Of a stretch of DNA of 64,000 nt, positions 1-64,000 are shown piece after piece; the first letter of the stretch is position 1, and every line of letters begins with the position of its first letter. Under the pieces are notes generated by a model. The model did no database searches. It saw only the letters and a list, made by a program, of their open reading frames with translations, and was not told the DNA's origin. The DNA lies in NCBI GenBank assembly GCA_040367435.1, contig BAABWY010000008.1:1-64000 (forward strand). The letters run 5' to 3'. The translations under genes were made by a program, and so were the position numbers. This DNA is from Hyphomicrobiales bacterium 4NK60-0047b. GTDB lineage: Bacteria > Pseudomonadota > Alphaproteobacteria > Rhizobiales > HXMU1428-3.

Positions 1-5
1 AAAAG

Positions 6-824
6 CTATTGAGATTTTCTAAGTTCTCGAATTTCTTCTTTAATGCTAGCAAGCTCGGTCATAATTTCTCGAGTTTGATCATCAACAATTTCTTCTTCGT
101 GCGCTTGCAAAGGAGCCAATGCTTCGCTTTGCATCGCATCAACAATAATACCGATGAATAAATTCAAAACAGCAAAGCTCGTGACCAGCATGTAAACAAG
201 AAAGAAAATCCAGGCGTAGGAGAACTTGTCCATTACAGGACCAGAAATATCAGCCCAACCTTCCATGGTCATAATCTGAACCAAAGTGAAAATGCTGGCA
301 CTTAATGTACCAAATTGCTCAGGAAATTCACCACCAAATAATTGAGTAGCCATAACAGATGACACATAAAGAATGAGCAGTAAAAGTGCCGCGACAGAGC
401 CCATGCCTGGAATGGCATTTAACAACCCAGTGACAACCCTGCGCATTGAGGGAACCGCAGAAATCAAACGCAAGATCCGTAAAATCCGAAGGCTTCGAAG
501 AACAGATAAATGTCCTGTTGCTGGAACCAATGCAACGCCTACAACAAAGAGATCAAAAACCGACCATGGATCTTTAAACATTTGCCATCTGTTCACATAG
601 AACTTTGCTAATAGCTCACAAACAAAAACGGAAAGAATAAGCCGGTCAATGGTACTAAAAAGAGGGCCATAAGCATCATGCATACCTTTATCAGTCTCTA
701 AGCCCAAAATGACCGCGTTAAGAAAAATAAGTCCAATGATAGACCATTCAAATAAAGGTTTGCCAATAACAGTTTTTAGCCATCCTCTTATCGTTTCATC
801 TTCTTGAAGTGCCAGTTCACTCAT
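6..824 (-). CDS. BacNav-type voltage-gated cation channel (ion transport protein)
   Basis: Six-segment voltage-gated cation channel subunit of the inner membrane, expected to act as a homotetramer. S4 carries arginines every third residue (R110, R113, R116, R119, counted from the chosen start). The pore loop has the filter TMEGWAD at about 186-192, followed by S6 and a charged C-terminal helix likely to form a coiled coil, as in NaChBac/NavAb relatives. The start chosen is the ATG at 824, because GAGGAA sits just upstream; an ATG 11 codons earlier lacks a ribosome site. Filters of characterised sodium channels usually read TLESW, so the glycine at position four and the final aspartate leave Na/Ca selectivity open. 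It is a single gene, with repeat hairpins upstream. Confidence 0.9.
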   Translation of the reverse strand: MSELALQEDETIRGWLKTVIGKPLFEWSIIGLIFLNAVILGLETDKGMHDAYGPLFSTIDRLILSVFVCELLAKFYVNRWQMFKDPWSVFDLFVVGVALVPATGHLSVLRSLRILRILRLISAVPSMRRVVTGLLNAIPGMGSVAALLLLILYVSSVMATQLFGGEFPEQFGTLSASIFTLVQIMTMEGWADISGPVMDKFSYAWIFFLVYMLVTSFAVLNLFIGIIVDAMQSEALAPLQAHEEEIVDDQTREIMTELASIKEEIRELRKSQ

Positions 825-875
825 ATTGTTCCTCAAAACTTCTAAGCTTATTTTCAATAACTATCTAAGCGCACA

Positions 876-942
876 GTGCGGATGCTTTGCGGGCATCTGA
901 AGCACGTTAACAGTGCGGATGCTTTGTGGGCATCTGAAGCAC
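876..942. repeat. Two tandem copies of the GGATGC/GCATC hairpin repeat
   Basis: Two near-identical 30-bp units at 876-905 and 913-942. Each has an outer stem GTGC/GCAC and an inner stem GATGC/GCATC around a 7-nt loop TTTGYGG, with an asymmetric GAA on the 3' side. They lie between the channel gene and the metallophosphoesterase gene, upstream of the channel. They belong to the dispersed family seen at seven other loci in this window. Confidence 0.9.
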
Positions 943-1094
943 GCTAAAAGAGCATCTTATTGAAATATAGATATAAATATCATGAGATAAGCAAAATTTC
1001 CAAATGCAAAATGTCACTGCACACAAGGATTTTAAACAAGAATGACATTTTTTCATCATGTTAGAGAGCCGAGACTAATTTTTAAGGGCGAGCC

Positions 1095-2066
1095 CTAAAC
1101 AAGATCGGTTGTTCCCAAGTCAACAACGTCCCCGTAGTTTTCCTGAAGACCTCGTCCTTGTATTTTCGTTGACCACCCATCAGTTATACGCCGAATAGAA
1201 AAAAGATTATATCTGGCTAGCTCATACCGGCTGTTGAGACCAATTGAAGCGCTGGGTGTACCAACAATATGACAAACACCATGATTGGTCGTAAGCCTTT
1301 CATGATGTTGCTTGTGATTATGCCCATAAAGAACGAGCTCAGCGCCAACCTCTCGCAACAGCGCTTGCAACAAATGATCATTTTGAAGACCGCGAGAGAG
1401 AGTTGTAATTCCAGGAAGAGGGGGGTGATGCAAAATAACACAGCGATATAGATGCGCTTCTTTGCAGGCGTTTAAAATATGAGCTAAAGCATCCAGACTT
1501 TTCTCATTCAATTTACCATAAGCTTTAAATAGAGGTGTAGGAACGCCAGAGTTTAAACCAATCAGTGCAACATCATTCACTACCCTTACAAAAGGTAAGT
1601 CAGGCCCAGATGCTCCCCCTAATTCAACACCCCTGTCATCTGAAGTCATAAAGGGAAGTAAATCTTTCGAGCGAGGGGTGGGGGCATCTGCTTGTAGAGG
1701 TAAAGCCCGCGTACTTGCTGGATAGAGAAATGGAGTTTGGCCATAATAATCGTGATTGCCAGGTACAAAAGAAACCTCGGAGGGAGCCCCAAATCGCTCC
1801 ATCCAGCTAAGAGCGGTCTTATATTCTTGATGCAATGACAAATTTACCAAATCACCCGAGACTATTAGGTGGTTAAAAGTTTGCGCAAATACATCTTCTG
1901 TCATAGCTTCAAGTGTGCTGCTCAGGTGCATTGATTTACGAGATAGGTGCCAATTAAAAAAACCAAACAAACGCTTTAAAGAAAACTCCGTTAGAGACGG
2001 GAATAGCGTCTGAGGGAAATGAATGTCTGTCAGATGTACAAGACGTGTCTCAGTCTGTGTCGTCAT
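1095..2066 (-). CDS. Calcineurin-like metallophosphoesterase
   Basis: A 323-residue cytoplasmic protein with the full set of metallophosphoesterase motifs in order: DIH (D14, H16), GDLVN, GNHD, HHPP and GHNH. These bind a dinuclear metal centre that hydrolyses phosphoesters. The substrate cannot be told from sequence; related COG1409 proteins include cyclic-nucleotide and phospholipid phosphodiesterases. No signal peptide or membrane segment is visible. It is a single minus-strand gene with an ATG start and a weak GAGA ribosome site upstream. Confidence 0.9.
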   Translation of the reverse strand: MTTQTETRLVHLTDIHFPQTLFPSLTEFSLKRLFGFFNWHLSRKSMHLSSTLEAMTEDVFAQTFNHLIVSGDLVNLSLHQEYKTALSWMERFGAPSEVSFVPGNHDYYGQTPFLYPASTRALPLQADAPTPRSKDLLPFMTSDDRGVELGGASGPDLPFVRVVNDVALIGLNSGVPTPLFKAYGKLNEKSLDALAHILNACKEAHLYRCVILHHPPLPGITTLSRGLQNDHLLQALLREVGAELVLYGHNHKQHHERLTTNHGVCHIVGTPSASIGLNSRYELARYNLFSIRRITDGWSTKIQGRGLQENYGDVVDLGTTDLV

Positions 2067-2275
2067 ATAAAAAATCTCAGCTAATCCCAGTTAATTCGGG
2101 TGGGTAAGTGTGAAAGTAATAACGTAAAATAAAAACAGAAATTAAGGAAATAATCGAATAATAATCTCCAAAACATTGACTTTCATAATGAAATAGAATT
2201 TACCAGCCCTTTATGCCTGTTTTTATAAGTAATGCTATATATAAAAGGGTTACGCTTAAATTAGAAGATAAATAA

Positions 2276-2758
2276 ATGAACGGTCGACTAGCTAAAATGT
2301 TTTCTAAACTACTCACAGCATTTTTCCGCCCCTTCTGGCGCTTAACTCGTGGTACGACCATGGGCGCTCAAGCAGTTGTAATCGATCACAAGTCTAGAGT
2401 TTTATTGGTTCGCCACGGATACAGGCCCGGATGGCATTTTCCCGGTGGCGGCGTTGAACATTTCGAAGCTTTGTCAGAGGCTATGGAGCGGGAACTTTTT
2501 GAAGAAACAAGAGTAGAACTTACCGGTAAACCGAAATTACACGGCATCTTCACAAATTTTGAAACGTTCAAAGGAGATCATATCGGTGTCTTCATCGTTC
2601 AGGATTGGAAGCAAGATAAAATGCCCAAACCCAATGCTGAGATAAAAGAAATTGGATTTTTCTATCGAGATGAGTTACCAGAACAAACCGTAACAGGCGT
2701 GATAAATCGTTTAGACGAAATATTTGAGGGAAAAGCCATCTCAAATGAATGGAAATAA
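2276..2758 (+). CDS. Nudix hydrolase with altered Nudix box
   Basis: A 160-residue Nudix-fold protein likely to hydrolyse a nucleoside diphosphate linked to another group. The Nudix box spans about G58 to V80: G-x5-E-x7-RE-L-x-EE is intact, but the conserved glycine near the end is replaced by arginine (EETRV instead of EExGU). The metal-binding glutamates are kept, so activity is plausible. The start is uncertain: ATG codons at residues 1, 8 and 29 are possible, and the conserved domain begins near residue 29. It is followed after 61 nt by a GNAT gene on the same strand, so the two may be co-transcribed. Confidence 0.85.
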   Translation: MNGRLAKMFSKLLTAFFRPFWRLTRGTTMGAQAVVIDHKSRVLLVRHGYRPGWHFPGGGVEHFEALSEAMERELFEETRVELTGKPKLHGIFTNFETFKGDHIGVFIVQDWKQDKMPKPNAEIKEIGFFYRDELPEQTVTGVINRLDEIFEGKAISNEWK

Positions 2759-2819
2759 GAACAATATCAAATCTAAAAGCCTAATTTAAAAAAGACTTAT
2801 TCAAATAAAGATAACTGCT

Positions 2820-3311
2820 GTGACCAAACTAACCAAAACACCAATAAGCGCCATAACAAGCGAAATGGAAGAGCTCTTTGACAGGCATCTTGGGCCAGGC
2901 CGCTTTGCAAGAACAGCCTACCGTCTGCGTGAACAGGGCAGTTCAACAAAGCCTGTTGGAATTAATGTTTTTGATAAAAACAAGCTGGTAGGCACGGTCA
3001 GCTTGACAGAGCTAATCATAGGCGGTGAACACTGTTGCTTTTTGCTCGGGCCTCTCTTAATTGATGAATGCCACCGCTCAAAAGGGTTAGGGTTAGAGCT
3101 TATAAATGACGCAATAGAACTGGCAAAAACCAAAGACGCTGCAGCTATTTTATTGGTTGGTGACATTGCATACTATGAAAAAGCCGGTTTTAAACAAATT
3201 CAAATGGGACAGATAAAACTACCGGGCCCAGTAGACCCAGCTAGGCTATTGATGTTTGAAATCGATCAAGGAGCAATAAATTTTGTAAAAGGCGTTGCAA
3301 AGACCACCTGA
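2820..3311 (+). CDS. GNAT family N-acetyltransferase
   Basis: A 163-residue acyltransferase of the GNAT superfamily, resembling the YhbS-like branch (COG3153). The acetyl-CoA loop is visible as RSKGLG after a beta strand ending LLIDECH, and the C-terminal YEKAGF motif is typical of the family. The start is GTG and no strong ribosome site is seen. The acceptor substrate is unknown. It lies just downstream of the Nudix gene and may share its transcript. Confidence 0.85.
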   Translation: MTKLTKTPISAITSEMEELFDRHLGPGRFARTAYRLREQGSSTKPVGINVFDKNKLVGTVSLTELIIGGEHCCFLLGPLLIDECHRSKGLGLELINDAIELAKTKDAAAILLVGDIAYYEKAGFKQIQMGQIKLPGPVDPARLLMFEIDQGAINFVKGVAKTT

Positions 3312-3378
3312 CTACCTATGCCCGTAGAGCCTAACAAACCTTATACCCTTTTAACTGAATTGACTTAGACTGGTAATT

Positions 3379-5586
3379 TTAGCGGCCTTCTCGCCACCAC
3401 ATTGAACCAAGGGCAAGCAATAAAACCCCAAGGGCAAGCAGGCCATTAATCAATGGAATGAGTTTCACACCCTTAACAACATAAGCACGTCGGTCGAGAA
3501 GTCCCATCCACCCAGCACCAGCATATGCACCAGCACTGGTCATCATAGAAATTTTTGGCACCGAAAGTTGTGTTGTTGAAATTTGGTCATCATTCTCCGC
3601 GATTTTAGTTTGATCTTGAGACTTAGTACTATTTTTAGTCTTAGTCTGACTGCCAGACCAAAAAACACCAGATTTAGCTTCTTTAGCTAAAGGTGCAACA
3701 ATACGATCGGTAGTGACGATATTCTTTAATTCTTTTTCACTAGCAAAACCAATATGAGCTAGCGCATTGAGCTTGCCTGATTGGATCCGGTGAATGCCCA
3801 ATTGTTGTTTGGCTAATTTAGTTTGCCAAGTACCTGCCGTGACTTCTTTCAACTCAATTTCTTTAGTAGAACCATCTGGCCGTGTGATGCGAACAGGCTC
3901 AACTTTCTTCTTCATGCTCCGCCGTTTAATCAACAGATCTCGCCCATCACCAACAGCGGTTAAAGCTTCTTCTTCAAGGTCCGGTTCTTTCATAAGCCAA
4001 TGAGATAAACGTCGCAGTAAAGTTGTGTAAGGGCCACCACCATCAAACCCACGAGCCCAAAGCCAAGCATGGTCAGAAAGTAAAAGAGCAATACGTCCCT
4101 CACCAAGTCGGTTTAAAACTAAAAGAGGGTGATCTTTGGCTCCCTTCATCAAGGTTTCCCCTTCGCCAACATTAGCTTCAACCAAACGGAACCACCGTCC
4201 CCATTTAGCTGTCTTGCTGGCGGCATTATTTGAAAGTGGCAAATTATGAGTAACTGGATGTTTTTGCCCCATTTCAGTAACCTTAGGAACATAGGCATTA
4301 TCAATCACTTGGCCAGTGGGTGTTGCGGGGAGAATTTGTTCTAAAGGCGTATTCGCCAAACTAAGCGGTGTAGCAAACTTATCACCAGCCGCTATGAGAA
4401 CTGCCCCGCCATTGAGAACATACTGGCTAACATTATCAAGGTAATGAAGTGGCAAAACACCACGTCTCTGATAGCGATCAAAAATAATTAAATCAAAGTC
4501 CTCCAGTTTTTCAGAGAAAAGTTCACGAGTAGGAAATGCGATAAGTGATAGTTGATGAATAGGGGTACCATCTTGTTTTTCAGGTGGGCGCAAAATAGTA
4601 AAATGTACCAAATCAACCGACGCATCTGATTTCAGCAAATTACGCCATGTCCGCTCACCAGCATGCGGTTCACCCGAGACAAGGAGAACGCGTAAATTTT
4701 CTCGCACACCTTCAGCAGAAATAACAGCACGGTTATTTGCAGTCGTGATTTCATCTTCGTGCGGTTCTAATTCGATTTCCATCAAATTCAAACCGGCATG
4801 AGGGAAATTCAGGGGGACAGTTATCTCTTCGCCAACTTGTACAAATTGTATTTTTTCAGAACTACCTTTTTGCCTGAATTTTAACTTCACCATATGAGAA
4901 GCACCACCCGAATTGCCCTGTTCAACAATCTTCAGCTTTAAAGATCGCGCAGAGCCTACAATGCCATACTTAGGCGCTTTAACAATTTCAATACGGCGAT
5001 CAAATTGGTCTTTATTTCCTGTTAGGATGAAATGAAGCGGGATAGAAGCGCCAGCAAGGTTGTCCTGTCCCTGGTTCACTGTTAAACCAAGCTCTTGAAA
5101 CTTCTTAGGAGCATCATGCACTTGTCCATCTGTGATCATGACAACGCCAGCAATACGGTTTGAAGCAAGCCGACTAATTCCGTTACGAAGCGCCGAAAAT
5201 GCCAGTGTGCCATCTTTAGCATTGGCATCATCAGAACCAAGAGCAATAATTTCTGTCTCTAAATTTTTAATAGTCCCCAAACGTTCATTTAATTTTTCTA
5301 AAGATTGATCAACCAGATCTTGCCGCCCAGAAATAACCTGACTAGGGCTTTTATCAGTGACAATCAGTAAGATGTTTTTCAAGGGATCTCGTTGTTCTTG
5401 TCGCAAACTTGGGTTTAAAAGAGCAAACAATAAGAGAGAGAGACCAAGCCCCCGAAGAAGAGTACCCGGTAACCGGTTAATAAGCATCAAAAGAATAACA
5501 GAGGCAATAAGTCCTGCAAAAACCCAGAGATAAAGAGGAGATAAAAATGGGGCGTAGATAATATCCCAACCATTAAAAATTGTCAT
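3379..5586 (-). CDS. Large membrane protein of the MoxR/DUF58 operon (glutamine amidotransferase-like)
   Basis: A 735-residue protein with two N-terminal membrane helices (about residues 14-35 and 43-60) and one at the C terminus (about 707-727). The large middle part should face the periplasm. It contains a von Willebrand A-like segment (LLIVTDKS, later VVMITDGQ) and a type-1 amidotransferase-like fold region around 300-520. In Hyphomicrobiales it is the constant fourth partner of MoxR, DUF58 and DUF4159 proteins. The start overlaps the previous stop as ATGA, indicating translational coupling. The molecular function is not known. By analogy with Bat proteins, a chaperone or envelope-stress role is an inference only. 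Confidence 0.85.
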   Translation of the reverse strand: MTIFNGWDIIYAPFLSPLYLWVFAGLIASVILLMLINRLPGTLLRGLGLSLLLFALLNPSLRQEQRDPLKNILLIVTDKSPSQVISGRQDLVDQSLEKLNERLGTIKNLETEIIALGSDDANAKDGTLAFSALRNGISRLASNRIAGVVMITDGQVHDAPKKFQELGLTVNQGQDNLAGASIPLHFILTGNKDQFDRRIEIVKAPKYGIVGSARSLKLKIVEQGNSGGASHMVKLKFRQKGSSEKIQFVQVGEEITVPLNFPHAGLNLMEIELEPHEDEITTANNRAVISAEGVRENLRVLLVSGEPHAGERTWRNLLKSDASVDLVHFTILRPPEKQDGTPIHQLSLIAFPTRELFSEKLEDFDLIIFDRYQRRGVLPLHYLDNVSQYVLNGGAVLIAAGDKFATPLSLANTPLEQILPATPTGQVIDNAYVPKVTEMGQKHPVTHNLPLSNNAASKTAKWGRWFRLVEANVGEGETLMKGAKDHPLLVLNRLGEGRIALLLSDHAWLWARGFDGGGPYTTLLRRLSHWLMKEPDLEEEALTAVGDGRDLLIKRRSMKKKVEPVRITRPDGSTKEIELKEVTAGTWQTKLAKQQLGIHRIQSGKLNALAHIGFASEKELKNIVTTDRIVAPLAKEAKSGVFWSGSQTKTKNSTKSQDQTKIAENDDQISTTQLSVPKISMMTSAGAYAGAGWMGLLDRRAYVVKGVKLIPLINGLLALGVLLLALGSMWWREGR

Positions 5587-8500
5587 TGTCCAAGCCTTTC
5601 CAAAAGGGCCGGTACATGCACCTGATCCGCTTTATAATTTCCAGCCAGCGCATACATCACAATGTTAACTCCAACGCGATAAGCCATTTCCCTCTGACTT
5701 TCACCGCCCGGTATAACTGGGAATCGTTCTTGATAATTCTCGTCAACTGCCCAAGCAGAGGCTAGGTCATTGGATGTAATAATCAAAGTGCTCACACCAT
5801 CAATATCTGAGGTGGTCGAAGAAGTTGAAGATTTAACAGTAGCCTCAACCCAAAGATCGCCTCCCTGAAATCGACCCGGAAAACTTGAGAGGAGGTAAAA
5901 GCTTTTGGTGAGCACATGTCCACGTGGAACTGGTTCAATGCGGGGAATATCAAGTTTGGATAATAGCAACTTCAGAGAAGATTGAGAGCGGCCGTCAAGG
6001 CCACCAATGCGGCTATCTTGATCCTTCGTGTCAAATATAATCATCCCCCCATGTTTCATATAGCTATTAATGCGTTGTGCAACACGATCTGATAAAGGTT
6101 TGCTATAGGAGCCAACTGGCCAGTAAAGAATAGGGTAAAAGGCAAGTTCATCTCTGTCTAAACGAACACCAATTGGTTCAGCAGGTTCAACAGCTGTACG
6201 GTTGTTAAGAATGAAACTCAATCCACGTAAGCCATCACGGCTTGTTTTATCGACCTTACTATTGCCGGTGATGACATAAGCCAAATGGGTTTTAAGAGCG
6301 GCTGATAAGTTGAGTTCAGCTTTAGGACCGAGATTTGTTCTATTTCCAGGCTTGGCTCTATCTTCGCTTTGTTGTTGAAATTGTGTTTGAGGTTGTTTGC
6401 CTTGTTGTTCAAAACTTTGAGCATGTAAATCCGTGATCGATACCGAAAGTGAAGAAAGCACAATAAAAGAAGGAACAAAGAACATTAAAAGCATAGAAGC
6501 AGTTTGGCGAACATGGTGAAGCGAAAAAACACCACGCATGAATAAGAGAACCAAACTATCAATGATAAGCAAGATAAAAGCCATAATGAACAATGGACCA
6601 CGTAAAGCCTGCTCTGGTGCTTTGCGATATGAAAGCTTTTGAGCTTTAAGTGAAGAATAGTCTCCCTTTTTTAGCGTTGTCGTCTGCTCAATCAAATTAA
6701 GCGCAATAGATTGGTCCGCGGGGCCATAAAAACCGGGTGGATGTTTTGGTTCAATCTTTATTTTGTTGATTTGGCTAAAAGCAATAGGCTCTACAAATAC
6801 AGGTGGTTTTTCTAAGCGTCCAAATCCAGTTAACGATCTATAAGGAGCAAGTAAAGTCTCTTTAGGTTGCCGCACAACAATGGTCTCTTCATTAGTTTTT
6901 GACAAAGCCCTATCTTGTTTCTCAGTAGAAGAGCCTTGTTCCTCAACCGAAGAATTATTATCCCCCTTTTCGTCACCTTGACCGCCGAGTGAAAGTTGGC
7001 TCAGCCTCTGTAACATCTCAACAAAAAGACCAGAAAGAGGAAGGTTCGACCAATCTGAATTAGCTGTCACATGCACAAGGACAACCCATCCATCTAATTC
7101 ACGTGTTGCAGTAACTAACGGCGTACCATCTTTCAAACGAGCCCAAATATAAACCTTGTCAGATAAACGTGATGGGTCGGCTAATAATTGCCGGGACACA
7201 ACCACCTCAGGAGGAATAGCTAATCCAGAAAAAGGACTTTGATCATCAAATTCTGCAAGCGCTTGTGGTTTAGACCATGAAAGTGCGCCACCAAGCCGCC
7301 GGCCACCTTGGCGCAACGGTGAGGGTAATAAACTGTCCTGACTTTCTTCCATATGAGGACCTGCAAAACGAACAAGAACACCTCCTTTTTCAACCCATTC
7401 AGTTAGCCTTAATAAAGGCGCACCAACAAGACGGCCAATATCAGCCGTCATAATCACAGAGACATTTTTCTTAGTAAAGCTTTCAATTGTCTCAGCGACA
7501 TCACCAGTAACTGAGGCTGTATCTCCATTGATCAATTCAGCATAGGGCTCTAGAGCACGTTTGATGTAATAGAGCGGGGAGAGAAGGGGCTGGGCCAATT
7601 GCCCACCTTCATTAGACAGCAATCCAATTCGCCTCCAATTAGATCGTTGATCCAGAAGAAAAACACTCCCTGCCGAGTTTTGACCTTCTATTTTAAGTTT
7701 TGTAATTTGATTGCGTAACTCTAGAGGCAAATCAATACGCGCTTCAAAAGTAGCTTGAGCGGCTCTCAAAAGAAAAGGAACCCGTCCCAAGACTTCATCT
7801 TGCCCCGAAAGCGCAAGAACCTGCCCTGAGCGTTCTCTTGATACAGGTACCCCTTTTACAATGCCATATAATACTCCACCCTGACCAAGCCGGGCGCTAA
7901 GAGCAAGAGGCAAGGCCTCATCATCGGGCGAGACAAGATGGAGTGATAAACCATTTTTTTCTAATTCAGAAAGTTTAGATAAAACCGCATCAGACTTTTT
8001 AAACTCAAGCCCATCAGCTAATAAGTAAAGGGCACTATTTTTTAAAGCATCCTTTTTACCAGAGGTAAAAGTGTCCAACCCTCTCGCTAAGCGATTTAAT
8101 GCTGAAAGGTGGTCGGTGTGAAATGAAGTTGGTTTCATGCGCTCAATTTGAGCAAGAGCATCAAGTGCGCTAAATGGCACAATGTCTCCCCCTAGGCTTG
8201 TAGGGGCTGTAGGCAAAAGAAAAACAAGCCGTTCTTGAGCTTGTGCATCGCGCACCAGTCGCTCCATCATGATCTTACGAAGTGACCATTTATGTGCAGC
8301 TGCCCAGCCATTATCAATCATAACAACGATAGGGCCATTTTTCTGTGGAGCTGCGCCATCATCATTAGAGTGGGCAGACAACAAAGGTTTAGCACTATTC
8401 AAAACCGGTTGAGCAAGTGCAAAAATTATAAAAGCTGCAATAATCAAACGTAATAGCGTTAGCCACCAAGGGCTATGTGAAGCGGTGGTCTCATTTTGTA

Positions 8501-8645
8501 AAAGACGCTTTAAAATTCTTGTCGGCGGAAAAGTTTGACGATCAGGGCTGGGTGGAGTTGAGCGCAACAACCACCAAATCACAGGCAGAGTGAGCAAACC
8601 AAGCAAAGGTAAAGGGCTAAGAAAACTTAATAGTCCAAGGCTCAT
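5583..8645 (-). CDS. DUF4159 domain protein with BatA-like N-terminal region
   Basis: A 1020-residue membrane protein. The N terminus has two hydrophobic helices with the BatA-type motif (about residues 5-25 and 60-80), followed by a VWA-like region (VVMIDNGWAA near 108). Another membrane pair lies around 690-745. The C-terminal DUF4159 domain (about 800-1015) contains the pattern DELAFYPILYWPV and GGMIIFDTKD. It overlaps DUF58 and the downstream membrane gene by 4 nt each, so the four genes form one operon. The role is unknown; it probably forms an inner-membrane complex whose assembly is driven by the MoxR ATPase. Confidence 0.88.
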   Translation of the reverse strand: MSLGLLSFLSPLPLLGLLTLPVIWWLLRSTPPSPDRQTFPPTRILKRLLQNETTASHSPWWLTLLRLIIAAFIIFALAQPVLNSAKPLLSAHSNDDGAAPQKNGPIVVMIDNGWAAAHKWSLRKIMMERLVRDAQAQERLVFLLPTAPTSLGGDIVPFSALDALAQIERMKPTSFHTDHLSALNRLARGLDTFTSGKKDALKNSALYLLADGLEFKKSDAVLSKLSELEKNGLSLHLVSPDDEALPLALSARLGQGGVLYGIVKGVPVSRERSGQVLALSGQDEVLGRVPFLLRAAQATFEARIDLPLELRNQITKLKIEGQNSAGSVFLLDQRSNWRRIGLLSNEGGQLAQPLLSPLYYIKRALEPYAELINGDTASVTGDVAETIESFTKKNVSVIMTADIGRLVGAPLLRLTEWVEKGGVLVRFAGPHMEESQDSLLPSPLRQGGRRLGGALSWSKPQALAEFDDQSPFSGLAIPPEVVVSRQLLADPSRLSDKVYIWARLKDGTPLVTATRELDGWVVLVHVTANSDWSNLPLSGLFVEMLQRLSQLSLGGQGDEKGDNNSSVEEQGSSTEKQDRALSKTNEETIVVRQPKETLLAPYRSLTGFGRLEKPPVFVEPIAFSQINKIKIEPKHPPGFYGPADQSIALNLIEQTTTLKKGDYSSLKAQKLSYRKAPEQALRGPLFIMAFILLIIDSLVLLFMRGVFSLHHVRQTASMLLMFFVPSFIVLSSLSVSITDLHAQSFEQQGKQPQTQFQQQSEDRAKPGNRTNLGPKAELNLSAALKTHLAYVITGNSKVDKTSRDGLRGLSFILNNRTAVEPAEPIGVRLDRDELAFYPILYWPVGSYSKPLSDRVAQRINSYMKHGGMIIFDTKDQDSRIGGLDGRSQSSLKLLLSKLDIPRIEPVPRGHVLTKSFYLLSSFPGRFQGGDLWVEATVKSSTSSTTSDIDGVSTLIITSNDLASAWAVDENYQERFPVIPGGESQREMAYRVGVNIVMYALAGNYKADQVHVPALLERLGQ

Positions 8646-9697
8646 ATAGTCTCACCCTTCACAGGCTCTATTATTGGCTCGCTTATTGGTTCATCAAAAG
8701 GCGGCATATCAACTTTATCATCAGAACTCACAAGAGATGGATCACTAGCTGTAATAAGTGAAGTTGAGGAAGTTGCATCATGTGTCATCGCGCCAGTGGA
8801 GTAATAGTGGGATGATAAAAAACCATGTATATTCAAAAGACCAGCTCGAGCAGAGCGGTCAGTGTGATGGATAAGGTGTCCCCAATTTAACCGGCGGCAA
8901 ACACTGCCAAGTTCAGCTTTTCTTTTTTGAAACGCTTCTTTGTACCGTTCCCTCAATTCACCAGCATTTTCAATTAAAACTCGCTCATTCTGTTGCATAT
9001 CTTTAAATTCAACACGCCCACTAAATGGAAAGCTTTCTTCAGCAGGGTCAATGACTTGAACAACAGTACCTCCCACTTGATGTCCTCCAATTTGTTGCAA
9101 GCCTTCAGTGAGGTGTGCCAGTTCATCAAGAAAGTCACTGATTAATATAACTTCAGAATAACGCGAAATATTCTCATTTTTAGGAAAACCAGTTTTAAGT
9201 TCTTCGTGTGTTTGACCATAAATCAAACGCTCAGCAATACGGGGAACAATATCCTGGTTAGTGCGAGGACGCATCAGTCCCAAAACACCAACCCGCTCCC
9301 CAGAGCGAACAAGAAGTTCAGCCAGGGCAAGTCCAAGTACAATAGCACGCTCAGCTTTTGTTACGCTAGCCAGTTTTGATTGAAACCACATAGAAGGAGA
9401 AAGATCGATCCAAAGCCAAAATGTGTGAGCAGTATCCCATTCTTTTTCCCGTACAAATAATTGATCAGTACTTGCAGAGCGCCGCCAATCAATAGCTGTC
9501 ATGGATTCAAAATTTTGATAAGGTCTAAACTGCCAAAAACTTTCACCAGGCCCAGCTCGTTTCCGCCCATGCTGCCCATGAGCCAGGGTTTGAGCAATTT
9601 GCCGAGCGCTCAAAATAAGCTCTGGCATGAGTGCACTTAAATTACGTGCCTCAGGTTCGCTCGTCGTGATCGCTGATATGTCAGGTCTTTCAGACAA
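8642..9697 (-). CDS. DUF58 domain-containing protein
   Basis: A 351-residue DUF58 protein. The diagnostic core is present: RKRAGPGESFWQFRPY, then IDWRRSA, then a VWA-like strand ending WIDLSPSM that keeps D-x-S-x-S. DUF58 proteins are the usual partners of MoxR AAA+ ATPases and probably bind metal through the MIDAS-like motif. The gene follows moxR after 20 nt and overlaps the DUF4159 gene by 4 nt. No membrane segment is evident. The C-terminal 50 residues are acidic, Ser/Thr-rich and likely disordered. Confidence 0.92.
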   Translation of the reverse strand: MSERPDISAITTSEPEARNLSALMPELILSARQIAQTLAHGQHGRKRAGPGESFWQFRPYQNFESMTAIDWRRSASTDQLFVREKEWDTAHTFWLWIDLSPSMWFQSKLASVTKAERAIVLGLALAELLVRSGERVGVLGLMRPRTNQDIVPRIAERLIYGQTHEELKTGFPKNENISRYSEVILISDFLDELAHLTEGLQQIGGHQVGGTVVQVIDPAEESFPFSGRVEFKDMQQNERVLIENAGELRERYKEAFQKRKAELGSVCRRLNWGHLIHHTDRSARAGLLNIHGFLSSHYYSTGAMTHDATSSTSLITASDPSLVSSDDKVDMPPFDEPISEPIIEPVKGETI

Positions 9698-9717
9698 ATG
9701 GAATAGAGCTCCTAATA

Positions 9718-10725
9718 TTAATCTTTCAAAACACTGCTGGTAAGCGTGTCGATAATATTTTTTAGAGTGACACCTCTTGTACGAGCATCAAATGTTAAGG
9801 CCATGCGGTGTTTCAATACGGGTTCGGCTAGTGCAACCACATCATCAAGAGAAGGAGCTAAACGCCCATCAATAAGGGCACGAGCGCGAACACCAAGAGA
9901 AAGAGCTTGGGCTGCTCGAGGTCCCGGCCCCCACGCGATCATCTCATTTACAATTGGTAATGCATCACTACCGCCGGGGCGTGCACTACGAACCAAATCT
10001 AAAATAGCTTCAACAATAGCTTCCCCTATCGGTAATTGGCGTACAAGATGTTGCATTGAGAGCAATTGCTCACCATCTACAATAGATTGTAAGTCTTGGT
10101 GCTCAGTACCAGTTGTTTGATAAAGGACTTTTCGTTCAGCTTCTTTATCGGGGTAATTGACATCAATTTGAGCCAAGAAACGGTCGAGTTGAGCTTCTGG
10201 AAGAGGATAAGTTCCCTCTTGCTCTAATGGGTTTTGCGTAGCAAGAACATGAAAAGGGCCGGGTAAGTCATAACCCGTACCTGCAACAGTAACGTGTTTT
10301 TCCTGCATGGCTTGTAAGAGAGCAGATTGTGTACGCGGACTGGCACGGTTAATCTCGTCAGCCATGAGAAGTTGTGTGAAAATAGGCCCTTTAATGAAAC
10401 GAAAAGAACGCTCACCAGTGCTTGATTGTTCAAGCACTTCAGCACCAACAATATCAGAGGGCATGAGATCGGGCGTAAATTGAACTCGTTTATTCGATAA
10501 GCCTAAAACTGTGCCTAATGTTTCAACAAGAAGTGTCTTAGCCAAACCCGGCACACCAATAAGCAGAGCATGACCACCACTTAAAATAGTTATTAAGCTC
10601 AAGTCAATAACGTCATCTTGTCCATAAATTTTAGACGAAGCCGCCGCTTTAATCTTATTGATTTTTGCGCTGGCCGCTTCCACCTCTTCGATGATTTTGT
10701 CACCGGTTTGACTGATATTGGTCAT
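9718..10725 (-). CDS. MoxR family AAA+ ATPase
   Basis: A 335-residue AAA+ ATPase of the MoxR family. Visible motifs are Walker A GVPGLAKT, Walker B LLMADEINRASP, sensor 1 in LATQNPLEQEGT, and the arginine-rich lid region after residue 200. MoxR proteins act as chaperone-like ATPases that mature metal-dependent or VWA-containing complexes. It is the first gene of the four-gene operon, with an intergenic region of about 190 nt upstream divergent to DUF1285 that should carry the promoters. It belongs to the general MoxR group and nothing ties it to methanol dehydrogenase. Confidence 0.93.
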   Translation of the reverse strand: MTNISQTGDKIIEEVEAASAKINKIKAAASSKIYGQDDVIDLSLITILSGGHALLIGVPGLAKTLLVETLGTVLGLSNKRVQFTPDLMPSDIVGAEVLEQSSTGERSFRFIKGPIFTQLLMADEINRASPRTQSALLQAMQEKHVTVAGTGYDLPGPFHVLATQNPLEQEGTYPLPEAQLDRFLAQIDVNYPDKEAERKVLYQTTGTEHQDLQSIVDGEQLLSMQHLVRQLPIGEAIVEAILDLVRSARPGGSDALPIVNEMIAWGPGPRAAQALSLGVRARALIDGRLAPSLDDVVALAEPVLKHRMALTFDARTRGVTLKNIIDTLTSSVLKD

Positions 10726-10913
10726 AAGATAAGTATACCGAGCCCTGTTTGAATTGAAAATAGCATATATGTAAGTATGATGTGATTAAACTATAACAAG
10801 AAACACACATTCTTGTGAGGCTAAACTTAAAATTTAAACGTGTTCAAGCTGAGGCAAATGCAATTAATGTTAATTAACTGTTTAAAATCAATAAAATAGA
10901 GGTTTTAGCTCCT

Positions 10914-11549
10914 ATGACCAAACATATGCAAGAGCAGGCCACCTTCGCAAATGGTGGCTTAGAGCAATTGGTTAAAAACTTAAAGTCAACTGACAATAGA
11001 GATGAAAAAACAAAAGCCTCAGGGGCACCGGTTCATTTATGGAACCCGGATTATTGTGGTGAGCTTGATTTAACCATAGAAGAAGATGGAAGCTGGGCTT
11101 ACAACAAAACACCGATAGGGCGCCTGAAACTAGTGAAACTCTTTGCTTCAGTTGTAAAAAAAGAAGAGGGAAAGTATTACCTTGTAACGCCTGTTGAAAA
11201 GATGGCCATCAAGGTAAAAGATGTGCCGTTTATTGCTATTGAAATGAATATCTCCAATCAAAAACAACAACAAATTATTAGCTTCACTACCAATGTTGGA
11301 GATCAGGTTGAAGCAAGTGCTGAAAATCCTCTACGGTTTCCAAAGCAATCAAATGAAGAGACACTAAAGCCTTATGTCAAAATTCGCCATGAAGGTGAAA
11401 ACATGCTGGAAGCCAAGTTAAGCCGTTCAGTATATTATGAACTTGCTAACCATATAGATACACACACTATTGAGGGAACAGAGTTTTTAGGAGTGTGGAG
11501 CCATGGAACATTTTTTACCATAGAAAAATCTGCAAACTGTCTTAAATAA
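10914..11549 (+). CDS. DUF1285 domain-containing protein
   Basis: A 211-residue soluble protein. The DUF1285 signature is clear: PVHLWNPDYCGELDLTI, then GSWAYNKTPIGRLKLVKLF, then KYYLVTPVEKMAIKVKDVPF. Its function is not established. It is the first gene of a conserved plus-strand cluster (DUF1285, CoA pyrophosphatase, DUF6111, cca) divergent from moxR. The GAGG site lies about 11 nt before the ATG, slightly long, and an ATG four codons later is an alternative start. Confidence 0.88.
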   Translation: MTKHMQEQATFANGGLEQLVKNLKSTDNRDEKTKASGAPVHLWNPDYCGELDLTIEEDGSWAYNKTPIGRLKLVKLFASVVKKEEGKYYLVTPVEKMAIKVKDVPFIAIEMNISNQKQQQIISFTTNVGDQVEASAENPLRFPKQSNEETLKPYVKIRHEGENMLEAKLSRSVYYELANHIDTHTIEGTEFLGVWSHGTFFTIEKSANCLK

Positions 11550-11623
11550 TGAAATAAAACCAGTGTGACCCATGCTATGAATATAAATGGGAAGCAAAAC
11601 AACAGATGGTGCCGTACATTTAA

Positions 11624-12232
11624 ATGCTAAATCTAAGTGAACAACTTGCACTTAAAACCATGGAATTGGATGAGGAAAATATCATCTCTCCTTATTCTAG
11701 AATTGATGAAAAAAATTTCAAAGGCTTTAAACCACCCGTAAAAGAAGCGGCAGTTCTTGTTCCTTTCTTAACAAGAGAAGAAAATCCCAGCCTAGTTTTG
11801 ACAAGACGAACTTTATCTCTTTCAAACCATAAAGGGCAAATCGCGTTTCCTGGTGGCAAAATTGATCTAGATGACCAAAGTCCAACTCATGCAGCAATAA
11901 GGGAAGCTAACGAAGAAATAGGCATCCGAGAAGCCCAAGTAAAAGTTCTGGGCAAACTCCCCCTCTATCAAACGGTTACAGGCTATAATATAACACCAAT
12001 AGTTGGCGAGTTATCTCCTCCTTTCATTTTCAAAAAAGCAATCGACGAAGTTGACGAAATTTTTGAATTGCCTTTTGAGTTCATGATGGATGTAAAAAAT
12101 TTCAAACGAGAGAGTATCATCTATGAAGGAGAGCGAAGAGAATTTTGGGCATTGCCCTTTAGAGACTATTACATCTGGGGAGCAACTGCTGCTATCTTGA
12201 GAGAACTAGCCGGACGCTTTGAAAAGCTATAA
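11624..12232 (+). CDS. CoA pyrophosphatase (Nudix family, NudL-like)
   Basis: A 202-residue Nudix enzyme of the CoA pyrophosphatase group, which cleaves CoA into phosphopantetheine and 3',5'-ADP. It has the family-specific upstream block LSNHKGQIAFPGGKID and a Nudix box ending REANEEIGI. It lies between DUF1285 and DUF6111, the usual position in Hyphomicrobiales. A start at ATG 11624 gives the family length; no strong ribosome site is visible, so it may be translated by coupling. Confidence 0.9.
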   Translation: MLNLSEQLALKTMELDEENIISPYSRIDEKNFKGFKPPVKEAAVLVPFLTREENPSLVLTRRTLSLSNHKGQIAFPGGKIDLDDQSPTHAAIREANEEIGIREAQVKVLGKLPLYQTVTGYNITPIVGELSPPFIFKKAIDEVDEIFELPFEFMMDVKNFKRESIIYEGERREFWALPFRDYYIWGATAAILRELAGRFEKL

Positions 12233-12284
12233 ATTAAAATGTACAATATGCCAACATAAACTATGTAAAAAAGCGAGGAATTGA

Positions 12285-12611
12285 ATGACACGTGTCATTG
12301 CTATCAATCTACTACTGATCTTTCTCCCACTCATTATTTATGGGGCCTATATCATTATAGATAAAAAGCCAGAAGATAAGGTTGCATTCTGGAAGCAAAT
12401 ACCATTGAAGCTTTTATTCTCCATTGGTTTTGCACTTATGCTTATTTTTTATGTCACGCAGATTACCTTTAACACTGGCGTGAAAGATGGGATTTACCAC
12501 CCAGCTATCGTGAAAGATGGCAAAGTTATCCCTGGCTATATCGAGCCGTTTAAAAAAGATCCACTTAAAGATAAGGCGTTAAATAAAGAACAGAAAGATA
12601 AAAAAAACTAA
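12285..12611 (+). CDS. DUF6111-like small membrane protein
   Basis: A 108-residue protein with two membrane helices (about residues 4-25 and 43-63) and a charged lysine-rich tail. Its size, topology and place between the CoA pyrophosphatase and cca match the DUF6111 family; that assignment is from memory and context. A GAGGAA site precedes the ATG. The function is unknown. Confidence 0.75.
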   Translation: MTRVIAINLLLIFLPLIIYGAYIIIDKKPEDKVAFWKQIPLKLLFSIGFALMLIFYVTQITFNTGVKDGIYHPAIVKDGKVIPGYIEPFKKDPLKDKALNKEQKDKKN

Positions 12612-12666
12612 TCAAGGCAAAGACAAAAAAGATTTATCTGAAAAAGAAATCTAACCCTGATTTTTC

Positions 12667-13947
12667 GTGAATGAGAAAGTTCAATTGACTAAAATCATTG
12701 AAAATAAACTACTCAAAGCTGATTGGTTAGAAACAAAAGAGCTTAAAAAGCTGTTTAAGGCGTTTCTAGTCAATGGAGATGAGGTAAAGATTGTTGGCGG
12801 AGCCCCAAGAAACCATCTCTTAGGGAAAACCGTTGAAGACATAGACCTCGCAACGATTTTTACCCCTGAAGAAGTCATCTCAAAAGCAAAGCGTGCAGAT
12901 ATAAAATATATTCCAACGGGGATAGAGCACGGTACAGTAACATTATTAATCAATGACACCCCCTTTGAAATGACAACCCTTAGGGCAGATGTCAAAACAG
13001 ATGGTCGCCACGCTAGAGTTGAGTTTGGCACAAGTTGGCTTGAAGACGCTAAACGAAGAGATTTCACTATTAACGCCCTCTATGTGTTAGAGGACGGGAC
13101 GATTGAAGATCCCCTTGGGACTGGCCTATCTGATATCAAAACTCAGACTGTACGCTTTATCGGAAAAGCAAAAAACAGAATTAGGGAAGATTTCTTACGA
13201 AGTCTCAGATATTACCGTTTTGCTGCCCATTACACAAAGCCCCCCTATGATCCTCTAGCCATTAGCGCAACCATTAATCTAAAAGAGGGTTTAAGAGTAC
13301 TCTCAGCTGAACGGATCAAATCCGAGCTATTCAAAATATTGAGCGCACCTGAGCCAGTGGAAGTCGTCACTGAGCTCTATCAAAATGGCATATTAACAGC
13401 ACTACTTGGCACAGCACCAAACATTCGTGCCTTTTTTAAACTCGTGGAGTTGGAAAAAAAATTAAATGAAAAAGCTGACGCAGCATTAAGGCTAGCGGTT
13501 CTTTCAACTTGGCATAAAGGAGATGTTGAACGGCTAACGAAACGTTTCAAATTATCAAAAATTGAAACGAAAAAAATTGAACTAAAAGTAAAAACTGATT
13601 TAGAGAAAAACTCACTTATCACTTCGCTTGACCTTACTGAACCTGAGGGTCGGTTTCTCTCTAATAAATATCACTTTATCTTTGGCAAAGCCGACTATTC
13701 CGCACTCTTAAAAGTCCTTTATGCATTGGGGCATTGCTCTATTAAACTGAATACACTGGTTGAAAAAATAAAATTGACTGAGGGGTATGAAACAAAAGAA
13801 TTTCCTATTAAGGGAGCTGACCTTATCAAAAGAGGGATTTCACCAGGCCCTGAAGTTGGAAAAATTCTAGAACGATTAACAATGGCATGGTTGAAGTCCG
13901 ATAGGGAACCATCTAAAGAAGAATTGCTGGATTTGGTCGAAGTTTAA
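12667..13947 (+). CDS. cca: CCA tRNA nucleotidyltransferase
   Basis: A 426-residue class II nucleotidyltransferase that adds or repairs the 3' CCA end of tRNAs. Motifs: GGAPRNHLLG, then the metal-binding DIDLAT (DxD), RRDFTINALY, and EDFLRSLRYYRFAA. The C-terminal half is the helical tRNA-binding region. The start is GTG at 12667 with no clear ribosome site and no in-frame ATG near the domain start. It closes the DUF1285 cluster. Confidence 0.93.
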   Translation: MNEKVQLTKIIENKLLKADWLETKELKKLFKAFLVNGDEVKIVGGAPRNHLLGKTVEDIDLATIFTPEEVISKAKRADIKYIPTGIEHGTVTLLINDTPFEMTTLRADVKTDGRHARVEFGTSWLEDAKRRDFTINALYVLEDGTIEDPLGTGLSDIKTQTVRFIGKAKNRIREDFLRSLRYYRFAAHYTKPPYDPLAISATINLKEGLRVLSAERIKSELFKILSAPEPVEVVTELYQNGILTALLGTAPNIRAFFKLVELEKKLNEKADAALRLAVLSTWHKGDVERLTKRFKLSKIETKKIELKVKTDLEKNSLITSLDLTEPEGRFLSNKYHFIFGKADYSALLKVLYALGHCSIKLNTLVEKIKLTEGYETKEFPIKGADLIKRGISPGPEVGKILERLTMAWLKSDREPSKEELLDLVEV

Positions 13948-13966
13948 AGGAGAGGCTTCCTATCAC

Positions 13967-14413
13967 TTAAGAAGCTTTGGCTTTTGCTGTTGAATTACTA
14001 GCATCAATCACCGCCCGAACAAATCCAAGAAGACTGTCAGACGTCATTTTTTCGGGGTGAAATTGAGCAGAAGTTCCATAACGGCGTAATTCATTTTCAG
14101 AAACAGCACCACCCACAAAAGACATATTCCAATTACTGAACAAACGCTCAGAAATAGGTTCAACTTCAAGCAGTACAATATCGGAATGGCGGGTATCATT
14201 GGCAACTTTACAAAAAATTCTTGTAATGGCCTTTCGGTCACCTTCAAGAACTTGTGCAAAATAACTGTAGTTAAAGATCAAAGCACCAGAAACTCCAAGC
14301 GGCGGGTTATTGCGCTGAGAGGCAAGCAAAATAGATTTGAGCTCTTGCTGTAACGAGCCTTCCTGAGACTGTACAGCATTAACGCTATAATAAATTAGCC
14401 TTGAAAGATACAT
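13967..14413 (-). CDS. BLUF domain blue-light sensor protein
   Basis: A short BLUF flavoprotein of 148 residues that senses blue light through FAD. From the chosen start, the photocycle residues line up as Y8 (YYS), N36 (RNNPPLGVSG), Q54 (FAQVLEG), W95 and M97 (NWNMSF). There is no attached output domain, so it should signal by protein-protein contact. The ATG at 14413 is preferred because GGAG lies about 10 nt upstream; the longer reading would need a TTG start. It is a single gene converging with cca. A TTAA-N7-TTAA sequence lies about 110 nt upstream. Confidence 0.9.
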   Translation of the reverse strand: MYLSRLIYYSVNAVQSQEGSLQQELKSILLASQRNNPPLGVSGALIFNYSYFAQVLEGDRKAITRIFCKVANDTRHSDIVLLEVEPISERLFSNWNMSFVGGAVSENELRRYGTSAQFHPEKMTSDSLLGFVRAVIDASNSTAKAKAS

Positions 14414-14522
14414 TGGCACAAAGCTCCGCTTACTTAAAACAATCAAAAAACAGTATGTTACAAACAGCCTTAAATTTGATTGAATAAGATTAAGATCAAC
14501 TTATTATAATGAGGTTACCTGA

Positions 14523-14537
14523 TTAATTTTGGCTTAA
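14523..14537. promoter_or_regulatory. Possible CtrA box (TTAA-N7-TTAA) upstream of the BLUF gene
   Basis: An exact TTAA, seven bases, TTAA sequence lies in the intergenic stretch upstream of the BLUF gene. This is the full consensus of the alphaproteobacterial cell-cycle regulator CtrA. The region is AT-rich and one or two chance matches are expected across the window's intergenic DNA, so support is weak. Confidence 0.25.
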
Positions 14538-14664
14538 TACAAGGTTAGACAAGCCAAATAAGTGGTTTTATGTACTGTTTGGCTGCTAAAAATCGTGTAT
14601 TTCTGCCCAGTACTAAGCTCTAAACACTCAAATTCAGTATTGAATGCCCACTCAAAACCAAAAT

Positions 14665-15195
14665 TTAAATCATTTCTTGCAGTTTAGTCACCGTTCTCCA
14701 ATTACGGGCAGTTGCCGAGACACCCAACAACTTCTCAGCTTTCGCAGCAAGTTTAGAACGTCCAAATCCATCAGGGGCATATAAATAAAAAACATTATCA
14801 ACCAATGCCCATTGCTCTGAAGCAATCTTCAATTCATTTATTTTCTCTTCTTCTGGAGCTAATGCTGGTTCAGTTAAAAAATAAAAATGCAATATCTTTT
14901 CTGAAAGCTCTTCTTTCGGAAATGGACAAGTCTCAATCGAGCGGATGAAGTCTGTTGCTTTCAAAACAATGATCTGTGGAGCAAAGCCATGTGTATCTGA
15001 TATGGCTTTGCTCAATTTTTTAGAAAAGATTTGTGGTCTTAGTCCAGATGCAGAAAAAACAGCATTCCCGCTTTGTATGTAGGTTTCAATATCAGAAGAA
15101 CCAAGTTCGGCCAGAAGAGATTTTAAATCTGCCATAGGCAGTTTATTCTTCCCCCCAACATTAATCCCGCGAAGCAATAAAACCCATCTGGACAT
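14665..15195 (-). CDS. DUF1697 domain-containing protein
   Basis: A 176-residue DUF1697 protein. The family start RWVLLLRGINVGGKNKLPM is plain, followed by YIQSGNAVF and the C-terminal SKLAAKAEKLLGVSATARNWRTV. The function is unknown. An AAAGG site precedes the ATG. It lies 19 nt downstream of the MTA phosphorylase gene on the same strand, so the two are probably co-transcribed. Confidence 0.9.
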   Translation of the reverse strand: MSRWVLLLRGINVGGKNKLPMADLKSLLAELGSSDIETYIQSGNAVFSASGLRPQIFSKKLSKAISDTHGFAPQIIVLKATDFIRSIETCPFPKEELSEKILHFYFLTEPALAPEEEKINELKIASEQWALVDNVFYLYAPDGFGRSKLAAKAEKLLGVSATARNWRTVTKLQEMI

Positions 15196-15214
15196 GAAAA
15201 CCAGCCTTTAAATT

Positions 15215-16087
15215 TTACCCGAGTACTCTTCCAGCAACAGCATCCAATTTAGCCATTACATCCGCATCACGTTGATCTGGCGGAGTGATGATAGCAACAT
15301 CCAGAGCAGTATCAGCCCCGACAGGACATTTGGGATGCTCACGCGGGAAATCTTTAGCCAATTGAAGAACAAGTTGTTTGGCTCGCGACGCATTATCTTG
15401 TAACACGCGAATAATTTCTGCCACATCCACATGTTCGTGGTCTTCATGCCAGCAATCATAATCAGTCACCATAGCAAGGCTCGTATAACAAATCTCAGCT
15501 TCACGGGCGAGTTTGGCTTCAGGCATATTAGTCATGCCAATGACCGAGCATCCCCAAGAGCGATACAGTTCACTCTCAGCTCTTGTTGAGAATTGCGGGC
15601 CTTCCATAGCCAAATAAGTCCCCCCTCGCGTAATAGCAAGCGAATGTGTCTTTGCAGCCGCTTCGACAGCATCAGCAAGGAGCGGGCTAGTGGGATCTCC
15701 CATTGCAACATGGGCAACACATCCAGGACCAAAAAAGCTTTTCTCGCGAGCAAAAGTCCGGTCAATGAATTGATCAACCAAAACAAAGTGCCCAGGCGGG
15801 TAATCTTCCTTTAAAGAGCCGCATGCCGAAACAGAAACAAGATCCGTAACCCCAGCTCTCTTAAGCACATCTATATTTGCCCGGTAATTAATACTGGAAG
15901 GAGACTGTTCATGTCCTCTGCCGTGGCGAGGCAAAAATCTAACTGGCAAGCCTTCAATTTCACCAAATAAAATAGCATCTGAAGGTTTCCCCCAAGGGCT
16001 GTCTATCTGCCTCCACTCCGCATTGGTAATCTCTTCAAGTTCATAAATACCACTACCGCCAACAATGCCTAAAACTGATTGGGTCAT
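15215..16087 (-). CDS. mtnP: S-methyl-5'-thioadenosine phosphorylase
   Basis: A 290-residue phosphorylase that splits methylthioadenosine into adenine and 5-methylthioribose-1-phosphate. Motifs: GIVGGSGIYEL (phosphate site), SACGSLKEDYPPGHFVLVDQ, and GGTYLAMEGPQFSTRAES with GMTNMPEA for purine and sugar binding. The start at 16087 gives the family N terminus; the open frame runs about 49 codons further upstream only because it crosses a repeat hairpin. Together with mtnA and the class II aldolase at 23-25 kb it supplies the first step of an MTA disposal route, and its adenine product can be salvaged by the nearby apt product. Confidence 0.94.
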   Translation of the reverse strand: MTQSVLGIVGGSGIYELEEITNAEWRQIDSPWGKPSDAILFGEIEGLPVRFLPRHGRGHEQSPSSINYRANIDVLKRAGVTDLVSVSACGSLKEDYPPGHFVLVDQFIDRTFAREKSFFGPGCVAHVAMGDPTSPLLADAVEAAAKTHSLAITRGGTYLAMEGPQFSTRAESELYRSWGCSVIGMTNMPEAKLAREAEICYTSLAMVTDYDCWHEDHEHVDVAEIIRVLQDNASRAKQLVLQLAKDFPREHPKCPVGADTALDVAIITPPDQRDADVMAKLDAVAGRVLG

Positions 16088-16153
16088 AAACCTCATCCCT
16101 ATTTTTAAAAATTTTAATGCTCTCCTCCCAAGAGTGAATTGGGTTTTATGATA

Positions 16154-16216
16154 GCGCGGATGCTTCTTGCAGATGCTTTGTGGGCATCTAAAACAAAGAG
16201 AAGGCATCTGAAGCGC
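16154..16216. repeat. Nested hairpin repeat: one copy inside the loop of another
   Basis: A 63-bp element. The outer unit has GCGC/GCGC and GGATGC/GCATCT stems extended by TTCTT and AGAA arms. Its loop holds a second unit with GATGC, TTTGTGG loop and GCATC. The arrangement looks like one copy inserted in the loop of another. It lies upstream of the MTA phosphorylase gene. The rest of the 308-nt gap holds AT-rich sequence and the pet terminator. Confidence 0.85.
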
Positions 16217-16312
16217 ATCAATGAAGGATCGCAAAACAAAAAACTAATAAAACCAAAACATAAAAATCGATAAGGCGTCTATAAATATTTTTTAAATAAA
16301 TAAGACAATAAA

Positions 16313-16353
16313 AAAAAGCCGGCTCAACAAGTGAACCGGCTTTTAAATTTATC
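16313..16353 (-). terminator. Rho-independent terminator of the petABC operon
   Basis: Read on the minus strand, AAAAGCCGG and CCGGCTTTT form the stem, with a loop of about 12 nt and a run of eight T. It lies about 45 nt past the petC stop codon. The stem is flanked by A and T runs, so it could also act on the other strand. Confidence 0.85.
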
Positions 16354-16395
16354 TTGTGAGATTGAAAATCTCACTAAATCATTAGTGCTTCATAT

Positions 16396-17301
16396 CTAAT
16401 GCTTTAAGCGAGCCCAAACAGATTTTTTAGCAAGGAACAACAGAAGCGCAAAGATCAATAGATAGATCTGAACGCGCTTGCCCAAGTTCTTACGTGCATT
16501 CAAATGAGGCTCTGAAGCCCACGCCATAAAGGCTGTCACGTCTTTAGCGTGTTGCTCTGCAGTGGTAGCTGTACCATCGGTATATTCAACAGCATCATCA
16601 GTAAGAGGGTTTGCCATCGCAATTTGATGACCTGGGAAGTACTTATTATAGTTCATCCCATCACCCATAACCTCACCTTTAGGTGCTGTGCCATAGCCTG
16701 TCAGCAAGGCATAGATATAGTCTGAGCCTTTTTCTTCATAAGCTGTCACCATGTCATAAGCCCACCAATAAGGCTCTGTATACCATGGCACATGGCGGTG
16801 AATGGTTCTCGCCTTTGCAAGAACTGAGAAGTCAGGTGGGTAAGCACCATTATTCGCAGACCGAGCTTCGGTTTCGTTCTTAAATGGACCTTGGAAACGA
16901 TCTGACAATTTGCCAGGACGTTCTTTTGGCTCACCATCTTCATCAACACCATCAATCACAGTCGCTTCTTTAGCAATCGCTAAAGCCTGCTCCTTAGAAA
17001 ATTCAGGACCACCCTTTTGTACAAGGTTACGGTAAGAAAGTAGTTTCAAACCATGACATGAAGCGCAAACTTCTTTGTAAACACCAAAGCCGCGTTGCAA
17101 TTGAGCTTTATCATATTGGCCATTAAAGCCACCAAAGCTCCACTCCTGTCGCTTAACTTCAGGACCAGCACCGCCAGCAGCCATAGCTGAACCAGCAAAA
17201 AGCACCGTTCCAACAATGATAGCAGTTAGTAAAGAAATTAGTTTCCATGTATTCTTTAGAAATGCATTCTTTAGAAATGTGTTCTTTAGAATAGAATTCA
17301 T
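16396..17301 (-). CDS. petC: Cytochrome c1 of the bc1 complex
   Basis: A 301-residue cytochrome c1. A signal peptide ends near AMAAG (about residue 42). The heme motif CASCH lies near residue 80, the axial methionine is in HQIAMANPL, and a C-terminal anchor helix (about 275-295) is followed by a basic tail. It carries electrons from the Rieske protein to cytochrome c in the periplasm. The gene overlaps petB by 4 nt. The signal-peptide n-region contains three copies of a 15-bp repeat (LKNxF at residues 5-19), giving a longer charged start than usual; a later start is possible. Confidence 0.95.
17251..17291 (-). repeat. 15-bp tandem repeat, about 2.8 copies, in the petC signal peptide
   Basis: On the plus strand ATTCTTTAGAAATGC is followed by ATTCTTTAGAAATGT and then GTTCTTTAGAATAG. 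Read on the coding strand, it adds five-residue units with lysine to the n-region of cytochrome c1. It is in frame and probably neutral; copy number could vary between strains. Confidence 0.85.
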
Positions 17302-18545
17302 GATGAAGCTCCTTCTTTACCAGATTTGCCTTCAACAGCCTCTGTAATGCTGTCTGGCAATTCTTTTGGTGTCTCGATCAAACCAATCACGGGCATAATG
17401 ACGATAAAGAAAATAAAGTAGTATGCAGTGAAAAGCTGACTAGCAAGAAGGAAGTATCCTTCAGGTGCCTTCGCTCCCAAATAACCAAGAGCTAAGCAAG
17501 TGATCACAAATAACCAGAAGAACGGCATAAATAAAGGACGTTTGCTCACTGATTTGATTTTAGATGTATCAAGCCATGGAATAACAAACAGAACAACAAT
17601 CGCTGCAACCATAGCAATCACACCAAACAACTTGTCAGGAATAGCCCGCAAAATGGCGTAGAACGGTAAGAAATACCATTCAGGCACGATGTGAGGTGGT
17701 GTTTGTAGGGGGTTAGCCTCAATGAAGTTGTCTGAGTGACCTAGATAGTTAGGCGCATAAAACACAAACCAAGAGAACAGAAGCATAAACACAACAACCA
17801 TAAACCCGTCTTTAATCACGTAGAACGGGAAGAAAGGAATTGTATCTGATTTTGTTTTCACTTCAATACCAGTTGGGTTGTTAGAGCCAACAACGTGCAA
17901 AGCCCAAATATGCAAACCAACAAGGGCTGCAATAATGAATGGGAACAAGTAGTGAAGGCTGAATAAGCGGTTCAAAGTTGGATCACCAACAGAATAACCA
18001 CCCCAAATCCATTGAGTGATGCTCTCACCAACAATCGGAATTGCTGTAAAGAGGTTTGTAATCACAGTCACCGCCCAGAAGCTCATTTGGCCCCAAACAA
18101 GTGAATAGCCCATAAACGCCGTGATAATCATCAGAAGAAGAATAACCACACCAAAGATCCAGATAATCTCACGTGGAGATTTGTATGATCCATAGTAAAG
18201 GCCACGGAATAAGTGAATATAAGCTGCTGCAAAGAACATAGAGGCACCAACCGCATGTGTATAACGGATAAGGTCACCCCAGTTAACATCGCGCATTAAA
18301 TGCTCAACAGAAGCAAATGCATGGTCACCATGTGGAACGAAGTGCATGGCAATCACGATACCAGTGATGATTTGAGCCATTAGGCAGAATGTAAGAATAC
18401 CACCAAAAGTCCAAAGGTAGTTCAGGTTCCGCGGTGTTGGGAACACAATAAATGAATCATACATCAACCGTATGATAGGTAAACGTTCATCAAGCCAACG
18501 CGTAAAGCCGTTGGAGGGAACGTAGCTTGAGCTATGATCAGACAT
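17298..18545 (-). CDS. petB: Cytochrome b of the bc1 complex
   Basis: A 415-residue, eight-helix cytochrome b. Heme ligands are the paired histidines in the second and fourth helices ([20 protein letters not shown] and LHYLFPFI...[10 protein letters not shown]). The quinol-oxidation site shows [13 protein letters not shown]. It lies 8 nt after petA and overlaps petC by 4 nt, forming the standard operon petA-petB-petC. It is encoded as full-length cytochrome b, not split as in b6f complexes. Confidence 0.97.
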
Positions 18546-18553
18546 GTTTGCTC

Positions 18554-19084
18554 CTAACCAATTTTAATTTTCGTATCTGAAATAAAGGCATAAGGCGGCA
18601 CTTCGAGGTTAGTCGGTGCAGGGCCTTTGCGAATACGTCCAGATGTGTCGTAGTGAGAGCCGTGGCATGGGCAGAACCAGCCACCAAAATCGCCTTGCAC
18701 ATCACCTGTAGATTGTCCACGTGGGATACAACCCAAATGCGTACAAATGCCAATCAACACAAGCCATTCAGGCTTTTGTGCACGTTCGCCATCAACTTGC
18801 GGGTCACGCATATCGGTCGTATCAGCAGAAACAGCTTCTTTAATTTCCTCAGCTGTTCGTTTGCGAATAAAAATAGGTTTACCGCGCCACATAACAGTCA
18901 CGGCTTGCCCCTCTTTAATCGGGCTCAAATCAACTTCAATCGAAGCCAGAGCTTTGGCTGAAGCATCAGGGTTCATTTGGTCAACAAGTGGCCAAAGGGC
19001 ACCCGCAGCGCCAACAGCAGCAAAAGAACCGGCAGCGACCATCAAAAAATCCCGACGGCCTTCATCATTATGGTCTGAAGACAA
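18554..19084 (-). CDS. petA: Ubiquinol-cytochrome c reductase Rieske iron-sulfur subunit
   Basis: A 176-residue Rieske protein. The N terminus has a twin-arginine motif (GRRDFLMVA) and a membrane helix. The 2Fe-2S ligands are in CTHLGC (C114, H116) and CPCHGS (C138, H141), with C119 and C140 forming the disulfide. The start codon appears to be TTG at 19082-19084, since a strong AGGGAGG site sits 4 nt before it and no in-frame ATG fits the family N terminus. It is the first gene of the operon, so its promoter lies in the gap above it. Confidence 0.95.
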
Positions 19085-19808
19085 ATTAGCCTCCCTTAGA
19101 GTTCTGCTTTGAAAGTGACATCAAGTTCAAAAGGCCAATAGATTGACCCAAGAAAACGCAATCCATTTCAAAGCTCGTTAACAAGGGCTCTTTTAGCCCT
19201 TAACATTAAGCATCATCAAAATGCTATGAAATAGCTGTTTAAAAGCAGCAAACAGTAAAATCTTTGCTTATCTAATTGTATCAACACTGATTCGCTCTGC
19301 GATAGGTCAAGTATTTTACAAAAAAACATAAAAATCGAAGATCTGTGGCTATGTGGCCTATCAATTGTGCAAAAACTGGCAAATGTGTAGATAAGGAAAT
19401 TCTGAAAAACAATTCAGACACCTCAAAATTAGAACTCAGCAAAAAATTAATTAATTATTGCGCACTTTACTGCCACTCTTTTGCCAAAATCACAAGGGGT
19501 GAGTTGAACACAAATCACCGCATTTCAAAAAAAATTTGTATTTTTGTCCCAGCAGAGAAGATAAAGCGACAATCTTCTCGCATTCACGGCCCCAAAAGCG
19601 TCAAAATAGCTCAGCCCACGCAGGTATAGAAAACTCAAAAAATTAAAAAGTTATGCACTTTAATCATTATAAAGGCCATGGGAGATTGACGCTCCATCGC
19701 ATTACTTAAAGACTAGTTCGGACCATCTATGACATAGAGCTTAAATGTGGCATAAAGCCAAAATCAGTTATACAGATACGTTTCATAGTTAAAAAAGGAT
19801 CAACAAAC
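19085..19808. other. Intergenic region between petA and trmL (724 nt)
   Basis: It should hold the divergent promoters of the pet operon and trmL. A 94-codon open frame at 19345-19629 needs a GTG start, has no ribosome site and has no recognisable domain, so I do not call a gene. No repeat hairpin of the window's family is present. Confidence 0.5.
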
Positions 19809-20285
19809 GTGCGTCTTGCTCTCTATCAACCAGACATACCACAAAATATGGGAACCCTGTTGCGTCTTGGGGCGTGTCTTAACGTCTCAATTGATGTAAT
19901 CGGTCCAACTGGCTTTGATATGTCAGATAGAGCATTAAAAAGATCTGCCATGGATTATCTCTCAAAAACCGATCTTACCCGCCATCTTTCGTTTGCTCAA
20001 TTTCTTGACTCAAATCAAAGAAACCAAGGGCGGCTTATCCTAACCACAACAAAAACAGACCAAATCTATACAGATTTTGAGTTTAAAGAGACTGATATTC
20101 TTTTGTTGGGAAGAGAATCTGCTGGCGTCCCGGAAGAGGTAGCAGATCGAGCTGATGAGAAAATTACCATACCAATGCAAAATGATATGAGATCATTAAA
20201 TATAGCTGTTGCCGGCGCAATGATATTAGGAGAAGCTTTGCGCCAAACGACAGGATTTAAGGCAACAGCTTTCAAAAACCAGTAA
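19809..20285 (+). CDS. trmL: tRNA (cytidine(34)-2'-O)-methyltransferase
   Basis: A 158-residue SPOUT methyltransferase that 2'-O-methylates the wobble base of certain leucine tRNAs. The N terminus ALYQPDIPQNMGTLLRLGACL and the knotted C-terminal block LLGRESAGVPEEV...PMQNDMRSLNIAVAGAMI are typical. The start is GTG at 19809 with AAGGA about 9 nt upstream. hemF begins 32 nt downstream. Confidence 0.93.
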   Translation: MRLALYQPDIPQNMGTLLRLGACLNVSIDVIGPTGFDMSDRALKRSAMDYLSKTDLTRHLSFAQFLDSNQRNQGRLILTTTKTDQIYTDFEFKETDILLLGRESAGVPEEVADRADEKITIPMQNDMRSLNIAVAGAMILGEALRQTTGFKATAFKNQ

Positions 20286-20317
20286 GAATTGAGATTACAG
20301 AATAAGGCCCCCATCAA

Positions 20318-21256
20318 ATGATGAACAAAGAAAAACTCGCAAACAAAAAGCCTCATGCAGCATCCGAAGAAATAGAAGGGCTGAAGACCCAAGCAAGAAC
20401 CTGGTTTGAAACATTGCGAGATCAAATCTGTGCCGAGTTTGAAAAATTAGAAGATGAACTTGAAGGCCCTCTCGCCGACTATTTACCCAAAGACACACCA
20501 GCTGGCCGTTTTGAGCGCACTCCCTGGGAGCGCGACAATCATGATGGTACCAAAGGTGGCGGCGGTGTCATGTCCATGATGAGCGGACGCGTATTTGAAA
20601 AAGTCGGCGTACATTGCTCAACAGTTCACGGAGAATTCTCACCTGAATTCAGAGCGCAAATTCCTGGCGCCAGTGAAAATCCTCAATTTTGGGCGTCCGG
20701 CATCTCACTCATAGCTCATCCCCACAATCCAAATGTACCGGCTGTTCACATGAACACACGGTTCGTAAACACAACAACAAGCTGGTTTGGTGGCGGCGCT
20801 GACCTCACGCCAGTTTTGGATAATCGCCGCACTCAGGAAGATAATGACACAGTGCGCTTCCACAAAGCTATGGAGCAGTCCTGCGCTGGGCATGACGTGG
20901 CCGATTATGAAGCGCTGAAAAAATGGTGCGATGAATATTTCTACCTTCCCCATAGAGATGAACCACGTGGCATAGGCGGGATATTTTATGATTATCTCAA
21001 TTCAGCAGACTTCAATGCAGACTTTGCGTTCACACAATCCGTAGGAAAAGCTTTTAAAGATATCTACCCAGCATTGGTAAGAGACAATTTCAATACGCCA
21101 TGGACGGATGAAATGAGAGAAGAGCAGCTGATTAGAAGAGGGCGCTATGTTGAATATAACCTCCTATATGACCGTGGCACCATTTTCGGCTTAAAAACCG
21201 GAGGCAATGTGAATTCAATCCTCTCCTCTATGCCACCTGTTGTTAAGTGGCCTTAA
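20318..21256 (+). CDS. hemF: Oxygen-dependent coproporphyrinogen III oxidase
   Basis: A 312-residue HemF enzyme that converts coproporphyrinogen III to protoporphyrinogen IX with O2. The signature [19 protein letters not shown] and [10 protein letters not shown] is present, and the C-terminal [17 protein letters not shown] is intact. It is downstream of trmL and probably co-transcribed. Oxygen dependence fits the aerobic bc1 chain encoded upstream. An imperfect hairpin around 21272-21334 (ACCGT/ACGGT and AGCG/CGCT arms) lies beyond the stop but lacks a T run. Confidence 0.95.
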
Positions 21257-21446
21257 AGGAACTCAATAAAAAGTCTAATAGGTAAAAACGGAGCGATCAT
21301 ATAACCGTTACATAGCTCTATTACGGTCGCTCTGGAGGTCTATTGAAGCTTTTGCAAAGGTTTATATGGTAAACATAATCCTTGCAAAGTGAAAACGTCC
21401 CATTACAAATACATATAAGATTTTCTCAATCAGGGGGACCGTTCAT

Positions 21447-21983
21447 ATGAATAATGATGAACTAAAAACACTTGTTCGCACCATTCCAGATTACCCAAAA
21501 CCAGGCATCATGTTTAGAGACGTCACAACACTCATCAGCCATGGTGAGGGCCTTCGCGCAACAATTAATAATATGGCCGAGCCTTTTATCAGAAAAGGCA
21601 TTGATACTGTTGTGGGCATCGAAGCCAGAGGCTTTATTCTAGGCGGAGCAATTGCTGAAAAATTAGGAGTTGGTTTTGTGCCGGTGCGCAAAAAGGGAAA
21701 ACTTCCCTTTGACACAATCTCCCAAACCTATGAGTTAGAATACGGCACTGATGAACTAGAAATTCATACAGATTCTATTAATCAGGGTGAAAAAGTCCTC
21801 ATAGTAGATGACCTAATCGCAACCGGCGGCACGCTAGAAGCAGCGGGCAAATTGGTAAAACAACTGGGCGGTCAAATCGTGGCAGCAGCCTTCATAGTTG
21901 ACCTGCCAGATATCGGTGGCTCAAAAAAATGCGAACAACTCGGCATCCCCTGCCACGCCCTAATGGCGTTTGATGGTGACTAA
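21447..21983 (+). CDS. apt: Adenine phosphoribosyltransferase
   Basis: A 178-residue purine salvage enzyme making AMP from adenine and PRPP. The PRPP-binding loop VLIVDDLIATGGTL and the flexible-loop region GFVPVRKKGKLP are present. A GGGGG-rich ribosome site precedes the ATG. Its adenine substrate is a product of MTA phosphorylase, also encoded in this window. Confidence 0.95.
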   Translation: MNNDELKTLVRTIPDYPKPGIMFRDVTTLISHGEGLRATINNMAEPFIRKGIDTVVGIEARGFILGGAIAEKLGVGFVPVRKKGKLPFDTISQTYELEYGTDELEIHTDSINQGEKVLIVDDLIATGGTLEAAGKLVKQLGGQIVAAAFIVDLPDIGGSKKCEQLGIPCHALMAFDGD

Positions 21984-22085
21984 AGAATAGTTGCCCCAAA
22001 TTGTGTAAGAGAGAAAATCAAAAAATGTGATATGGGATAAACATATGATTTGTATAACCCATATTTGAATGGTTCGAAAACGAAA

Positions 22086-22532
22086 ATGAAACTCTACATA
22101 GACGCAGACGCATGCCCAGTAAAAGACGAAGCTGTCAAAGTTGCCGTCCGGCACAATATGCCAATCATCTTTGTTTCCAACTCATGGATGCGCCTTGATG
22201 ATCACCCATTGGTCGAGCGCATCGTCGTCTCCGAAGGGCCTGATGAAGCAGATAACTGGATTGTCGAGAAGATCCAAAAAGATGACATTGTCATCACGTC
22301 AGACATCCCTCTAGCGGCCAGAGCAATGGAAAAAGAGGGGCGAGCCCTTCGCCCCAATGGCAAAGCCTTCACAGATGATAATATCGGAATGGCGCTTGCC
22401 ATGCGCGAGCTCAACCAGGAACTGCGCGAAACTGGTGAGATTAAGGGCTATAACCCCGGTTTAACACAAAGAGACCGTTCCGATTTTCTGCAAGCACTGG
22501 AAAATGAAATCCAGATCATAAAGAGGCAATAA
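22086..22532 (+). CDS. YaiI/YqxD family protein (UPF0178, DUF188)
   Basis: A 148-residue protein of the UPF0178 family, related to PIN-like nuclease folds. It begins MKLYIDADACPVKDEAVKVA and has the conserved ITSDIPLAARAMEKEGRALRPNGKAFTDDNIG block. The start is placed at ATG 22086, which matches the family; a longer reading uses a TTG with no support. Biochemical function is unproven. Confidence 0.9.
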   Translation: MKLYIDADACPVKDEAVKVAVRHNMPIIFVSNSWMRLDDHPLVERIVVSEGPDEADNWIVEKIQKDDIVITSDIPLAARAMEKEGRALRPNGKAFTDDNIGMALAMRELNQELRETGEIKGYNPGLTQRDRSDFLQALENEIQIIKRQ

Positions 22533-22642
22533 AATAAGCCACCTAACTTATTTTTGACAGGACCAGCTCCTATATCTCATTATATGAAATAAATAGATGA
22601 ACCAAACTAGAGTTCATGTGGATGAAGTGATGGAGATGAGAA

Positions 22643-23131
22643 ATGTTAAAGATGGTTGGAACCGCATGCATAGAAGCGCCCGTTGATAAAACATGGCGCG
22701 TATTAGCTGATATTGAAAATGTCGATCTTTGGATCGACCCGATTTTATCTGCATCATGCAATGGCGGGCCGAGTAAAGGTGTAGGGGCTGCAAGAACCTG
22801 TCAGTTAAAAGGCAATATGCAAATCACAGAAACCTGGACAGAGTGGAATGAGGGAAAAAGCTTCACATATATCTCCTATGATGTCCCGATGGCTAAATTT
22901 GCAAAAAACAAATGGTCAGTAGAAGAAGTGAACGGCAAAACTCTCTTAAAGTCTGAAGCTGAAATAACATTCAAAGGCGGAATTTTCGGAAGAGTGTTAG
23001 AGCCCATCATGGCTCTTATCTCAAAGAAGATGAGCGCAGATTCAATGGCTGGAATTAAACATCTAGTAGAAACAGGCAAACCCTACCAGGGTGAAGTTTC
23101 AAAACTGCCTCGTGCAGCAATAACCTGCTAA
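22643..23131 (+). CDS. SRPBCC family protein
   Basis: A 162-residue protein of the START/Bet v1-like SRPBCC superfamily, which binds hydrophobic ligands. The N-terminal pattern ACIEAPVDKTWRVLADIENVDLWIDPIL and the tail helix are typical of polyketide-cyclase-like members. The ligand is unknown. A GGAGATGAGAA ribosome site precedes the ATG. It lies 16 nt before mtnA and may be co-transcribed with it. Confidence 0.8.
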   Translation: MLKMVGTACIEAPVDKTWRVLADIENVDLWIDPILSASCNGGPSKGVGAARTCQLKGNMQITETWTEWNEGKSFTYISYDVPMAKFAKNKWSVEEVNGKTLLKSEAEITFKGGIFGRVLEPIMALISKKMSADSMAGIKHLVETGKPYQGEVSKLPRAAITC

Positions 23132-23147
23132 AACAAAAGGACACCCC

Positions 23148-24257
23148 ATGCGCATTAATGGCATTGAAAAACAAACCATATGGCTCAATGAAGATGGCTG
23201 GTCAGTAGACATTATCGACCAAACCGTTCTTCCCCATAAGTTTGTGGTGGTTAATCTTAAAACATTAGATGACGCAGCCTATGCCATTAAAGCCATGCTG
23301 GTCAGAGGGGCGCCATTAATCGGCGCCACAGCCGCTTACGGTCTTTGTTTGGCCCTTAAAAATGATGTGTCAGATGACGCAATGTCAAAGGCCTGTGACT
23401 ATCTAAATGAACAGCGCCCAACAGCCGTGAATTTGCGCTGGGCCCTTGCAGTGATGACAAATCATCTAAGTCCATTGCCTGAAGAAGCTCGTTTGGAAGC
23501 TGCCTATAAAAAGGCCGCGGAAATTGTCGCAGATGACATTGAAACCTGCAGATTAATTGGCGTGCACGGTCTTGAGTTAATCAAAGACATTGCTGTAAAA
23601 AAAGCCCCAGGTGAGACAATCAATATTCTCACACATTGTAATGCTGGCTGGCTAGCAACCACACAGTGGGGCACAGCCACATCACCTATCTATCATGCTG
23701 CCAAGGCAGGCATTCCGGTCCATGTCTGGGTTGATGAAACAAGACCAAGAAACCAGGGCGCCAGTCTAACGGCCTATGAATTGGGCCATGAAGAAATCCC
23801 CCATACAATTATCGTCGATAATGCTGGTGGCCATCTCATGCAACACGGCAAAGTAGACCTCTGCATCGTCGGCACAGATAGAACCGCCGCGAATGGCGAT
23901 GTATGCAATAAAATCGGTACCTATCTCAAAGCCTTGGCCGCTCACGATAATAACATCCCGTTTTATGTAGCACTGCCAAGTACAACCATCGATTGGACCT
24001 TGAACAACGGCTTCGAGATCCCCATTGAAGAGCGCAGTCAGGAAGAAGTGGTGCAAATGACAGGTCGTCTCAGCGGCAGTGAGAAAGGTGAAGTGGTGAC
24101 AATAGATATCGCAGCATCAGGCAGTCCAGCAGCGAACCCAGCATTTGACGTAACACCAGCGAAATATGTAAGCGGCTTGATCACTGAAAAAGGCGTCGTT
24201 GAGGCAAATAACTCAGCCCTGGGTGAATTGAAAACGGAACTTAAAAATGTCGCTTAA
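23148..24257 (+). CDS. mtnA: S-methyl-5-thioribose-1-phosphate isomerase
   Basis: A 369-residue aldose-ketose isomerase related to eIF2B, converting methylthioribose-1-phosphate to methylthioribulose-1-phosphate. Motifs: RGAPLIGATAAYG, the catalytic cysteine in THCNAGWLATTQWGTA, ETRPRNQG, and the catalytic aspartate in GTDRTAANGDVCNKIGTY. AAAGGA precedes the ATG. The 3' end overlaps the next gene by 11 nt, so the pair is translationally linked, placing an aldolase as the next enzyme acting on its product. Confidence 0.96.
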   Translation: MRINGIEKQTIWLNEDGWSVDIIDQTVLPHKFVVVNLKTLDDAAYAIKAMLVRGAPLIGATAAYGLCLALKNDVSDDAMSKACDYLNEQRPTAVNLRWALAVMTNHLSPLPEEARLEAAYKKAAEIVADDIETCRLIGVHGLELIKDIAVKKAPGETINILTHCNAGWLATTQWGTATSPIYHAAKAGIPVHVWVDETRPRNQGASLTAYELGHEEIPHTIIVDNAGGHLMQHGKVDLCIVGTDRTAANGDVCNKIGTYLKALAAHDNNIPFYVALPSTTIDWTLNNGFEIPIEERSQEEVVQMTGRLSGSEKGEVVTIDIAASGSPAANPAFDVTPAKYVSGLITEKGVVEANNSALGELKTELKNVA

Positions 24258-24981
24258 GCCTAAAAAATCGGATGATCAAAAAATACCGAAAACTCAAAAG
24301 AAATTAGCAAAAGAGATCATAAAGCACGCCCTTTACATGAAAGGTAAAGGTTTAACGCCTGGTCATTCAGGTAATATCTCTGCAAGAGTTGCAAAGAGCA
24401 ATGAGGCAGAGCCACTATCATTTTTGATCACTCCAACCGGAGTGCCCTATGAAGACCTAAAACCCAAAGATATTGTGCTGGTCACCCACGATGAAACGAC
24501 AGGGGAAACTTCTTGGGATGAAAAGGGTCTGGCCCCATCAAGTGAATGGCAATTTCACTTAAGCGCTTATCAGGCCAATGACGACGTGAATGCACTGGTG
24601 CACACCCATTCAAATTTCGCAACAACAATTGCGTGCGCTAATTTAGAAATACCTCCATTCCATTATATGGTCGCAGCGGCAGGGGGAAAAATCATACCGC
24701 TCGTGCCATATGCAATTTTTGGGTCCAAGAAATTATCGGATGGCGTCGCCAAAGCTTTTAAAAATTACAAAGCCTGCCTCATGGCGCATCATGGTCTATT
24801 AACTGGTGAAAAAAACTTAGCCAAAGCTATGGAGCTCACTGAAATTGTAGAGGACCTTGCCAAACAATTCTGGGCCCTTAAGCAATTGGGTGAGCCAGCA
24901 TTACTAAGCGATCGGCAGATGAGCGACGTGATTAAAAAATTTCAAACGTACGGCCAGCAAAAAGGCCAGGAAAACAATTAA
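24247..24981 (+). CDS. Class II aldolase, likely methylthioribulose-1-phosphate aldolase of the MTA shunt
   Basis: A 244-residue zinc-dependent class II (fuculose-1-phosphate type) aldolase. The catalytic glutamate is E100 (APSSEW), and the zinc ligands are H119 and H121 (VHTHSN) plus H181 or H182 (MAHHGL). LTPGHSGNIS forms the phosphate site. The E100 pattern matches an aldolase rather than the MtnB dehydratase. The 11-nt overlap with mtnA suggests it cleaves methylthioribulose-1-phosphate to DHAP and methylthioacetaldehyde, as known for Ald2 of Rhodospirillum rubrum. The substrate is inferred from context. No mtnB, C or D is seen in the window. Confidence 0.82.
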   Translation: MSLKPKKSDDQKIPKTQKKLAKEIIKHALYMKGKGLTPGHSGNISARVAKSNEAEPLSFLITPTGVPYEDLKPKDIVLVTHDETTGETSWDEKGLAPSSEWQFHLSAYQANDDVNALVHTHSNFATTIACANLEIPPFHYMVAAAGGKIIPLVPYAIFGSKKLSDGVAKAFKNYKACLMAHHGLLTGEKNLAKAMELTEIVEDLAKQFWALKQLGEPALLSDRQMSDVIKKFQTYGQQKGQENN

Positions 24982-25090
24982 GCGCGGTTGCTAGTGGGTA
25001 ACCTGAAGCGCAACTAAAAAACGCGGTTGCTTACGACGGTTGCTGGTGGGCAACCTGAAGGAGCATTGAAAATAAGCAATCTGAAGCGCA
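24982..25090. repeat. GGTTGC/GCAACC hairpin repeat: one simple and one nested copy
   Basis: A simple unit at 24982-25011 has outer GCGC/GCGC and inner GGTTGC/GTAACC (one G-T pair). A nested unit at 25022-25090 has an outer GCGGTTGCTTA arm pairing with TAAGCAATCTGAAGCGC; its loop contains a complete second unit GACGGTTGC...GCAACCTGAAGGAGC. Each is followed by a linker close to AACTAAAAAA. Compared with the copies at 0.9 kb, both sides of the stems have changed together. The segment sits just past the aldolase stop codon. Confidence 0.88.
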
Positions 25091-25108
25091 ACTAAAAAAG
25101 CGCAGCAA

Positions 25109-25603
25109 CTAGTTGCCTTCCTTGAGCACTATATTTCTCTCAACAAAAACGATGCCATCAAACTCCATAACCATGTCGCCTTGTTGGTTCATAGCCCTGT
25201 TGTGAATAAACAAAATCCCCCATTCAGGGCGACTATTCGTGGTACGTTTATTGGTGATTTCGCATTCATAGGAAATGACATCACCGGCCAAAACGGGTTT
25301 GTGCCATCGCATATTTTTAAACCCAGGCGAAGGCCCCATTTTCGCCACCGGCTCCCCAAGGGAGAGGCGGTCTTCGGCTAACTGATGTAATGTTCGACAC
25401 ATACAATGCATCCAAATCGCACTCACTTGCCAGCCAGAAGCAGCAAGAGCGCCAAAAGGGCCGTTGCGGGCTGCCTCTTCATCAAGATGAAAGGGAAGCG
25501 GGTCGTAAATCTCAGAATAACTTTTAATCAATTCAGCTGTGAACTTAAAATCCCCAAGATCAAGCACCTCACCAATTTCTATTTCTTCAAAATAAAAACT
25601 CAT
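25109..25603 (-). CDS. MaoC family dehydratase (first of two tandem genes)
   Basis: A 164-residue hotdog-fold protein. The hydratase-2 motif is visible as YDPLPFHLDEEAA, with catalytic Asp and His. MaoC proteins hydrate (R)-specific enoyl-CoA substrates; the substrate here is unknown. It overlaps the neighbouring MaoC gene by 4 nt. The stop codon lies in a 12-bp perfect palindrome GCAACTAGTTGC (25105-25116), which resembles the adjacent hairpin repeat and may have replaced the original gene end. Confidence 0.87.
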   Translation of the reverse strand: MSFYFEEIEIGEVLDLGDFKFTAELIKSYSEIYDPLPFHLDEEAARNGPFGALAASGWQVSAIWMHCMCRTLHQLAEDRLSLGEPVAKMGPSPGFKNMRWHKPVLAGDVISYECEITNKRTTNSRPEWGILFIHNRAMNQQGDMVMEFDGIVFVERNIVLKEGN

Positions 25604-26064
25604 GTCTGACCTCCTGTCTTTAACCCAATAAATTGAGTAGAGACCATGGTCATAACTTTTATGTCGTCTTGATTGGCAGCTTCAATTAAAAAGTCAATAA
25701 TGCCCATATATGGTTTCGAGTTAGATACTCGTTTTGAAAGAACCTTATAGCGAACACTCAAGCAATCATCCGGAAAAACAGGCGCCAGCCAATGCGCTTC
25801 CTTCACACCAGGCGAGCCGTAATTTTTTGTATCCTTATAAAGCTGCTCAACCATTTGCTTAATCAGCAAAGCGCCTGTTTGCCAGCCAGAACTTGCCAAT
25901 CCACCAAGCATCGATGCTTTCCCAGCAGATTCATCCAGATGCATCGGTTGCGGGTCATAAAGAGAAGCAAAGGAAATGATTTGATCTTTTGTAGAAGAAA
26001 ACTCACCAATAGAATGCCAGCTTTCATCAACGATAAAGTCTTCATAATAAATGATTTTATCCAT
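25600..26064 (-). CDS. MaoC family dehydratase (second of two tandem genes)
   Basis: A 154-residue hotdog protein with the motif LYDPQPMHLDESAG. It is clearly related to its downstream neighbour (shared GLASSGWQ/ALAASGWQ block, KEAHWLAPVFPDD versus KNMRWHKPVLAGD). The ATGA overlap argues for stoichiometric synthesis, possibly as a heterodimer. The function is inferred only at family level. Confidence 0.87.
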   Translation of the reverse strand: MDKIIYYEDFIVDESWHSIGEFSSTKDQIISFASLYDPQPMHLDESAGKASMLGGLASSGWQTGALLIKQMVEQLYKDTKNYGSPGVKEAHWLAPVFPDDCLSVRYKVLSKRVSNSKPYMGIIDFLIEAANQDDIKVMTMVSTQFIGLKTGGQT

Positions 26065-26193
26065 ACTTAAAAAGATAAATCCTCATTGCTATTTACACTA
26101 GGGGCAAGTGTCAAAATAATCTAACCACAAGATTAGAAGGTTAAATTGATATAAGTCACAACCCTATCACCCTAAAATAATATCTTCTGTAAT

Positions 26194-26221
26194 TTGGATG
26201 CAATATAAAAAATGATATAAT
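26194..26221 (+). promoter_or_regulatory. Candidate sigma-70-type promoter for the small membrane ORF
   Basis: TTGGAT and a perfect TATAAT are separated by 16 nt, 38 nt before the ATG of the 89-codon frame at 26259. The match is good at -10 and partial at -35. It is the main reason for calling the small ORF. Confidence 0.45.
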
Positions 26222-26258
26222 TAAGAGTGGCGCTAACACTAAAAGAAGAAAATCAAGA

Positions 26259-26528
26259 ATGGAATTTAGCCAGTTTTGTGATTTATACGTCTTTCTAACT
26301 CCACTAGTAAAATCAATTTTACCTTATATTTTTTTATTGTGGTTAACAGTTACACTGTATCAAGTACTTAAGGTGTCCTTAAACAAAAAACAAAGCATGT
26401 TTTTTTGGAAATACCAAAGCAGAAGAGATTTTATAATAACATTGATAGCATTATATTCTCCATGGGTAATAATCTTTCTATCTTGGTGGCTACCTGGTGT
26501 ACTTGAAAATTTGTCTTTGTGTTTATGA
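26259..26528 (+). CDS. Small hypothetical membrane protein (89 aa)
   Basis: An unrecognised 89-residue protein with two predicted membrane segments (about residues 15-35 and 58-80) separated by a basic loop (KKQSMFFWKYQSRRD). The topology, an upstream promoter-like sequence and an AGAAG ribosome site favour a real gene. It could also be chance reading of AT-rich DNA. It converges with the DUF2786 gene. Confidence 0.45.
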   Translation: MEFSQFCDLYVFLTPLVKSILPYIFLLWLTVTLYQVLKVSLNKKQSMFFWKYQSRRDFIITLIALYSPWVIIFLSWWLPGVLENLSLCL

Positions 26529-26552
26529 AAATGAGTGGCAAAAAGACAAAAT

Positions 26553-27407
26553 TTAACCGTTTTTTTCTTTAACAGCACGACGCTGTAACTCTTTTTCTCT
26601 TTCACTCATTCGTGATTTATCGTCCCCGTCTAGATGATCAGGGGAAACTAACCTTTGAGTAGGCCGTTCATCACCAATGGGCTCAGCCAAACTAGCGGTC
26701 TTCCCCTCAGCCCGGCCAATAAGAAAAGCACCCAAATTGTGATTGTTTGATTTGTTAGCTTTAGGCTCTTTCTCAGGGAGTTTAAACCGTTGTTGCGCTT
26801 CAGTGAGTACATAGCTTTTTTTATCAAATTGATCAGCGTCTTTTACATCGTCTTGTTTTGATTTAGCCATTGCAGATGAATGAGAAGAGTGAGAAGAATT
26901 CTCAGAGCCAAGAGACTTGTTTCGTAGTTGAATGGCCGAGTGGAGTTTGCTGTTGACCCCATTTATTATCCCGTCTCGAAAAGATAAGTAATAAGCCCTG
27001 CCCAAATGCTCGACTTCTTTTGAGCGCCTTAAGATAAATTTTTCTAAAGATTGAGAAAGCCAAAGCGCAAAATAGACATCACTTTCCAAACCAAAATAAC
27101 GGCACTCAGATGGACGTTCCTCAGTTTCAGGAATATGAAAGGCAAGTGTGTCAGTATAGTCAGCAATGAGAAAAGCAAGGGCGTCATGAATATGCGCGCT
27201 CTCAGCACTCTGCCCTGTTGCACTAAGCTGAGAAAACCCATCATGAGTGAGATCAAGTGTGCCGAGATCTAACTGATACTTATCCAAGAGCTCACGCGCT
27301 TTTTCAGCTGCTGCAACCGCCTCAGCCTCCGTAGCCGCACGGTCTTCAGTTTTGGCCATCAGAGCTTTAATTTTTTTTGCGATTTTACTTTTATCAAAAT
27401 CTGTCAT
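26553..27407 (-). CDS. DUF2786 domain-containing protein
   Basis: A 284-residue soluble protein. The DUF2786 block lies at residues 7-45 (SKIAKKIKALMAKTEDRAATEAEAVAA pattern), followed by a conserved middle region (residues 60-165) and a disordered charged C-terminal third. Function is unknown; family members occur in phages and chromosomes. No ribosome site is obvious before the ATG. Confidence 0.85.
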   Translation of the reverse strand: MTDFDKSKIAKKIKALMAKTEDRAATEAEAVAAAEKARELLDKYQLDLGTLDLTHDGFSQLSATGQSAESAHIHDALAFLIADYTDTLAFHIPETEERPSECRYFGLESDVYFALWLSQSLEKFILRRSKEVEHLGRAYYLSFRDGIINGVNSKLHSAIQLRNKSLGSENSSHSSHSSAMAKSKQDDVKDADQFDKKSYVLTEAQQRFKLPEKEPKANKSNNHNLGAFLIGRAEGKTASLAEPIGDERPTQRLVSPDHLDGDDKSRMSEREKELQRRAVKEKNG

Positions 27408-27496
27408 GTAGCTAACCCAAAAAAGATCCCAGCGACTGAATTAGCATAACCATGAGGGATTAAGTTGTGTAGACAAAAATATTGAATAAAAGAAAA

Positions 27497-27871
27497 CTAA
27501 CTAGAATCCTCAAGAATATGCCCAAAGCGGAGTAAATTCCCATCAGGGTCGATGATGTTTAATTCACATACTCCCCATTCTTTATCCTCTGCCTCAATAA
27601 AACGAGGAATGCCGTCTTTGGGTAAGTTCAGAACTTCATAGCTTTTAGAGAGAACATTCGCATCCTCAACCCTGAGAAAAGCTCCATGATCCGATGTCGT
27701 AGCGACATGTTCGGCAAACCTAAAAAAATGTAACTCTATCTTGTCTTGATATAAAATTAAGTAGCCATGATCCGGATATTCACTCCCAACTTCAAATCCA
27801 AGTTTAGAATAAAAAACCTTTGTTCTCTCAAAATCAGAACTAGGAAAAATAGGGCAGGCACTTTGAAACAT
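27497..27871 (-). CDS. VOC superfamily (glyoxalase/bleomycin-resistance-like) protein
   Basis: A 124-residue vicinal-oxygen-chelate fold protein. It has paired beta-alpha-beta-beta-beta modules; H and E positions in IELHFFRF and NIIDPDGNLLRFGH are consistent with metal or ligand binding. It resembles bleomycin-resistance-type members, but drug binding cannot be claimed from sequence. It is a single minus-strand gene. Confidence 0.85.
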   Translation of the reverse strand: MFQSACPIFPSSDFERTKVFYSKLGFEVGSEYPDHGYLILYQDKIELHFFRFAEHVATTSDHGAFLRVEDANVLSKSYEVLNLPKDGIPRFIEAEDKEWGVCELNIIDPDGNLLRFGHILEDSS

Positions 27872-27972
27872 AATTATCTATACCTAGTTTTCATTTAGCG
27901 TAAGTGATGAGCAGGTTACAGAAAAAAATTAGTTCAAACAATCTGATTGAAAACTAACACATAAAAGAGCTC

Positions 27973-28012
27973 TTAATGCGCAAACCTGAAGTGCAACACA
28001 TCTCCGTCCCTC
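27973..28012 (-). pseudogene. Remnant copy of the ychF 3' end
   Basis: This stretch matches 29143-29182, the 3' end of ychF, at about 35 of 40 positions. Read on the minus strand it encodes [11 protein letters not shown] then stop, against [11 protein letters not shown] in the real gene. No other ychF sequence lies next to it. It forms a direct repeat with the genuine gene end and brackets a segment of about 1.17 kb holding the receiver gene. The rest of the 500-nt gap (27872-28371) holds no convincing gene. Confidence 0.8.
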
Positions 28013-28371
28013 TCGCACTGTTAAAGAACTAAGAATTGATAGAGGATGTTTTACGACGAAAGAACAGAAAATTATCTGAATATATCTTGATTAAGGTGCC
28101 CACTTTCGTGCCAAATCAGATGAGTTTTTTAGCTTATCTTAATCTATGCCTGGCGCTTACGAAACAAACTTTAATCGAAGTTAAACTGAGAACCACCATG
28201 AAAGGAAGAGGCATAAACCTGTTATAATTCTCATCAGAGAAATAGAAATGTAAGCACCTAGTTTCTTAAAATTAAATTAACGCAATACCCCTAGGTACTT
28301 AACCGGTTGAAAATGATAATGCCCTTATATACTCACTGCACTGATGATGAGTATTTTGGGTTTAAATAAAT

Positions 28372-28845
28372 ATGAATAATTTTACGGCTAGTAATTGTAC
28401 TGTTTTGTTACTTAGGAACGCAAAGAGCTATAACGATATCTTACCTTCGATGCTGAGAGAAATTGGTATAACAAAAATTTATGATGTACTAGATCTTGAA
28501 ATGGCAATGAATGAGCTCGAAGAAAAACAATTCGATTTCATTATTTATGATAATTATCGAGCCGTCACGAGTGATGTAGAGGTTATAACTTTTCTAAGAA
28601 ACAATGAAACTTTTAATCAAACAACACCAATAATCGTCTTATCTGAAGAGGGAAGCAGGAGTAAAGTTATAAAAGCAGCTTCACTCGGGTGTGATGCATT
28701 TCTTATAAAGCCCTTTAGCATTATTGACCTTAAAACTAGATTTGATCAGATCTTACAAGGAAACCGTCAATCTTATAATGCTTGGTTGAAAGCTAAATTT
28801 GAGCAAACTGAAGAAGTAGATGAAGCAGATATAGTCGAACTTTAA
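28372..28845 (+). CDS. Stand-alone receiver-domain protein with degenerate acidic pocket
   Basis: A 157-residue single-domain response-regulator-like protein. The phospho-acceptor region reads FIIYDNYRA, Ser and Lys are at IVLSEEG and FLIKPFS, but the acidic pair after the first strand is replaced (VLLLRNAKSY instead of VDD). Phosphorylation by the usual Mg-dependent route is therefore doubtful. There is no output domain. It lies between the ychF-end direct repeats, so it may have arrived or moved as a unit. Confidence 0.82.
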   Translation: MNNFTASNCTVLLLRNAKSYNDILPSMLREIGITKIYDVLDLEMAMNELEEKQFDFIIYDNYRAVTSDVEVITFLRNNETFNQTTPIIVLSEEGSRSKVIKAASLGCDAFLIKPFSIIDLKTRFDQILQGNRQSYNAWLKAKFEQTEEVDEADIVEL

Positions 28846-29125
28846 TTCAATATGCAGGGCGCATAGACTGCGTAATTCTATCCCTAACAATTTGACAGAT
28901 ATCGAAATCGGTGCGCTTTACCATATCAAATGAGATTTATAACATCGATAGGTGTGTTTCAGATATAAGATAGATATATCGTTTTGAGTTATTTTCGGGC
29001 CAAAGGTTATGCAGATGGTAACTGCTGATTTAAGCAGCATAAAAGTCTAAATGGTCTGCCTTGCAAAGACCGCCCAGGGGCAATTTCAAGAAAACACTGA
29101 ACTTAATAAACACCTAGAAGTAAGC

Positions 29126-29146
29126 AAAATAACCAGGGTTATTAAT
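29126..29146 (-). terminator. Hairpin at the end of ychF
   Basis: AATAACC and GGTTATT pair across a 2-nt loop, read on the minus strand just at and after the ychF stop codon and followed by TTTTGC. It is short and the loop is tight, so it is a weak terminator candidate for the rplY-pth-ychF transcript. Confidence 0.35.
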
Positions 29147-30239
29147 TCGCAAACCTAAAGTGCAGCACATCTCCGTCCTTCACAACATAGTCTTTGCCCT
29201 CTAAGCGCATCTTGCCTTTTTCCTTGGAGCCACTCTCACCGTTAAATTCGACATAGTCATTGTAAGCAATGGTCTCAGCACGGATAAAGCCTTTTTCAAA
29301 GTCCGTGTGGATAACACCAGCCGCTTGCGGCGCTTGTGTTCCTTGTGGGATGGTCCACGCACGGGTTTCTTTCGGACCGCAGGTAAAATAAGTGATGAGG
29401 TCAAGTAGACCATATCCTGCACGAATAAGCCTGTTTAGTCCCGGTTCCTCAAGCCCTAGATCTGCAAGGAATTCAGTCCGCTCATCATCCTCTAAACCTG
29501 ATAGTTCAGATTCAATCTTAGCCGAAATGATAACAAATGCGGCACCTTCCGCTTTCGCTTGATCTTCAACTCGCTTAGACAATTCATTACCCTTGTCAGC
29601 AGAGTCTTCGTCAACATTCGCCACATAAACAATCGGCTTGTCAGTAAGAAGTTGCAATAAGCGGAAAAGAGGACGCTCATCATCTTCAATCTCAGTTTCA
29701 CGAGCAGGTTTGCCATCTTGCAATTTGGCCAAAACTTTTTCGATAATTTTTAAAAGCGCAATCGCTTCTTTGTCCTGCCCCTTGGCCTTTTTCTCTAAAT
29801 TTGTTTTGCGCTTCTCTAAGCTCTCAAGGTCGGCAAGCATTAATTCAGTTTCAACAGTCTCTGCGTCAGACAAAGGGTCAACCTTGCCTTCTACGTGCGT
29901 AATATTATCATCTTCAAAACAGCGAAGAACATAAGCAATCGCATCAACTTCGCGAATGTTAGCAAGGAACTGGTTGCCAAGGCCTTCTCCCTTAGAAGCA
30001 CCTTTCACAAGGCCAGCAATATCAACAAAGGTAAGCCGTGTTGGCAGGATCTCTTTAGACTCTGCTATATATGCCAACTTATCAAGACGTTCATCAGGAA
30101 CACAGACATCACCAACATTTGGTTCAATGGTGCAAAAAGGAAAGTTCGCCGCTTCAGCACTTGCTGTTTGGGTCAGCGCATTAAAAAGGGTTGATTTACC
30201 AACATTAGGCAAGCCCACAATCCCGCATTTAAAGCCCAT
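29142..30239 (-). CDS. ychF: Redox-regulated ATPase YchF (Obg-like, OLA1 family)
   Basis: A 365-residue P-loop protein that hydrolyses ATP and associates with ribosomes. G1 is [10 protein letters not shown]3 is [19 protein letters not shown], the G4 position reads NVDE rather than NKxD (the family hallmark for ATP preference), and a C-terminal TGS domain ends [11 protein letters not shown]. Its ATG overlaps the pth stop by one base (TAATG), so it is coupled to pth. Confidence 0.96.
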
Positions 30240-31030
30240 TACTTTTCATCTCCCTTGTTTAACCATTTGTCTAAAGCTGCACTAAGTGCGCTTTTGTCTG
30301 TTTTATCAGCTTGTTGAGGTTCAGCTGTTTTATCACCGCTTTTGTCTTTGTTACGGCTACGATGTTTTTCTTTTTTCACAACAACACCCTCAGGTGATTG
30401 AGGCTTTTGTATTGTCTTGTTCTCAGTCTTAGGCTTTTTAGCTTTTTTGGGCGCATAAGCACTTAAGTCATCACTGACCATTTTTATAAAATCAGAGTGC
30501 CGGTCCGATACCAACAATCCAGCATGGCGCACATGCGAGCGAAGAGCATCTTCTAGCCAGTCCGCATCATCTTTGGAAAAATCTTTTAAAACAAAATTGG
30601 CAACTTGCGATTTTTGAATTGGCCGACCAACACCCATCCGCACGCGCACATAAGAATTACCAACATGTTGGCTAATCGATTTCAGACCATTATGACCGGC
30701 ATTGCCACCATCAGTTTTAATTTTGATTTTGGCAGGCGGTAAATCAATTTCATCATGAAAGACAATGGTATCGTCTAAATCAATTTTATAAAAAGAGCTT
30801 GCCGCTTGCACCGCCTCGCCAGAAAGGTTCATGAAGGTTTGTGGTTTGAGTAACAAGCATTTTTGACCGTCAATAAGACCTTCAGAAGTGTCCCCTTTAA
30901 AACGAGAACGCCAAGGCGTAAAGTTATACGCCTTGGCAATTTCTTCAAGAACCATAAACCCGATATTATGACGATTGCGGGCATAATCTTTACCCGGATT
31001 TCCAAGTCCAACTAGGAGCTTCATCATCAC
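30239..31030 (-). CDS. pth: Peptidyl-tRNA hydrolase with C-terminal extension
   Basis: A 263-residue peptidyl-tRNA hydrolase that recycles stalled peptidyl-tRNAs. Active-site motifs: [16 protein letters not shown] (catalytic His), [14 protein letters not shown] (Asp) and [12 protein letters not shown]. The catalytic domain ends near residue 190. The last 70 residues are Lys/Ser/Gln-rich and look disordered, longer than in enterobacteria. AGGA precedes the first of three ATG codons. It lies 35 nt downstream of rplY and overlaps ychF by one base. Confidence 0.95.
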
Positions 31031-31065
31031 TGTCCTATCAGGTGTTAATTAGAAAAAAATTCTAA

Positions 31066-31713
31066 TTATTCAGAAGCAGCTTCTTCGCCGTCAGCTTCTT
31101 CAGCTTCAGCAGCTTCAGCAGCAGCTTCGTCTTCTTCAGCCTCTGTTGGGCCAGAGCTAGCGATTGTAGCAACTGTAAAGTCACGATCAGTGATCGTTGA
31201 TGTCACACCTTCAGGAAGCGTCACATCAGAAATGTGAATTGAAGAACCAATATCAGCCTCAGCCAAATCAATTTCAATAACTTCAGGAATTGCATTTGGA
31301 GCACATGTTAGTTCAAGTTCGTGACGAACAACGTTAAGCGCACCACCCTTTTTAAGGCCTGGGCATGTATCTTCGTTTAAGAAGCTAACCGCAACAGAAA
31401 CAGAAACTTTCGTTCCTTTACCAATGCGCAAGAAATCCACATGCATTGGGAAATCTTTAACAGGGTGAACTTGGCAATCACGAGCCAAAACTTGTGATTT
31501 TTTACCATTCACATCAATTTCAAAAACGGTTGCCAAAAATTGGCCCGTGTGAAGTTGTTTATAAACTTCTTTATAAGGCAGGGTAATTGCTTCTGGTGCT
31601 TTATTATCGCCATAAATAACAGCAGGGACAAGTCCCTCGCGTCTTTCAGCTCGAGCGGCCCCCTTGCCGACACGCTCACGCACCGATGCTTTAAGTTCTA
31701 CAAATTCAGACAT
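31066..31713 (-). CDS. rplY: 50S ribosomal protein L25 (Ctc form)
   Basis: A 215-residue L25 of the long Ctc type: an N-terminal 5S-rRNA-binding domain (ARAERREGLVPAVIYGDNKAPEAI) and a second beta domain, then an acidic Ala/Glu tail from about residue 188. GGAGAG precedes the ATG. It is the first gene of rplY-pth-ychF. An overlapping pair of short hairpins lies upstream near 31787-31817. Confidence 0.95.
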   Translation of the reverse strand: MSEFVELKASVRERVGKGAARAERREGLVPAVIYGDNKAPEAITLPYKEVYKQLHTGQFLATVFEIDVNGKKSQVLARDCQVHPVKDFPMHVDFLRIGKGTKVSVSVAVSFLNEDTCPGLKKGGALNVVRHELELTCAPNAIPEVIEIDLAEADIGSSIHISDVTLPEGVTSTITDRDFTVATIASSGPTEAEEDEAAAEAAEAEEADGEEAASE

Positions 31714-31955
31714 CAGTCTCTCCTAAATTTAAAAAATATATCCAGCACCGCTCAAATCAGTGAAATTTTTAATGTGAGGGGCCTGTTCATGCTTCCTCCA
31801 GGGGTGAACAGCATGAAAAAGAGGCTTATACCCCCATTAGCACCTAAGTGCAATCTATTTTAGAGGGGGGAGCAGAAAAGTGGTTACTGTTACACCTCAA
31901 AAGCTTTAAGGCATCTAAAGGGAGCAAAATATAGTTTATTATTGAATTCTCATCC

Positions 31956-32156
31956 GAAGAAGGAGTGACACTTCTTCAGCGTCAGAACATGGCAGCTCTG
32001 CTGCCCAGTGCACAAGATCAGTCTGAGCGGAGTTTAGCGAGCGCAGATAAGCTGATCGTAAGAAAAACCACCCCTTAGAAGGCCTGCTGCTATAGCAGCG
32101 CGGATGCTTTGTGGGCATTCGAAGCGCAACTAAAAAAGCAATAGCCCGTGAGAGAA
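31956..32156. repeat. Composite multi-hairpin element, copy 1
   Basis: It begins GAAGAAGGAGTGACA, then hairpin TGACACT/AGCGTCA, then GGCAGC-TCT-GCTGCC, then a GATCAG...CTGATC arm, then the palindrome GCTGCTATAGCAGC (32086-32099), then a simple repeat unit GCGCGGATGC...GCATTCGAAGCGC (32098-32127). It ends AACTAAAAAAGCAATAGC then CGTGAGAGA. Head, central GGCAGC hairpin and tail recur at 48.55 kb and 55.04 kb. It lies between rplY (start side) and the GPR-like gene (stop side). No reading frame in it looks coding. Confidence 0.85.
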
Positions 32157-32172
32157 AAAACACCACTAAAAT

Positions 32173-35100
32173 CTATCCACCAATTCGGCCAGCAGCGTGC
32201 ATCAATAGAAGGTAAACCCGACCTGAATCAGATGTCAGATGTTTGGTAGAAAGGTTACCAGCTGGGTCTTTTGCTTCAGATTCATTGAGCAAACGATCAA
32301 AGTCGGTGATATACCGATCAACATTGCTTCTAAACGCAACATCAGATCCATAAAGCCCGGATATCTGACGAAATGCCTCACCCTTATCGTTATAGACTGA
32401 AGAACTCACCTGTGTTCTAAGGCCAGAGCGATATGTCCGCCACAATTCAACAGCTGCGGACTGGTCAACCAATTGTGCAATGGCATTAATATTAATTGGC
32501 GGAGTTGCCCCTTGGTTTAAAGCACCTTGCCCCGCTGCAACTTGGCCCATTGCTGTTTGTTCAGCAGGGTTCATAGACAAGGAAGAAGCAGTCTCATCAC
32601 TAGTGTTCGCACCAAGTGGATCACTTTCAGAAGCGCGTGCTAAGAGATCACCCATAGACCAATGAGAAGAATTCTGAGCGCTTTTTACAGCACCCTGTCC
32701 AGCTAACTGCCCACCCAATTGTCCACCAGCATTTCCAGCTTGATTAAGAGGAGCTGCATTCAATGCAAGGTCATTATTCTCTGGTTGTTCACTGGCACGT
32801 TGAGCAAGAGAATTTGTTATAGCATCAATTTCAAGATCGCGTTCACTAGCTCCATCATTATTATTTCCAGCACCCCCGCCTTGGCCCTTTATGCCAGTGT
32901 CAGGGAAGCCAGCATCAAACGGATTAGCCAGCGGATCTGTTTTTTGCCCTGCCTGAGGTGTTTGCCCTAATTGACCAGGGTGTGGAACAGAATTCTGACC
33001 AAGTTGCTGACCCGGCTGTTGCCCCGTCGCCAAAGGTTGGAGACCTGCTCCACCAACATTAGCAACACCAAGAGGTGAGTTTAGAGAGTTCTGTGCGCCA
33101 GGTTGGGCACCTTGTTGTTGGCCTTGCTGAGAAGGAGTAAATGATTGCCCGCCTTGTGGCACACCACCATTAGGATTGTTCTGTCCCATAGCGGCCTGAA
33201 AACCAGCTAGGTCAGGTGAATTGGCGCCAGGAGTTGAGACATCAACATGGTCAGAACCACTTGAAATTGAAGAGAGAGATTCAAGAGCTTTCAATTGATC
33301 TTGTAGTGTACGCCTCATAAGAGATGCGCTCTTACGAGTTGTGTCAGGAATTTGCTGTAATTGAGCTTTTAAATGACTTTGTGTATCACTAATTTCAGAT
33401 GAAAGAGAATTAATCTGGCTAGACATCTCATTAGAAACAGCGGAGATGCGGTCCTTCATATCATGGATGGCTTGTTCAGTTTGGTTGGTCGCTGCATCTC
33501 TGAGTTGTGTTAATTCAGACAGAGCTTCCATAGATTGAGACGCTGAACGAGAGTGTAACGATTGAGTAATTTCATTTGCTTTTTGCTCAGCTTGAGACAA
33601 TGTGTTTTCGAGTTGTTTGGAATAAGAACCCATAACATTATCAAGATCACTAGTGCGGTGTGAAATAGATTCAACCAATTGCTGTAAATGATTTTGGCTG
33701 TTCCCAAGTTTTGAGCCAATGCGGTCATGTGAATTCTCAAGTTGAGCTGCTGCTTGAATAACAAAATTACTTTGGTCACGCAGGCTAGTTGTGATTTGGC
33801 TAACATGGCTTTGCATGCCATGGGAAACTTCTTTTAAAACTTGAGCTTGTCCAGCTAAACCATGAATGGTTGACATAACTTGCTTGCCAACATCTTCAGT
33901 TGTTAGTTGCAAAGTCTTAGCGCCGGACATAAGAGCGTTATCAAGTTCTTTGGTTTTGGCGCCAATGGTTTGAACAATGTATTGTGATCGGCTATCCATT
34001 GAACGACCAAGTTCTTCAGCGCGGTGTGCAAAAGCCTGATCAAGAGTTTTAGAGCTTGAGTGAAGTGCGTTATCAAGAGCCTCTAAACGTTCAGTAAAGG
34101 CAGCATCAATTACTTTCGTGCGCTCAATCAAAGCTGAATCAAGTTCAGCAACACGAGATGAAATCGCCATATCAAGATATTGCGCCTTATTAGAAAGGGC
34201 AGAGTCAATTTTTTGTGTCGTGTTAGTTAGAGTATCTTCAAACTCATCCATGCGAGATATGAGAGTGTTATCGAAAGTTTGCAACTTGTTACCTAGCGCA
34301 TTATCAAGTGAAGAGCTTCGCTCTTCCATTGATACGCTCATGGTTTGAACATGCTTACGGAAAATACCTTCAAGTTGTTGCGTACGATCTGTAAGAGCAT
34401 TGTTCAAAGCACCAGCATGATGCCCAATAGAGCTATCAAGTGCAGTCAGGTTTTGGCTTGCATGTTCAACAACTTTGCCAAGTTTAATTTGCTCTTTGCC
34501 CATCCGCTCAAGTAACGCCGGCATCTCGCGGCCAACTCGGTCATTCATAGCTGTCATAGTTGTGACAACAGAATTACTTTGCTCAGACATAGACTGAGCA
34601 ACCTGTTCAGAAGAAGAAATTAATTTGCCAGTGACGACACCACTAGTTTTTTCAAGAAGTTGCGTTGTCTGAACGCCTTGATGTTCAATCTGCTTGGTCA
34701 CACGTTGACCAAGACCTGACAAAGCAGAACTAATGCGTTCGCTGTCATTGGTCAGAGCTGTTCTCTCATGTGCAAGTTCACCAATAAGGTTACGAATGCG
34801 ATGTTCATTTTCACTATAGGAGCGCTCTAAAGCAGCCACTTCATTATGTACCATAGCTTCAAGTTCACCAGCACGTCCAAGAGCTCGTGAAATCGCGTCA
34901 TTCATAGCAGTCACTTGTCGGCGAACTGATTGTCCTAGCGAAGCGACTGATTGTTCAGCAGCCTTATCTGGTTCAGCAAGTCGAACGGCAACTTCTGTCA
35001 TAGCTGATGACATAAGCCGCAATTCGTGAGCGCGCCAAATGAGGAGGGCTAAAAACCAAAATAACGCAATAGGAATAATAATTGCCGCTAAAGCTGACAT

Positions 35101-35781
35101 CGCTGATGTCGATTGGAAAAAAGCAGCAATCGATTGAACTTCAGCCAAAGCTGGTCGCAAAACGGTCCAAACCAAACCAAAAGAAAGGGCCATCCATACA
35201 GCTGAAGCTATGCCAGCTATAATAAAAGGGCGGTTAGATGGTTTTTGCTGAAGCGCAAAAATCAAACCACCGATAGAGGGAACATCGTCATTAGCTGCAA
35301 AACGGCGACGAGCAGGCGCGGCGCGGCGGCGATCAGCTGGATCATCATCGTCTTCTGAAGCAGGCGGAGTATTCTGTGGCGCAGAATTTGTGCGCGTAGG
35401 ATAAGGCTCTTGCTCAACACGTTGGCGCAAACTCACAGGCTTTAAATTCTTGCCTTCTGTTGATGTGCCATTGGCGGTAGAGTATCCATCTGCCTGACTA
35501 CGAACAGTTTTTTGCAGAGGAGCTCTCGACTTTAGGTTGGGCCCCCCCGGCTGTCCAGCACCAGGTGAATTCTTAGAATGAGTGGCTTTAGGGAGCGGCG
35601 GTGCTCCATCTGCACCGCGATTAGACGCACCTCGGCCTCTTTTTTGTAAACTAGAATCTAAATGTTCTTTTGATTCCGTTTCATTTTGAAGGTTGGCCCC
35701 AACCTTTTTATTTTTTGGCTGACCGGCTTCCCCTTTATTTGCCGCTTTAGAAAGGGGAGGTCGATGTTTTTCCTGTGCCAT
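32173..35781 (-). CDS. Large membrane-anchored coiled-coil protein, GPR (growth pole ring)-like
   Basis: A 1202-residue protein. Residues 1-180 are basic, Pro-rich and disordered, followed by two membrane helices (about 186-208 and 228-250). A long helical region (about 270-860) is built of repeated units of the type LDxALxxRxxELD, apolipoprotein/kinesin-like. Next is a Gln/Gly-rich linker (860-1090), then a conserved C-terminal module ending LTSDSGRVYLLLMHAAGRIGG. The architecture and C-terminus resemble the Hyphomicrobiales protein GPR, which forms a ring at the growth pole in Agrobacterium. GPR there is much longer (about 2100 residues), so orthology is an inference. It probably scaffolds polar growth at the inner membrane. 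Confidence 0.75.
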   Translation of the reverse strand: MAQEKHRPPLSKAANKGEAGQPKNKKVGANLQNETESKEHLDSSLQKRGRGASNRGADGAPPLPKATHSKNSPGAGQPGGPNLKSRAPLQKTVRSQADGYSTANGTSTEGKNLKPVSLRQRVEQEPYPTRTNSAPQNTPPASEDDDDPADRRRAAPARRRFAANDDVPSIGGLIFALQQKPSNRPFIIAGIASAVWMALSFGLVWTVLRPALAEVQSIAAFFQSTSAMSALAAIIIPIALFWFLALLIWRAHELRLMSSAMTEVAVRLAEPDKAAEQSVASLGQSVRRQVTAMNDAISRALGRAGELEAMVHNEVAALERSYSENEHRIRNLIGELAHERTALTNDSERISSALSGLGQRVTKQIEHQGVQTTQLLEKTSGVVTGKLISSSEQVAQSMSEQSNSVVTTMTAMNDRVGREMPALLERMGKEQIKLGKVVEHASQNLTALDSSIGHHAGALNNALTDRTQQLEGIFRKHVQTMSVSMEERSSSLDNALGNKLQTFDNTLISRMDEFEDTLTNTTQKIDSALSNKAQYLDMAISSRVAELDSALIERTKVIDAAFTERLEALDNALHSSSKTLDQAFAHRAEELGRSMDSRSQYIVQTIGAKTKELDNALMSGAKTLQLTTEDVGKQVMSTIHGLAGQAQVLKEVSHGMQSHVSQITTSLRDQSNFVIQAAAQLENSHDRIGSKLGNSQNHLQQLVESISHRTSDLDNVMGSYSKQLENTLSQAEQKANEITQSLHSRSASQSMEALSELTQLRDAATNQTEQAIHDMKDRISAVSNEMSSQINSLSSEISDTQSHLKAQLQQIPDTTRKSASLMRRTLQDQLKALESLSSISSGSDHVDVSTPGANSPDLAGFQAAMGQNNPNGGVPQGGQSFTPSQQGQQQGAQPGAQNSLNSPLGVANVGGAGLQPLATGQQPGQQLGQNSVPHPGQLGQTPQAGQKTDPLANPFDAGFPDTGIKGQGGGAGNNNDGASERDLEIDAITNSLAQRASEQPENNDLALNAAPLNQAGNAGGQLGGQLAGQGAVKSAQNSSHWSMGDLLARASESDPLGANTSDETASSLSMNPAEQTAMGQVAAGQGALNQGATPPININAIAQLVDQSAAVELWRTYRSGLRTQVSSSVYNDKGEAFRQISGLYGSDVAFRSNVDRYITDFDRLLNESEAKDPAGNLSTKHLTSDSGRVYLLLMHAAGRIGG

Positions 35782-36831
35782 TCAATAATCCAATACTTAA
35801 CCCGCGTTACTATCTCAAACTCTAGAACCGCAAACCCAAAACCAACCTAATTTGATCAAAAAGCTAATTAGATCAGTTTTATACATAATTTGTAGTCAGC
35901 AATATCAATCGCCAAAACAAATTCAGTTTCAATTAGCATTCATTCCCAAACGCCCTCGTTAAGGAGAATGAATTCCAAATAATTCTAGTTTTTAAAAAAC
36001 AGGAAATAAGCTCTAACAAGAGCATTCCCCCATTTTTCAAAATAACATTTGAGAAATTTCCTTTGAGATAAAATCAACATTAACAAAAGATCTTTTGTTA
36101 ATGAATTGAGAACTTTAACTCAAAAAAACAGACCTCAATAACTCTGTTATTTCTAATAAATAACTTTCAATTTCAAAGCAGTACAATTGCAATATGTCAA
36201 AACTCTGCCAAATTTGTGAAGCTTATAATTATTTCACATCTCATGGGCATTAAGGTTGAGAAATCAGATGCAATAAATCAAAGAGTGAGGCAAAATATTA
36301 TTACTTTCAAAAATCTGGATTATGAAACCCAATCGAAAATCAAACTTTACATTATGAAAATAACGGAAAAGCCAAAGATTAGGTACTAAGATTTCCACTC
36401 AAAACTCAAAATTTCTTTTTGCAATCAAATAAACGATCTACTGAGTAGATGTATAAGTTTGATCAATACAGTCAATTTATATGCTGTTATCTGAATAAAA
36501 TGATTTTAGACTTTAAGAACAACCCCTCAACAAAAATACATTTTAACTAAGTACTTTTAAAAACTAAAAATTATTCCCCCATCTTCAAAACAGGAAAAAT
36601 AACACAACCAAACAGTAACATAATTGCCGCACCGAATCACTAAATCTTTTCACAAGAACGCAAAATAAATGTGTAATATTTTTCACCCCTAATGTGGCCA
36701 AATAAAATTATTAATTAAAATCAGTGCTGTTTAATAACTTGTAACCCCTTCTCATTTATACTGATTACATAAATTTTTTGCGGGCAACGCGCTCAACCAA
36801 CGGTTGTGCGTATCAATTAGAGGGCAAAATT
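35782..36831. other. AT-rich gene-free region (about 1.05 kb)
   Basis: No coding frame of quality is seen. It separates the minus-strand GPR-like gene from the plus-strand HPt gene and must carry both promoters. Features inside are a 26-bp perfect palindrome at 36078-36103 and, close to the HPt start, a small CAACC-AAC-GGTTG inverted repeat near 36794. Two related AT-rich segments containing ATTCCCCCAT sit near 36024 and 36571. Confidence 0.5.
36078..36103. promoter_or_regulatory. 26-bp perfect palindrome
   Basis: The half-site CATTAACAAAAGA is followed directly by its exact reverse complement, centred on AGATCT. There is no loop, so it is better suited to binding a dimeric protein than to termination. 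It lies about 300 nt upstream of the GPR-like gene start and 730 nt upstream of the HPt gene. Confidence 0.6.
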
Positions 36832-37236
36832 ATGAATTCGGTTGCAAGTCAAAGTTTCCCAAACGAGTCTATGGATCAGTATACGGGTGAGGAAGAACAT
36901 GGTCCTCATTCCTCAAAACCAATTGATTTGGTGCATCTGTCACGTCAAACTTTCGGTAGTAAAGAACTGGAAAATGAAGTCTTAGGTTTGTTTGTTAGCC
37001 ATTCTCAGCAGTGTTTAGGGCGTTTAAAAACCGCAGAAACAAACAAAGAGTGGCGCGATATACTCCACACCATCAAGGGATCCGCTAGGGCAATTGGTGC
37101 ATGGAAGACAGCTAATGTGGCAGAGAACTATGAGCAGAAAATAGAGCAATTATCAGCGGATGAAAAAGCAAACGCTTATGGTGATATGCAAAATGAAATA
37201 AAAACCACAGTCTCCTATATAGAAGGGCTCATTTGA
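36832..37236 (+). CDS. HPt domain phosphotransfer protein
   Basis: A 134-residue single-domain histidine phosphotransfer protein. The phospho-accepting H79 lies in LHTIKGSARAIGA, within a four-helix bundle pattern (residues 35-130); the first 30 residues are polar and disordered. It should relay phosphate between a hybrid kinase and a response regulator. The hybrid kinase at 55.8 kb is one possible donor, which is speculation. The start at ATG 36832 has AGAGGG upstream; a longer frame would use an unsupported TTG. Confidence 0.88.
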   Translation: MNSVASQSFPNESMDQYTGEEEHGPHSSKPIDLVHLSRQTFGSKELENEVLGLFVSHSQQCLGRLKTAETNKEWRDILHTIKGSARAIGAWKTANVAENYEQKIEQLSADEKANAYGDMQNEIKTTVSYIEGLI

Positions 37237-37258
37237 AATTAGGTTGAATTTCTAATGC

Positions 37259-37303
37259 CTTGTGACCATGAAACTTGTAACCATGAAGCTTGTGCCCATC
37301 AAA
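37259..37303. repeat. 15-bp tandem repeat, three copies
   Basis: CTTGTGACCATGAAA, CTTGTAACCATGAAG and CTTGTGCCCATCAAA follow each other just past the HPt stop codon. Period and copy number match the petC repeat, but the sequence is unrelated. The surrounding gap (37237-37779) shows no gene. Confidence 0.8.
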
Positions 37304-37692
37304 GATGAAGTTTTAAGGTTAATTGTTAAATTTCATCTTCTTTAAAAGCTTAGTTTATTGAAATTACTAGCCTTTGTGCCCGCATAGGTTAGCTGTTGAA
37401 AAGATGTATCAAAAATCACTTTTTTAAATATACACTGTTCTTTAAAACATCATCCCAATAAAGCTTCACCCTATAAAAATAATTACGCCGGAATGGCCCG
37501 CAAGCACAGGTCAAAGGGTTAACAAACTCAATTATACCCCTTTTCAAGCAATTCATACTGGAATCTAAAGGCTAATTGCATTATAGGAATGCCTTGTAAT
37601 AGTGCAGCTTTATTAAATATCCCGGGCGACTGGTAATTTATAAAGAGCGGCTTAAATGAAGTAAGAATTCATTTTAAGCATCTGGTGCTTAG

Positions 37693-38100
<408 letters not shown>

Positions 38101-38153
38101 ACCGTTTCTCTAATCACATTAAATATCAAAGCTCTTGGGTCTTGCTTTATTAA

Positions 38154-39227
<1,074 letters not shown>

Positions 39228-39278
39228 GCGTAGATAGGGCTTAGTAGGTAAGCTCAATCTCAATCATATAAATCTATT

Positions 39279-39320
39279 AAGAAAGCCACTTCGGATTGGG
39301 CCCGGGGTGGCTTTCTTGTT
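39279..39320 (+). terminator. Rho-independent terminator after the ferredoxin reductase gene
   Basis: AAGAAAGCCAC pairs with GTGGCTTTCTT, enclosing a GC-rich inner pairing (TTCGG with CCGGG). A short T-rich run follows. The same AAAGCCAC/GTGGCTTT arms are used behind the porin gene. Confidence 0.85.
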
Positions 39321-39370
39321 ATAAATTACTGCCGGTTCTCTACAATTCTTCTACGGTGAAACGAAGAATG

Positions 39371-40062
39371 TCACCAGTTAGTGAATTGATCAGTATAGAG
39401 CTCACCAACTAATTTATGAAAACGCTGTTCAAGTTCAGAAATTGTCATATTGCATGGTGTGAATGTAGCATCAAAAAGTGTGCACCTTTCCCAAGGATTA
39501 TTAGTAATTAAAACGGCCTTCTGATTTCAGGCGCTCGTAAAGCGAAGTACCAGGAAACGGGGTTTGAATAGTCACCTGCACATCATATAGTCCGCTAGTC
39601 TCAACAAAGCGTTTTACATCATCAAAACTTTCTGCAGTTTGACCATCAATACCGAGTACAAAGCAGCCATTGACAGTAATGCCTTTTGATTGAATGCGAT
39701 CTATCGCTTCGAGATAAAAATCTGCCTGCTTGGCCTTCCAGTTTGTCTTTTTTTCAATACCATTGAGGGTTTGCCTATCAGGTGCTTCCAAACCGATCAG
39801 TAATTGCGCACAGCCCGCATCTCGCAACATTGATAAAAGGTCTGCATCATCAGCTACTGAAATGTCTGTTTCTGTAAACCACTTTATTTTTTCCTGACCT
39901 ATTGCAGAAACTAGCTTCTTGGCAAAACTGTTGTCGTCTGCCTGTTCTATAAATGGCTTGAAGAAAGAAGGGCAATTTGATCCCTGAAGATTTTTAAAAA
40001 TATCGTTGGCAAGTTCGATCCCCCAGAAGAAGATTATTCGTAAAAATTCAAATGAAAGTGTG
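39371..40062 (-). pseudogene. Decayed B12-binding-type radical SAM protein (C-terminal part)
   Basis: On the minus strand an open frame from about 40062 reads FFWGIELAND..., then PFIEQADDNSFAKKLV, then KWFTETDISVADDADLLSML, ending GRFNY and a stop at 39501. In another frame the family continues with PWERCTLFDATFTPCNMTISELEQ to a stop at about 39371, so a frameshift breaks the gene. The N-terminal cobalamin domain and the CxxxCxxC cluster motif are missing. It is a 5'-truncated remnant between the ferredoxin reductase and a lipoprotein gene. Family assignment is from the conserved C-terminal blocks. Confidence 0.85.
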
Positions 40063-40196
40063 TGTAATTATAAAAACATATCTGGCAATACAGCATGTCA
40101 TTAATAAGATAACTGATTTTGTTTTCTAGTTTTAAAGTGAGCGATATGAGTAATTACTTATGTCTTCACGTGATGATTGAATAAACATCTAATCTT

Positions 40197-42044
40197 TCAC
40201 TGACGTTTCCTAACAGTCGAACAACCTTTACCAACGTTATATTTATTTGAAGTCAACTTTAAAAATTCCGATCGAACTTGGTCAGGTAGTGGCTCTAGCA
40301 ATTTTAAACACATGACCATCGTATTGATTTCTGCAAAATGGGTATTCGAGCCCCCACTGCTATGAGTTAGAAATTTTTCGGCTCCCTTGGCAGTATTTCC
40401 TGAAAATACCTGTTGAACAATAGTTTCTTCTTTGAAGTTTTTGATCGCAATAGTCACATGCTCAACATCTAAAAAATATTCACCATGACGGCCATATCTT
40501 TTTGGTTCATCAAAACGCTGGGTAATCATCATGGTGAGGTCACCATAATGAGACTTAATCCGTTGATCTAATATGATGAGTTGAAGCAGCACTCCGGTAG
40601 GCTTGTGGCCACCATAAATTTTTCGCAGTGCACCTTTTATTTTACCATACTTCAAAATAAGAAATTTATCCGCAGCCTCAAAACGGGCTTTCATTGACTT
40701 AGCATTGGTTAAAAAATCGGCCAAGATATTTGGGTCATTTGTTTGCTTAACAAAGTGAAGAGCAACATCATAACTCTGAGTGTTTTGTGCAATATGGAGT
40801 GGTAATTTAGGATCTTGAAGACGGTTTTGTATTTCTTTGATAACGGATACGGAATTAGTCTCTAAAGCGATTTTAAGCAGTGTCTCCTTATCTTTAATTT
40901 TTTTAAGCGCTAACATTGATACTTTATATGACGATTTAGAGACGGTAATTTTAGCAAGTATTTCAGGGTTGCTAATTCTCTCGGCGGCAGCAATTGAGAC
41001 ATGCGAAGATTGGTCAGATAGAGCAATATCCGCAAGAACATTTTGATCAGTAATCCGCTTAACTGTTTTTAATCTAACATTTTCACTGCGGGTGTTTTTA
41101 GCAATTTTTGCCAGTAAGTTGGGGGTTCTCACTTTATCAGCAGCATCAACATTTTTAGTATCAATGGAAATTTTAGTAAGCAACTCTTCATCATTGATTT
41201 TAGCTATAGCTGCCCTAACAAATTGAGGGGCGCGACTACGGAGCGCAATTTCAAGAAGCTTATATTTGCTTTTGATAACGCCTTGCTCAATTTTCTTTAG
41301 CAGGACTTGATCTATAGTCCCTCTGTAATAATTTCTTACTATGTATTTTGTAAGAATTTTTTCGTCTGAAATCTGATATAGCATTTCAGCAAATTTCTGC
41401 CTAACAACCGAATCTAATGAGGGCTTAGCTAACTTGACACGACCAGATGTGAGCAACCGCTGTACAACTGAAATGTCCGTTAAACGTTTAACGGCCAGTT
41501 GGCGTATGCGACGTTTATTTTTGTGATGAAAGCGGGCATAGTCTGCGATTAGGTAAAGTTTACTTTGCATTTCTTTCGTTTCAAAAATCGCAGATAGGTG
41601 AGTGGCTTCAGGTTTTAACAGTGGGTGCTCAGCTAAGAGCAAGAGCTTGAGAGGATCTTCAATTCGCTTGAATGCAATTAGTCTATCAGATCGGTTATTA
41701 CTAGTAGTTGCAATAAGAGCCAATACTTCCTGATTGCGACTATCACTGATGTAGCCCTTTGTATTACCAAGCACCTGTAACACCTTATTGCGAAAGTCAT
41801 GATCATGACCACCAGGGTAGCGGACCATCTCTTCTAATTGTTTGGTCGCACCAATTTTTCCAAGTTTTTTTATAGCGGCCCTTTGAACATCAATCGGCAC
41901 GTCTTCAGTTTGGGCGATAGTCCTCAATTTTTTAGGGTCATCAGTTGCAGCGACTGTATCAAGAGATGGTTTGCAGGCGGTGAGAGCAACAATGCAAAAA
42001 ATTGCAAATACATTAGTGACAAACAAAAAAACATTCTTGATCAT
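40197..42044 (-). CDS. HEAT-like repeat lipoprotein A (unknown function)
   Basis: A 615-residue lipoprotein: signal peptide with lipobox LTAC (cysteine near residue 24). Residues about 30-430 are degenerate helical repeats of roughly 22-24 residues with the pattern LLxKIAxxTxSxxVRxxAxxRIxD, resembling HEAT repeats. The C-terminal 130 residues form a separate domain with IKSHYGDL, then a strand-rich region and CLKLLEPL. The divergent gene at 42209 encodes a shorter relative with the same C-terminal domain, so the two are paralogues. I know no named family. It is probably a protein-binding scaffold on a membrane surface. Confidence 0.75.
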   Translation of the reverse strand: MIKNVFLFVTNVFAIFCIVALTACKPSLDTVAATDDPKKLRTIAQTEDVPIDVQRAAIKKLGKIGATKQLEEMVRYPGGHDHDFRNKVLQVLGNTKGYISDSRNQEVLALIATTSNNRSDRLIAFKRIEDPLKLLLLAEHPLLKPEATHLSAIFETKEMQSKLYLIADYARFHHKNKRRIRQLAVKRLTDISVVQRLLTSGRVKLAKPSLDSVVRQKFAEMLYQISDEKILTKYIVRNYYRGTIDQVLLKKIEQGVIKSKYKLLEIALRSRAPQFVRAAIAKINDEELLTKISIDTKNVDAADKVRTPNLLAKIAKNTRSENVRLKTVKRITDQNVLADIALSDQSSHVSIAAAERISNPEILAKITVSKSSYKVSMLALKKIKDKETLLKIALETNSVSVIKEIQNRLQDPKLPLHIAQNTQSYDVALHFVKQTNDPNILADFLTNAKSMKARFEAADKFLILKYGKIKGALRKIYGGHKPTGVLLQLIILDQRIKSHYGDLTMMITQRFDEPKRYGRHGEYFLDVEHVTIAIKNFKEETIVQQVFSGNTAKGAEKFLTHSSGGSNTHFAEINTMVMCLKLLEPLPDQVRSEFLKLTSNKYNVGKGCSTVRKRQ

Positions 42045-42208
42045 AGAAGCATCTCCCTAAATCGGCACCTATAGATTAGGCTACAGAGTTGATAAAAAGT
42101 TTCAACTCAAGTTAAATAGATAAAACTATAAAGACTATAAAAAACTCTAGAGCTCATCTTAGCAGGATACTCATATTGTTTAATCGGGAAAAAACATTGA
42201 GGGTTCAT

Positions 42209-43576
42209 TTGTTGCTTTTAAATTTAACGAAAAAATTAAAGGTTATGATGGCGATCATCATATTGTCTGTCCTTGCTGGTTGTGAGTTAACAGCAGAAGA
42301 TGTTGTCGACATTTCAGATCAGAAACAATTATTAGAAATAGCGTTGGGCACTTACGCACCCGATATAAAAAAAGCCGCAGTAACAACGATTTTTGATGAA
42401 GATGTGTTAACTGAATTTGCAATGAGAAACTCAGATGACACACTCCACAAGAGTGCCATCAAGCAGATAAACAAGATAGAACTGTTGGAAAAAATCGCAC
42501 TCAAGGCATCACATAATAACTCTCGATTGGCAGCGCTTGAGAGGCTTGAGACAAAGATAAACCAAGTCAGTAATAAAGAAGTTTTCTTAGATATAGCTCT
42601 TCATTCCAAAACAAAAAGAGTTTGGCGCACAGCAATTAATGGATTAAGGACACCAGGTTTCATAATCCAACTCCTGGAAAACAAATCTCTAAATTACGAA
42701 AAACGACAATATGTTGAATATAAAATCGAAAACTTAATGAAAAAAATTGAGGATGAAAAGCAGGTCGCAAGAATTTGGCACGTTACAAAAATTGGAAACC
42801 GTTTTGCAGGTGTTGTTTCAAAAAAAATCATTGGTATGCTGCAAAAAGGAGAAATAAAAGATCAAACATTCCTGAGACAAATAATAAAAAGTGGCTGGTC
42901 TGGTAGAATGCAAATTCTGGCTGAAGGTGTGATGAAAAGAGATGTGTTAGAGATAGATGACCAAGCTAAACTACTCGAGATAACCCAAAACGAAAATCTA
43001 CCCTTTTTGCGAAGCACTGCAGTCAGCAAAATCAAGGACACAGAAGCGATAAAAAAGATTGCTCTAACCGATGCTCACCCTGGTGTGCGAAAGTCAGCTA
43101 TCATCAAACTCGAAAATCCCGCAGTGCTGATCAGCATAGCTCAAACCGATCCTGTTTTCTTAGTGAGAAAGGCGGCGGCCAAAACTTTGTTGCGACGCAA
43201 TCAACCTAACATACCTTATAGTGATGGACTTGCTCTAAGCATTAAAACCATGTTGCTTGATAAAATAATCATCGAGCACTATGGGCGATTGCAGCTCAAT
43301 GTTTCTCAATCGTGGAAATTTGTAAGATACAAATTAGGCAATGTAGTTCGAGTTGAAAAGTTAGATATAAAAATATTTGATCTAGATGGACAGGAAATAA
43401 TCACTGAAAAATTATCAGGTGCAGAGGCCAAATACGAGGAAATTTTTAAAGATGGACGCCCCAATGTTAATCGCGTCCGCTTTGATTTTCTTAGGTTTTG
43501 TAAGAAGCTGTTGAAGCCACTGAATAAGGATCAATTGAAAAGTTTATTATCGACCACACGAAATTGTAAGCCATAG
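42209..43576 (+). CDS. HEAT-like repeat lipoprotein B (paralogue of the divergent gene)
   Basis: About 455 residues: short signal sequence KKLKVMMAIIILSVLAGC with lipobox LAGC, HEAT-like repeats (LLEIALxxxxxxIKKAAVTTI pattern), and a C-terminal domain matching lipoprotein A (IIEHYGRL, LDGQEIITEKLSGAEAKYEE, CKKLLKPL). The start is uncertain: TTG at 42209 has GAGGG five bases upstream; a TTG at 42176 and ATGs at 42245/42248 are alternatives, but the last two lose the positive n-region. The gene pair is divergent over about 160 nt, suggesting shared control. Confidence 0.72.
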   Translation: MLLLNLTKKLKVMMAIIILSVLAGCELTAEDVVDISDQKQLLEIALGTYAPDIKKAAVTTIFDEDVLTEFAMRNSDDTLHKSAIKQINKIELLEKIALKASHNNSRLAALERLETKINQVSNKEVFLDIALHSKTKRVWRTAINGLRTPGFIIQLLENKSLNYEKRQYVEYKIENLMKKIEDEKQVARIWHVTKIGNRFAGVVSKKIIGMLQKGEIKDQTFLRQIIKSGWSGRMQILAEGVMKRDVLEIDDQAKLLEITQNENLPFLRSTAVSKIKDTEAIKKIALTDAHPGVRKSAIIKLENPAVLISIAQTDPVFLVRKAAAKTLLRRNQPNIPYSDGLALSIKTMLLDKIIIEHYGRLQLNVSQSWKFVRYKLGNVVRVEKLDIKIFDLDGQEIITEKLSGAEAKYEEIFKDGRPNVNRVRFDFLRFCKKLLKPLNKDQLKSLLSTTRNCKP

Positions 43577-43621
43577 CAATTGATAGAGATATTTTAGCTA
43601 GTAAATATTACATAACTAAAT

Positions 43622-44098
43622 TTATTCAGGAAGGTGCTGTAATGGTAAAGCCGTCTTGTAGGAAATTTGGTTAAGTGCAAAACTGCTTTTAATGTTGGCA
43701 ACACCGGTAATGGTAGTCAAATGATACTTTAGGAATTGCTCATACCTCTCAAGATCAGGGACAACCACTCTGAGTAAATAGTCAGACTCACCGGTCATAA
43801 GATAGCATTCCATTACCTCCGGACGAAGTCGAATAGCTTTTTCAAAAGCCTCTAGCCGCTCCTCAACCTGTTTTTCTAAAGTGACATTTACGAATACATT
43901 TACTTTAAGCCCAATTTCATTCGCGTCTAATAACATCACACTGGTTTTGATAATTCCAGCGTCCTTTAATAAACGAACTCGGCGTAAACAGGGCGACGGA
44001 GAAAGCCCCACTTTTTCTGCTAATTCTAGGTTTGAAATGTCAGAGTTTTCTTGAAGAGCCTTAAGTATTTTTATGTCTATTGAGTTCAATTTTAGCAT
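43622..44098 (-). CDS. Lrp/AsnC family transcriptional regulator
   Basis: About 158 residues: an N-terminal helix-turn-helix (DIKILKALQENSDISNLELAEKVGLSPSPCLRRVRLL) and a C-terminal RAM ligand-binding domain (ECYLMTGESDYLLRVVV). It is divergent from the 2-oxoacid dehydrogenase E1 gene and is its likely regulator, like MdeR beside mdeB in Pseudomonas putida. The ATG at 44098 is preferred to the TTG two codons earlier. Confidence 0.93.
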   Translation of the reverse strand: MLKLNSIDIKILKALQENSDISNLELAEKVGLSPSPCLRRVRLLKDAGIIKTSVMLLDANEIGLKVNVFVNVTLEKQVEERLEAFEKAIRLRPEVMECYLMTGESDYLLRVVVPDLERYEQFLKYHLTTITGVANIKSSFALNQISYKTALPLQHLPE

Positions 44099-44153
44099 TT
44101 TCAATCCAAAGAAAGGTAAATAATGGTCATTTATGCTAAAAAAATAGATTAAA

Positions 44154-44169
44154 TTGCAATTATTCGCAA
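44154..44169. promoter_or_regulatory. Inverted repeat, possible Lrp-type operator
   Basis: TTGC and GCAA face each other across 8 nt (TTGCAATTATTCGCAA) in the short divergent region between the Lrp gene and the E1 gene. Lrp-family sites are often AT-rich imperfect dyads of this kind. There is no experimental support. Confidence 0.35.
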
Positions 44170-44230
44170 CAAAAGATTTGTCTGTATGTGTAATAAAATA
44201 GACATAAGGATAAACAGGGTGTTGTGAGTT

Positions 44231-46633
44231 ATGTCTAAAGAAAAAATTGAAATCTTATCAGAGATTGAAAAAAAAATATTGTGGCTATCAAGTTGGACAA
44301 TTCATAACGCTAATCAAAACCGAAGTGTCGAAGAAACAGATGTAAAAGTTGGTGGGCATCAAGCGTCTTCTGCCTCGATAGCTACAATAATGACAGCTCT
44401 TTATTATGACACCCTCAAACCCGAGGATCGCGTCGCTGTGAAACCACATGCTTCGCCCATTTTTCACGCCATCCAATATTTGGCTGGAAATCAATCTCAA
44501 GAAAAATTAGAAAATTTTCGCGGATACAAAGGGGCGCAAAGCTATCCATCAAGAACAAAAGATATCGACGATGTTGATTTTTCTACTGGATCAGTTGGTC
44601 TTGGAGTAGCTCAAACCTTATTTTCTTCTTTGGTACAAGATTACGTAAAAGCTCAAGGCTGGATGAAAGATCTGCCAGCTGGTCGAATGATCTCACTGAT
44701 TGGTGATGCTGAAATGGATGAGGGAAATATCTACGAAGCATTAATTGAAGGTTGGAAGCATGATATCCGAAATTGTTGGTGGATCGTAGATTATAATAGA
44801 CAATCACTGGATGCAATTATACGTGAAGGCCTTTGGCAAAAATTTGAACAAATGTTCGAAAATTTTGGTTGGGATGTCGTTATACTTCGTCACGGAAAAT
44901 TGCAGGAAGCAGCATTTCAGGAGCCTGGTGGCGATAAGTTACGTGATTGGATTGAGCAATGTTCAAACCAGCTTTTTTCTGTACTAACCTTCAAGGGAGG
45001 CAGTGCGTGGCGGCAAGCTATTTTGGATGATCTTGGAGATCAAGGAGATGTTTCAGCGCTAATAGACAGACGTACTGATGACGATCTTGAGGAATTAATG
45101 GGTAATTTGGGGGGGCATGATTTGCCTTCTCTTATAGAAAAATTTAATGAAGCATCCAAGCATGATCGTCCAACCCTATTTGTTTGCTATACGATCAAAG
45201 GAAAAGGATTGCCGTTAGCTGGGCATAAAGATAATCATGCTGGCATTATGACCTCAACACAGATGGATACTCTCCAATCCAACATGAGAATTAGGGAAGG
45301 CCATGAGTGGGATAAATGGGAAGGCATGAAGCACGAGCCTGCAACATTGCAAAGTTTTGTAAATAATAGTGAATTTTTTAAAGCTGGGACCAGGCGATAT
45401 ACATCTGCTAGCATTCCTGTACCTCAAAAATTGCCTTATCCCGCAGCAGGGCGCAAACCCATTTCAACCCAAATGGGTTTTGGACAAATACTAAATGAAC
45501 TTGCTCGAGATGATAGTGAACTGGCTAGCCGTATAATTACAACTTCACCTGATGTTACAGTATCAACTAATCTTGGGGGGTGGGTAAATCGGCGTGGACT
45601 TTTTGCGAAGGAAAGTGTGGCTGATACATTTAAAACTGAGAATATTCCTTCTACTTTTAATTGGACATATTCACCAAAAGGTCAGCATTTAGAACTCGGG
45701 ATAGCTGAATCTAACCTATTTCTTATGTTGTCAGCTTTAGGTCTCTCACATTCAATTAATGGAGAGCGACTATTACCTATTGGCACAGTATACGATCCGT
45801 TTATCTACCGCGCAGCAGATCAATTAAATTATGCTTGCTATCAAGATGCTCGCTTTATGTTGGTTGCAACTCCTTCAGGGATAACGCTTGCACCTGAAGG
45901 TGGAGCTCATCAATCCATTGGAACACCTTTGGTAGGTATGGCTCAAGATGGGCTTGCCTCATTCGAACCTGGGTTTATTGATGAACTTGCAGTCATAATG
46001 CAGTTTGGTTTTGAGTATATGCAACGTGATGGTGAAGTAGAGATTGAGAACCAGACTTGGCAAAGAGACCAAAGTGGTGGCTCGGTATACTTACGCTTAT
46101 CAACTCGTCCACTAGAACAACCCCAACGGGATATGTCAGAAGCTCTTCAAAACGATATAATTGAGGGGGCTTATTGGATGCGTGAACCTGGGCCAAATGC
46201 CGAAATAATTGTTGCTTATACAGGCTCAGTGGCTCCTGAAGCCATAGAAGCTGTTGGAAGAATGGGAGAATATAGGAGAGACATTGGTTTGCTTGCAGTC
46301 ACTTCAGCGGATCGTCTCAATGCCGGTTGGACCGCTGCAAATCATACGCGCGAAACAAGCAATGTTTTCATTCAGTCACATATTGAGAAACTATTAGAAA
46401 AACTTCCTAAAAATTGCTCAATAATCACCGTGATTGATGGGCATCCAACAACACTTGCTTGGTTAGGGTCCGTTCATGGACATCGTACCCGGTCACTTGG
46501 AGTTGAGCATTTTGGACAAACCGGCACGATCAAAGATCTATATAAACATTATGGAATTGATGTAAATGCAATTATTAGGGCAGCAGAGTCTTTAACTCCT
46601 GGAAAACCAATTTTAAATAAATACTCTCTCTAA
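44231..46633 (+). CDS. Homodimeric 2-oxoacid dehydrogenase E1 (AceE/MdeB-like)
   Basis: An 800-residue thiamine-diphosphate enzyme of the homodimeric E1 (AceE) family. The TPP motif is GDAEMDEGNIYEA...WWIVDYN; the C-terminal transketolase-like domain contains GIAESNLFLMLSALGLS. It is shorter than enterobacterial AceE (about 887), like MdeB, the 2-ketobutyrate dehydrogenase E1 of Pseudomonas putida. No E2, E3 or methionine gamma-lyase gene is nearby, so it must share E2/E3 or act differently. The divergent Lrp gene supports an amino-acid-derived substrate. Confidence 0.85.
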   Translation: MSKEKIEILSEIEKKILWLSSWTIHNANQNRSVEETDVKVGGHQASSASIATIMTALYYDTLKPEDRVAVKPHASPIFHAIQYLAGNQSQEKLENFRGYKGAQSYPSRTKDIDDVDFSTGSVGLGVAQTLFSSLVQDYVKAQGWMKDLPAGRMISLIGDAEMDEGNIYEALIEGWKHDIRNCWWIVDYNRQSLDAIIREGLWQKFEQMFENFGWDVVILRHGKLQEAAFQEPGGDKLRDWIEQCSNQLFSVLTFKGGSAWRQAILDDLGDQGDVSALIDRRTDDDLEELMGNLGGHDLPSLIEKFNEASKHDRPTLFVCYTIKGKGLPLAGHKDNHAGIMTSTQMDTLQSNMRIREGHEWDKWEGMKHEPATLQSFVNNSEFFKAGTRRYTSASIPVPQKLPYPAAGRKPISTQMGFGQILNELARDDSELASRIITTSPDVTVSTNLGGWVNRRGLFAKESVADTFKTENIPSTFNWTYSPKGQHLELGIAESNLFLMLSALGLSHSINGERLLPIGTVYDPFIYRAADQLNYACYQDARFMLVATPSGITLAPEGGAHQSIGTPLVGMAQDGLASFEPGFIDELAVIMQFGFEYMQRDGEVEIENQTWQRDQSGGSVYLRLSTRPLEQPQRDMSEALQNDIIEGAYWMREPGPNAEIIVAYTGSVAPEAIEAVGRMGEYRRDIGLLAVTSADRLNAGWTAANHTRETSNVFIQSHIEKLLEKLPKNCSIITVIDGHPTTLAWLGSVHGHRTRSLGVEHFGQTGTIKDLYKHYGIDVNAIIRAAESLTPGKPILNKYSL

Positions 46634-46685
46634 AGCAGGATGCCTTCCTCTAGAGCATTAAGTGGATTAAATGTGAAGAAATAGA

Positions 46686-47864
46686 TTAAGCCTTATAAAG
46701 CCAATCATATTGGCGAAGCAGAAGAGAAGAGGGCAGCATCTTTAACCCGCCATTGCGGATTTTAACCAGGCGGCCAGCAGCATGATAAAATTGGGCTTGG
46801 TAAATTGATTTTGAGAACACCCGCTGACAGCGACGAAAGCGTTTGTTTTTATAGTTCTCAAATAGAGTTAGATGATTGTCTTTCTTATCATCCTTCATCT
46901 CGGCTATTAACATACCTAAACAAGCAGTATCTTCAATAGCCATCGCCGCCCCTTGAGCTAAAAACGGCACAATAGCATGCGCAGCATCACCAAGTAATAC
47001 AGCCCGCCCCTTACTCCAGTTCTTAAAAGGCTTTAAAATCATCAAAGGCCATGCCGTCCACTCAGTAACATCCATCACAGCCTGCCTAAGGGCGCTGTTA
47101 AAAGGCCTGATTTCTTCAAATAGACTTTCCTTAGGTGTATCATCAGACCAGGTCTTCTCTAAAGCTTTACCTTTCGTAACAGCAACCAGATTGATTTTTT
47201 CTCCAGCACAAACGCGGTAATGAACCAAATGACTATGTGGCCCAAGCCAGGCATGCACATCAGGCGAAGTGAAAAGATCAGGAGCCTCCGATGCATCCAC
47301 CAATGCACGCCAAGCCATAAAACCAGTTTGACGGGGCTTTTGGTCGGGCGCGAACATATGCCGTACACGGGACCAAACACCATCTGCCCCAACAAGCAGC
47401 CGCCCCTGATAATGAGAACCATCAGTCATCTCAGCTGTAATTTCATGAGCGTTTTGAGAATAGGTGATAAATTTCTTATTACATAGAAGCTCCACACACT
47501 CATAAGATTTAAGCGCTTCGAGTAATATACTTTGCAAATCCCGTCTGGCAATAACCATATAAGGAGCTTTGTAGCGTTCTTGAGCAGTGACCCCTAAGTG
47601 AATTTCATTGAGATGTTGTTTGCTAACAGCATCACCAATCATGATCTTCGGAGGAGTACATGAGGCAATTGATAGCGCTGTTCCAAGGCCCAATATTTCA
47701 AGACGCCTAACAGCATTAGGGCTAAGCTGTAGCCCGGCACCAACTTCACTGAACTCAGAAGCTTGTTCAAATACTTGGCAAGCAATGTTTCTTTTGGCGA
47801 GTTCAAGCGCAAGCGTAAGCCCTCCAATGCCACCACCTATTATGAGAATGGGGGATGTTGCCAT
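46686..47864 (-). CDS. FAD-dependent monooxygenase (salicylate hydroxylase-like)
   Basis: A 392-residue class A flavin monooxygenase. Motifs: GGGIGGLTLALELAKR (FAD), the DG motif GRLLVGADGVWSRVR, and GRAVLLGDAAHAIVPFLAQGAAMAIED. It resembles salicylate/3-hydroxybenzoate hydroxylases, but the gene neighbourhood does not define a pathway. CAGGAGTG precedes the ATG. It is followed upstream on the same strand by the zf-CHCC gene, an association I recall in other Hyphomicrobiales. Confidence 0.88.
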   Translation of the reverse strand: MATSPILIIGGGIGGLTLALELAKRNIACQVFEQASEFSEVGAGLQLSPNAVRRLEILGLGTALSIASCTPPKIMIGDAVSKQHLNEIHLGVTAQERYKAPYMVIARRDLQSILLEALKSYECVELLCNKKFITYSQNAHEITAEMTDGSHYQGRLLVGADGVWSRVRHMFAPDQKPRQTGFMAWRALVDASEAPDLFTSPDVHAWLGPHSHLVHYRVCAGEKINLVAVTKGKALEKTWSDDTPKESLFEEIRPFNSALRQAVMDVTEWTAWPLMILKPFKNWSKGRAVLLGDAAHAIVPFLAQGAAMAIEDTACLGMLIAEMKDDKKDNHLTLFENYKNKRFRRCQRVFSKSIYQAQFYHAAGRLVKIRNGGLKMLPSSLLLRQYDWLYKA

Positions 47865-48008
47865 AAAAACACTCCTGAGATGTCATCTGCTGGCCTGAGA
47901 TACACCACTAGACTGAGATATCACCTGGCTTGAGATAAAAACTGGACAGTGAAAAATCGATGAGTTTGCCGCACTTGTTAAGTACAAACTAGGATTAAAG
48001 AAATGAAA

Positions 48009-48260
48009 CTACGCGTCAACGCTTTCATCCAAAACAATGCAATTAGCTGGCTTGGTCTCAATCACTGAAAGTTCAGAGTTATATTTGTAAAGTGTTGAAC
48101 AATATGGACAAATTATCTCATTGTCTTGTCCCATGTCTAAATAAACATGTGGATGATCAAACGGGGATCTGGCACCAATACATTTAAACTCTTTGACGCC
48201 AATTTCAATTTTTTCCGCGCCCACATCATTCGTGAATTGTGGTGTACCGATATGTCCCAT
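48009..48260 (-). CDS. zf-CHCC zinc-finger protein (NDUFS6-like)
   Basis: An 83-residue protein with the CHCC zinc site: FKCIGARSPFDHPHVYLDM (Cys, His) and IICPYCSTLYKY (Cys-x2-Cys). The family corresponds to the mitochondrial complex I accessory subunit NDUFS6, and in alphaproteobacteria it can be a complex I component. GGGG lies seven bases upstream of the ATG. Confidence 0.88.
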   Translation of the reverse strand: MGHIGTPQFTNDVGAEKIEIGVKEFKCIGARSPFDHPHVYLDMGQDNEIICPYCSTLYKYNSELSVIETKPANCIVLDESVDA

Positions 48261-48441
48261 TCATTTACCCCTAATCTTTTGAGTAGCTAAAGCGTCTTAG
48301 TCCAAAGACTGAATATTCAATTTATAACTGACACTATATAAATGCCAAATCAATGTTAACGCTAAAGATAGCCTTCTTCACCAAAGAATGATAGAGGAAA
48401 GCTTCAATTTGCATAAGATATCGCACCTGTTTTGCAGTCAC

Positions 48442-48501
48442 AGCGGAAGCTGGTGGGCATCTGAAGCTCAGAAATGCGGATGCTCGTGGGCATCTGAAGC
48501 T
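48442..48501. repeat. Two hairpin repeat units upstream of composite element 2
   Basis: Unit 48442-48468 (AGCGGAAGC...GCATCTGAAGCT) has an imperfect inner stem; unit 48475-48501 (TGCGGATGC-TCGTGG-GCATCTGAAGC) is intact. Both carry the GAAGC 3' arm. Confidence 0.85.
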
Positions 48502-48546
48502 AAGAAATGTAGATGCTGTGAGCAACCAGCGTATAAAACGATATAC

Positions 48547-48690
48547 GAAGAAGGAGTGACGCTACTTCAGCGTCAGGACATGGCAGCTTGTCTGCCCGGC
48601 GCCTAGCGCCGCCCCTCGGAGGCCCATGAGCTTCAGCTCATGGAGTACCGTGAGAGAAATAGTAAGGTTTCTAGTGGGCATCTGAAGCCG
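48547..48690. repeat. Composite multi-hairpin element, copy 2
   Basis: Head GAAGAAGGAGTGACGC, then perfect hairpins in series: TGACGCT-ACTTC-AGCGTCA (48557-48575), GGCAG-CTTGT-CTGCC (48582-48596), GGCGC-CTA-GCGCC (48598-48610) and CATGAGCT-TC-AGCTCATG (48625-48642). The tail is ACCGTGAGAGAAATA, followed by a degenerate unit to 48690. It ends about 30 nt before the alpha/beta hydrolase start. No gene is seen in the 456-nt gap. Confidence 0.85.
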
Positions 48691-48716
48691 CTTGAAAATA
48701 ATATTAAGAGGATAAA

Positions 48717-49499
48717 ATGGAACCAACCGGATTTTTTCAATCAGATGGCTTTAAACTCGCCTATTTTCAACAATCTGCTAAGCCAGAGACTGAAAAAAAA
48801 GAAACAATCGTGCTTGTTCATGGCTTTGCGTCAAACAGCCACATGAACTGGATAGACAGGGGCTGGTTCACCTGCCTAACCGAAGCTGGTTATGATGTGG
48901 TCTCATTTGATAACCGCGGTCATGGGAGCAGTGAAAAACCACATGATATGGAAAGTTATGGTTCTCATCTGATGGCAGGTGATGTCAATGAGCTATGCAA
49001 ACATTTGAATTTAGAAAAAGTCCATCTCATGGGCTATTCAATGGGAGCTAGAATCTCTGCTTTTGTTACGATGAAATATCCATCAATTTTACGCTCAGTA
49101 ACTTTTGCAGGTATGGGCTATAACATGGTGCGAGGCATCGGCAACCCCGAACCAATCGCCAGAGCGCTAGAAGCTGAAAAAGCGTCTGATGTGAAAAACC
49201 CGGCTGCTAAAAACTTTCGCGATTTTGCAGAACAAACCAAAAGTGATTTAAAAGCTCTTGCTGCCTGTATTCGCTCGACAAGAGTGCCAGTTACAGCAGA
49301 AAGTTTAGCTGAAATTAAAGTTCCGGCACTTGTAGCAGTTGGCACAACAGATGTTATTGCAGGCAAGGGAGACAAATTAGCCGAGCTGATCCCAGGCGGA
49401 AAACATCTCCCAATACCTGATAGAGACCATATGCGGGCAGTTGGTGACCCCGTTTACAAAGACGGTGTGATCGAATTTTTGAAATCACTATCTAATTGA
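48717..49499 (+). CDS. Alpha/beta hydrolase
   Basis: A 260-residue alpha/beta-fold hydrolase. The oxyanion region is HGFASNSHMNW, the nucleophile elbow GYSMGA, the acid in VGTTDVIAGKGD, and the His in RDHMRAVG. The cap region is short. Likely an esterase or C-C hydrolase; the substrate is unknown. AGAGG precedes the ATG. It converges with the ECH-like gene. Confidence 0.9.
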   Translation: MEPTGFFQSDGFKLAYFQQSAKPETEKKETIVLVHGFASNSHMNWIDRGWFTCLTEAGYDVVSFDNRGHGSSEKPHDMESYGSHLMAGDVNELCKHLNLEKVHLMGYSMGARISAFVTMKYPSILRSVTFAGMGYNMVRGIGNPEPIARALEAEKASDVKNPAAKNFRDFAEQTKSDLKALAACIRSTRVPVTAESLAEIKVPALVAVGTTDVIAGKGDKLAELIPGGKHLPIPDRDHMRAVGDPVYKDGVIEFLKSLSN

Positions 49500-49529
49500 T
49501 TAGTCGTGTTTTTAAGATGAAAATAGGCC

Positions 49530-50330
49530 TTATTCACCTTTAAAATGAGGAGCGCGGCGTTCGGCAAAAGCTAAACGCCCCTCTTCGTAATCCTTGCTAT
49601 TGTAACAAACTTGAGCAAGAGCATCTTGAGTTTCAAAATCAATATGATGGTCATTTGCCGCCAGAGCATTGATAGCAGATTTAACATTCTTCAGTGTAAG
49701 TGGAGCATTAGAGCCTATTGTTTTGGCTAATGTTTTCGTAGCCGTTTCTAAGTCTCTAGGAGAATGAACAGAGTTAAGCAAACCCTTAAGCATACACTGC
49801 TCAGCAGTAAACCGATCAGCTGTAAAAAGCAGCTCTTTTGCTATATGAGGCGGGACTATTTGCAGAAGAGGGCTTAACCAACGAACATCAAACCCAAGAC
49901 CAAGTTTCGCAGGTGGTAATGAAAATTGTGCATCTTCAGATGCTAGTCGTAAGTCTGCTGAAAGCGCTAATAATAAACCACCTCCCATGCAAAACCCATG
50001 TATCATTGCAATGGTTGGTGTTTGGCAATCTTGCAGGGCTTTAAAAGCTGCTGTGTTTAGTTTGTTATAATTTTCAGCTGCATCCCCCTCGCGAACTCGG
50101 TCAAACTCAGAAATATCTGCACCAGCTGAGAAGGCCTTCTCACCTTCACCACGAATGAGTATCGCTCTTATATCTTTATCTTGATCAAGTTTTTGAATTA
50201 TTTGCGGGAAAGCTTGCCACATATCTTCATTGAGAGAATTTAGTCTCTTTGGGGAGTTGATAGTAATCCAACCAAGTTGCCCTTCAACATGAGTGGTTAG
50301 AGAAGGGGCATCTAAATCTAAATCGGTCAT
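49530..50330 (-). CDS. Enoyl-CoA hydratase/isomerase family protein lacking catalytic glutamates
   Basis: A 266-residue crotonase-fold protein. The oxyanion-hole segments KAFSAGADISEF and IHGFCMGGGLLLAL are intact. The two catalytic glutamates of hydratases are absent: the first position reads GGGLLLAL instead of GGGCEL, and the second LPPAKLG instead of QPEIKLG. It may therefore be another crotonase activity, or non-catalytic. The ATG at 50330 is preferred to the longer frame. Confidence 0.85.
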   Translation of the reverse strand: MTDLDLDAPSLTTHVEGQLGWITINSPKRLNSLNEDMWQAFPQIIQKLDQDKDIRAILIRGEGEKAFSAGADISEFDRVREGDAAENYNKLNTAAFKALQDCQTPTIAMIHGFCMGGGLLLALSADLRLASEDAQFSLPPAKLGLGFDVRWLSPLLQIVPPHIAKELLFTADRFTAEQCMLKGLLNSVHSPRDLETATKTLAKTIGSNAPLTLKNVKSAINALAANDHHIDFETQDALAQVCYNSKDYEEGRLAFAERRAPHFKGE

Positions 50331-51137
50331 ATTATAGTCTCTCTGAAGCTTGGGATTAGTGCATTCCGTCAAAAATGGAATGATCTAGCCTTTGGTAACG
50401 TAAAAAATAAAGACGTCTGAAATTTAATGAGAAAATCTGTAGGACTATCTTATGAAGGGATAAACTAAGAAAGACAAGAATGAGAAAACTCACATTCGAT
50501 TGAGCAAAAAAGCAAGAATAGACTTAACTTCATGTTATTTAAAGAAAATAGCAACTTATCCCTCTGGTTTTACCAAACATGCGAAGATGGTGCTTAAAAA
50601 GGCCGCATGTCTTTAGAGCCAAAGAAAGAAATATGAACAAATTCAAGGGTTAACAAAGCGTTAAAAACCTGTTGCGTGCATACTACAATTAACAAATTAG
50701 GAAGATTCACTAAATGCGACGAATCAGCTATCTATTGTGTCATGTAGTGGGGGTAAATTCTGACCGAGGTAATTGTTAAGCTTAGATTTTTCTCTAATTT
50801 AACTTTCACATTGGTCGGTTATTCTCCACCAATTTTTGACCTTTTCCGTGGCGGTAAAAGCCAAAAATTGTGTGGGGCATCTTTCAATCAATCTCAATTC
50901 TGAGATCTAATCGTCTTTTTAAATTGGTCGATGTTAGTCAAGTTTTAGTTTTTTAGGTATCCAGTCTTAGATCAATTTCTGTTCGCGTAAATCCAAAGGA
51001 AGCTAGTTAAGCTCTTTCTAAAATTGAAGGAGTGGCTGATTGTTTTATTATTTAGAGTCTTAAAATTCATTAAGAGCTAATTTTAAAAACAATCAGAAAT
51101 GATACTATGTGATTTTGGTAAGATGAGAAGGTGTCTA
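50331..51137. other. Gene-free region (about 800 nt) with an orphan hairpin
   Basis: No coding frame is supported. At 50830-50870, CAATTTTTG and CAAAAATTG form a 9-bp perfect stem, continuing with CTTTT/AAAAG, around a GC-rich loop. No T run follows, so it is not a simple terminator and may belong to a small RNA or regulatory site. Confidence 0.5.
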
Positions 51138-51194
51138 ATGACTGAGACGAAAGATGAAAACTCTCACAAAGTTAAATCATTACCGACAAGCTAG
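51138..51194 (+). CDS. Possible 18-codon leader ORF
   Basis: ATG at 51138 follows AGAAGG by six bases. The frame encodes MTETKDENSHKVKSLPTS, and its TAG stop lies inside the hairpin at 51181-51200, just before the strong ribosome site of the next gene. It may control downstream translation or simply be chance. Confidence 0.4.
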   Translation: MTETKDENSHKVKSLPTS

Positions 51195-51200
51195 TCGGTA
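51181..51200 (+). promoter_or_regulatory. Perfect hairpin between leader ORF and ribosome site
   Basis: TACCGAC and GTCGGTA enclose the loop AAGCTA, with the start of AAGGAGG 7 nt beyond. The stem would be opened by a ribosome terminating at the leader stop codon, so coupling of translation is plausible. Confidence 0.5.
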
Positions 51201-51219
51201 CACTTTAAGGAGGTCGTCC

Positions 51220-52542
51220 ATGAGACATATTCTTGGACTTTTAGGGCTTGTTGCCGCGTCGGCATTGGTGGTTGTTTCAGCCGCTATGAATTGGCGTTTT
51301 GGCTTCAGTCTTGGCAATACTGAATTTGATGGTCACGTATATGGTATGGCAAGTGTTGCCGCCGATTGTTTAAAAGCAATTGTACCATTCCTAATAATTT
51401 ACGCCCTTAAGACAAAAAAATGGGCACAAGCCTTTGCCGGCATTGCACTTGGAATTATTTGCACCGGCTACTCATTGACCTCCAGCCTTGGCTTTGCCGC
51501 CTTGAACCGTGCTGACAACAATGGCGCACGATTAATTCAGGTGACAAACTACAATGACACTCGTGTCGAGCTGAAGCGTTTGCAAGATAAACTATCCTGG
51601 ATGCCAAAACATCGTCCAGTCTCTGCTGTACAAGCTGAGTTGCAACGTGCAAACGCCTTGCAAGTTAAGATGAAAGGCAGAAGGCGCCAAACAGTTGAAG
51701 CCGCAACAAAGGGTTGTAGTTCAACTAACTGGGTATCTCGCAAATATTGCGCGAATATCTTTGATCTGAAAAAAGAACTGGCTATCTCCGAGGAAGCCGC
51801 CAAAATTGATGCGCGCTTGGTTGAGTTGCGCAGTAAAATGTCTGACGCAGGCTCAGTAGCAGCAGCTGGTAAAACAGATCCGCAAGCTGATTTCCTGGCC
51901 AGTCTTTTTGGTCTTAAGCTTGAAGCAATTCAAACCGGACTAATTTTACTTGTATCGCTTCTGGTAGAAGCAGGCTCAGCACTTGGTTTGTTTGTGGTAT
52001 TTAGCATGTGGAGAATGGACGAAAGTCAAATGGCACGTCCTGCCAATGCAAAATTTGAAGATAAAATTCGGCAAGAACTGCAAGAAATTGCACCAGCTGG
52101 TTTATCAGTTGCCTTACCAGGTACGCCACAAGCACAGCAGCAGGAGGCTGCTATAGCAAAAGATACAAACTTAAAAACAGAAGAAGAAATTTTACAAAGT
52201 GATAATGATAATGACCATGAAAATAATGAAACAACAACAAGTGAAGAACAAAGAGATCCGGTAAAATTACCGAAAAATGAAATGGATCGTTATTACGAAG
52301 AACGTATTGAAAAAGCAGAAGGACAATCAACAACAGCAACACAGCTTTATGATGACTATTGTGAATGGTGCGAAGAGCAAAGCTCCAGCCCCATGTCCCA
52401 AATACCATTTGGAAAACAATTAAGTAAAATGGAAATCAAGAAAGCAAAAATAGCTGGACGAATACGTTATAAAGGCATCAAGCTTAAATATAAAAAGGCG
52501 AAAGAAGGACGCAACAAGGTAGGTGCAGTCCGAGTGGCCTAA
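51220..52542 (+). CDS. Membrane protein with C-terminal primase-type winged-helix domain
   Basis: A 440-residue protein. Membrane helices lie at about 5-23, 44-62, 66-88 and 247-273; between the third and fourth is a helical, partly coiled segment. A disordered acidic Gln/Asn-rich region (about 290-370) follows. The C-terminal 70 residues (TATQLYDDYCEWCEEQ...PFGKQLSKMEIKKAKIAGRIRYKGIKL) resemble the winged helix at the end of D5/P4-type phage and plasmid primases. No primase or helicase domain precedes it. The start is at ATG 51220, six bases after AAGGAGG. The membrane location plus a DNA-binding-like end is unusual. Confidence 0.78.
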   Translation: MRHILGLLGLVAASALVVVSAAMNWRFGFSLGNTEFDGHVYGMASVAADCLKAIVPFLIIYALKTKKWAQAFAGIALGIICTGYSLTSSLGFAALNRADNNGARLIQVTNYNDTRVELKRLQDKLSWMPKHRPVSAVQAELQRANALQVKMKGRRRQTVEAATKGCSSTNWVSRKYCANIFDLKKELAISEEAAKIDARLVELRSKMSDAGSVAAAGKTDPQADFLASLFGLKLEAIQTGLILLVSLLVEAGSALGLFVVFSMWRMDESQMARPANAKFEDKIRQELQEIAPAGLSVALPGTPQAQQQEAAIAKDTNLKTEEEILQSDNDNDHENNETTTSEEQRDPVKLPKNEMDRYYEERIEKAEGQSTTATQLYDDYCEWCEEQSSSPMSQIPFGKQLSKMEIKKAKIAGRIRYKGIKLKYKKAKEGRNKVGAVRVA

Positions 52543-52594
52543 AGCGTGTTACCTAAAAATTCTAGGTTATACGCTAGTAAAAATTAAATATGAA

Positions 52595-52627
52595 AAAGCG
52601 GCTCTCAATTGGGGGCCGTTTTTTTAT
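52595..52627 (+). terminator. Rho-independent terminator
   Basis: CGGCTCTC pairs with GGGGGCCG (with G-T pairs) across a 4-nt loop and is followed by a run of T. It lies about 50 nt beyond the stop of the membrane/winged-helix gene. Confidence 0.8.
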
Positions 52628-52712
52628 GTCTAAAAACAAAAATGATAAAGCAAGAGCGTATCGCACATAAGTTGGCACTAGTGCCTTACGGTTTTGTGGA
52701 ATTGTGGATGCC

Positions 52713-52925
52713 GCGACGGTTGCTAATGCGGATGCTCTGTAGGCATCTGAAGCACAAAAAAGAGCAACCGAGGGGCACTAAAAGCGACGGTTACTTATTG
52801 CGGATGCTCTGTGGGCATCTGAAGCACAAAAAAGAGCAACCGAAGGAGCACTAAAAGCGACGGTTGCTAGTGGGCAACCGAAGGAGCACTAAAAGCGACG
52901 GTTGCTAGTGGGCAACCGAAGGAGC
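52713..52925. repeat. Four-unit array of hairpin repeats, two of them nested
   Basis: Units begin at 52713, 52784, 52857 and 52895, each GCGACGGTT and separated by an ACTAAAA linker. Units 3 and 4 are simple (GGTTGC-TAGTGG-GCAACC, 38-nt period). Units 1 and 2 each contain a GGATGC/GCATCTGAAGC unit in the loop of a GGTTGCT/AGCAACC (or GGTTACT/AGCAACC) stem. A related TGAACC-GAT-GGTTCA hairpin follows at about 52938. Upstream at 52673-52686 is the palindrome GGCACTAGTGCC. The gap to cysE contains no gene. Confidence 0.88.
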
Positions 52926-53178
52926 ACTAAAAAAGAGTGAACCGATGGTTCATGAAATGCGTCAAATAAAGAGACATCAAAAAAATATTACTTTAAAAAT
53001 GCAAGTATGGTCTGTTCGAGTGTTTAATGTTAAAGTAGAGTAAAACCTTATGGCGTGATAATAATATTAGAATTGTGCGTTTAATTGAAAGTAGCTAGTT
53101 GTAAGTCTAGCTATGATGACTATGTAGCTAAGATGATATTTTAGCGGCAAAAGAAATAATAAGAACGGCAGGGTGGAT

Positions 53179-54018
53179 ATGCCACATCAAGCAGAAGTCA
53201 AATCATTCGGATCAGTTGATCCCGTCTGGCAAAAAGTAAAAACAGAAGCAGAACAAGCTGTTGAAGCAGATAAAGTCATCGCAGGCCTTATCTATAATGC
53301 GATCCTTAATCATCAGACATTAGAGGAAGCACTTAGCTACCATCTTTCTCAAAGATTAGATCATTCTGATGTTGATGCCAGCGTGCTAAATCGAACTTTC
53401 AATGAAATCATAAGTAATGATGAAGAATTCAGGCGCACATTGCGGATTGATATGGCGGCTGTTTTTGAACGTGATCCAGCCTGCAACCGTCTACTTGAGC
53501 CATTATTATACTTTAAAGGCTTCCACGCTCTACAAACACACAGATTTGCTCATCATTTGTGGCAAAAGGGCTCGCTCGATTTTTCTCTCTACCTTCAGAG
53601 CCAGTCATCAAGAATTTTTGGTGTAGACATCCATCCAAAAGCTAAAATTGGAAGCGGAATTATGTTTGATCACGCAACAGCTTTAGTCATTGGTGAAACA
53701 GCTGAAGTTGGCGATTATACCTCAATTCTTCACAATGTTACCTTAGGCGGTAGTGGTAAGAACACAGGTGATAGACACCCTAAAATTGGCAACAATGTTA
53801 TGATCGGGGCAGGTTCCAAAATTCTAGGCAATATTACTGTCGGAAATTGCGCCCGTATTGCAGCTGGGTCTGTTGTCCTCGAAGATGTACCAAAGGAAAC
53901 TACAGTTGCTGGTGTCCCCGCAAAAGTGATTGGTGCGGCTGGTTGTAACGAGCCGGCAAGAACAATGAACCAATTGCTCAATGTTGTCTCTGATAAAGAA
54001 ACTGGCAAAAGCGAATAG
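53179..54018 (+). CDS. cysE: Serine O-acetyltransferase
   Basis: A 279-residue hexapeptide-repeat acetyltransferase that makes O-acetylserine for cysteine synthesis. An N-terminal helical domain (residues 1-140) is followed by the left-handed beta helix. The active-site histidines lie in MFDHATALVIGETA and GDRHPKIG, and GVPAKVIG near the end binds CoA. The ATG at 53179 is preferred to the in-frame GTG two codons earlier because AGGG is correctly spaced. DUF3126 follows, as usual in Hyphomicrobiales. Confidence 0.95.
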   Translation: MPHQAEVKSFGSVDPVWQKVKTEAEQAVEADKVIAGLIYNAILNHQTLEEALSYHLSQRLDHSDVDASVLNRTFNEIISNDEEFRRTLRIDMAAVFERDPACNRLLEPLLYFKGFHALQTHRFAHHLWQKGSLDFSLYLQSQSSRIFGVDIHPKAKIGSGIMFDHATALVIGETAEVGDYTSILHNVTLGGSGKNTGDRHPKIGNNVMIGAGSKILGNITVGNCARIAAGSVVLEDVPKETTVAGVPAKVIGAAGCNEPARTMNQLLNVVSDKETGKSE

Positions 54019-54084
54019 ACTAAATCCTCCCCAAAAAAAGCCTAAGCGCTGGCTAAAAAATAATCTTTTCAATTGATTAAATGA

Positions 54085-54126
54085 TCAGCCTCTTATACAT
54101 CTGTTTTAAGTTGGATAAGAGGCTGA
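54085..54126. promoter_or_regulatory. 12-bp perfect stem-loop between cysE and DUF3126
   Basis: TCAGCCTCTTAT pairs exactly with ATAAGAGGCTGA across an 18-nt loop. It is not followed by a T run. It could be a processing or stabilising structure, or a protein site. Confidence 0.55.
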
Positions 54127-54190
54127 AACATGCCGTCCTCAAGATCCGGAAAAGAAGATATAAAACACTGATCCTGAAAGGGGAGAACTC

Positions 54191-54400
54191 GTGAACGCTG
54201 AAGAAATCAAAAAGCTGGAAACATACCTGAAAAAACTATTTAATTCAGAGGCTATTGAACTTCGCCGAGCTCCAAAAGTTCAGGATATGGTCGAGTTACA
54301 CAAAGGCGATGAATTCCTCGGAACCGTATATAGAGATGCGGAAGATGGTGATGTATCATACCAGGTCAATTTCGCTGTCCTGGACATTGATCTAGACTAA
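54191..54400 (+). CDS. DUF3126 family protein
   Basis: A 69-residue protein matching DUF3126 over its full length (NAEEIKKLETYLKKLF, GDEFLGTVYRDAEDGDVSYQ). The start is GTG with GGGGAGA upstream. Function is unknown; its position after cysE is conserved in related genomes. Confidence 0.92.
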   Translation: MNAEEIKKLETYLKKLFNSEAIELRRAPKVQDMVELHKGDEFLGTVYRDAEDGDVSYQVNFAVLDIDLD

Positions 54401-54455
54401 AACAACAGGTAATCCGTAATCAGGCCGCTACGTTAACCAACTTTCGAACAAAAGG

Positions 54456-54470
54456 TTAACACTTTCTTAA
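54456..54470. promoter_or_regulatory. Possible CtrA box next to a GTTAACC inverted repeat
   Basis: Exact TTAA-N7-TTAA, overlapping the right arm of a GTTAACC...GGTTAAC inverted repeat (54432-54460). It is about 90 nt before the start of the next membrane protein gene. Chance occurrence is quite possible. Confidence 0.25.
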
Positions 54471-54557
54471 AGCTGTGAAATACTGACTGAAATATTTAAT
54501 TTCAGAAATTCCAAACAAGTTTTTTCTTAAATTCGTTTGGAGGGAAAGTGTTCTGGC

Positions 54558-54896
54558 GTGGCGGCTTTAGACTTAAATATCATCTTAAACATATACACAT
54601 TGGCAGTCGGCTTTACCGTAGGCGGTGTTTTTGCATCATCTTTTGCATTAATAACTGGCAATGCATTGAGATTTGAAATGACAGAAAGTCAAAGTCAGTT
54701 ATCAATGCTTCTAGGGTTTATTACTCGCATTATAGCTGGACCGTTTATGATTATAAGAAACACATTCAGAGCTGTTCTTATATCAGGCAGTGAGCCCTAT
54801 TGGATCATGGTAGCCATCGTCTTTGCTAGTGTTTGGAGTTATTGCCAAGGGGTACTAATCTTAGAGACCATATGTAAACTCGGCGCTTGTTCATAA
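54558..54896 (+). CDS. Small membrane protein, DUF6949-like
   Basis: A 112-residue protein with about three membrane helices (residues 6-28, 50-68, 80-105). I recall similar proteins in Hyphomicrobiales as DUF6949, an identification from memory. The start is uncertain: GTG at 54558 (GGAGGG lies 13 nt upstream) is preferred over TTG at 54537. The function is unknown. Confidence 0.65.
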   Translation: MAALDLNIILNIYTLAVGFTVGGVFASSFALITGNALRFEMTESQSQLSMLLGFITRIIAGPFMIIRNTFRAVLISGSEPYWIMVAIVFASVWSYCQGVLILETICKLGACS

Positions 54897-55043
54897 ACAA
54901 AGCCCGTGTCTACTCTATTTTTAAGAGACAAACTAAGCTTAAATCATGTATCAGTTTCGCAGCAAAGAATAATTTCGAGAAGATGCTATTGCATTTCAAA
55001 TCAATATTGAATTCATAAAAAAACGCTTCTGAATTACCATAAC

Positions 55044-55252
55044 GAAGAAGGGAGTGCTCTTCTCCAGAGCACGGACATTGCAGCTAGGTGGATGCTTCGT
55101 GGGCATCTGAAACCCAAGAACAAAGAGCGGATGCTTCGTGGGCATCTGAAGCCAAAAAGGCTGCCCGGTGCAGAAGATCAACCCGAACGGAGTAGCGCGG
55201 TTTGACATTGGGCAACCTGAAGCACCATTAAAAAGTAATAGCACGTGAGACA
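55044..55252. repeat. Composite multi-hairpin element, copy 3, with inserted repeat units
   Basis: Head GAAGAAGGGAGTG, then perfect hairpin GTGCTCT-TCTCC-AGAGCAC (55054-55072), which replaces TGACGCT/AGCGTCA of copy 2 by compensatory changes. The following TTGCAGC...GGCTGCC hairpin has two repeat units in its loop: 55087-55114 (outer GGT/ACC) and 55127-55152. Then come GTGCAGAAGATCAACCC, as in copy 1, a degenerate unit 55195-55222, and the tail AGTAATAGCACGTGAGA. It ends just before the carbonic anhydrase gene. Confidence 0.85.
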
Positions 55253-55273
55253 AAATAGAATCTCGGAGAACAT

Positions 55274-55801
55274 ATGCCACTTTATAAATTTGAAGATAAG
55301 TCGCCCCTAATAACCAATCCAGATGAAAGTTGGATTGCACCAACAGCAGCACTTATCGGTGATGTCCGTTTAGAACAAGAAACAAGCATTTGGTTTGGAG
55401 CTGTTTTGCGAGGGGACAATGAACCCATTTTAATTAATGCCGGATCGAATGTGCAAGAAGGTGTGGTCATGCACACAGATCCAGGCTTTCCTTTACTAGT
55501 TGAACAAGGGTGCACGATTGGTCATCAGGCGATGCTGCATGGCTGTACTATAAAAGAAAACTCACTTGTAGGTATGGGAGCAACAATCTTAAATGGAGCT
55601 ATCATTGGCAAAAATTCTCTAGTGGGTGCTCATGCACTTGTCCCAGAAAACAAAACATACCCTGAGGGAGTGCTCATTGTTGGTACACCGGCAAAAGTCG
55701 TAAGAGAACTCACAGTTGAAGAAATTGAAGGTTTGAGAAAGTCAGCTAAAGGATATATTTCCAAAATAAGCCGCTATCAATCTGGTTTGCAAGAAATCTA
55801 A
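55274..55801 (+). CDS. Gamma carbonic anhydrase family protein
   Basis: A 175-residue left-handed beta-helix protein. Zinc-ligand histidines fall in VVMHTDPGF, TIGHQAMLHG. It is typical of the short YrdA/CaiE-like group, whose CO2 hydration activity is often unproven. GGAGAAC precedes the ATG. It is a single gene. Confidence 0.9.
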   Translation: MPLYKFEDKSPLITNPDESWIAPTAALIGDVRLEQETSIWFGAVLRGDNEPILINAGSNVQEGVVMHTDPGFPLLVEQGCTIGHQAMLHGCTIKENSLVGMGATILNGAIIGKNSLVGAHALVPENKTYPEGVLIVGTPAKVVRELTVEEIEGLRKSAKGYISKISRYQSGLQEI

Positions 55802-55841
55802 AGGCGTCAAATATGTAATATCTCCATCCATAAAGAGGGTG

Positions 55842-57296
55842 TTATTTATTCAAGAGATGTATGAGTAGAGCTCTTAATTCAGCTGGAGCAACAGGCTTTG
55901 TTAAAAGCTCGCATTTTTCATTTGCCGCATGGTTCAATACTGCAGGATAAGGCGTCGCAGTCACAATCACAGCGGGTAAGTCCGGTGCATTATATCTGTT
56001 GCGGATATGGGCAACCACTTCAGGTCCAACAATTTCATCTTTCAAATGATAATCTGCGACAATGACATCAGGCATACGTTCAACCTGATCAAGTTGTTCT
56101 TGAATGTTTGCATGACTATCAGCTGCCAAGCATTGTGCTCCCCACCGTGAAAATAGAGTTTTCATTGCAACCCGAACATTCGGGTTATCTTCAATAAGAA
56201 CAATAAAAGAATCTTCTAACTTTATCTGAACAGGTTTTTTATCTGGAACCATAGTTGAGGGTTCATCAGGAATTTCATATTGCTGTGAACTGATAGGAAC
56301 GGTCACGCTAAACACAGAGCCTTTACCAGGCACGGATCTAAAATTGATTTCATGTCCTGCGGCATCAGCCATTCGTTTCACAATAGCCAACCCAAGTCCC
56401 AGACCATCTTGATGAACATCATTCTTACAACGATGAAATTCATCAAAAATTTTATCATGTTCAGAAAGAGGGATCCCTGAGCCAGTATCCCAAACTTCAA
56501 ATCTCAAATTTTTACCACGGCGCCGGCACCCAATTAAAATTCCTCCCTTATGAGTGTAACGCAAAGCGTTCGATACAAGGTTTTGCAGAATACGTCTTAG
56601 AAAGATAGGGTCAGTGCTTACAATTAGTGGTAATGAAAAAACCTTAATCTTAAGGTTTTTTTGATTGGCAACAGAACTAAAGTCAGCATGAAGTCCGCGT
56701 ATAATTCGATCCGCAGAAAAACGACAAATATCCGGCACGCTAACACGGGCATCAAGCTTGGAAATGTCAAATAAGGTGCGAAGTAATTCCTCAATAGTCT
56801 GTAAAGAACGATCAACTTGAGAAATTAGACGTCCAGCTTGTGGGGAAACATCCTCTCCCTTGAGCGTTGACATATTAAGTCGGGCAGCACTTAAAGGTTG
56901 GAGAAGGTCATGACTGGCAGCAGCTAAAAATTTTGTTTTACTGCTATTCGAATTTTCAGCTTGTTCTTTAGCCTTCGAAAGGTCAAGATTAGAAACTTCA
57001 AGCTCATCAAGGGCAGAGCGAAGTTCAATTGTTCGCGCTTTAACTTGTTCTTCAAGTAAAATTGCAGATTGAAATAACGAATAACTATTGGCCCGTTGAT
57101 CCATACTTCTCTCAACCCGGCGAATGAGAGCTCTATTGATCTTTTCTAACTTTTCAACCCTCTCAGCAAGTTCAACTTCACGACTAGAAGGCTCCCCTGA
57201 TACGTCATAACGTTTCTTGTTTACATCCTTTAAGAATAAAACAGGTTTTTCATCATTGGGTTTAGGGGAAGAAAAAGGTTCGTTATCTCTTGTCAT
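55842..57296 (-). CDS. Hybrid sensor histidine kinase paired with a FIST sensor (NahK-like)
   Basis: A 484-residue cytoplasmic hybrid kinase: N-terminal coiled-coil (about 40-120), dimerisation/phospho-acceptor region with H129 (ASHDLLQPLSAARL), ATP-binding domain (NALRYTH, DTGSGIP, GLGLGLAI), and a C-terminal receiver (VLIEDNPNV, phospho-Asp in IVADYHLK, Lys in LLTKPVAP). It has no membrane or sensor domain of its own. It overlaps the FIST gene by 4 nt, like nahK beside nosP, so the FIST protein is its likely input. A separate HPt protein such as that at 36.8 kb would be needed downstream. Confidence 0.9.
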   Translation of the reverse strand: MTRDNEPFSSPKPNDEKPVLFLKDVNKKRYDVSGEPSSREVELAERVEKLEKINRALIRRVERSMDQRANSYSLFQSAILLEEQVKARTIELRSALDELEVSNLDLSKAKEQAENSNSSKTKFLAAASHDLLQPLSAARLNMSTLKGEDVSPQAGRLISQVDRSLQTIEELLRTLFDISKLDARVSVPDICRFSADRIIRGLHADFSSVANQKNLKIKVFSLPLIVSTDPIFLRRILQNLVSNALRYTHKGGILIGCRRRGKNLRFEVWDTGSGIPLSEHDKIFDEFHRCKNDVHQDGLGLGLAIVKRMADAAGHEINFRSVPGKGSVFSVTVPISSQQYEIPDEPSTMVPDKKPVQIKLEDSFIVLIEDNPNVRVAMKTLFSRWGAQCLAADSHANIQEQLDQVERMPDVIVADYHLKDEIVGPEVVAHIRNRYNAPDLPAVIVTATPYPAVLNHAANEKCELLTKPVAPAELRALLIHLLNK

Positions 57297-58444
57297 TTTC
57301 CAATAGCAATTCCTGAAAAGGTTTGATTTAGATGCATGGCATGGATTTGCTCACCATAAGTATTAAAACCGATAACACGATTTTCTCGGTAAATCTGACT
57401 TATTTGCTCCTTACTCTGATTGATCTCAGACATCATACGTCTTAAAACGCAATCAAATCCAAGGATTAGTTGCGGTTGACCAAATTGGGATTTGATTGAA
57501 TCAAATGTGGAATTTATGCCCTTCACCATGTCATCAATGTCTGAAAGTGTAAAAACTATCCCTTCGTCAATCGCACAATAAAAACTGAAAGATCCATCCT
57601 CATTTACATCCTTAATAGATCGCGTATAGCATTGGCCACCAAAACAAACGCACAAAGGGTGTGAAGCAAAACAAAGAAGGTCCAATTCACTTTCTTCTAT
57701 ACCTAAAGCTTGTGCGTAAGCAGTTGCAGCCGGCATAGCATTCAATTCATGAACAATCCTGTTTTCTGGGTCAGCTTTAGTAACAACAAACTTTATAGGT
57801 GTTGGTATAAAACTATCACTCTTAAATATGTGCAGAGAAGGGCGGCTTTCAATAAGCAATAAAGTCGCGGCATCTTTCTCAATCCTACCATCATTAATGA
57901 TGCAGGTTTCTTTGAAATTCAAACCATCAGCTGCAGAACCACCTATCAAGGGAATATCTTTTAAGCCCGAATTTATAGCAGAAACCAATTGTTCTTCTCT
58001 ATAACTCAAGCCATCCACAAGCATCAGAGCAATAGAATGAGGTTTGTCGCTATGGCGCATGTCTTGAAATTTTTGAACAGCCTGACTAACCATAGGTTGC
58101 CCTTGGCCGATAGAAAATTCATGTAAATTAGGAATGAATGTTGCGTTGACCCCAAATTCATGGGCGCAGAAGCCTATCGCGACAATTACACCCTCTGAAA
58201 CACCATTAGGTGTGATTTCACCGGCAGTACTACATCCATATATAGGAGTATCTGTATAATGCTTTTTCAATTCATCTAAAAAAGGGATAGATGCATACTG
58301 AGACGAGAAAAACATTAAAATGAACGCAAAATCATTATTATCGAGTTGCTGCATAATATCATTAGATATGTCTGAAGCGTTATTTTTACTCGATACAGCA
58401 ATTTTGAGGCTATCGACTTGATTCTCAAAAAATGATGATGTCAT
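57293..58444 (-). CDS. FIST domain sensor protein (NosP-like)
   Basis: A 383-residue cytoplasmic protein with FIST_N (about residues 30-220; YGCSTAGEITPNG, LIGGSAADG) and FIST_C (about 225-370; FGGQCYTRS, GFNTYGEQ). Several FIST proteins next to hybrid kinases are heme-based nitric oxide sensors (NosP); others may sense small ligands. Heme binding is not provable from sequence here. It is the first gene of a two-gene operon with the kinase. Confidence 0.9.
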   Translation of the reverse strand: MTSSFFENQVDSLKIAVSSKNNASDISNDIMQQLDNNDFAFILMFFSSQYASIPFLDELKKHYTDTPIYGCSTAGEITPNGVSEGVIVAIGFCAHEFGVNATFIPNLHEFSIGQGQPMVSQAVQKFQDMRHSDKPHSIALMLVDGLSYREEQLVSAINSGLKDIPLIGGSAADGLNFKETCIINDGRIEKDAATLLLIESRPSLHIFKSDSFIPTPIKFVVTKADPENRIVHELNAMPAATAYAQALGIEESELDLLCFASHPLCVCFGGQCYTRSIKDVNEDGSFSFYCAIDEGIVFTLSDIDDMVKGINSTFDSIKSQFGQPQLILGFDCVLRRMMSEINQSKEQISQIYRENRVIGFNTYGEQIHAMHLNQTFSGIAIGK

Positions 58445-59401
58445 TGAGTGTCTCTATTCAATGGTATCGGGCCTTGTAGGCCCCTAAGACGGAAATTATT
58501 TTTGTTTTATTTGATAAGTCTGCACAGGATTGAACATAAAGTCCAGTTTTCCCATCTTAGCAAACTGACGTGAAATGAACGAGCCATCCAGAAAAATAGG
58601 GTTAAATCCTACAAATCAAGTCATAAGGATAAAATAATATCAATTACCTCCTTGTCTCTGCTAGAGATTAAGGAGATGTTTCTAAGACGTCCGCTATTTC
58701 AAATTTAATATAAATTCAGAGTCAATAATGATCGGCTTCTGGATGTGTAGCATTTATGTGACGAAAGAGTCACAGCCCCCGATTCTGCAGCTAAAATCAC
58801 CCTAAAAATAAAGACATTTCGAGGTTGTAAACTACCTACCAACTGATAGAAAAGCGCAGCTCTAATAATAATGGTGTAAAAATTATACTAAAGACTAAAG
58901 ATTATCAGGGTACCGCGAAATAAAAATACAAAAGAATCGTTTGCGAATCTAAATGTTAATGGCGAATAACAGTTAAACGATTGTTTTAAATGTAAAATTT
59001 ATGGATTAAGCTTTATCAATTCACGATTAATAATCACTTAACAAGATCGGTGTAGAATCTATTAACTATATTAGATGGGGATTAAACCCAGGAAGATATT
59101 GCCCTCACAACCTAAAGTAAGTGAGGATAAAGCAGTCTGTAATGATATTGAGCAGAATTCATCCGTGTCGAAAATAACACACGAGTGTAATTATTAGCTC
59201 ACAATGTCACAGTTTATGTTTACGAACAGGTCTTGAATGGTTTAAAGATTCTGAACGTGAGGATTTCCGAGGGACGGGGGTCGAGCGGTTTTTTGTAACC
59301 ACTATTTTTCAGTGGTAAATAACCGAAGGGCCGTTCATTAGAGTTCACGACTTATATGCATCATAATTATTTGATGCCCGAACAAGAATAGGAGAATAGG
59401 A
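58445..59401. other. Long leader/promoter region of the porin gene (957 nt)
   Basis: No coding frame is supported. Near the porin, 59286-59325 forms an extended hairpin: CGGTT pairs with AACCG, and inside it ACCACT with AGTGGT. AT-rich DNA before it should contain the FIST and porin promoters. The length leaves room for a small RNA or regulated leader. Confidence 0.5.
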
Positions 59402-60739
59402 ATGATTGGGGGATTAATTAAATCCAATCGCGTTGCAGCTCTAGCTGGTGCAGGCTTTATTGCCAGTGCTCTTGCTGTAAGCCCTGCACAAGCAGCTGAC
59501 CTAGGTGGTGACTGTTGTGCAGATTTGGAAGAGCGTGTAGCAACTCTTGAAGCTACAACAGCTCGTAAAGGCAATCGTAAAGTTTCTCTAACCGTTTCAG
59601 GTTGGGTTAACACAGGCCTTTACATCTGGGACGATGGCGTTGATTCAGACGCATACGTTGTTACAGATAATGGTACAACACTAGCAACAAGAATCACATT
59701 TTCTGGTTCTGCTAAAATCAACAGCGACTGGTCAGCTGGTTACACAATCACTATCGAGCCTCAAAATTCTGAAGCACTTCTAGGTGTTACCCAGAATAAT
59801 GATGATGGCGGAGCAGTTAATGGTGTTGGCTTACTTGAAAGCTACATGTATGTGAAAAGTGAACAGCTTGGTAAACTAAGCTGGGGTCTTCAATCACAAG
59901 CAACAGATAACGTGGGTATCGTTGATCTTTCTGGTTCAATCTTCTCATCTATTCCTGTTGTCTTCCGTGGTAACGCTTTCTTACTACGTAGCAACACAGG
60001 TGGATCTTTTGATGCAGCTGGTAATGCAGTAGCTGGTCTTACAGGTGCAGCAACGAACCAAAACATTCTACAATGTCACGGTATCGGAACTGGTATCGGT
60101 AATGACTGTTTTGGTCTTCTTACAAATTCAATCAAATATGAATCACCTACTATCTCAGGTTTCACACTTTCAACATCTTGGGGTGAAGATGATTTTTATG
60201 ACGTAGCATTGAAATATGCTGGTCAATTTGGTGACTTGAAAGTTGCTGGTGCATTTGGTTACACAAACATTCAAGAGAATAATGGTGCACTTGCTGGTAC
60301 AGACACAGAAGTATTCACACTTGCTGGTTCTATCATGCACGTACCAACAGGTATCTTCGTAAATGCAACTTATACATTAGAAGATGTTGATACTCTAAAT
60401 GGTGTTGCTCCTCCTGCTGGTTTCGAAGACAGCCCAGACTCAATCTACATTAAAGCTGGTATCAAGCAAAAGTGGAACTCACTTGGCGCGACAGCTATCT
60501 ACGGTGAATGGGGTCAATATAACGACGGTTACACTCTAGCAATGTTCAATAACGGTGTTACAGGTTCAGAAGTTACTCGTTACGGTGCAGCTATCCACCA
60601 ATGGATTGATGCAGCTTCAATGCAAATGTATGCTAAATGGAATACATTCGAATATGATGTAGATGGTACTTCAGACCTAACTACAGTTGGCATCGAAGAC
60701 TTCACAGAATTCACAGTTGGTGGCGTAATCTTCTTCTAA
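59402..60739 (+). CDS. Porin (Porin_2 family)
   Basis: A 445-residue outer-membrane beta-barrel porin. Signal peptide cleavage is expected after AQA (about residue 31). CCADLEERVATLEATTARKGNRKVSLTVSG marks the rhizobial porin family, with a short coiled coil before the barrel. The C-terminal residue is Phe, as in most porins. Codon use is strongly skewed to GGT, GCT and ACA, suggesting high expression. It has a leader hairpin upstream and a strong terminator. Confidence 0.95.
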   Translation: MIGGLIKSNRVAALAGAGFIASALAVSPAQAADLGGDCCADLEERVATLEATTARKGNRKVSLTVSGWVNTGLYIWDDGVDSDAYVVTDNGTTLATRITFSGSAKINSDWSAGYTITIEPQNSEALLGVTQNNDDGGAVNGVGLLESYMYVKSEQLGKLSWGLQSQATDNVGIVDLSGSIFSSIPVVFRGNAFLLRSNTGGSFDAAGNAVAGLTGAATNQNILQCHGIGTGIGNDCFGLLTNSIKYESPTISGFTLSTSWGEDDFYDVALKYAGQFGDLKVAGAFGYTNIQENNGALAGTDTEVFTLAGSIMHVPTGIFVNATYTLEDVDTLNGVAPPAGFEDSPDSIYIKAGIKQKWNSLGATAIYGEWGQYNDGYTLAMFNNGVTGSEVTRYGAAIHQWIDAASMQMYAKWNTFEYDVDGTSDLTTVGIEDFTEFTVGGVIFF

Positions 60740-60771
60740 TCCTAACGGATAGAAATTACGACTAACAAATT

Positions 60772-60804
60772 GAAAGCCACTCCTTCGGGGGTGGCTTTTT
60801 TTAT
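60772..60804 (+). terminator. Rho-independent terminator after the porin
   Basis: AAAGCCAC(TCC) pairs with (GGGG)GTGGCTTT around a TTCG-type tetraloop, followed by seven T. It is one of the clearest terminators in the window. Confidence 0.92.
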
Positions 60805-61041
60805 TTCTAATCAGGATAAAAGATTTAATTTTCTTTCAATTTTTAAAAACACTAAAATTTATGATTTTGAATCTTATCATCGTGCTCTTTTAGTATTTCA
60901 CTTCACCTTCTTTCCAATTTATATTTAATCGAACCTAAGGTCTCAGGTAATAGAGTAGAGAGAGAAACCTTCTTCTTCTTTTCTTACTAACTATAAAACT
61001 CGAATAGGAGAGCCTATAATAAATTTGTTGGAGGATTTAAA

Positions 61042-61136
61042 ATGAAGATAAGGAGCAGAGCTTTTTTCTGATCATAAATTTAATTGGAATTTCAGTTGCA
61101 TCAGCCGATCCAAAACAGAGTTCCAAATATTACTAG
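61042..61136 (+). pseudogene. Short signal-peptide-like ORF interrupted by a frameshift
   Basis: ATG at 61042 follows GGAGG. It reads MKIRSRAFF then TGA. One extra T in the run of six T would join it to LIINLIGISVASADPKQSSKYY, a typical signal peptide with an ASA-D cleavage site, and a TAG stop at 61134. A TATAAT lies at 61015-61020. It may be a decayed gene, a slippage-regulated peptide or chance. Confidence 0.45.
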
Positions 61137-61147
61137 AGAATGATTAA

Positions 61148-63688
61148 TTAAAGCCCACTTCGGTGGCTTTTACCCTTTTTCGTCCGCGTCCCAGGCTTAC
61201 CACCTGAAGAACGGGGCCGTGCTTTCTTAGATAATGTAGTCTTCTTTTTAGGTTTAGATGTCTGCTTAACATCTGAAATCTCATCATTCGCGCCGGATGC
61301 CTCGCCGGTTTCTGGTGGGAAATCTGAAGGCGAACTAACAGAGCCATCTGAGGCGCGCTTTTTTGCGGATGCTTTGTGGGCATCTAAAGCACCACTACGT
61401 GCGGATGTTTCATCCTTAGTAAGAGGTCGTTCAGTAGTAGAAGGACCCATTTCATCAAGGTTATTCTTTTTTAAGCGAGATTTTCGTTTCTTATCAATAG
61501 AAGGAACGGAAAGATCACTGCCAGTAAAACGTTTGGAAAGAGGGTCATTCGCAACCAATAGTTCATGGTCTTTCAATCGCTTAATCTCATCTCTAAGGCG
61601 GGCCGCTTCTTCAAATTCAAGATCTTCTGCAGCTTTCATCATTTTCTGTTCCAGATCTTGCAGCACAGCCTCAAAATTATGCCCAACCGTTGCAACATCA
61701 GCTAGTGGATCATTGTCATTAGACGTCACATCTTCATCATCGTAAAGACTATCAAGAATATCGCCTACATTCTTTGCAACTGTTTTAGGTACGATCCCGT
61801 GTTCGATATTATAAGCAACCTGTTTTTCCCGTCGGCGATCTGTTTCATCAATGGCGCGTTGCATAGAGCCTGTAACCCGGTCAGCATATAAAATGACCCG
61901 GCCTTCAACATTTCTAGCTGCACGTCCAATTGTTTGAACAAGTGATGTCTCGGAGCGCAAAAATCCTTCTTTATCAGCATCAAGAATGGCAACAAGCGCA
62001 CATTCAGGAATATCCAACCCTTCTCGAAGCAAGTTAATGCCAATAAGAACATCAAAGGCCCCAAGACGAAGGTCGCGTATAATCTCAATGCGCTCTAGCG
62101 TATCAATATCAGAATGCATATATCGCACGCGAACACCCTGGTCATGGGCATATTCAGTCAGGTCTTCAGCCATACGTTTGGTTAGCGTCGTGACTAGGCT
62201 TCGATATCCCTGAGCTGCCACTGCTTTACATTCATCAATCAAATCATCAACTTGGGTGCCCGCAGGGCGAATGATTATATCAGGATCCGTTAGCCCCGTT
62301 GGGCGAATGACTTGCTCAGCAAACACGCCATCCGTTTGCTCAAGCTCCCAATCACCAGGGGTAGCCGAGACAAAAGTAGTCGGCGGGCGCATAGAATCCC
62401 ATTCAGCAAACCGCATCGGCCGGTTATCCAGGCAAGAGGGTAACCGAAACCCAAAATCAGCAAGCGTGTGTTTTCTCTTAAAGTCACCACGAAACATAGC
62501 GTTAAGCTGGCCAACGGTAACATGGCTTTCATCAACAAAGACAAGAGCATCATCGGGCAAATATTCAAATAAAGTGGGCGGCGGATCGCCGGGATTGCGC
62601 CCAGTGAGGTATCGAGAATAATTCTCAATGCCAGCGCATGATCCCGTTGCCCCCATCATTTCCAAGTCAAATGAAACACGCTGTTCAAGTCGTTGTGCTT
62701 CAAGGAGTTTGTTGACCTTTTTGAGCTCAGCAAGACGTTCTTGGAGTTCTTGTTTAATACCAATCATAGCTTGGTCAAGTGTTGGCTTTGGTGTCACATA
62801 GTGCGAGTTTGCATAGAGTTTCACACTTTCAAAACTATTGGATTTATGCCCGGTTAAAGGGTCAAACTCTGTAAGGCCTTCAATCTCATCACCAAATAAA
62901 GAAATCCGCCAAGCTCTGTCTTCTAGGTGAGCCGGCCAGATTTCAATCGTATCCCCGCGAACACGAAATGTACCTCTGCCAAAGGCCTGATCATTGCGTT
63001 TGTAATGGAGAGCAACGATATCTGCGATGAGTTGCTTATGCTCAATTCTCTCATTAAGGCTGAGCGGTAAAGTCATTGCTGTGTAGGTCTCAACAGAACC
63101 GATACCGTAAATACAAGAAACGGATGCAACAATAATTACATCATCTCGCTCCAGAAGTGCACGCGTTGCAGCGTGGCGCATCCGGTCGATTTGTTCGTTT
63201 ACACTTGCTTCTTTTTCAATAAACGTATCAGAGCGAGGAACATAAGCTTCAGGTTGGTAATAATCATAATAGGAAACAAAATATTCAACCGCATTATCAG
63301 GAAAGAAGTTTTTAAACTCACCATAAAGCTGTGCCGCTAGAATTTTATTTGGCGCTAGAATAAGAGCAGGCCGCCCGGTTTGCTCAATCACATTAGCAAT
63401 AGAAAAGGTCTTGCCTGTTCCCGTCGCCCCAAGCAATACCTGACTTTGCTCACCTTCAGCTAAACCATCAACGAGCGTTTTAATTGCAGTTGGCTGGTCA
63501 CCCTTGGGAGTAAATTCAGATTGAATTTTAAAAGGCACACCTCCTTCAGATTTAACCGGCCGCTCTGGTCTATGGGGCACATAAGGCGCCAGTCGCTCTT
63601 CATGACAAAGAGGATGTGTATCAAGCAGTGGTTGAGATACTGTCGCAATCTCTGAAGGTTTGGTCTTTATAGTACGTGATTTAGCCAT
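61148..63688 (-). CDS. uvrB: UvrABC excinuclease subunit B
   Basis: An 846-residue DNA-damage recognition helicase of nucleotide excision repair. Walker [13 protein letters not shown], beta-hairpin block [23 protein letters not shown]-like box VFVDESHVT, motif [21 protein letters not shown], and the UVR domain (about residues 640-680). The C-terminal 150 residues are basic, low-complexity and longer than in E. coli UvrB (673). This tail contains an in-frame copy of the hairpin repeat at 61365-61390. The ATG at 63688 is preferred over one 12 codons upstream. Confidence 0.96.
61365..61390. repeat. Hairpin repeat unit inside the uvrB coding sequence
   Basis: GCGGATGC-TTTGTGG-GCATCTAAAGC, nearly identical to the intergenic copies, lies in the non-conserved tail of uvrB and is translated as ALDAHKASA. 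The frame is kept. A partial GTGCGGATG follows at 61399. Confidence 0.9.
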
Positions 63689-63915
63689 GTATAAGAATAT
63701 GGTATGACAGTGGGCTTGAAACAAGAGAAAAATAATAAAAATTGAGAGATTAAACTCTCGAATTTTTCTATTGTTATAGATTAATAAACTGGATCAGATT
63801 TTATAAAAACAAAGGCTGTCATCGGACGTCAAATCATCTAAAATGCAGCTCAAGTCTTAAAGCATATTCAAAAATTTAGGGCCTGAAATTGAAAACAACT
63901 CATAGGGTAGGAATA

Positions 63916-64000
63916 ATGAGAACAGTTAAGTCAAGCAAACTGAAGAAAATAATCAAATTTCTCTCTCTACTCTATTTTTTTGCTTTTGCCCTTACTCAAC
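63916..64000 (+). CDS. Start of a secreted or membrane protein (cut by window end)
   Basis: The ATG at 63916 follows a GGTAGG site. The 28 codons present encode a basic n-region (MRTVKSSKLKKIIKF) and a hydrophobic stretch (LSLLYFFAFAL), typical of a signal peptide. The rest lies outside the window, so the product is unknown. Confidence 0.6.
   Translation, partial: MRTVKSSKLKKIIKFLSLLYFFAFALTQ

Follow-up and report, generated by a model that had tools for sequence, protein, structure and literature searches.

The window, the whole stretch of 64,000 nucleotides analysed here, comprises positions 1-64000 of contig 8 in a 3.47-Mb Hyphomicrobiales genome (G000) and carries copies of two repeats, which we term S and B. 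S is a hairpin repeat of about 40 nt that reads GC-GGATGC-nnn-GTGG-GCATCT-GAA-GC and is followed by an A-run; its wider consensus is (A)GYGC-GGWTGC-nnn-GTGG-GCAWCY-(T)GAA-GCRC, again followed by an A-run. The arms covary, GGATGC occurring with GCATCT and GGTTGC with GCAACC or GCAACT, and further combinations are found. The loop GTGG and the bulge GAA are constant although the arms vary jointly, and the loop of simple units is mostly nnn-GTGG or nn-GTGG. A relaxed search of 684 kb of G000, of which 143,429 bases belong to no long open frame, yielded 183 S units with 1,179 loop bases. Most of these units (160 of 183) lie outside long open frames, and the A-run is visible as A at places 8-12 past GAA (counted from 0) in 152, 145, 106, 111, and 99 of them, respectively.

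In the window, the S units and B copies described here all lie on the plus strand. Two simple S units stand in tandem at 873-947 (cores 880-901 and 917-938) and at 52857-52932 (38-bp period; cores 52862-52882 and 52900-52920), two S-like units in tandem at 48443-48508 (33-bp period; second core 48478-48498), and a simple unit at 24982-25011 (core 24986-25007). Two further S units at 61302-61397 (cores 61307-61328 and 61367-61388) are located within an open frame for UvrB on the opposite strand (61148-63724, minus). They fall past the UvrB model match and would thus be translated in a C-terminal tail.

Other S units are nested. At 16154-16216, an outer unit GCGC-GGATGC...GCATCT-GAAGCGC with arms GGATGC (16158-16163) and GCATCT (16204-16209) encloses an inner S at 16171-16192. 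At 25022-25090, outer arms at 25025-25030 and 25076-25081 enclose an inner S at 25038-25059. Composites similar to the latter are present at other loci, the arrangement at 24980-25103 matches about 120 bp at several of them, and S composites seem to spread as blocks. The nest at 52713-52777 has the outer arms CGGTTGCT (52717-52724) and AGCAACCG (52763-52770) around an inner S at 52730-52751 and is followed by a tandem copy at 52784-52849, with an inner S at 52802-52823 and outer arms GGTTACT (52789-52795) and AGCAACC (52835-52841).

B is a multi-hairpin element of about 125 nt, for which 34 minimal copies were aligned. Its order is GAAGAAGGAG, hairpin P1, GGACATG, P2, CCGG, P3, CCTCG, P4, and AATAGCCGTGAGAG. 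For 13 of the 22 pairs of the consensus fold, one or more sequences differ on both sides and still pair; P1 drops out of this fold through misalignment and was seen to covary on inspection by eye. An optional module, ACAAGATCAGCCCGAACGG...GCTGATCG, occupies the P3 loop in some B copies. The window contains a B copy at 31948-32158 whose P4 carries an S unit (32102-32123) on its 3' side, a minimal form at 48539-48660 with S-like units flanking both sides, and a copy at 55036-55251, of which 55036-55113 is a weak model match and the rest was assigned via anchors. In this last copy, the P2 arms GCAGC (55080-55084) and GCTGC (55160-55164) enclose two S units (55090-55111 and 55129-55150) in the P2 loop. 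A scan of the window against Rfam 15 gave no match at the gathering threshold, single copies searched at E values of 5 and 2 returned one irrelevant weak match and none, respectively, and 140 kb contained three matches (a SAM riboswitch, a glycine riboswitch, and a tRNA), none of which overlaps B.

The initial annotation had described complete units inside the loops of others at four places, with outer arms still able to pair, and two units in a hairpin loop of the larger element at a fifth. Units are nested at all five, with two small corrections. The outer arms can pair at the four S-in-S nests it named, those at 52784 with one A.C mismatch, and the two units at 55087-55152 do lie in a hairpin of the larger element, whose arm was given as GGCAGC and reads TGCAGC there. 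When the five places are folded alone as DNA, the structure of lowest energy is the nested one at three; 52784 and 55087 are the exceptions. Compared with 200 shuffles each, the nested fold clearly stands out only at 52713, where 0 of 200 were as good; at the other four places, 11, 40, 55, and 13 of 200 reached it.

S-in-S nesting is not a product of chance. In a sample made up of stretches of G000 and of a related genome, G002, together with 120 loci among the matches listed in named genomes, we found 35 distinct S-in-S nests, none of them with the two units in opposite orientation. Under a tight geometry, 32 of 518 distinct S units were nested, compared with a mean of 4.6 (maximum 8 in 50 trials) after re-dealing of the downstream flanks among units and 0.10 (maximum 1 in 20 trials) after flank shuffling. 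The contrast is smaller without the tight geometry (16 of 248 nested versus 6.95 re-dealt, maximum 12 in 20 trials). A pairing score with a wider geometry found a strong outer stem around 15 of the 183 units in G000 versus 2.0 with shuffled flanks. The 6-nt arms of inner and outer unit are identical in 6 of 32 nests and differ in 26.

The junctions of these nests are biased. The left flank of the inner unit frequently terminates in TG or GTG plus C or CC, and in 22 of 32 nests the base just before the outer 3' arm is a G. This pattern is consistent with an insertion that splits the GTGG of the loop ahead of its final G. TGC, TGT, or TGCC precedes the inner unit in 20 of 30 nests and in 124 of 476 other units (Fisher P 8e-6). 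A single point, GTG^G in the conserved loop, is compatible with most junctions, and the 'about the same internal position' of the initial annotation can be sharpened to this point for most nests. Five of the 35 nests retain the full GTGG on the right side, and hence the junction point is not identical in all of them.

How strongly the loop attracts insertions is a separate question. For random insertion outside long open frames, 1.5 nests are expected in the 684 kb of G000; 10 are seen, or 6 after similar composites are merged, which corresponds to an about four-fold enrichment (6 versus 1.5, P 0.0045). The evidence supports the loop as an insertion point and hints only weakly at a preferred target. 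The self-targeting proposed in the initial annotation is therefore not established: the enrichment is modest, and similar neighbouring units leave room for recombination. Selection could give the same picture if loops merely tolerate insertions.

Comparison with related genomes identifies occupied and empty sites. The entire block at 16154-16216 is absent in G002 and in G004, where the flanks nearly join, and the spacer in G001 is shorter and free of S. The G000 line has thus probably acquired the block; there is no clear target duplication at 16154-16216, nor at any of the orthologous sites aligned. The unit at 24985 is simple in G000 and nested in G002 (locus L170). A second pair consists of a nest (L017) and its simple ortholog (L065), which read GGTTGC-TTTGTG-[39 nt]-GGCAACT and GGTTGC-ATAGTG-GGCAACT, respectively. 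It is the clearest case of the GTG^G junction, and the nest could alternatively be read with GGC repeats. In one orthologous B (L238/L256), G002 has an S unit in the P2 loop, and G000 has an empty P2 loop and an S unit in the CCTCG segment. Taken together, these pairs indicate that inner units come and go. Versions with and without the inner unit thus exist, as the initial annotation had proposed to look for, and a fixed loop site is supported both by the junction bias and by the simple/nested orthologous pairs. At both simple/nested pairs, a second similar unit adjoins, and so gene conversion or unequal exchange could have made them.

At the 52713 locus, G002 has one copy in which the outer 3' arm is kept and the 5' arm is absent, and G000 has the two nests and two simple units. 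We counted 92 S clusters in G000 and 38 in G002 and sought partners within the sampled stretches. A syntenic partner in G002 exists for 35 of the G000 clusters; it has no S in 16 cases, fewer units in 7, the same number in 11, and more in one; conversely, for 26 G002 clusters the G000 partner has none in 7, fewer in one, the same in 10, and more in 8. Turnover of S hence runs in both directions between the species, and the mobility that the initial annotation had suggested is supported by sites at which one species carries S and its relatives have none.

B also houses S units. In G000 and G002, 57 B copies located by an anchor search, which misses divergent copies and counts orthologs twice, hold 18 S units: three in P1, one in P2, five in P3, and nine in P4 and the segment preceding it. 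By reading, 11 of the 18 sit in terminal loops, some with shortened arms. The three units in P1 loops, at L159 (14411, plus), L236 (5137, minus), and L162, are all oriented opposite to B and to the local polarity; as L159 and L162 are orthologous, two of these cases are independent. Polarity is therefore not set by the chromosome alone.

By the wider strict pattern, G000 contains 199 S copies, 97 forward and 102 reverse in the deposited contigs. An order-wide sample gave any strict S in 18 of 397 genomes, with many copies only in two families, f1 and f2. The S-bearing relatives belong to the Hyphomicrobiales and include, among the matches listed, Filomicrobium, Hyphomicrobium, Methyloligella, Rhodomicrobium, and less closely named metagenome-assembled genomes (MAGs). 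The genus-mate G006 has no strict S, and G007 has three. The covariance model of B scored at most 150 candidates per genome, so that its counts are lower bounds: at least 150 matches in G000 and in G002, at least 138 in G001, at least 50, 149, 31, 146, and 26 in G003 to G007, respectively, at least 13 in G008, at least four in G305, and at least one in G259. With the same ceiling of 150 candidates, which makes zeros weak, there were none in G182, G393, G010, G029, G044, and G014. Since G006 combines 146 B matches with no strict S, B does not seem to need S, and the B loops of this genome would provide a natural reference free of strict S. Twelve stretches on 11 viral contigs contain the strict S pattern; phages might carry S along, or host sequence might be part of these contigs. 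Plasmid sequences gave no match to window positions 52700-52950. In the open-licence literature, searches on palindromic elements that nest or favour one strand, and on the repeats of these genera, listed no report of the S family.

Both repeats are strand-polar. Counted per stretch on the A-rich and the T-rich strand, S numbers 178 and 5 in G000, 61 and 4 in G002, 22 and 2 in G003, and 26 and 9 in G008, and shuffled DNA of these genomes yielded 3, 6, 1, and 1 units in total. For B, the anchor search gave 48 and 2 in G000, 27 and 1 in G002, and 15 and 4 in G003, and no polarity in G008 (2 and 2). G008 is a single contig of 4.47 Mb with no strict S on the forward and 28 on the reverse strand; the relaxed finder places 29 of 35 units on the minus strand. 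All 20 samples of G008 had a positive gene-independent GC skew at fourfold sites, which ranged from +0.04 to +0.31 and was weaker in one part of the contig than in the other. The G003 values were negative in 9 of 9 samples of contig 1 and positive in 8 of 8 samples of contig 2. A skew of one sign over G008, and over each of the sampled G003 contigs, is unusual for a bidirectionally replicated chromosome. In family f2, G305 (a single contig) and G182 (the main contig of four) each have a near-zero and a positive part, and thus strict one-sidedness is seen only in G008. G029 and G044 have almost no fourfold skew and hence provide no positive control for a flip. In a GC-skew survey of large replicons, as far as its excerpted text goes, 77 were predicted to replicate unidirectionally versus 13,722 bidirectionally, and the major unidirectional group were secondary replicons of Pseudoalteromonas (PMC7858055). 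For GC skew in Filomicrobium, the open-licence literature yielded a single paper, which concerns another organism.

The polarity of S in G008 is constant across both skew regimes, where a plain leading/lagging rule predicts a flip. It follows the strand asymmetry and does not switch at the expected replichore boundary, in an assembly that is a MAG and possibly has an inverted half. Strict S units of G010 lie on mixed strands within contigs. Two candidate causes or landmarks were rejected. The coding share of the plus strand varies from 0.00 to 0.96 between stretches in which S lies on one strand, which argues against transcription as the cause of orientation. Strict S units are on the same strand on either side of dnaA in G003 and G008, save one in G003, so that dnaA does not act as a flip point.

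A parent element was sought through two Pfam families only. For the Y1/HUH transposase (PF01797), there was no match in G000 and, among 10 further genomes, there were two, both in G002. These two Y1_Tnp genes (L326 and L327) lie close together at C1:11499-15370, near a strict S at C1:8183 whose strand is opposite to that of the other units listed on the contig. Reverse transcriptase (PF00078) was absent from G000 and G002 and matched once each in G001, G003, and G008 among the 10 genomes.

S and B can be compared with several known systems. RIME, which comes from the same order, and BIMEs are mosaic intergenic elements composed of palindromic modules. S and B share this mosaic intergenic build by description, and neither nesting at a fixed loop point nor strand polarity is known to us in RIME or BIMEs. 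IS200/IS605 elements recognise hairpins, are oriented with respect to the lagging-strand template, and are expected to generate no target duplication. S differs from these in that G000 has no PF01797 protein and the polarity does not flip in G008. The target-site duplication of MITEs is not clearly visible at aligned S sites (the L017 junction being readable with GGC repeats), a host reverse transcriptase as for retroelements is found in neither G000 nor G002, and in the stretches scanned neither S nor B has a relevant Rfam 15 match to a known structured RNA.

REPs are short, extragenic, palindromic sequences of high copy number, a description that also fits S with its 199 strict copies. In the excerpted text, GTAG REPs associated with RAYTs occur as single, paired, or clustered units, similar to S, and a single-strand mechanism involving RAYTs has been proposed for them (PMC3733652). 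Unlike GTAG REPs, S nests in its own loop, is polar on one strand, and has no Y1 transposase in G000. It also lacks the GTAG tag, which is found 5' of 3 and 3' of 0 of the 183 units (background 3 and 2). CGTC REPs predominate in alphaproteobacteria, apparently without a dedicated transposase, according to the same excerpt (PMC3733652), but CGTC occurs near an S end on the S strand in 0 of 183 units. Its reverse complement GACG is present on the 5' side of 25 of 183 versus 7 in the background, which we ascribe to the CGAC stem type. Mitochondrial GC clusters, double-hairpin elements, and repetitive hairpin elements are, in the excerpts, likewise hairpins that move, turn over rapidly, and merge their modules (PMC4478555, PMC2800124). 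In the sponge elements, loops change and stems are conserved, whereas in S the stems change and loop and bulge are conserved (PMC2800124, excerpt). The excerpts of the REP papers describe tags, RAYTs, and dimers, and the word 'nested' occurs nowhere in those of PMC12306157, PMC3733652, PMC4478555, and PMC2800124. We classify S as a self-nesting, strand-polar variant of REP/MITE-like elements.

The reading we favour, to which we give slightly less than an even chance, is that S is a non-autonomous mobile hairpin element whose copies would enter intergenic DNA, the hairpin loops of B, and the loops of other S units at GTG^G, with insertion tied to one chromosome strand. The conserved loop GTGG, bulge GAA, and A-run tail combined with stems free to vary suggest that something recognises the folded single strand, which we take to be DNA rather than RNA. 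Nests would then arise by insertion, the outer arms remaining able to pair afterwards. The simplest cause of the strand tie would be that S moves through or into single-stranded DNA exposed at replication, and the putative moving enzyme may act in trans. A simple replication rule is at odds with the reversed S units in P1 loops, the missing flip in G008, and the mixed strands in G010.

The main rival dispenses with a dedicated mover. In this scenario of host recombination or template switching, which we regard as somewhat unlikely, S and B would be hot spots at which gene conversion, unequal exchange, and polymerase switching between similar hairpins of one strand produce both nests and module swaps. 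It accords with the lack of a transposase or reverse transcriptase candidate in G000, with the module swaps in orthologous B, where P4 is replaced by S, with tandem B lost or gained between orthologs, with S arrays that differ in copy number, and with the similar neighbours at both simple/nested pairs; one-strand polarity, moreover, suits a process at the fork. However, presence/absence differences occur at sites where a relative lacks S, and exchange between equal arms predicts neither the prevalence of nests with differing arms nor the biased junction.

Alternatively, S and B might be read directionally by a protein that handles the chromosome, in transport, segregation, or packing. Selection would keep them on one strand, and clusters and nests would be tolerated. 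A polarity this strong and independent of gene direction and skew regimes, the conserved loop and bulge, and the location of most units outside long open frames are in line with such a function, but S appears dispensable in G006, with no strict unit and at least 146 B matches, and in G007 with its three, it turns over rapidly, and its strands are mixed within G010 contigs. We consider this selected function very unlikely. Stepwise elongation, in which outer stems grew out of the sequence flanking a single hairpin and which the initial annotation had named, together with a lack of empty sites, as the observation that would count against mobile units, is hardly credible: several nests do have outer stems longer than 6 bp through T..A pairs adjoining the loop, but the outer parts resemble S with a GAAG of their own (required by the nest search) and a flanking stem, the outer arms are mostly unlike the inner ones, and the simple form is present at orthologous sites.

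If S, as a mobile hairpin element, enters its own loop and other hairpins at one point, folded DNA would be both element and target in this natural system of very small size, and the pairs of occupied and empty sites make the insertion step testable. The larger surprise is the strand polarity, which makes the repeat family a marker of the direction in which DNA is handled; in one chromosome, this direction is constant across the samples taken. Many Hyphomicrobiales bud. One strand of the chromosome might differ from its partner around the whole circle, and a process that runs in one direction round it might account for the skew as well as for the way round in which S and B are inserted, loop-nested S units being its footprints, although we think this quite unlikely; candidates would be largely unidirectional replication or the single-strand passage of a chromosome, e.g., in a budding cell. 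Such a one-way direction, if true, would bear on how Hyphomicrobiales replicate their chromosome or pass it on.
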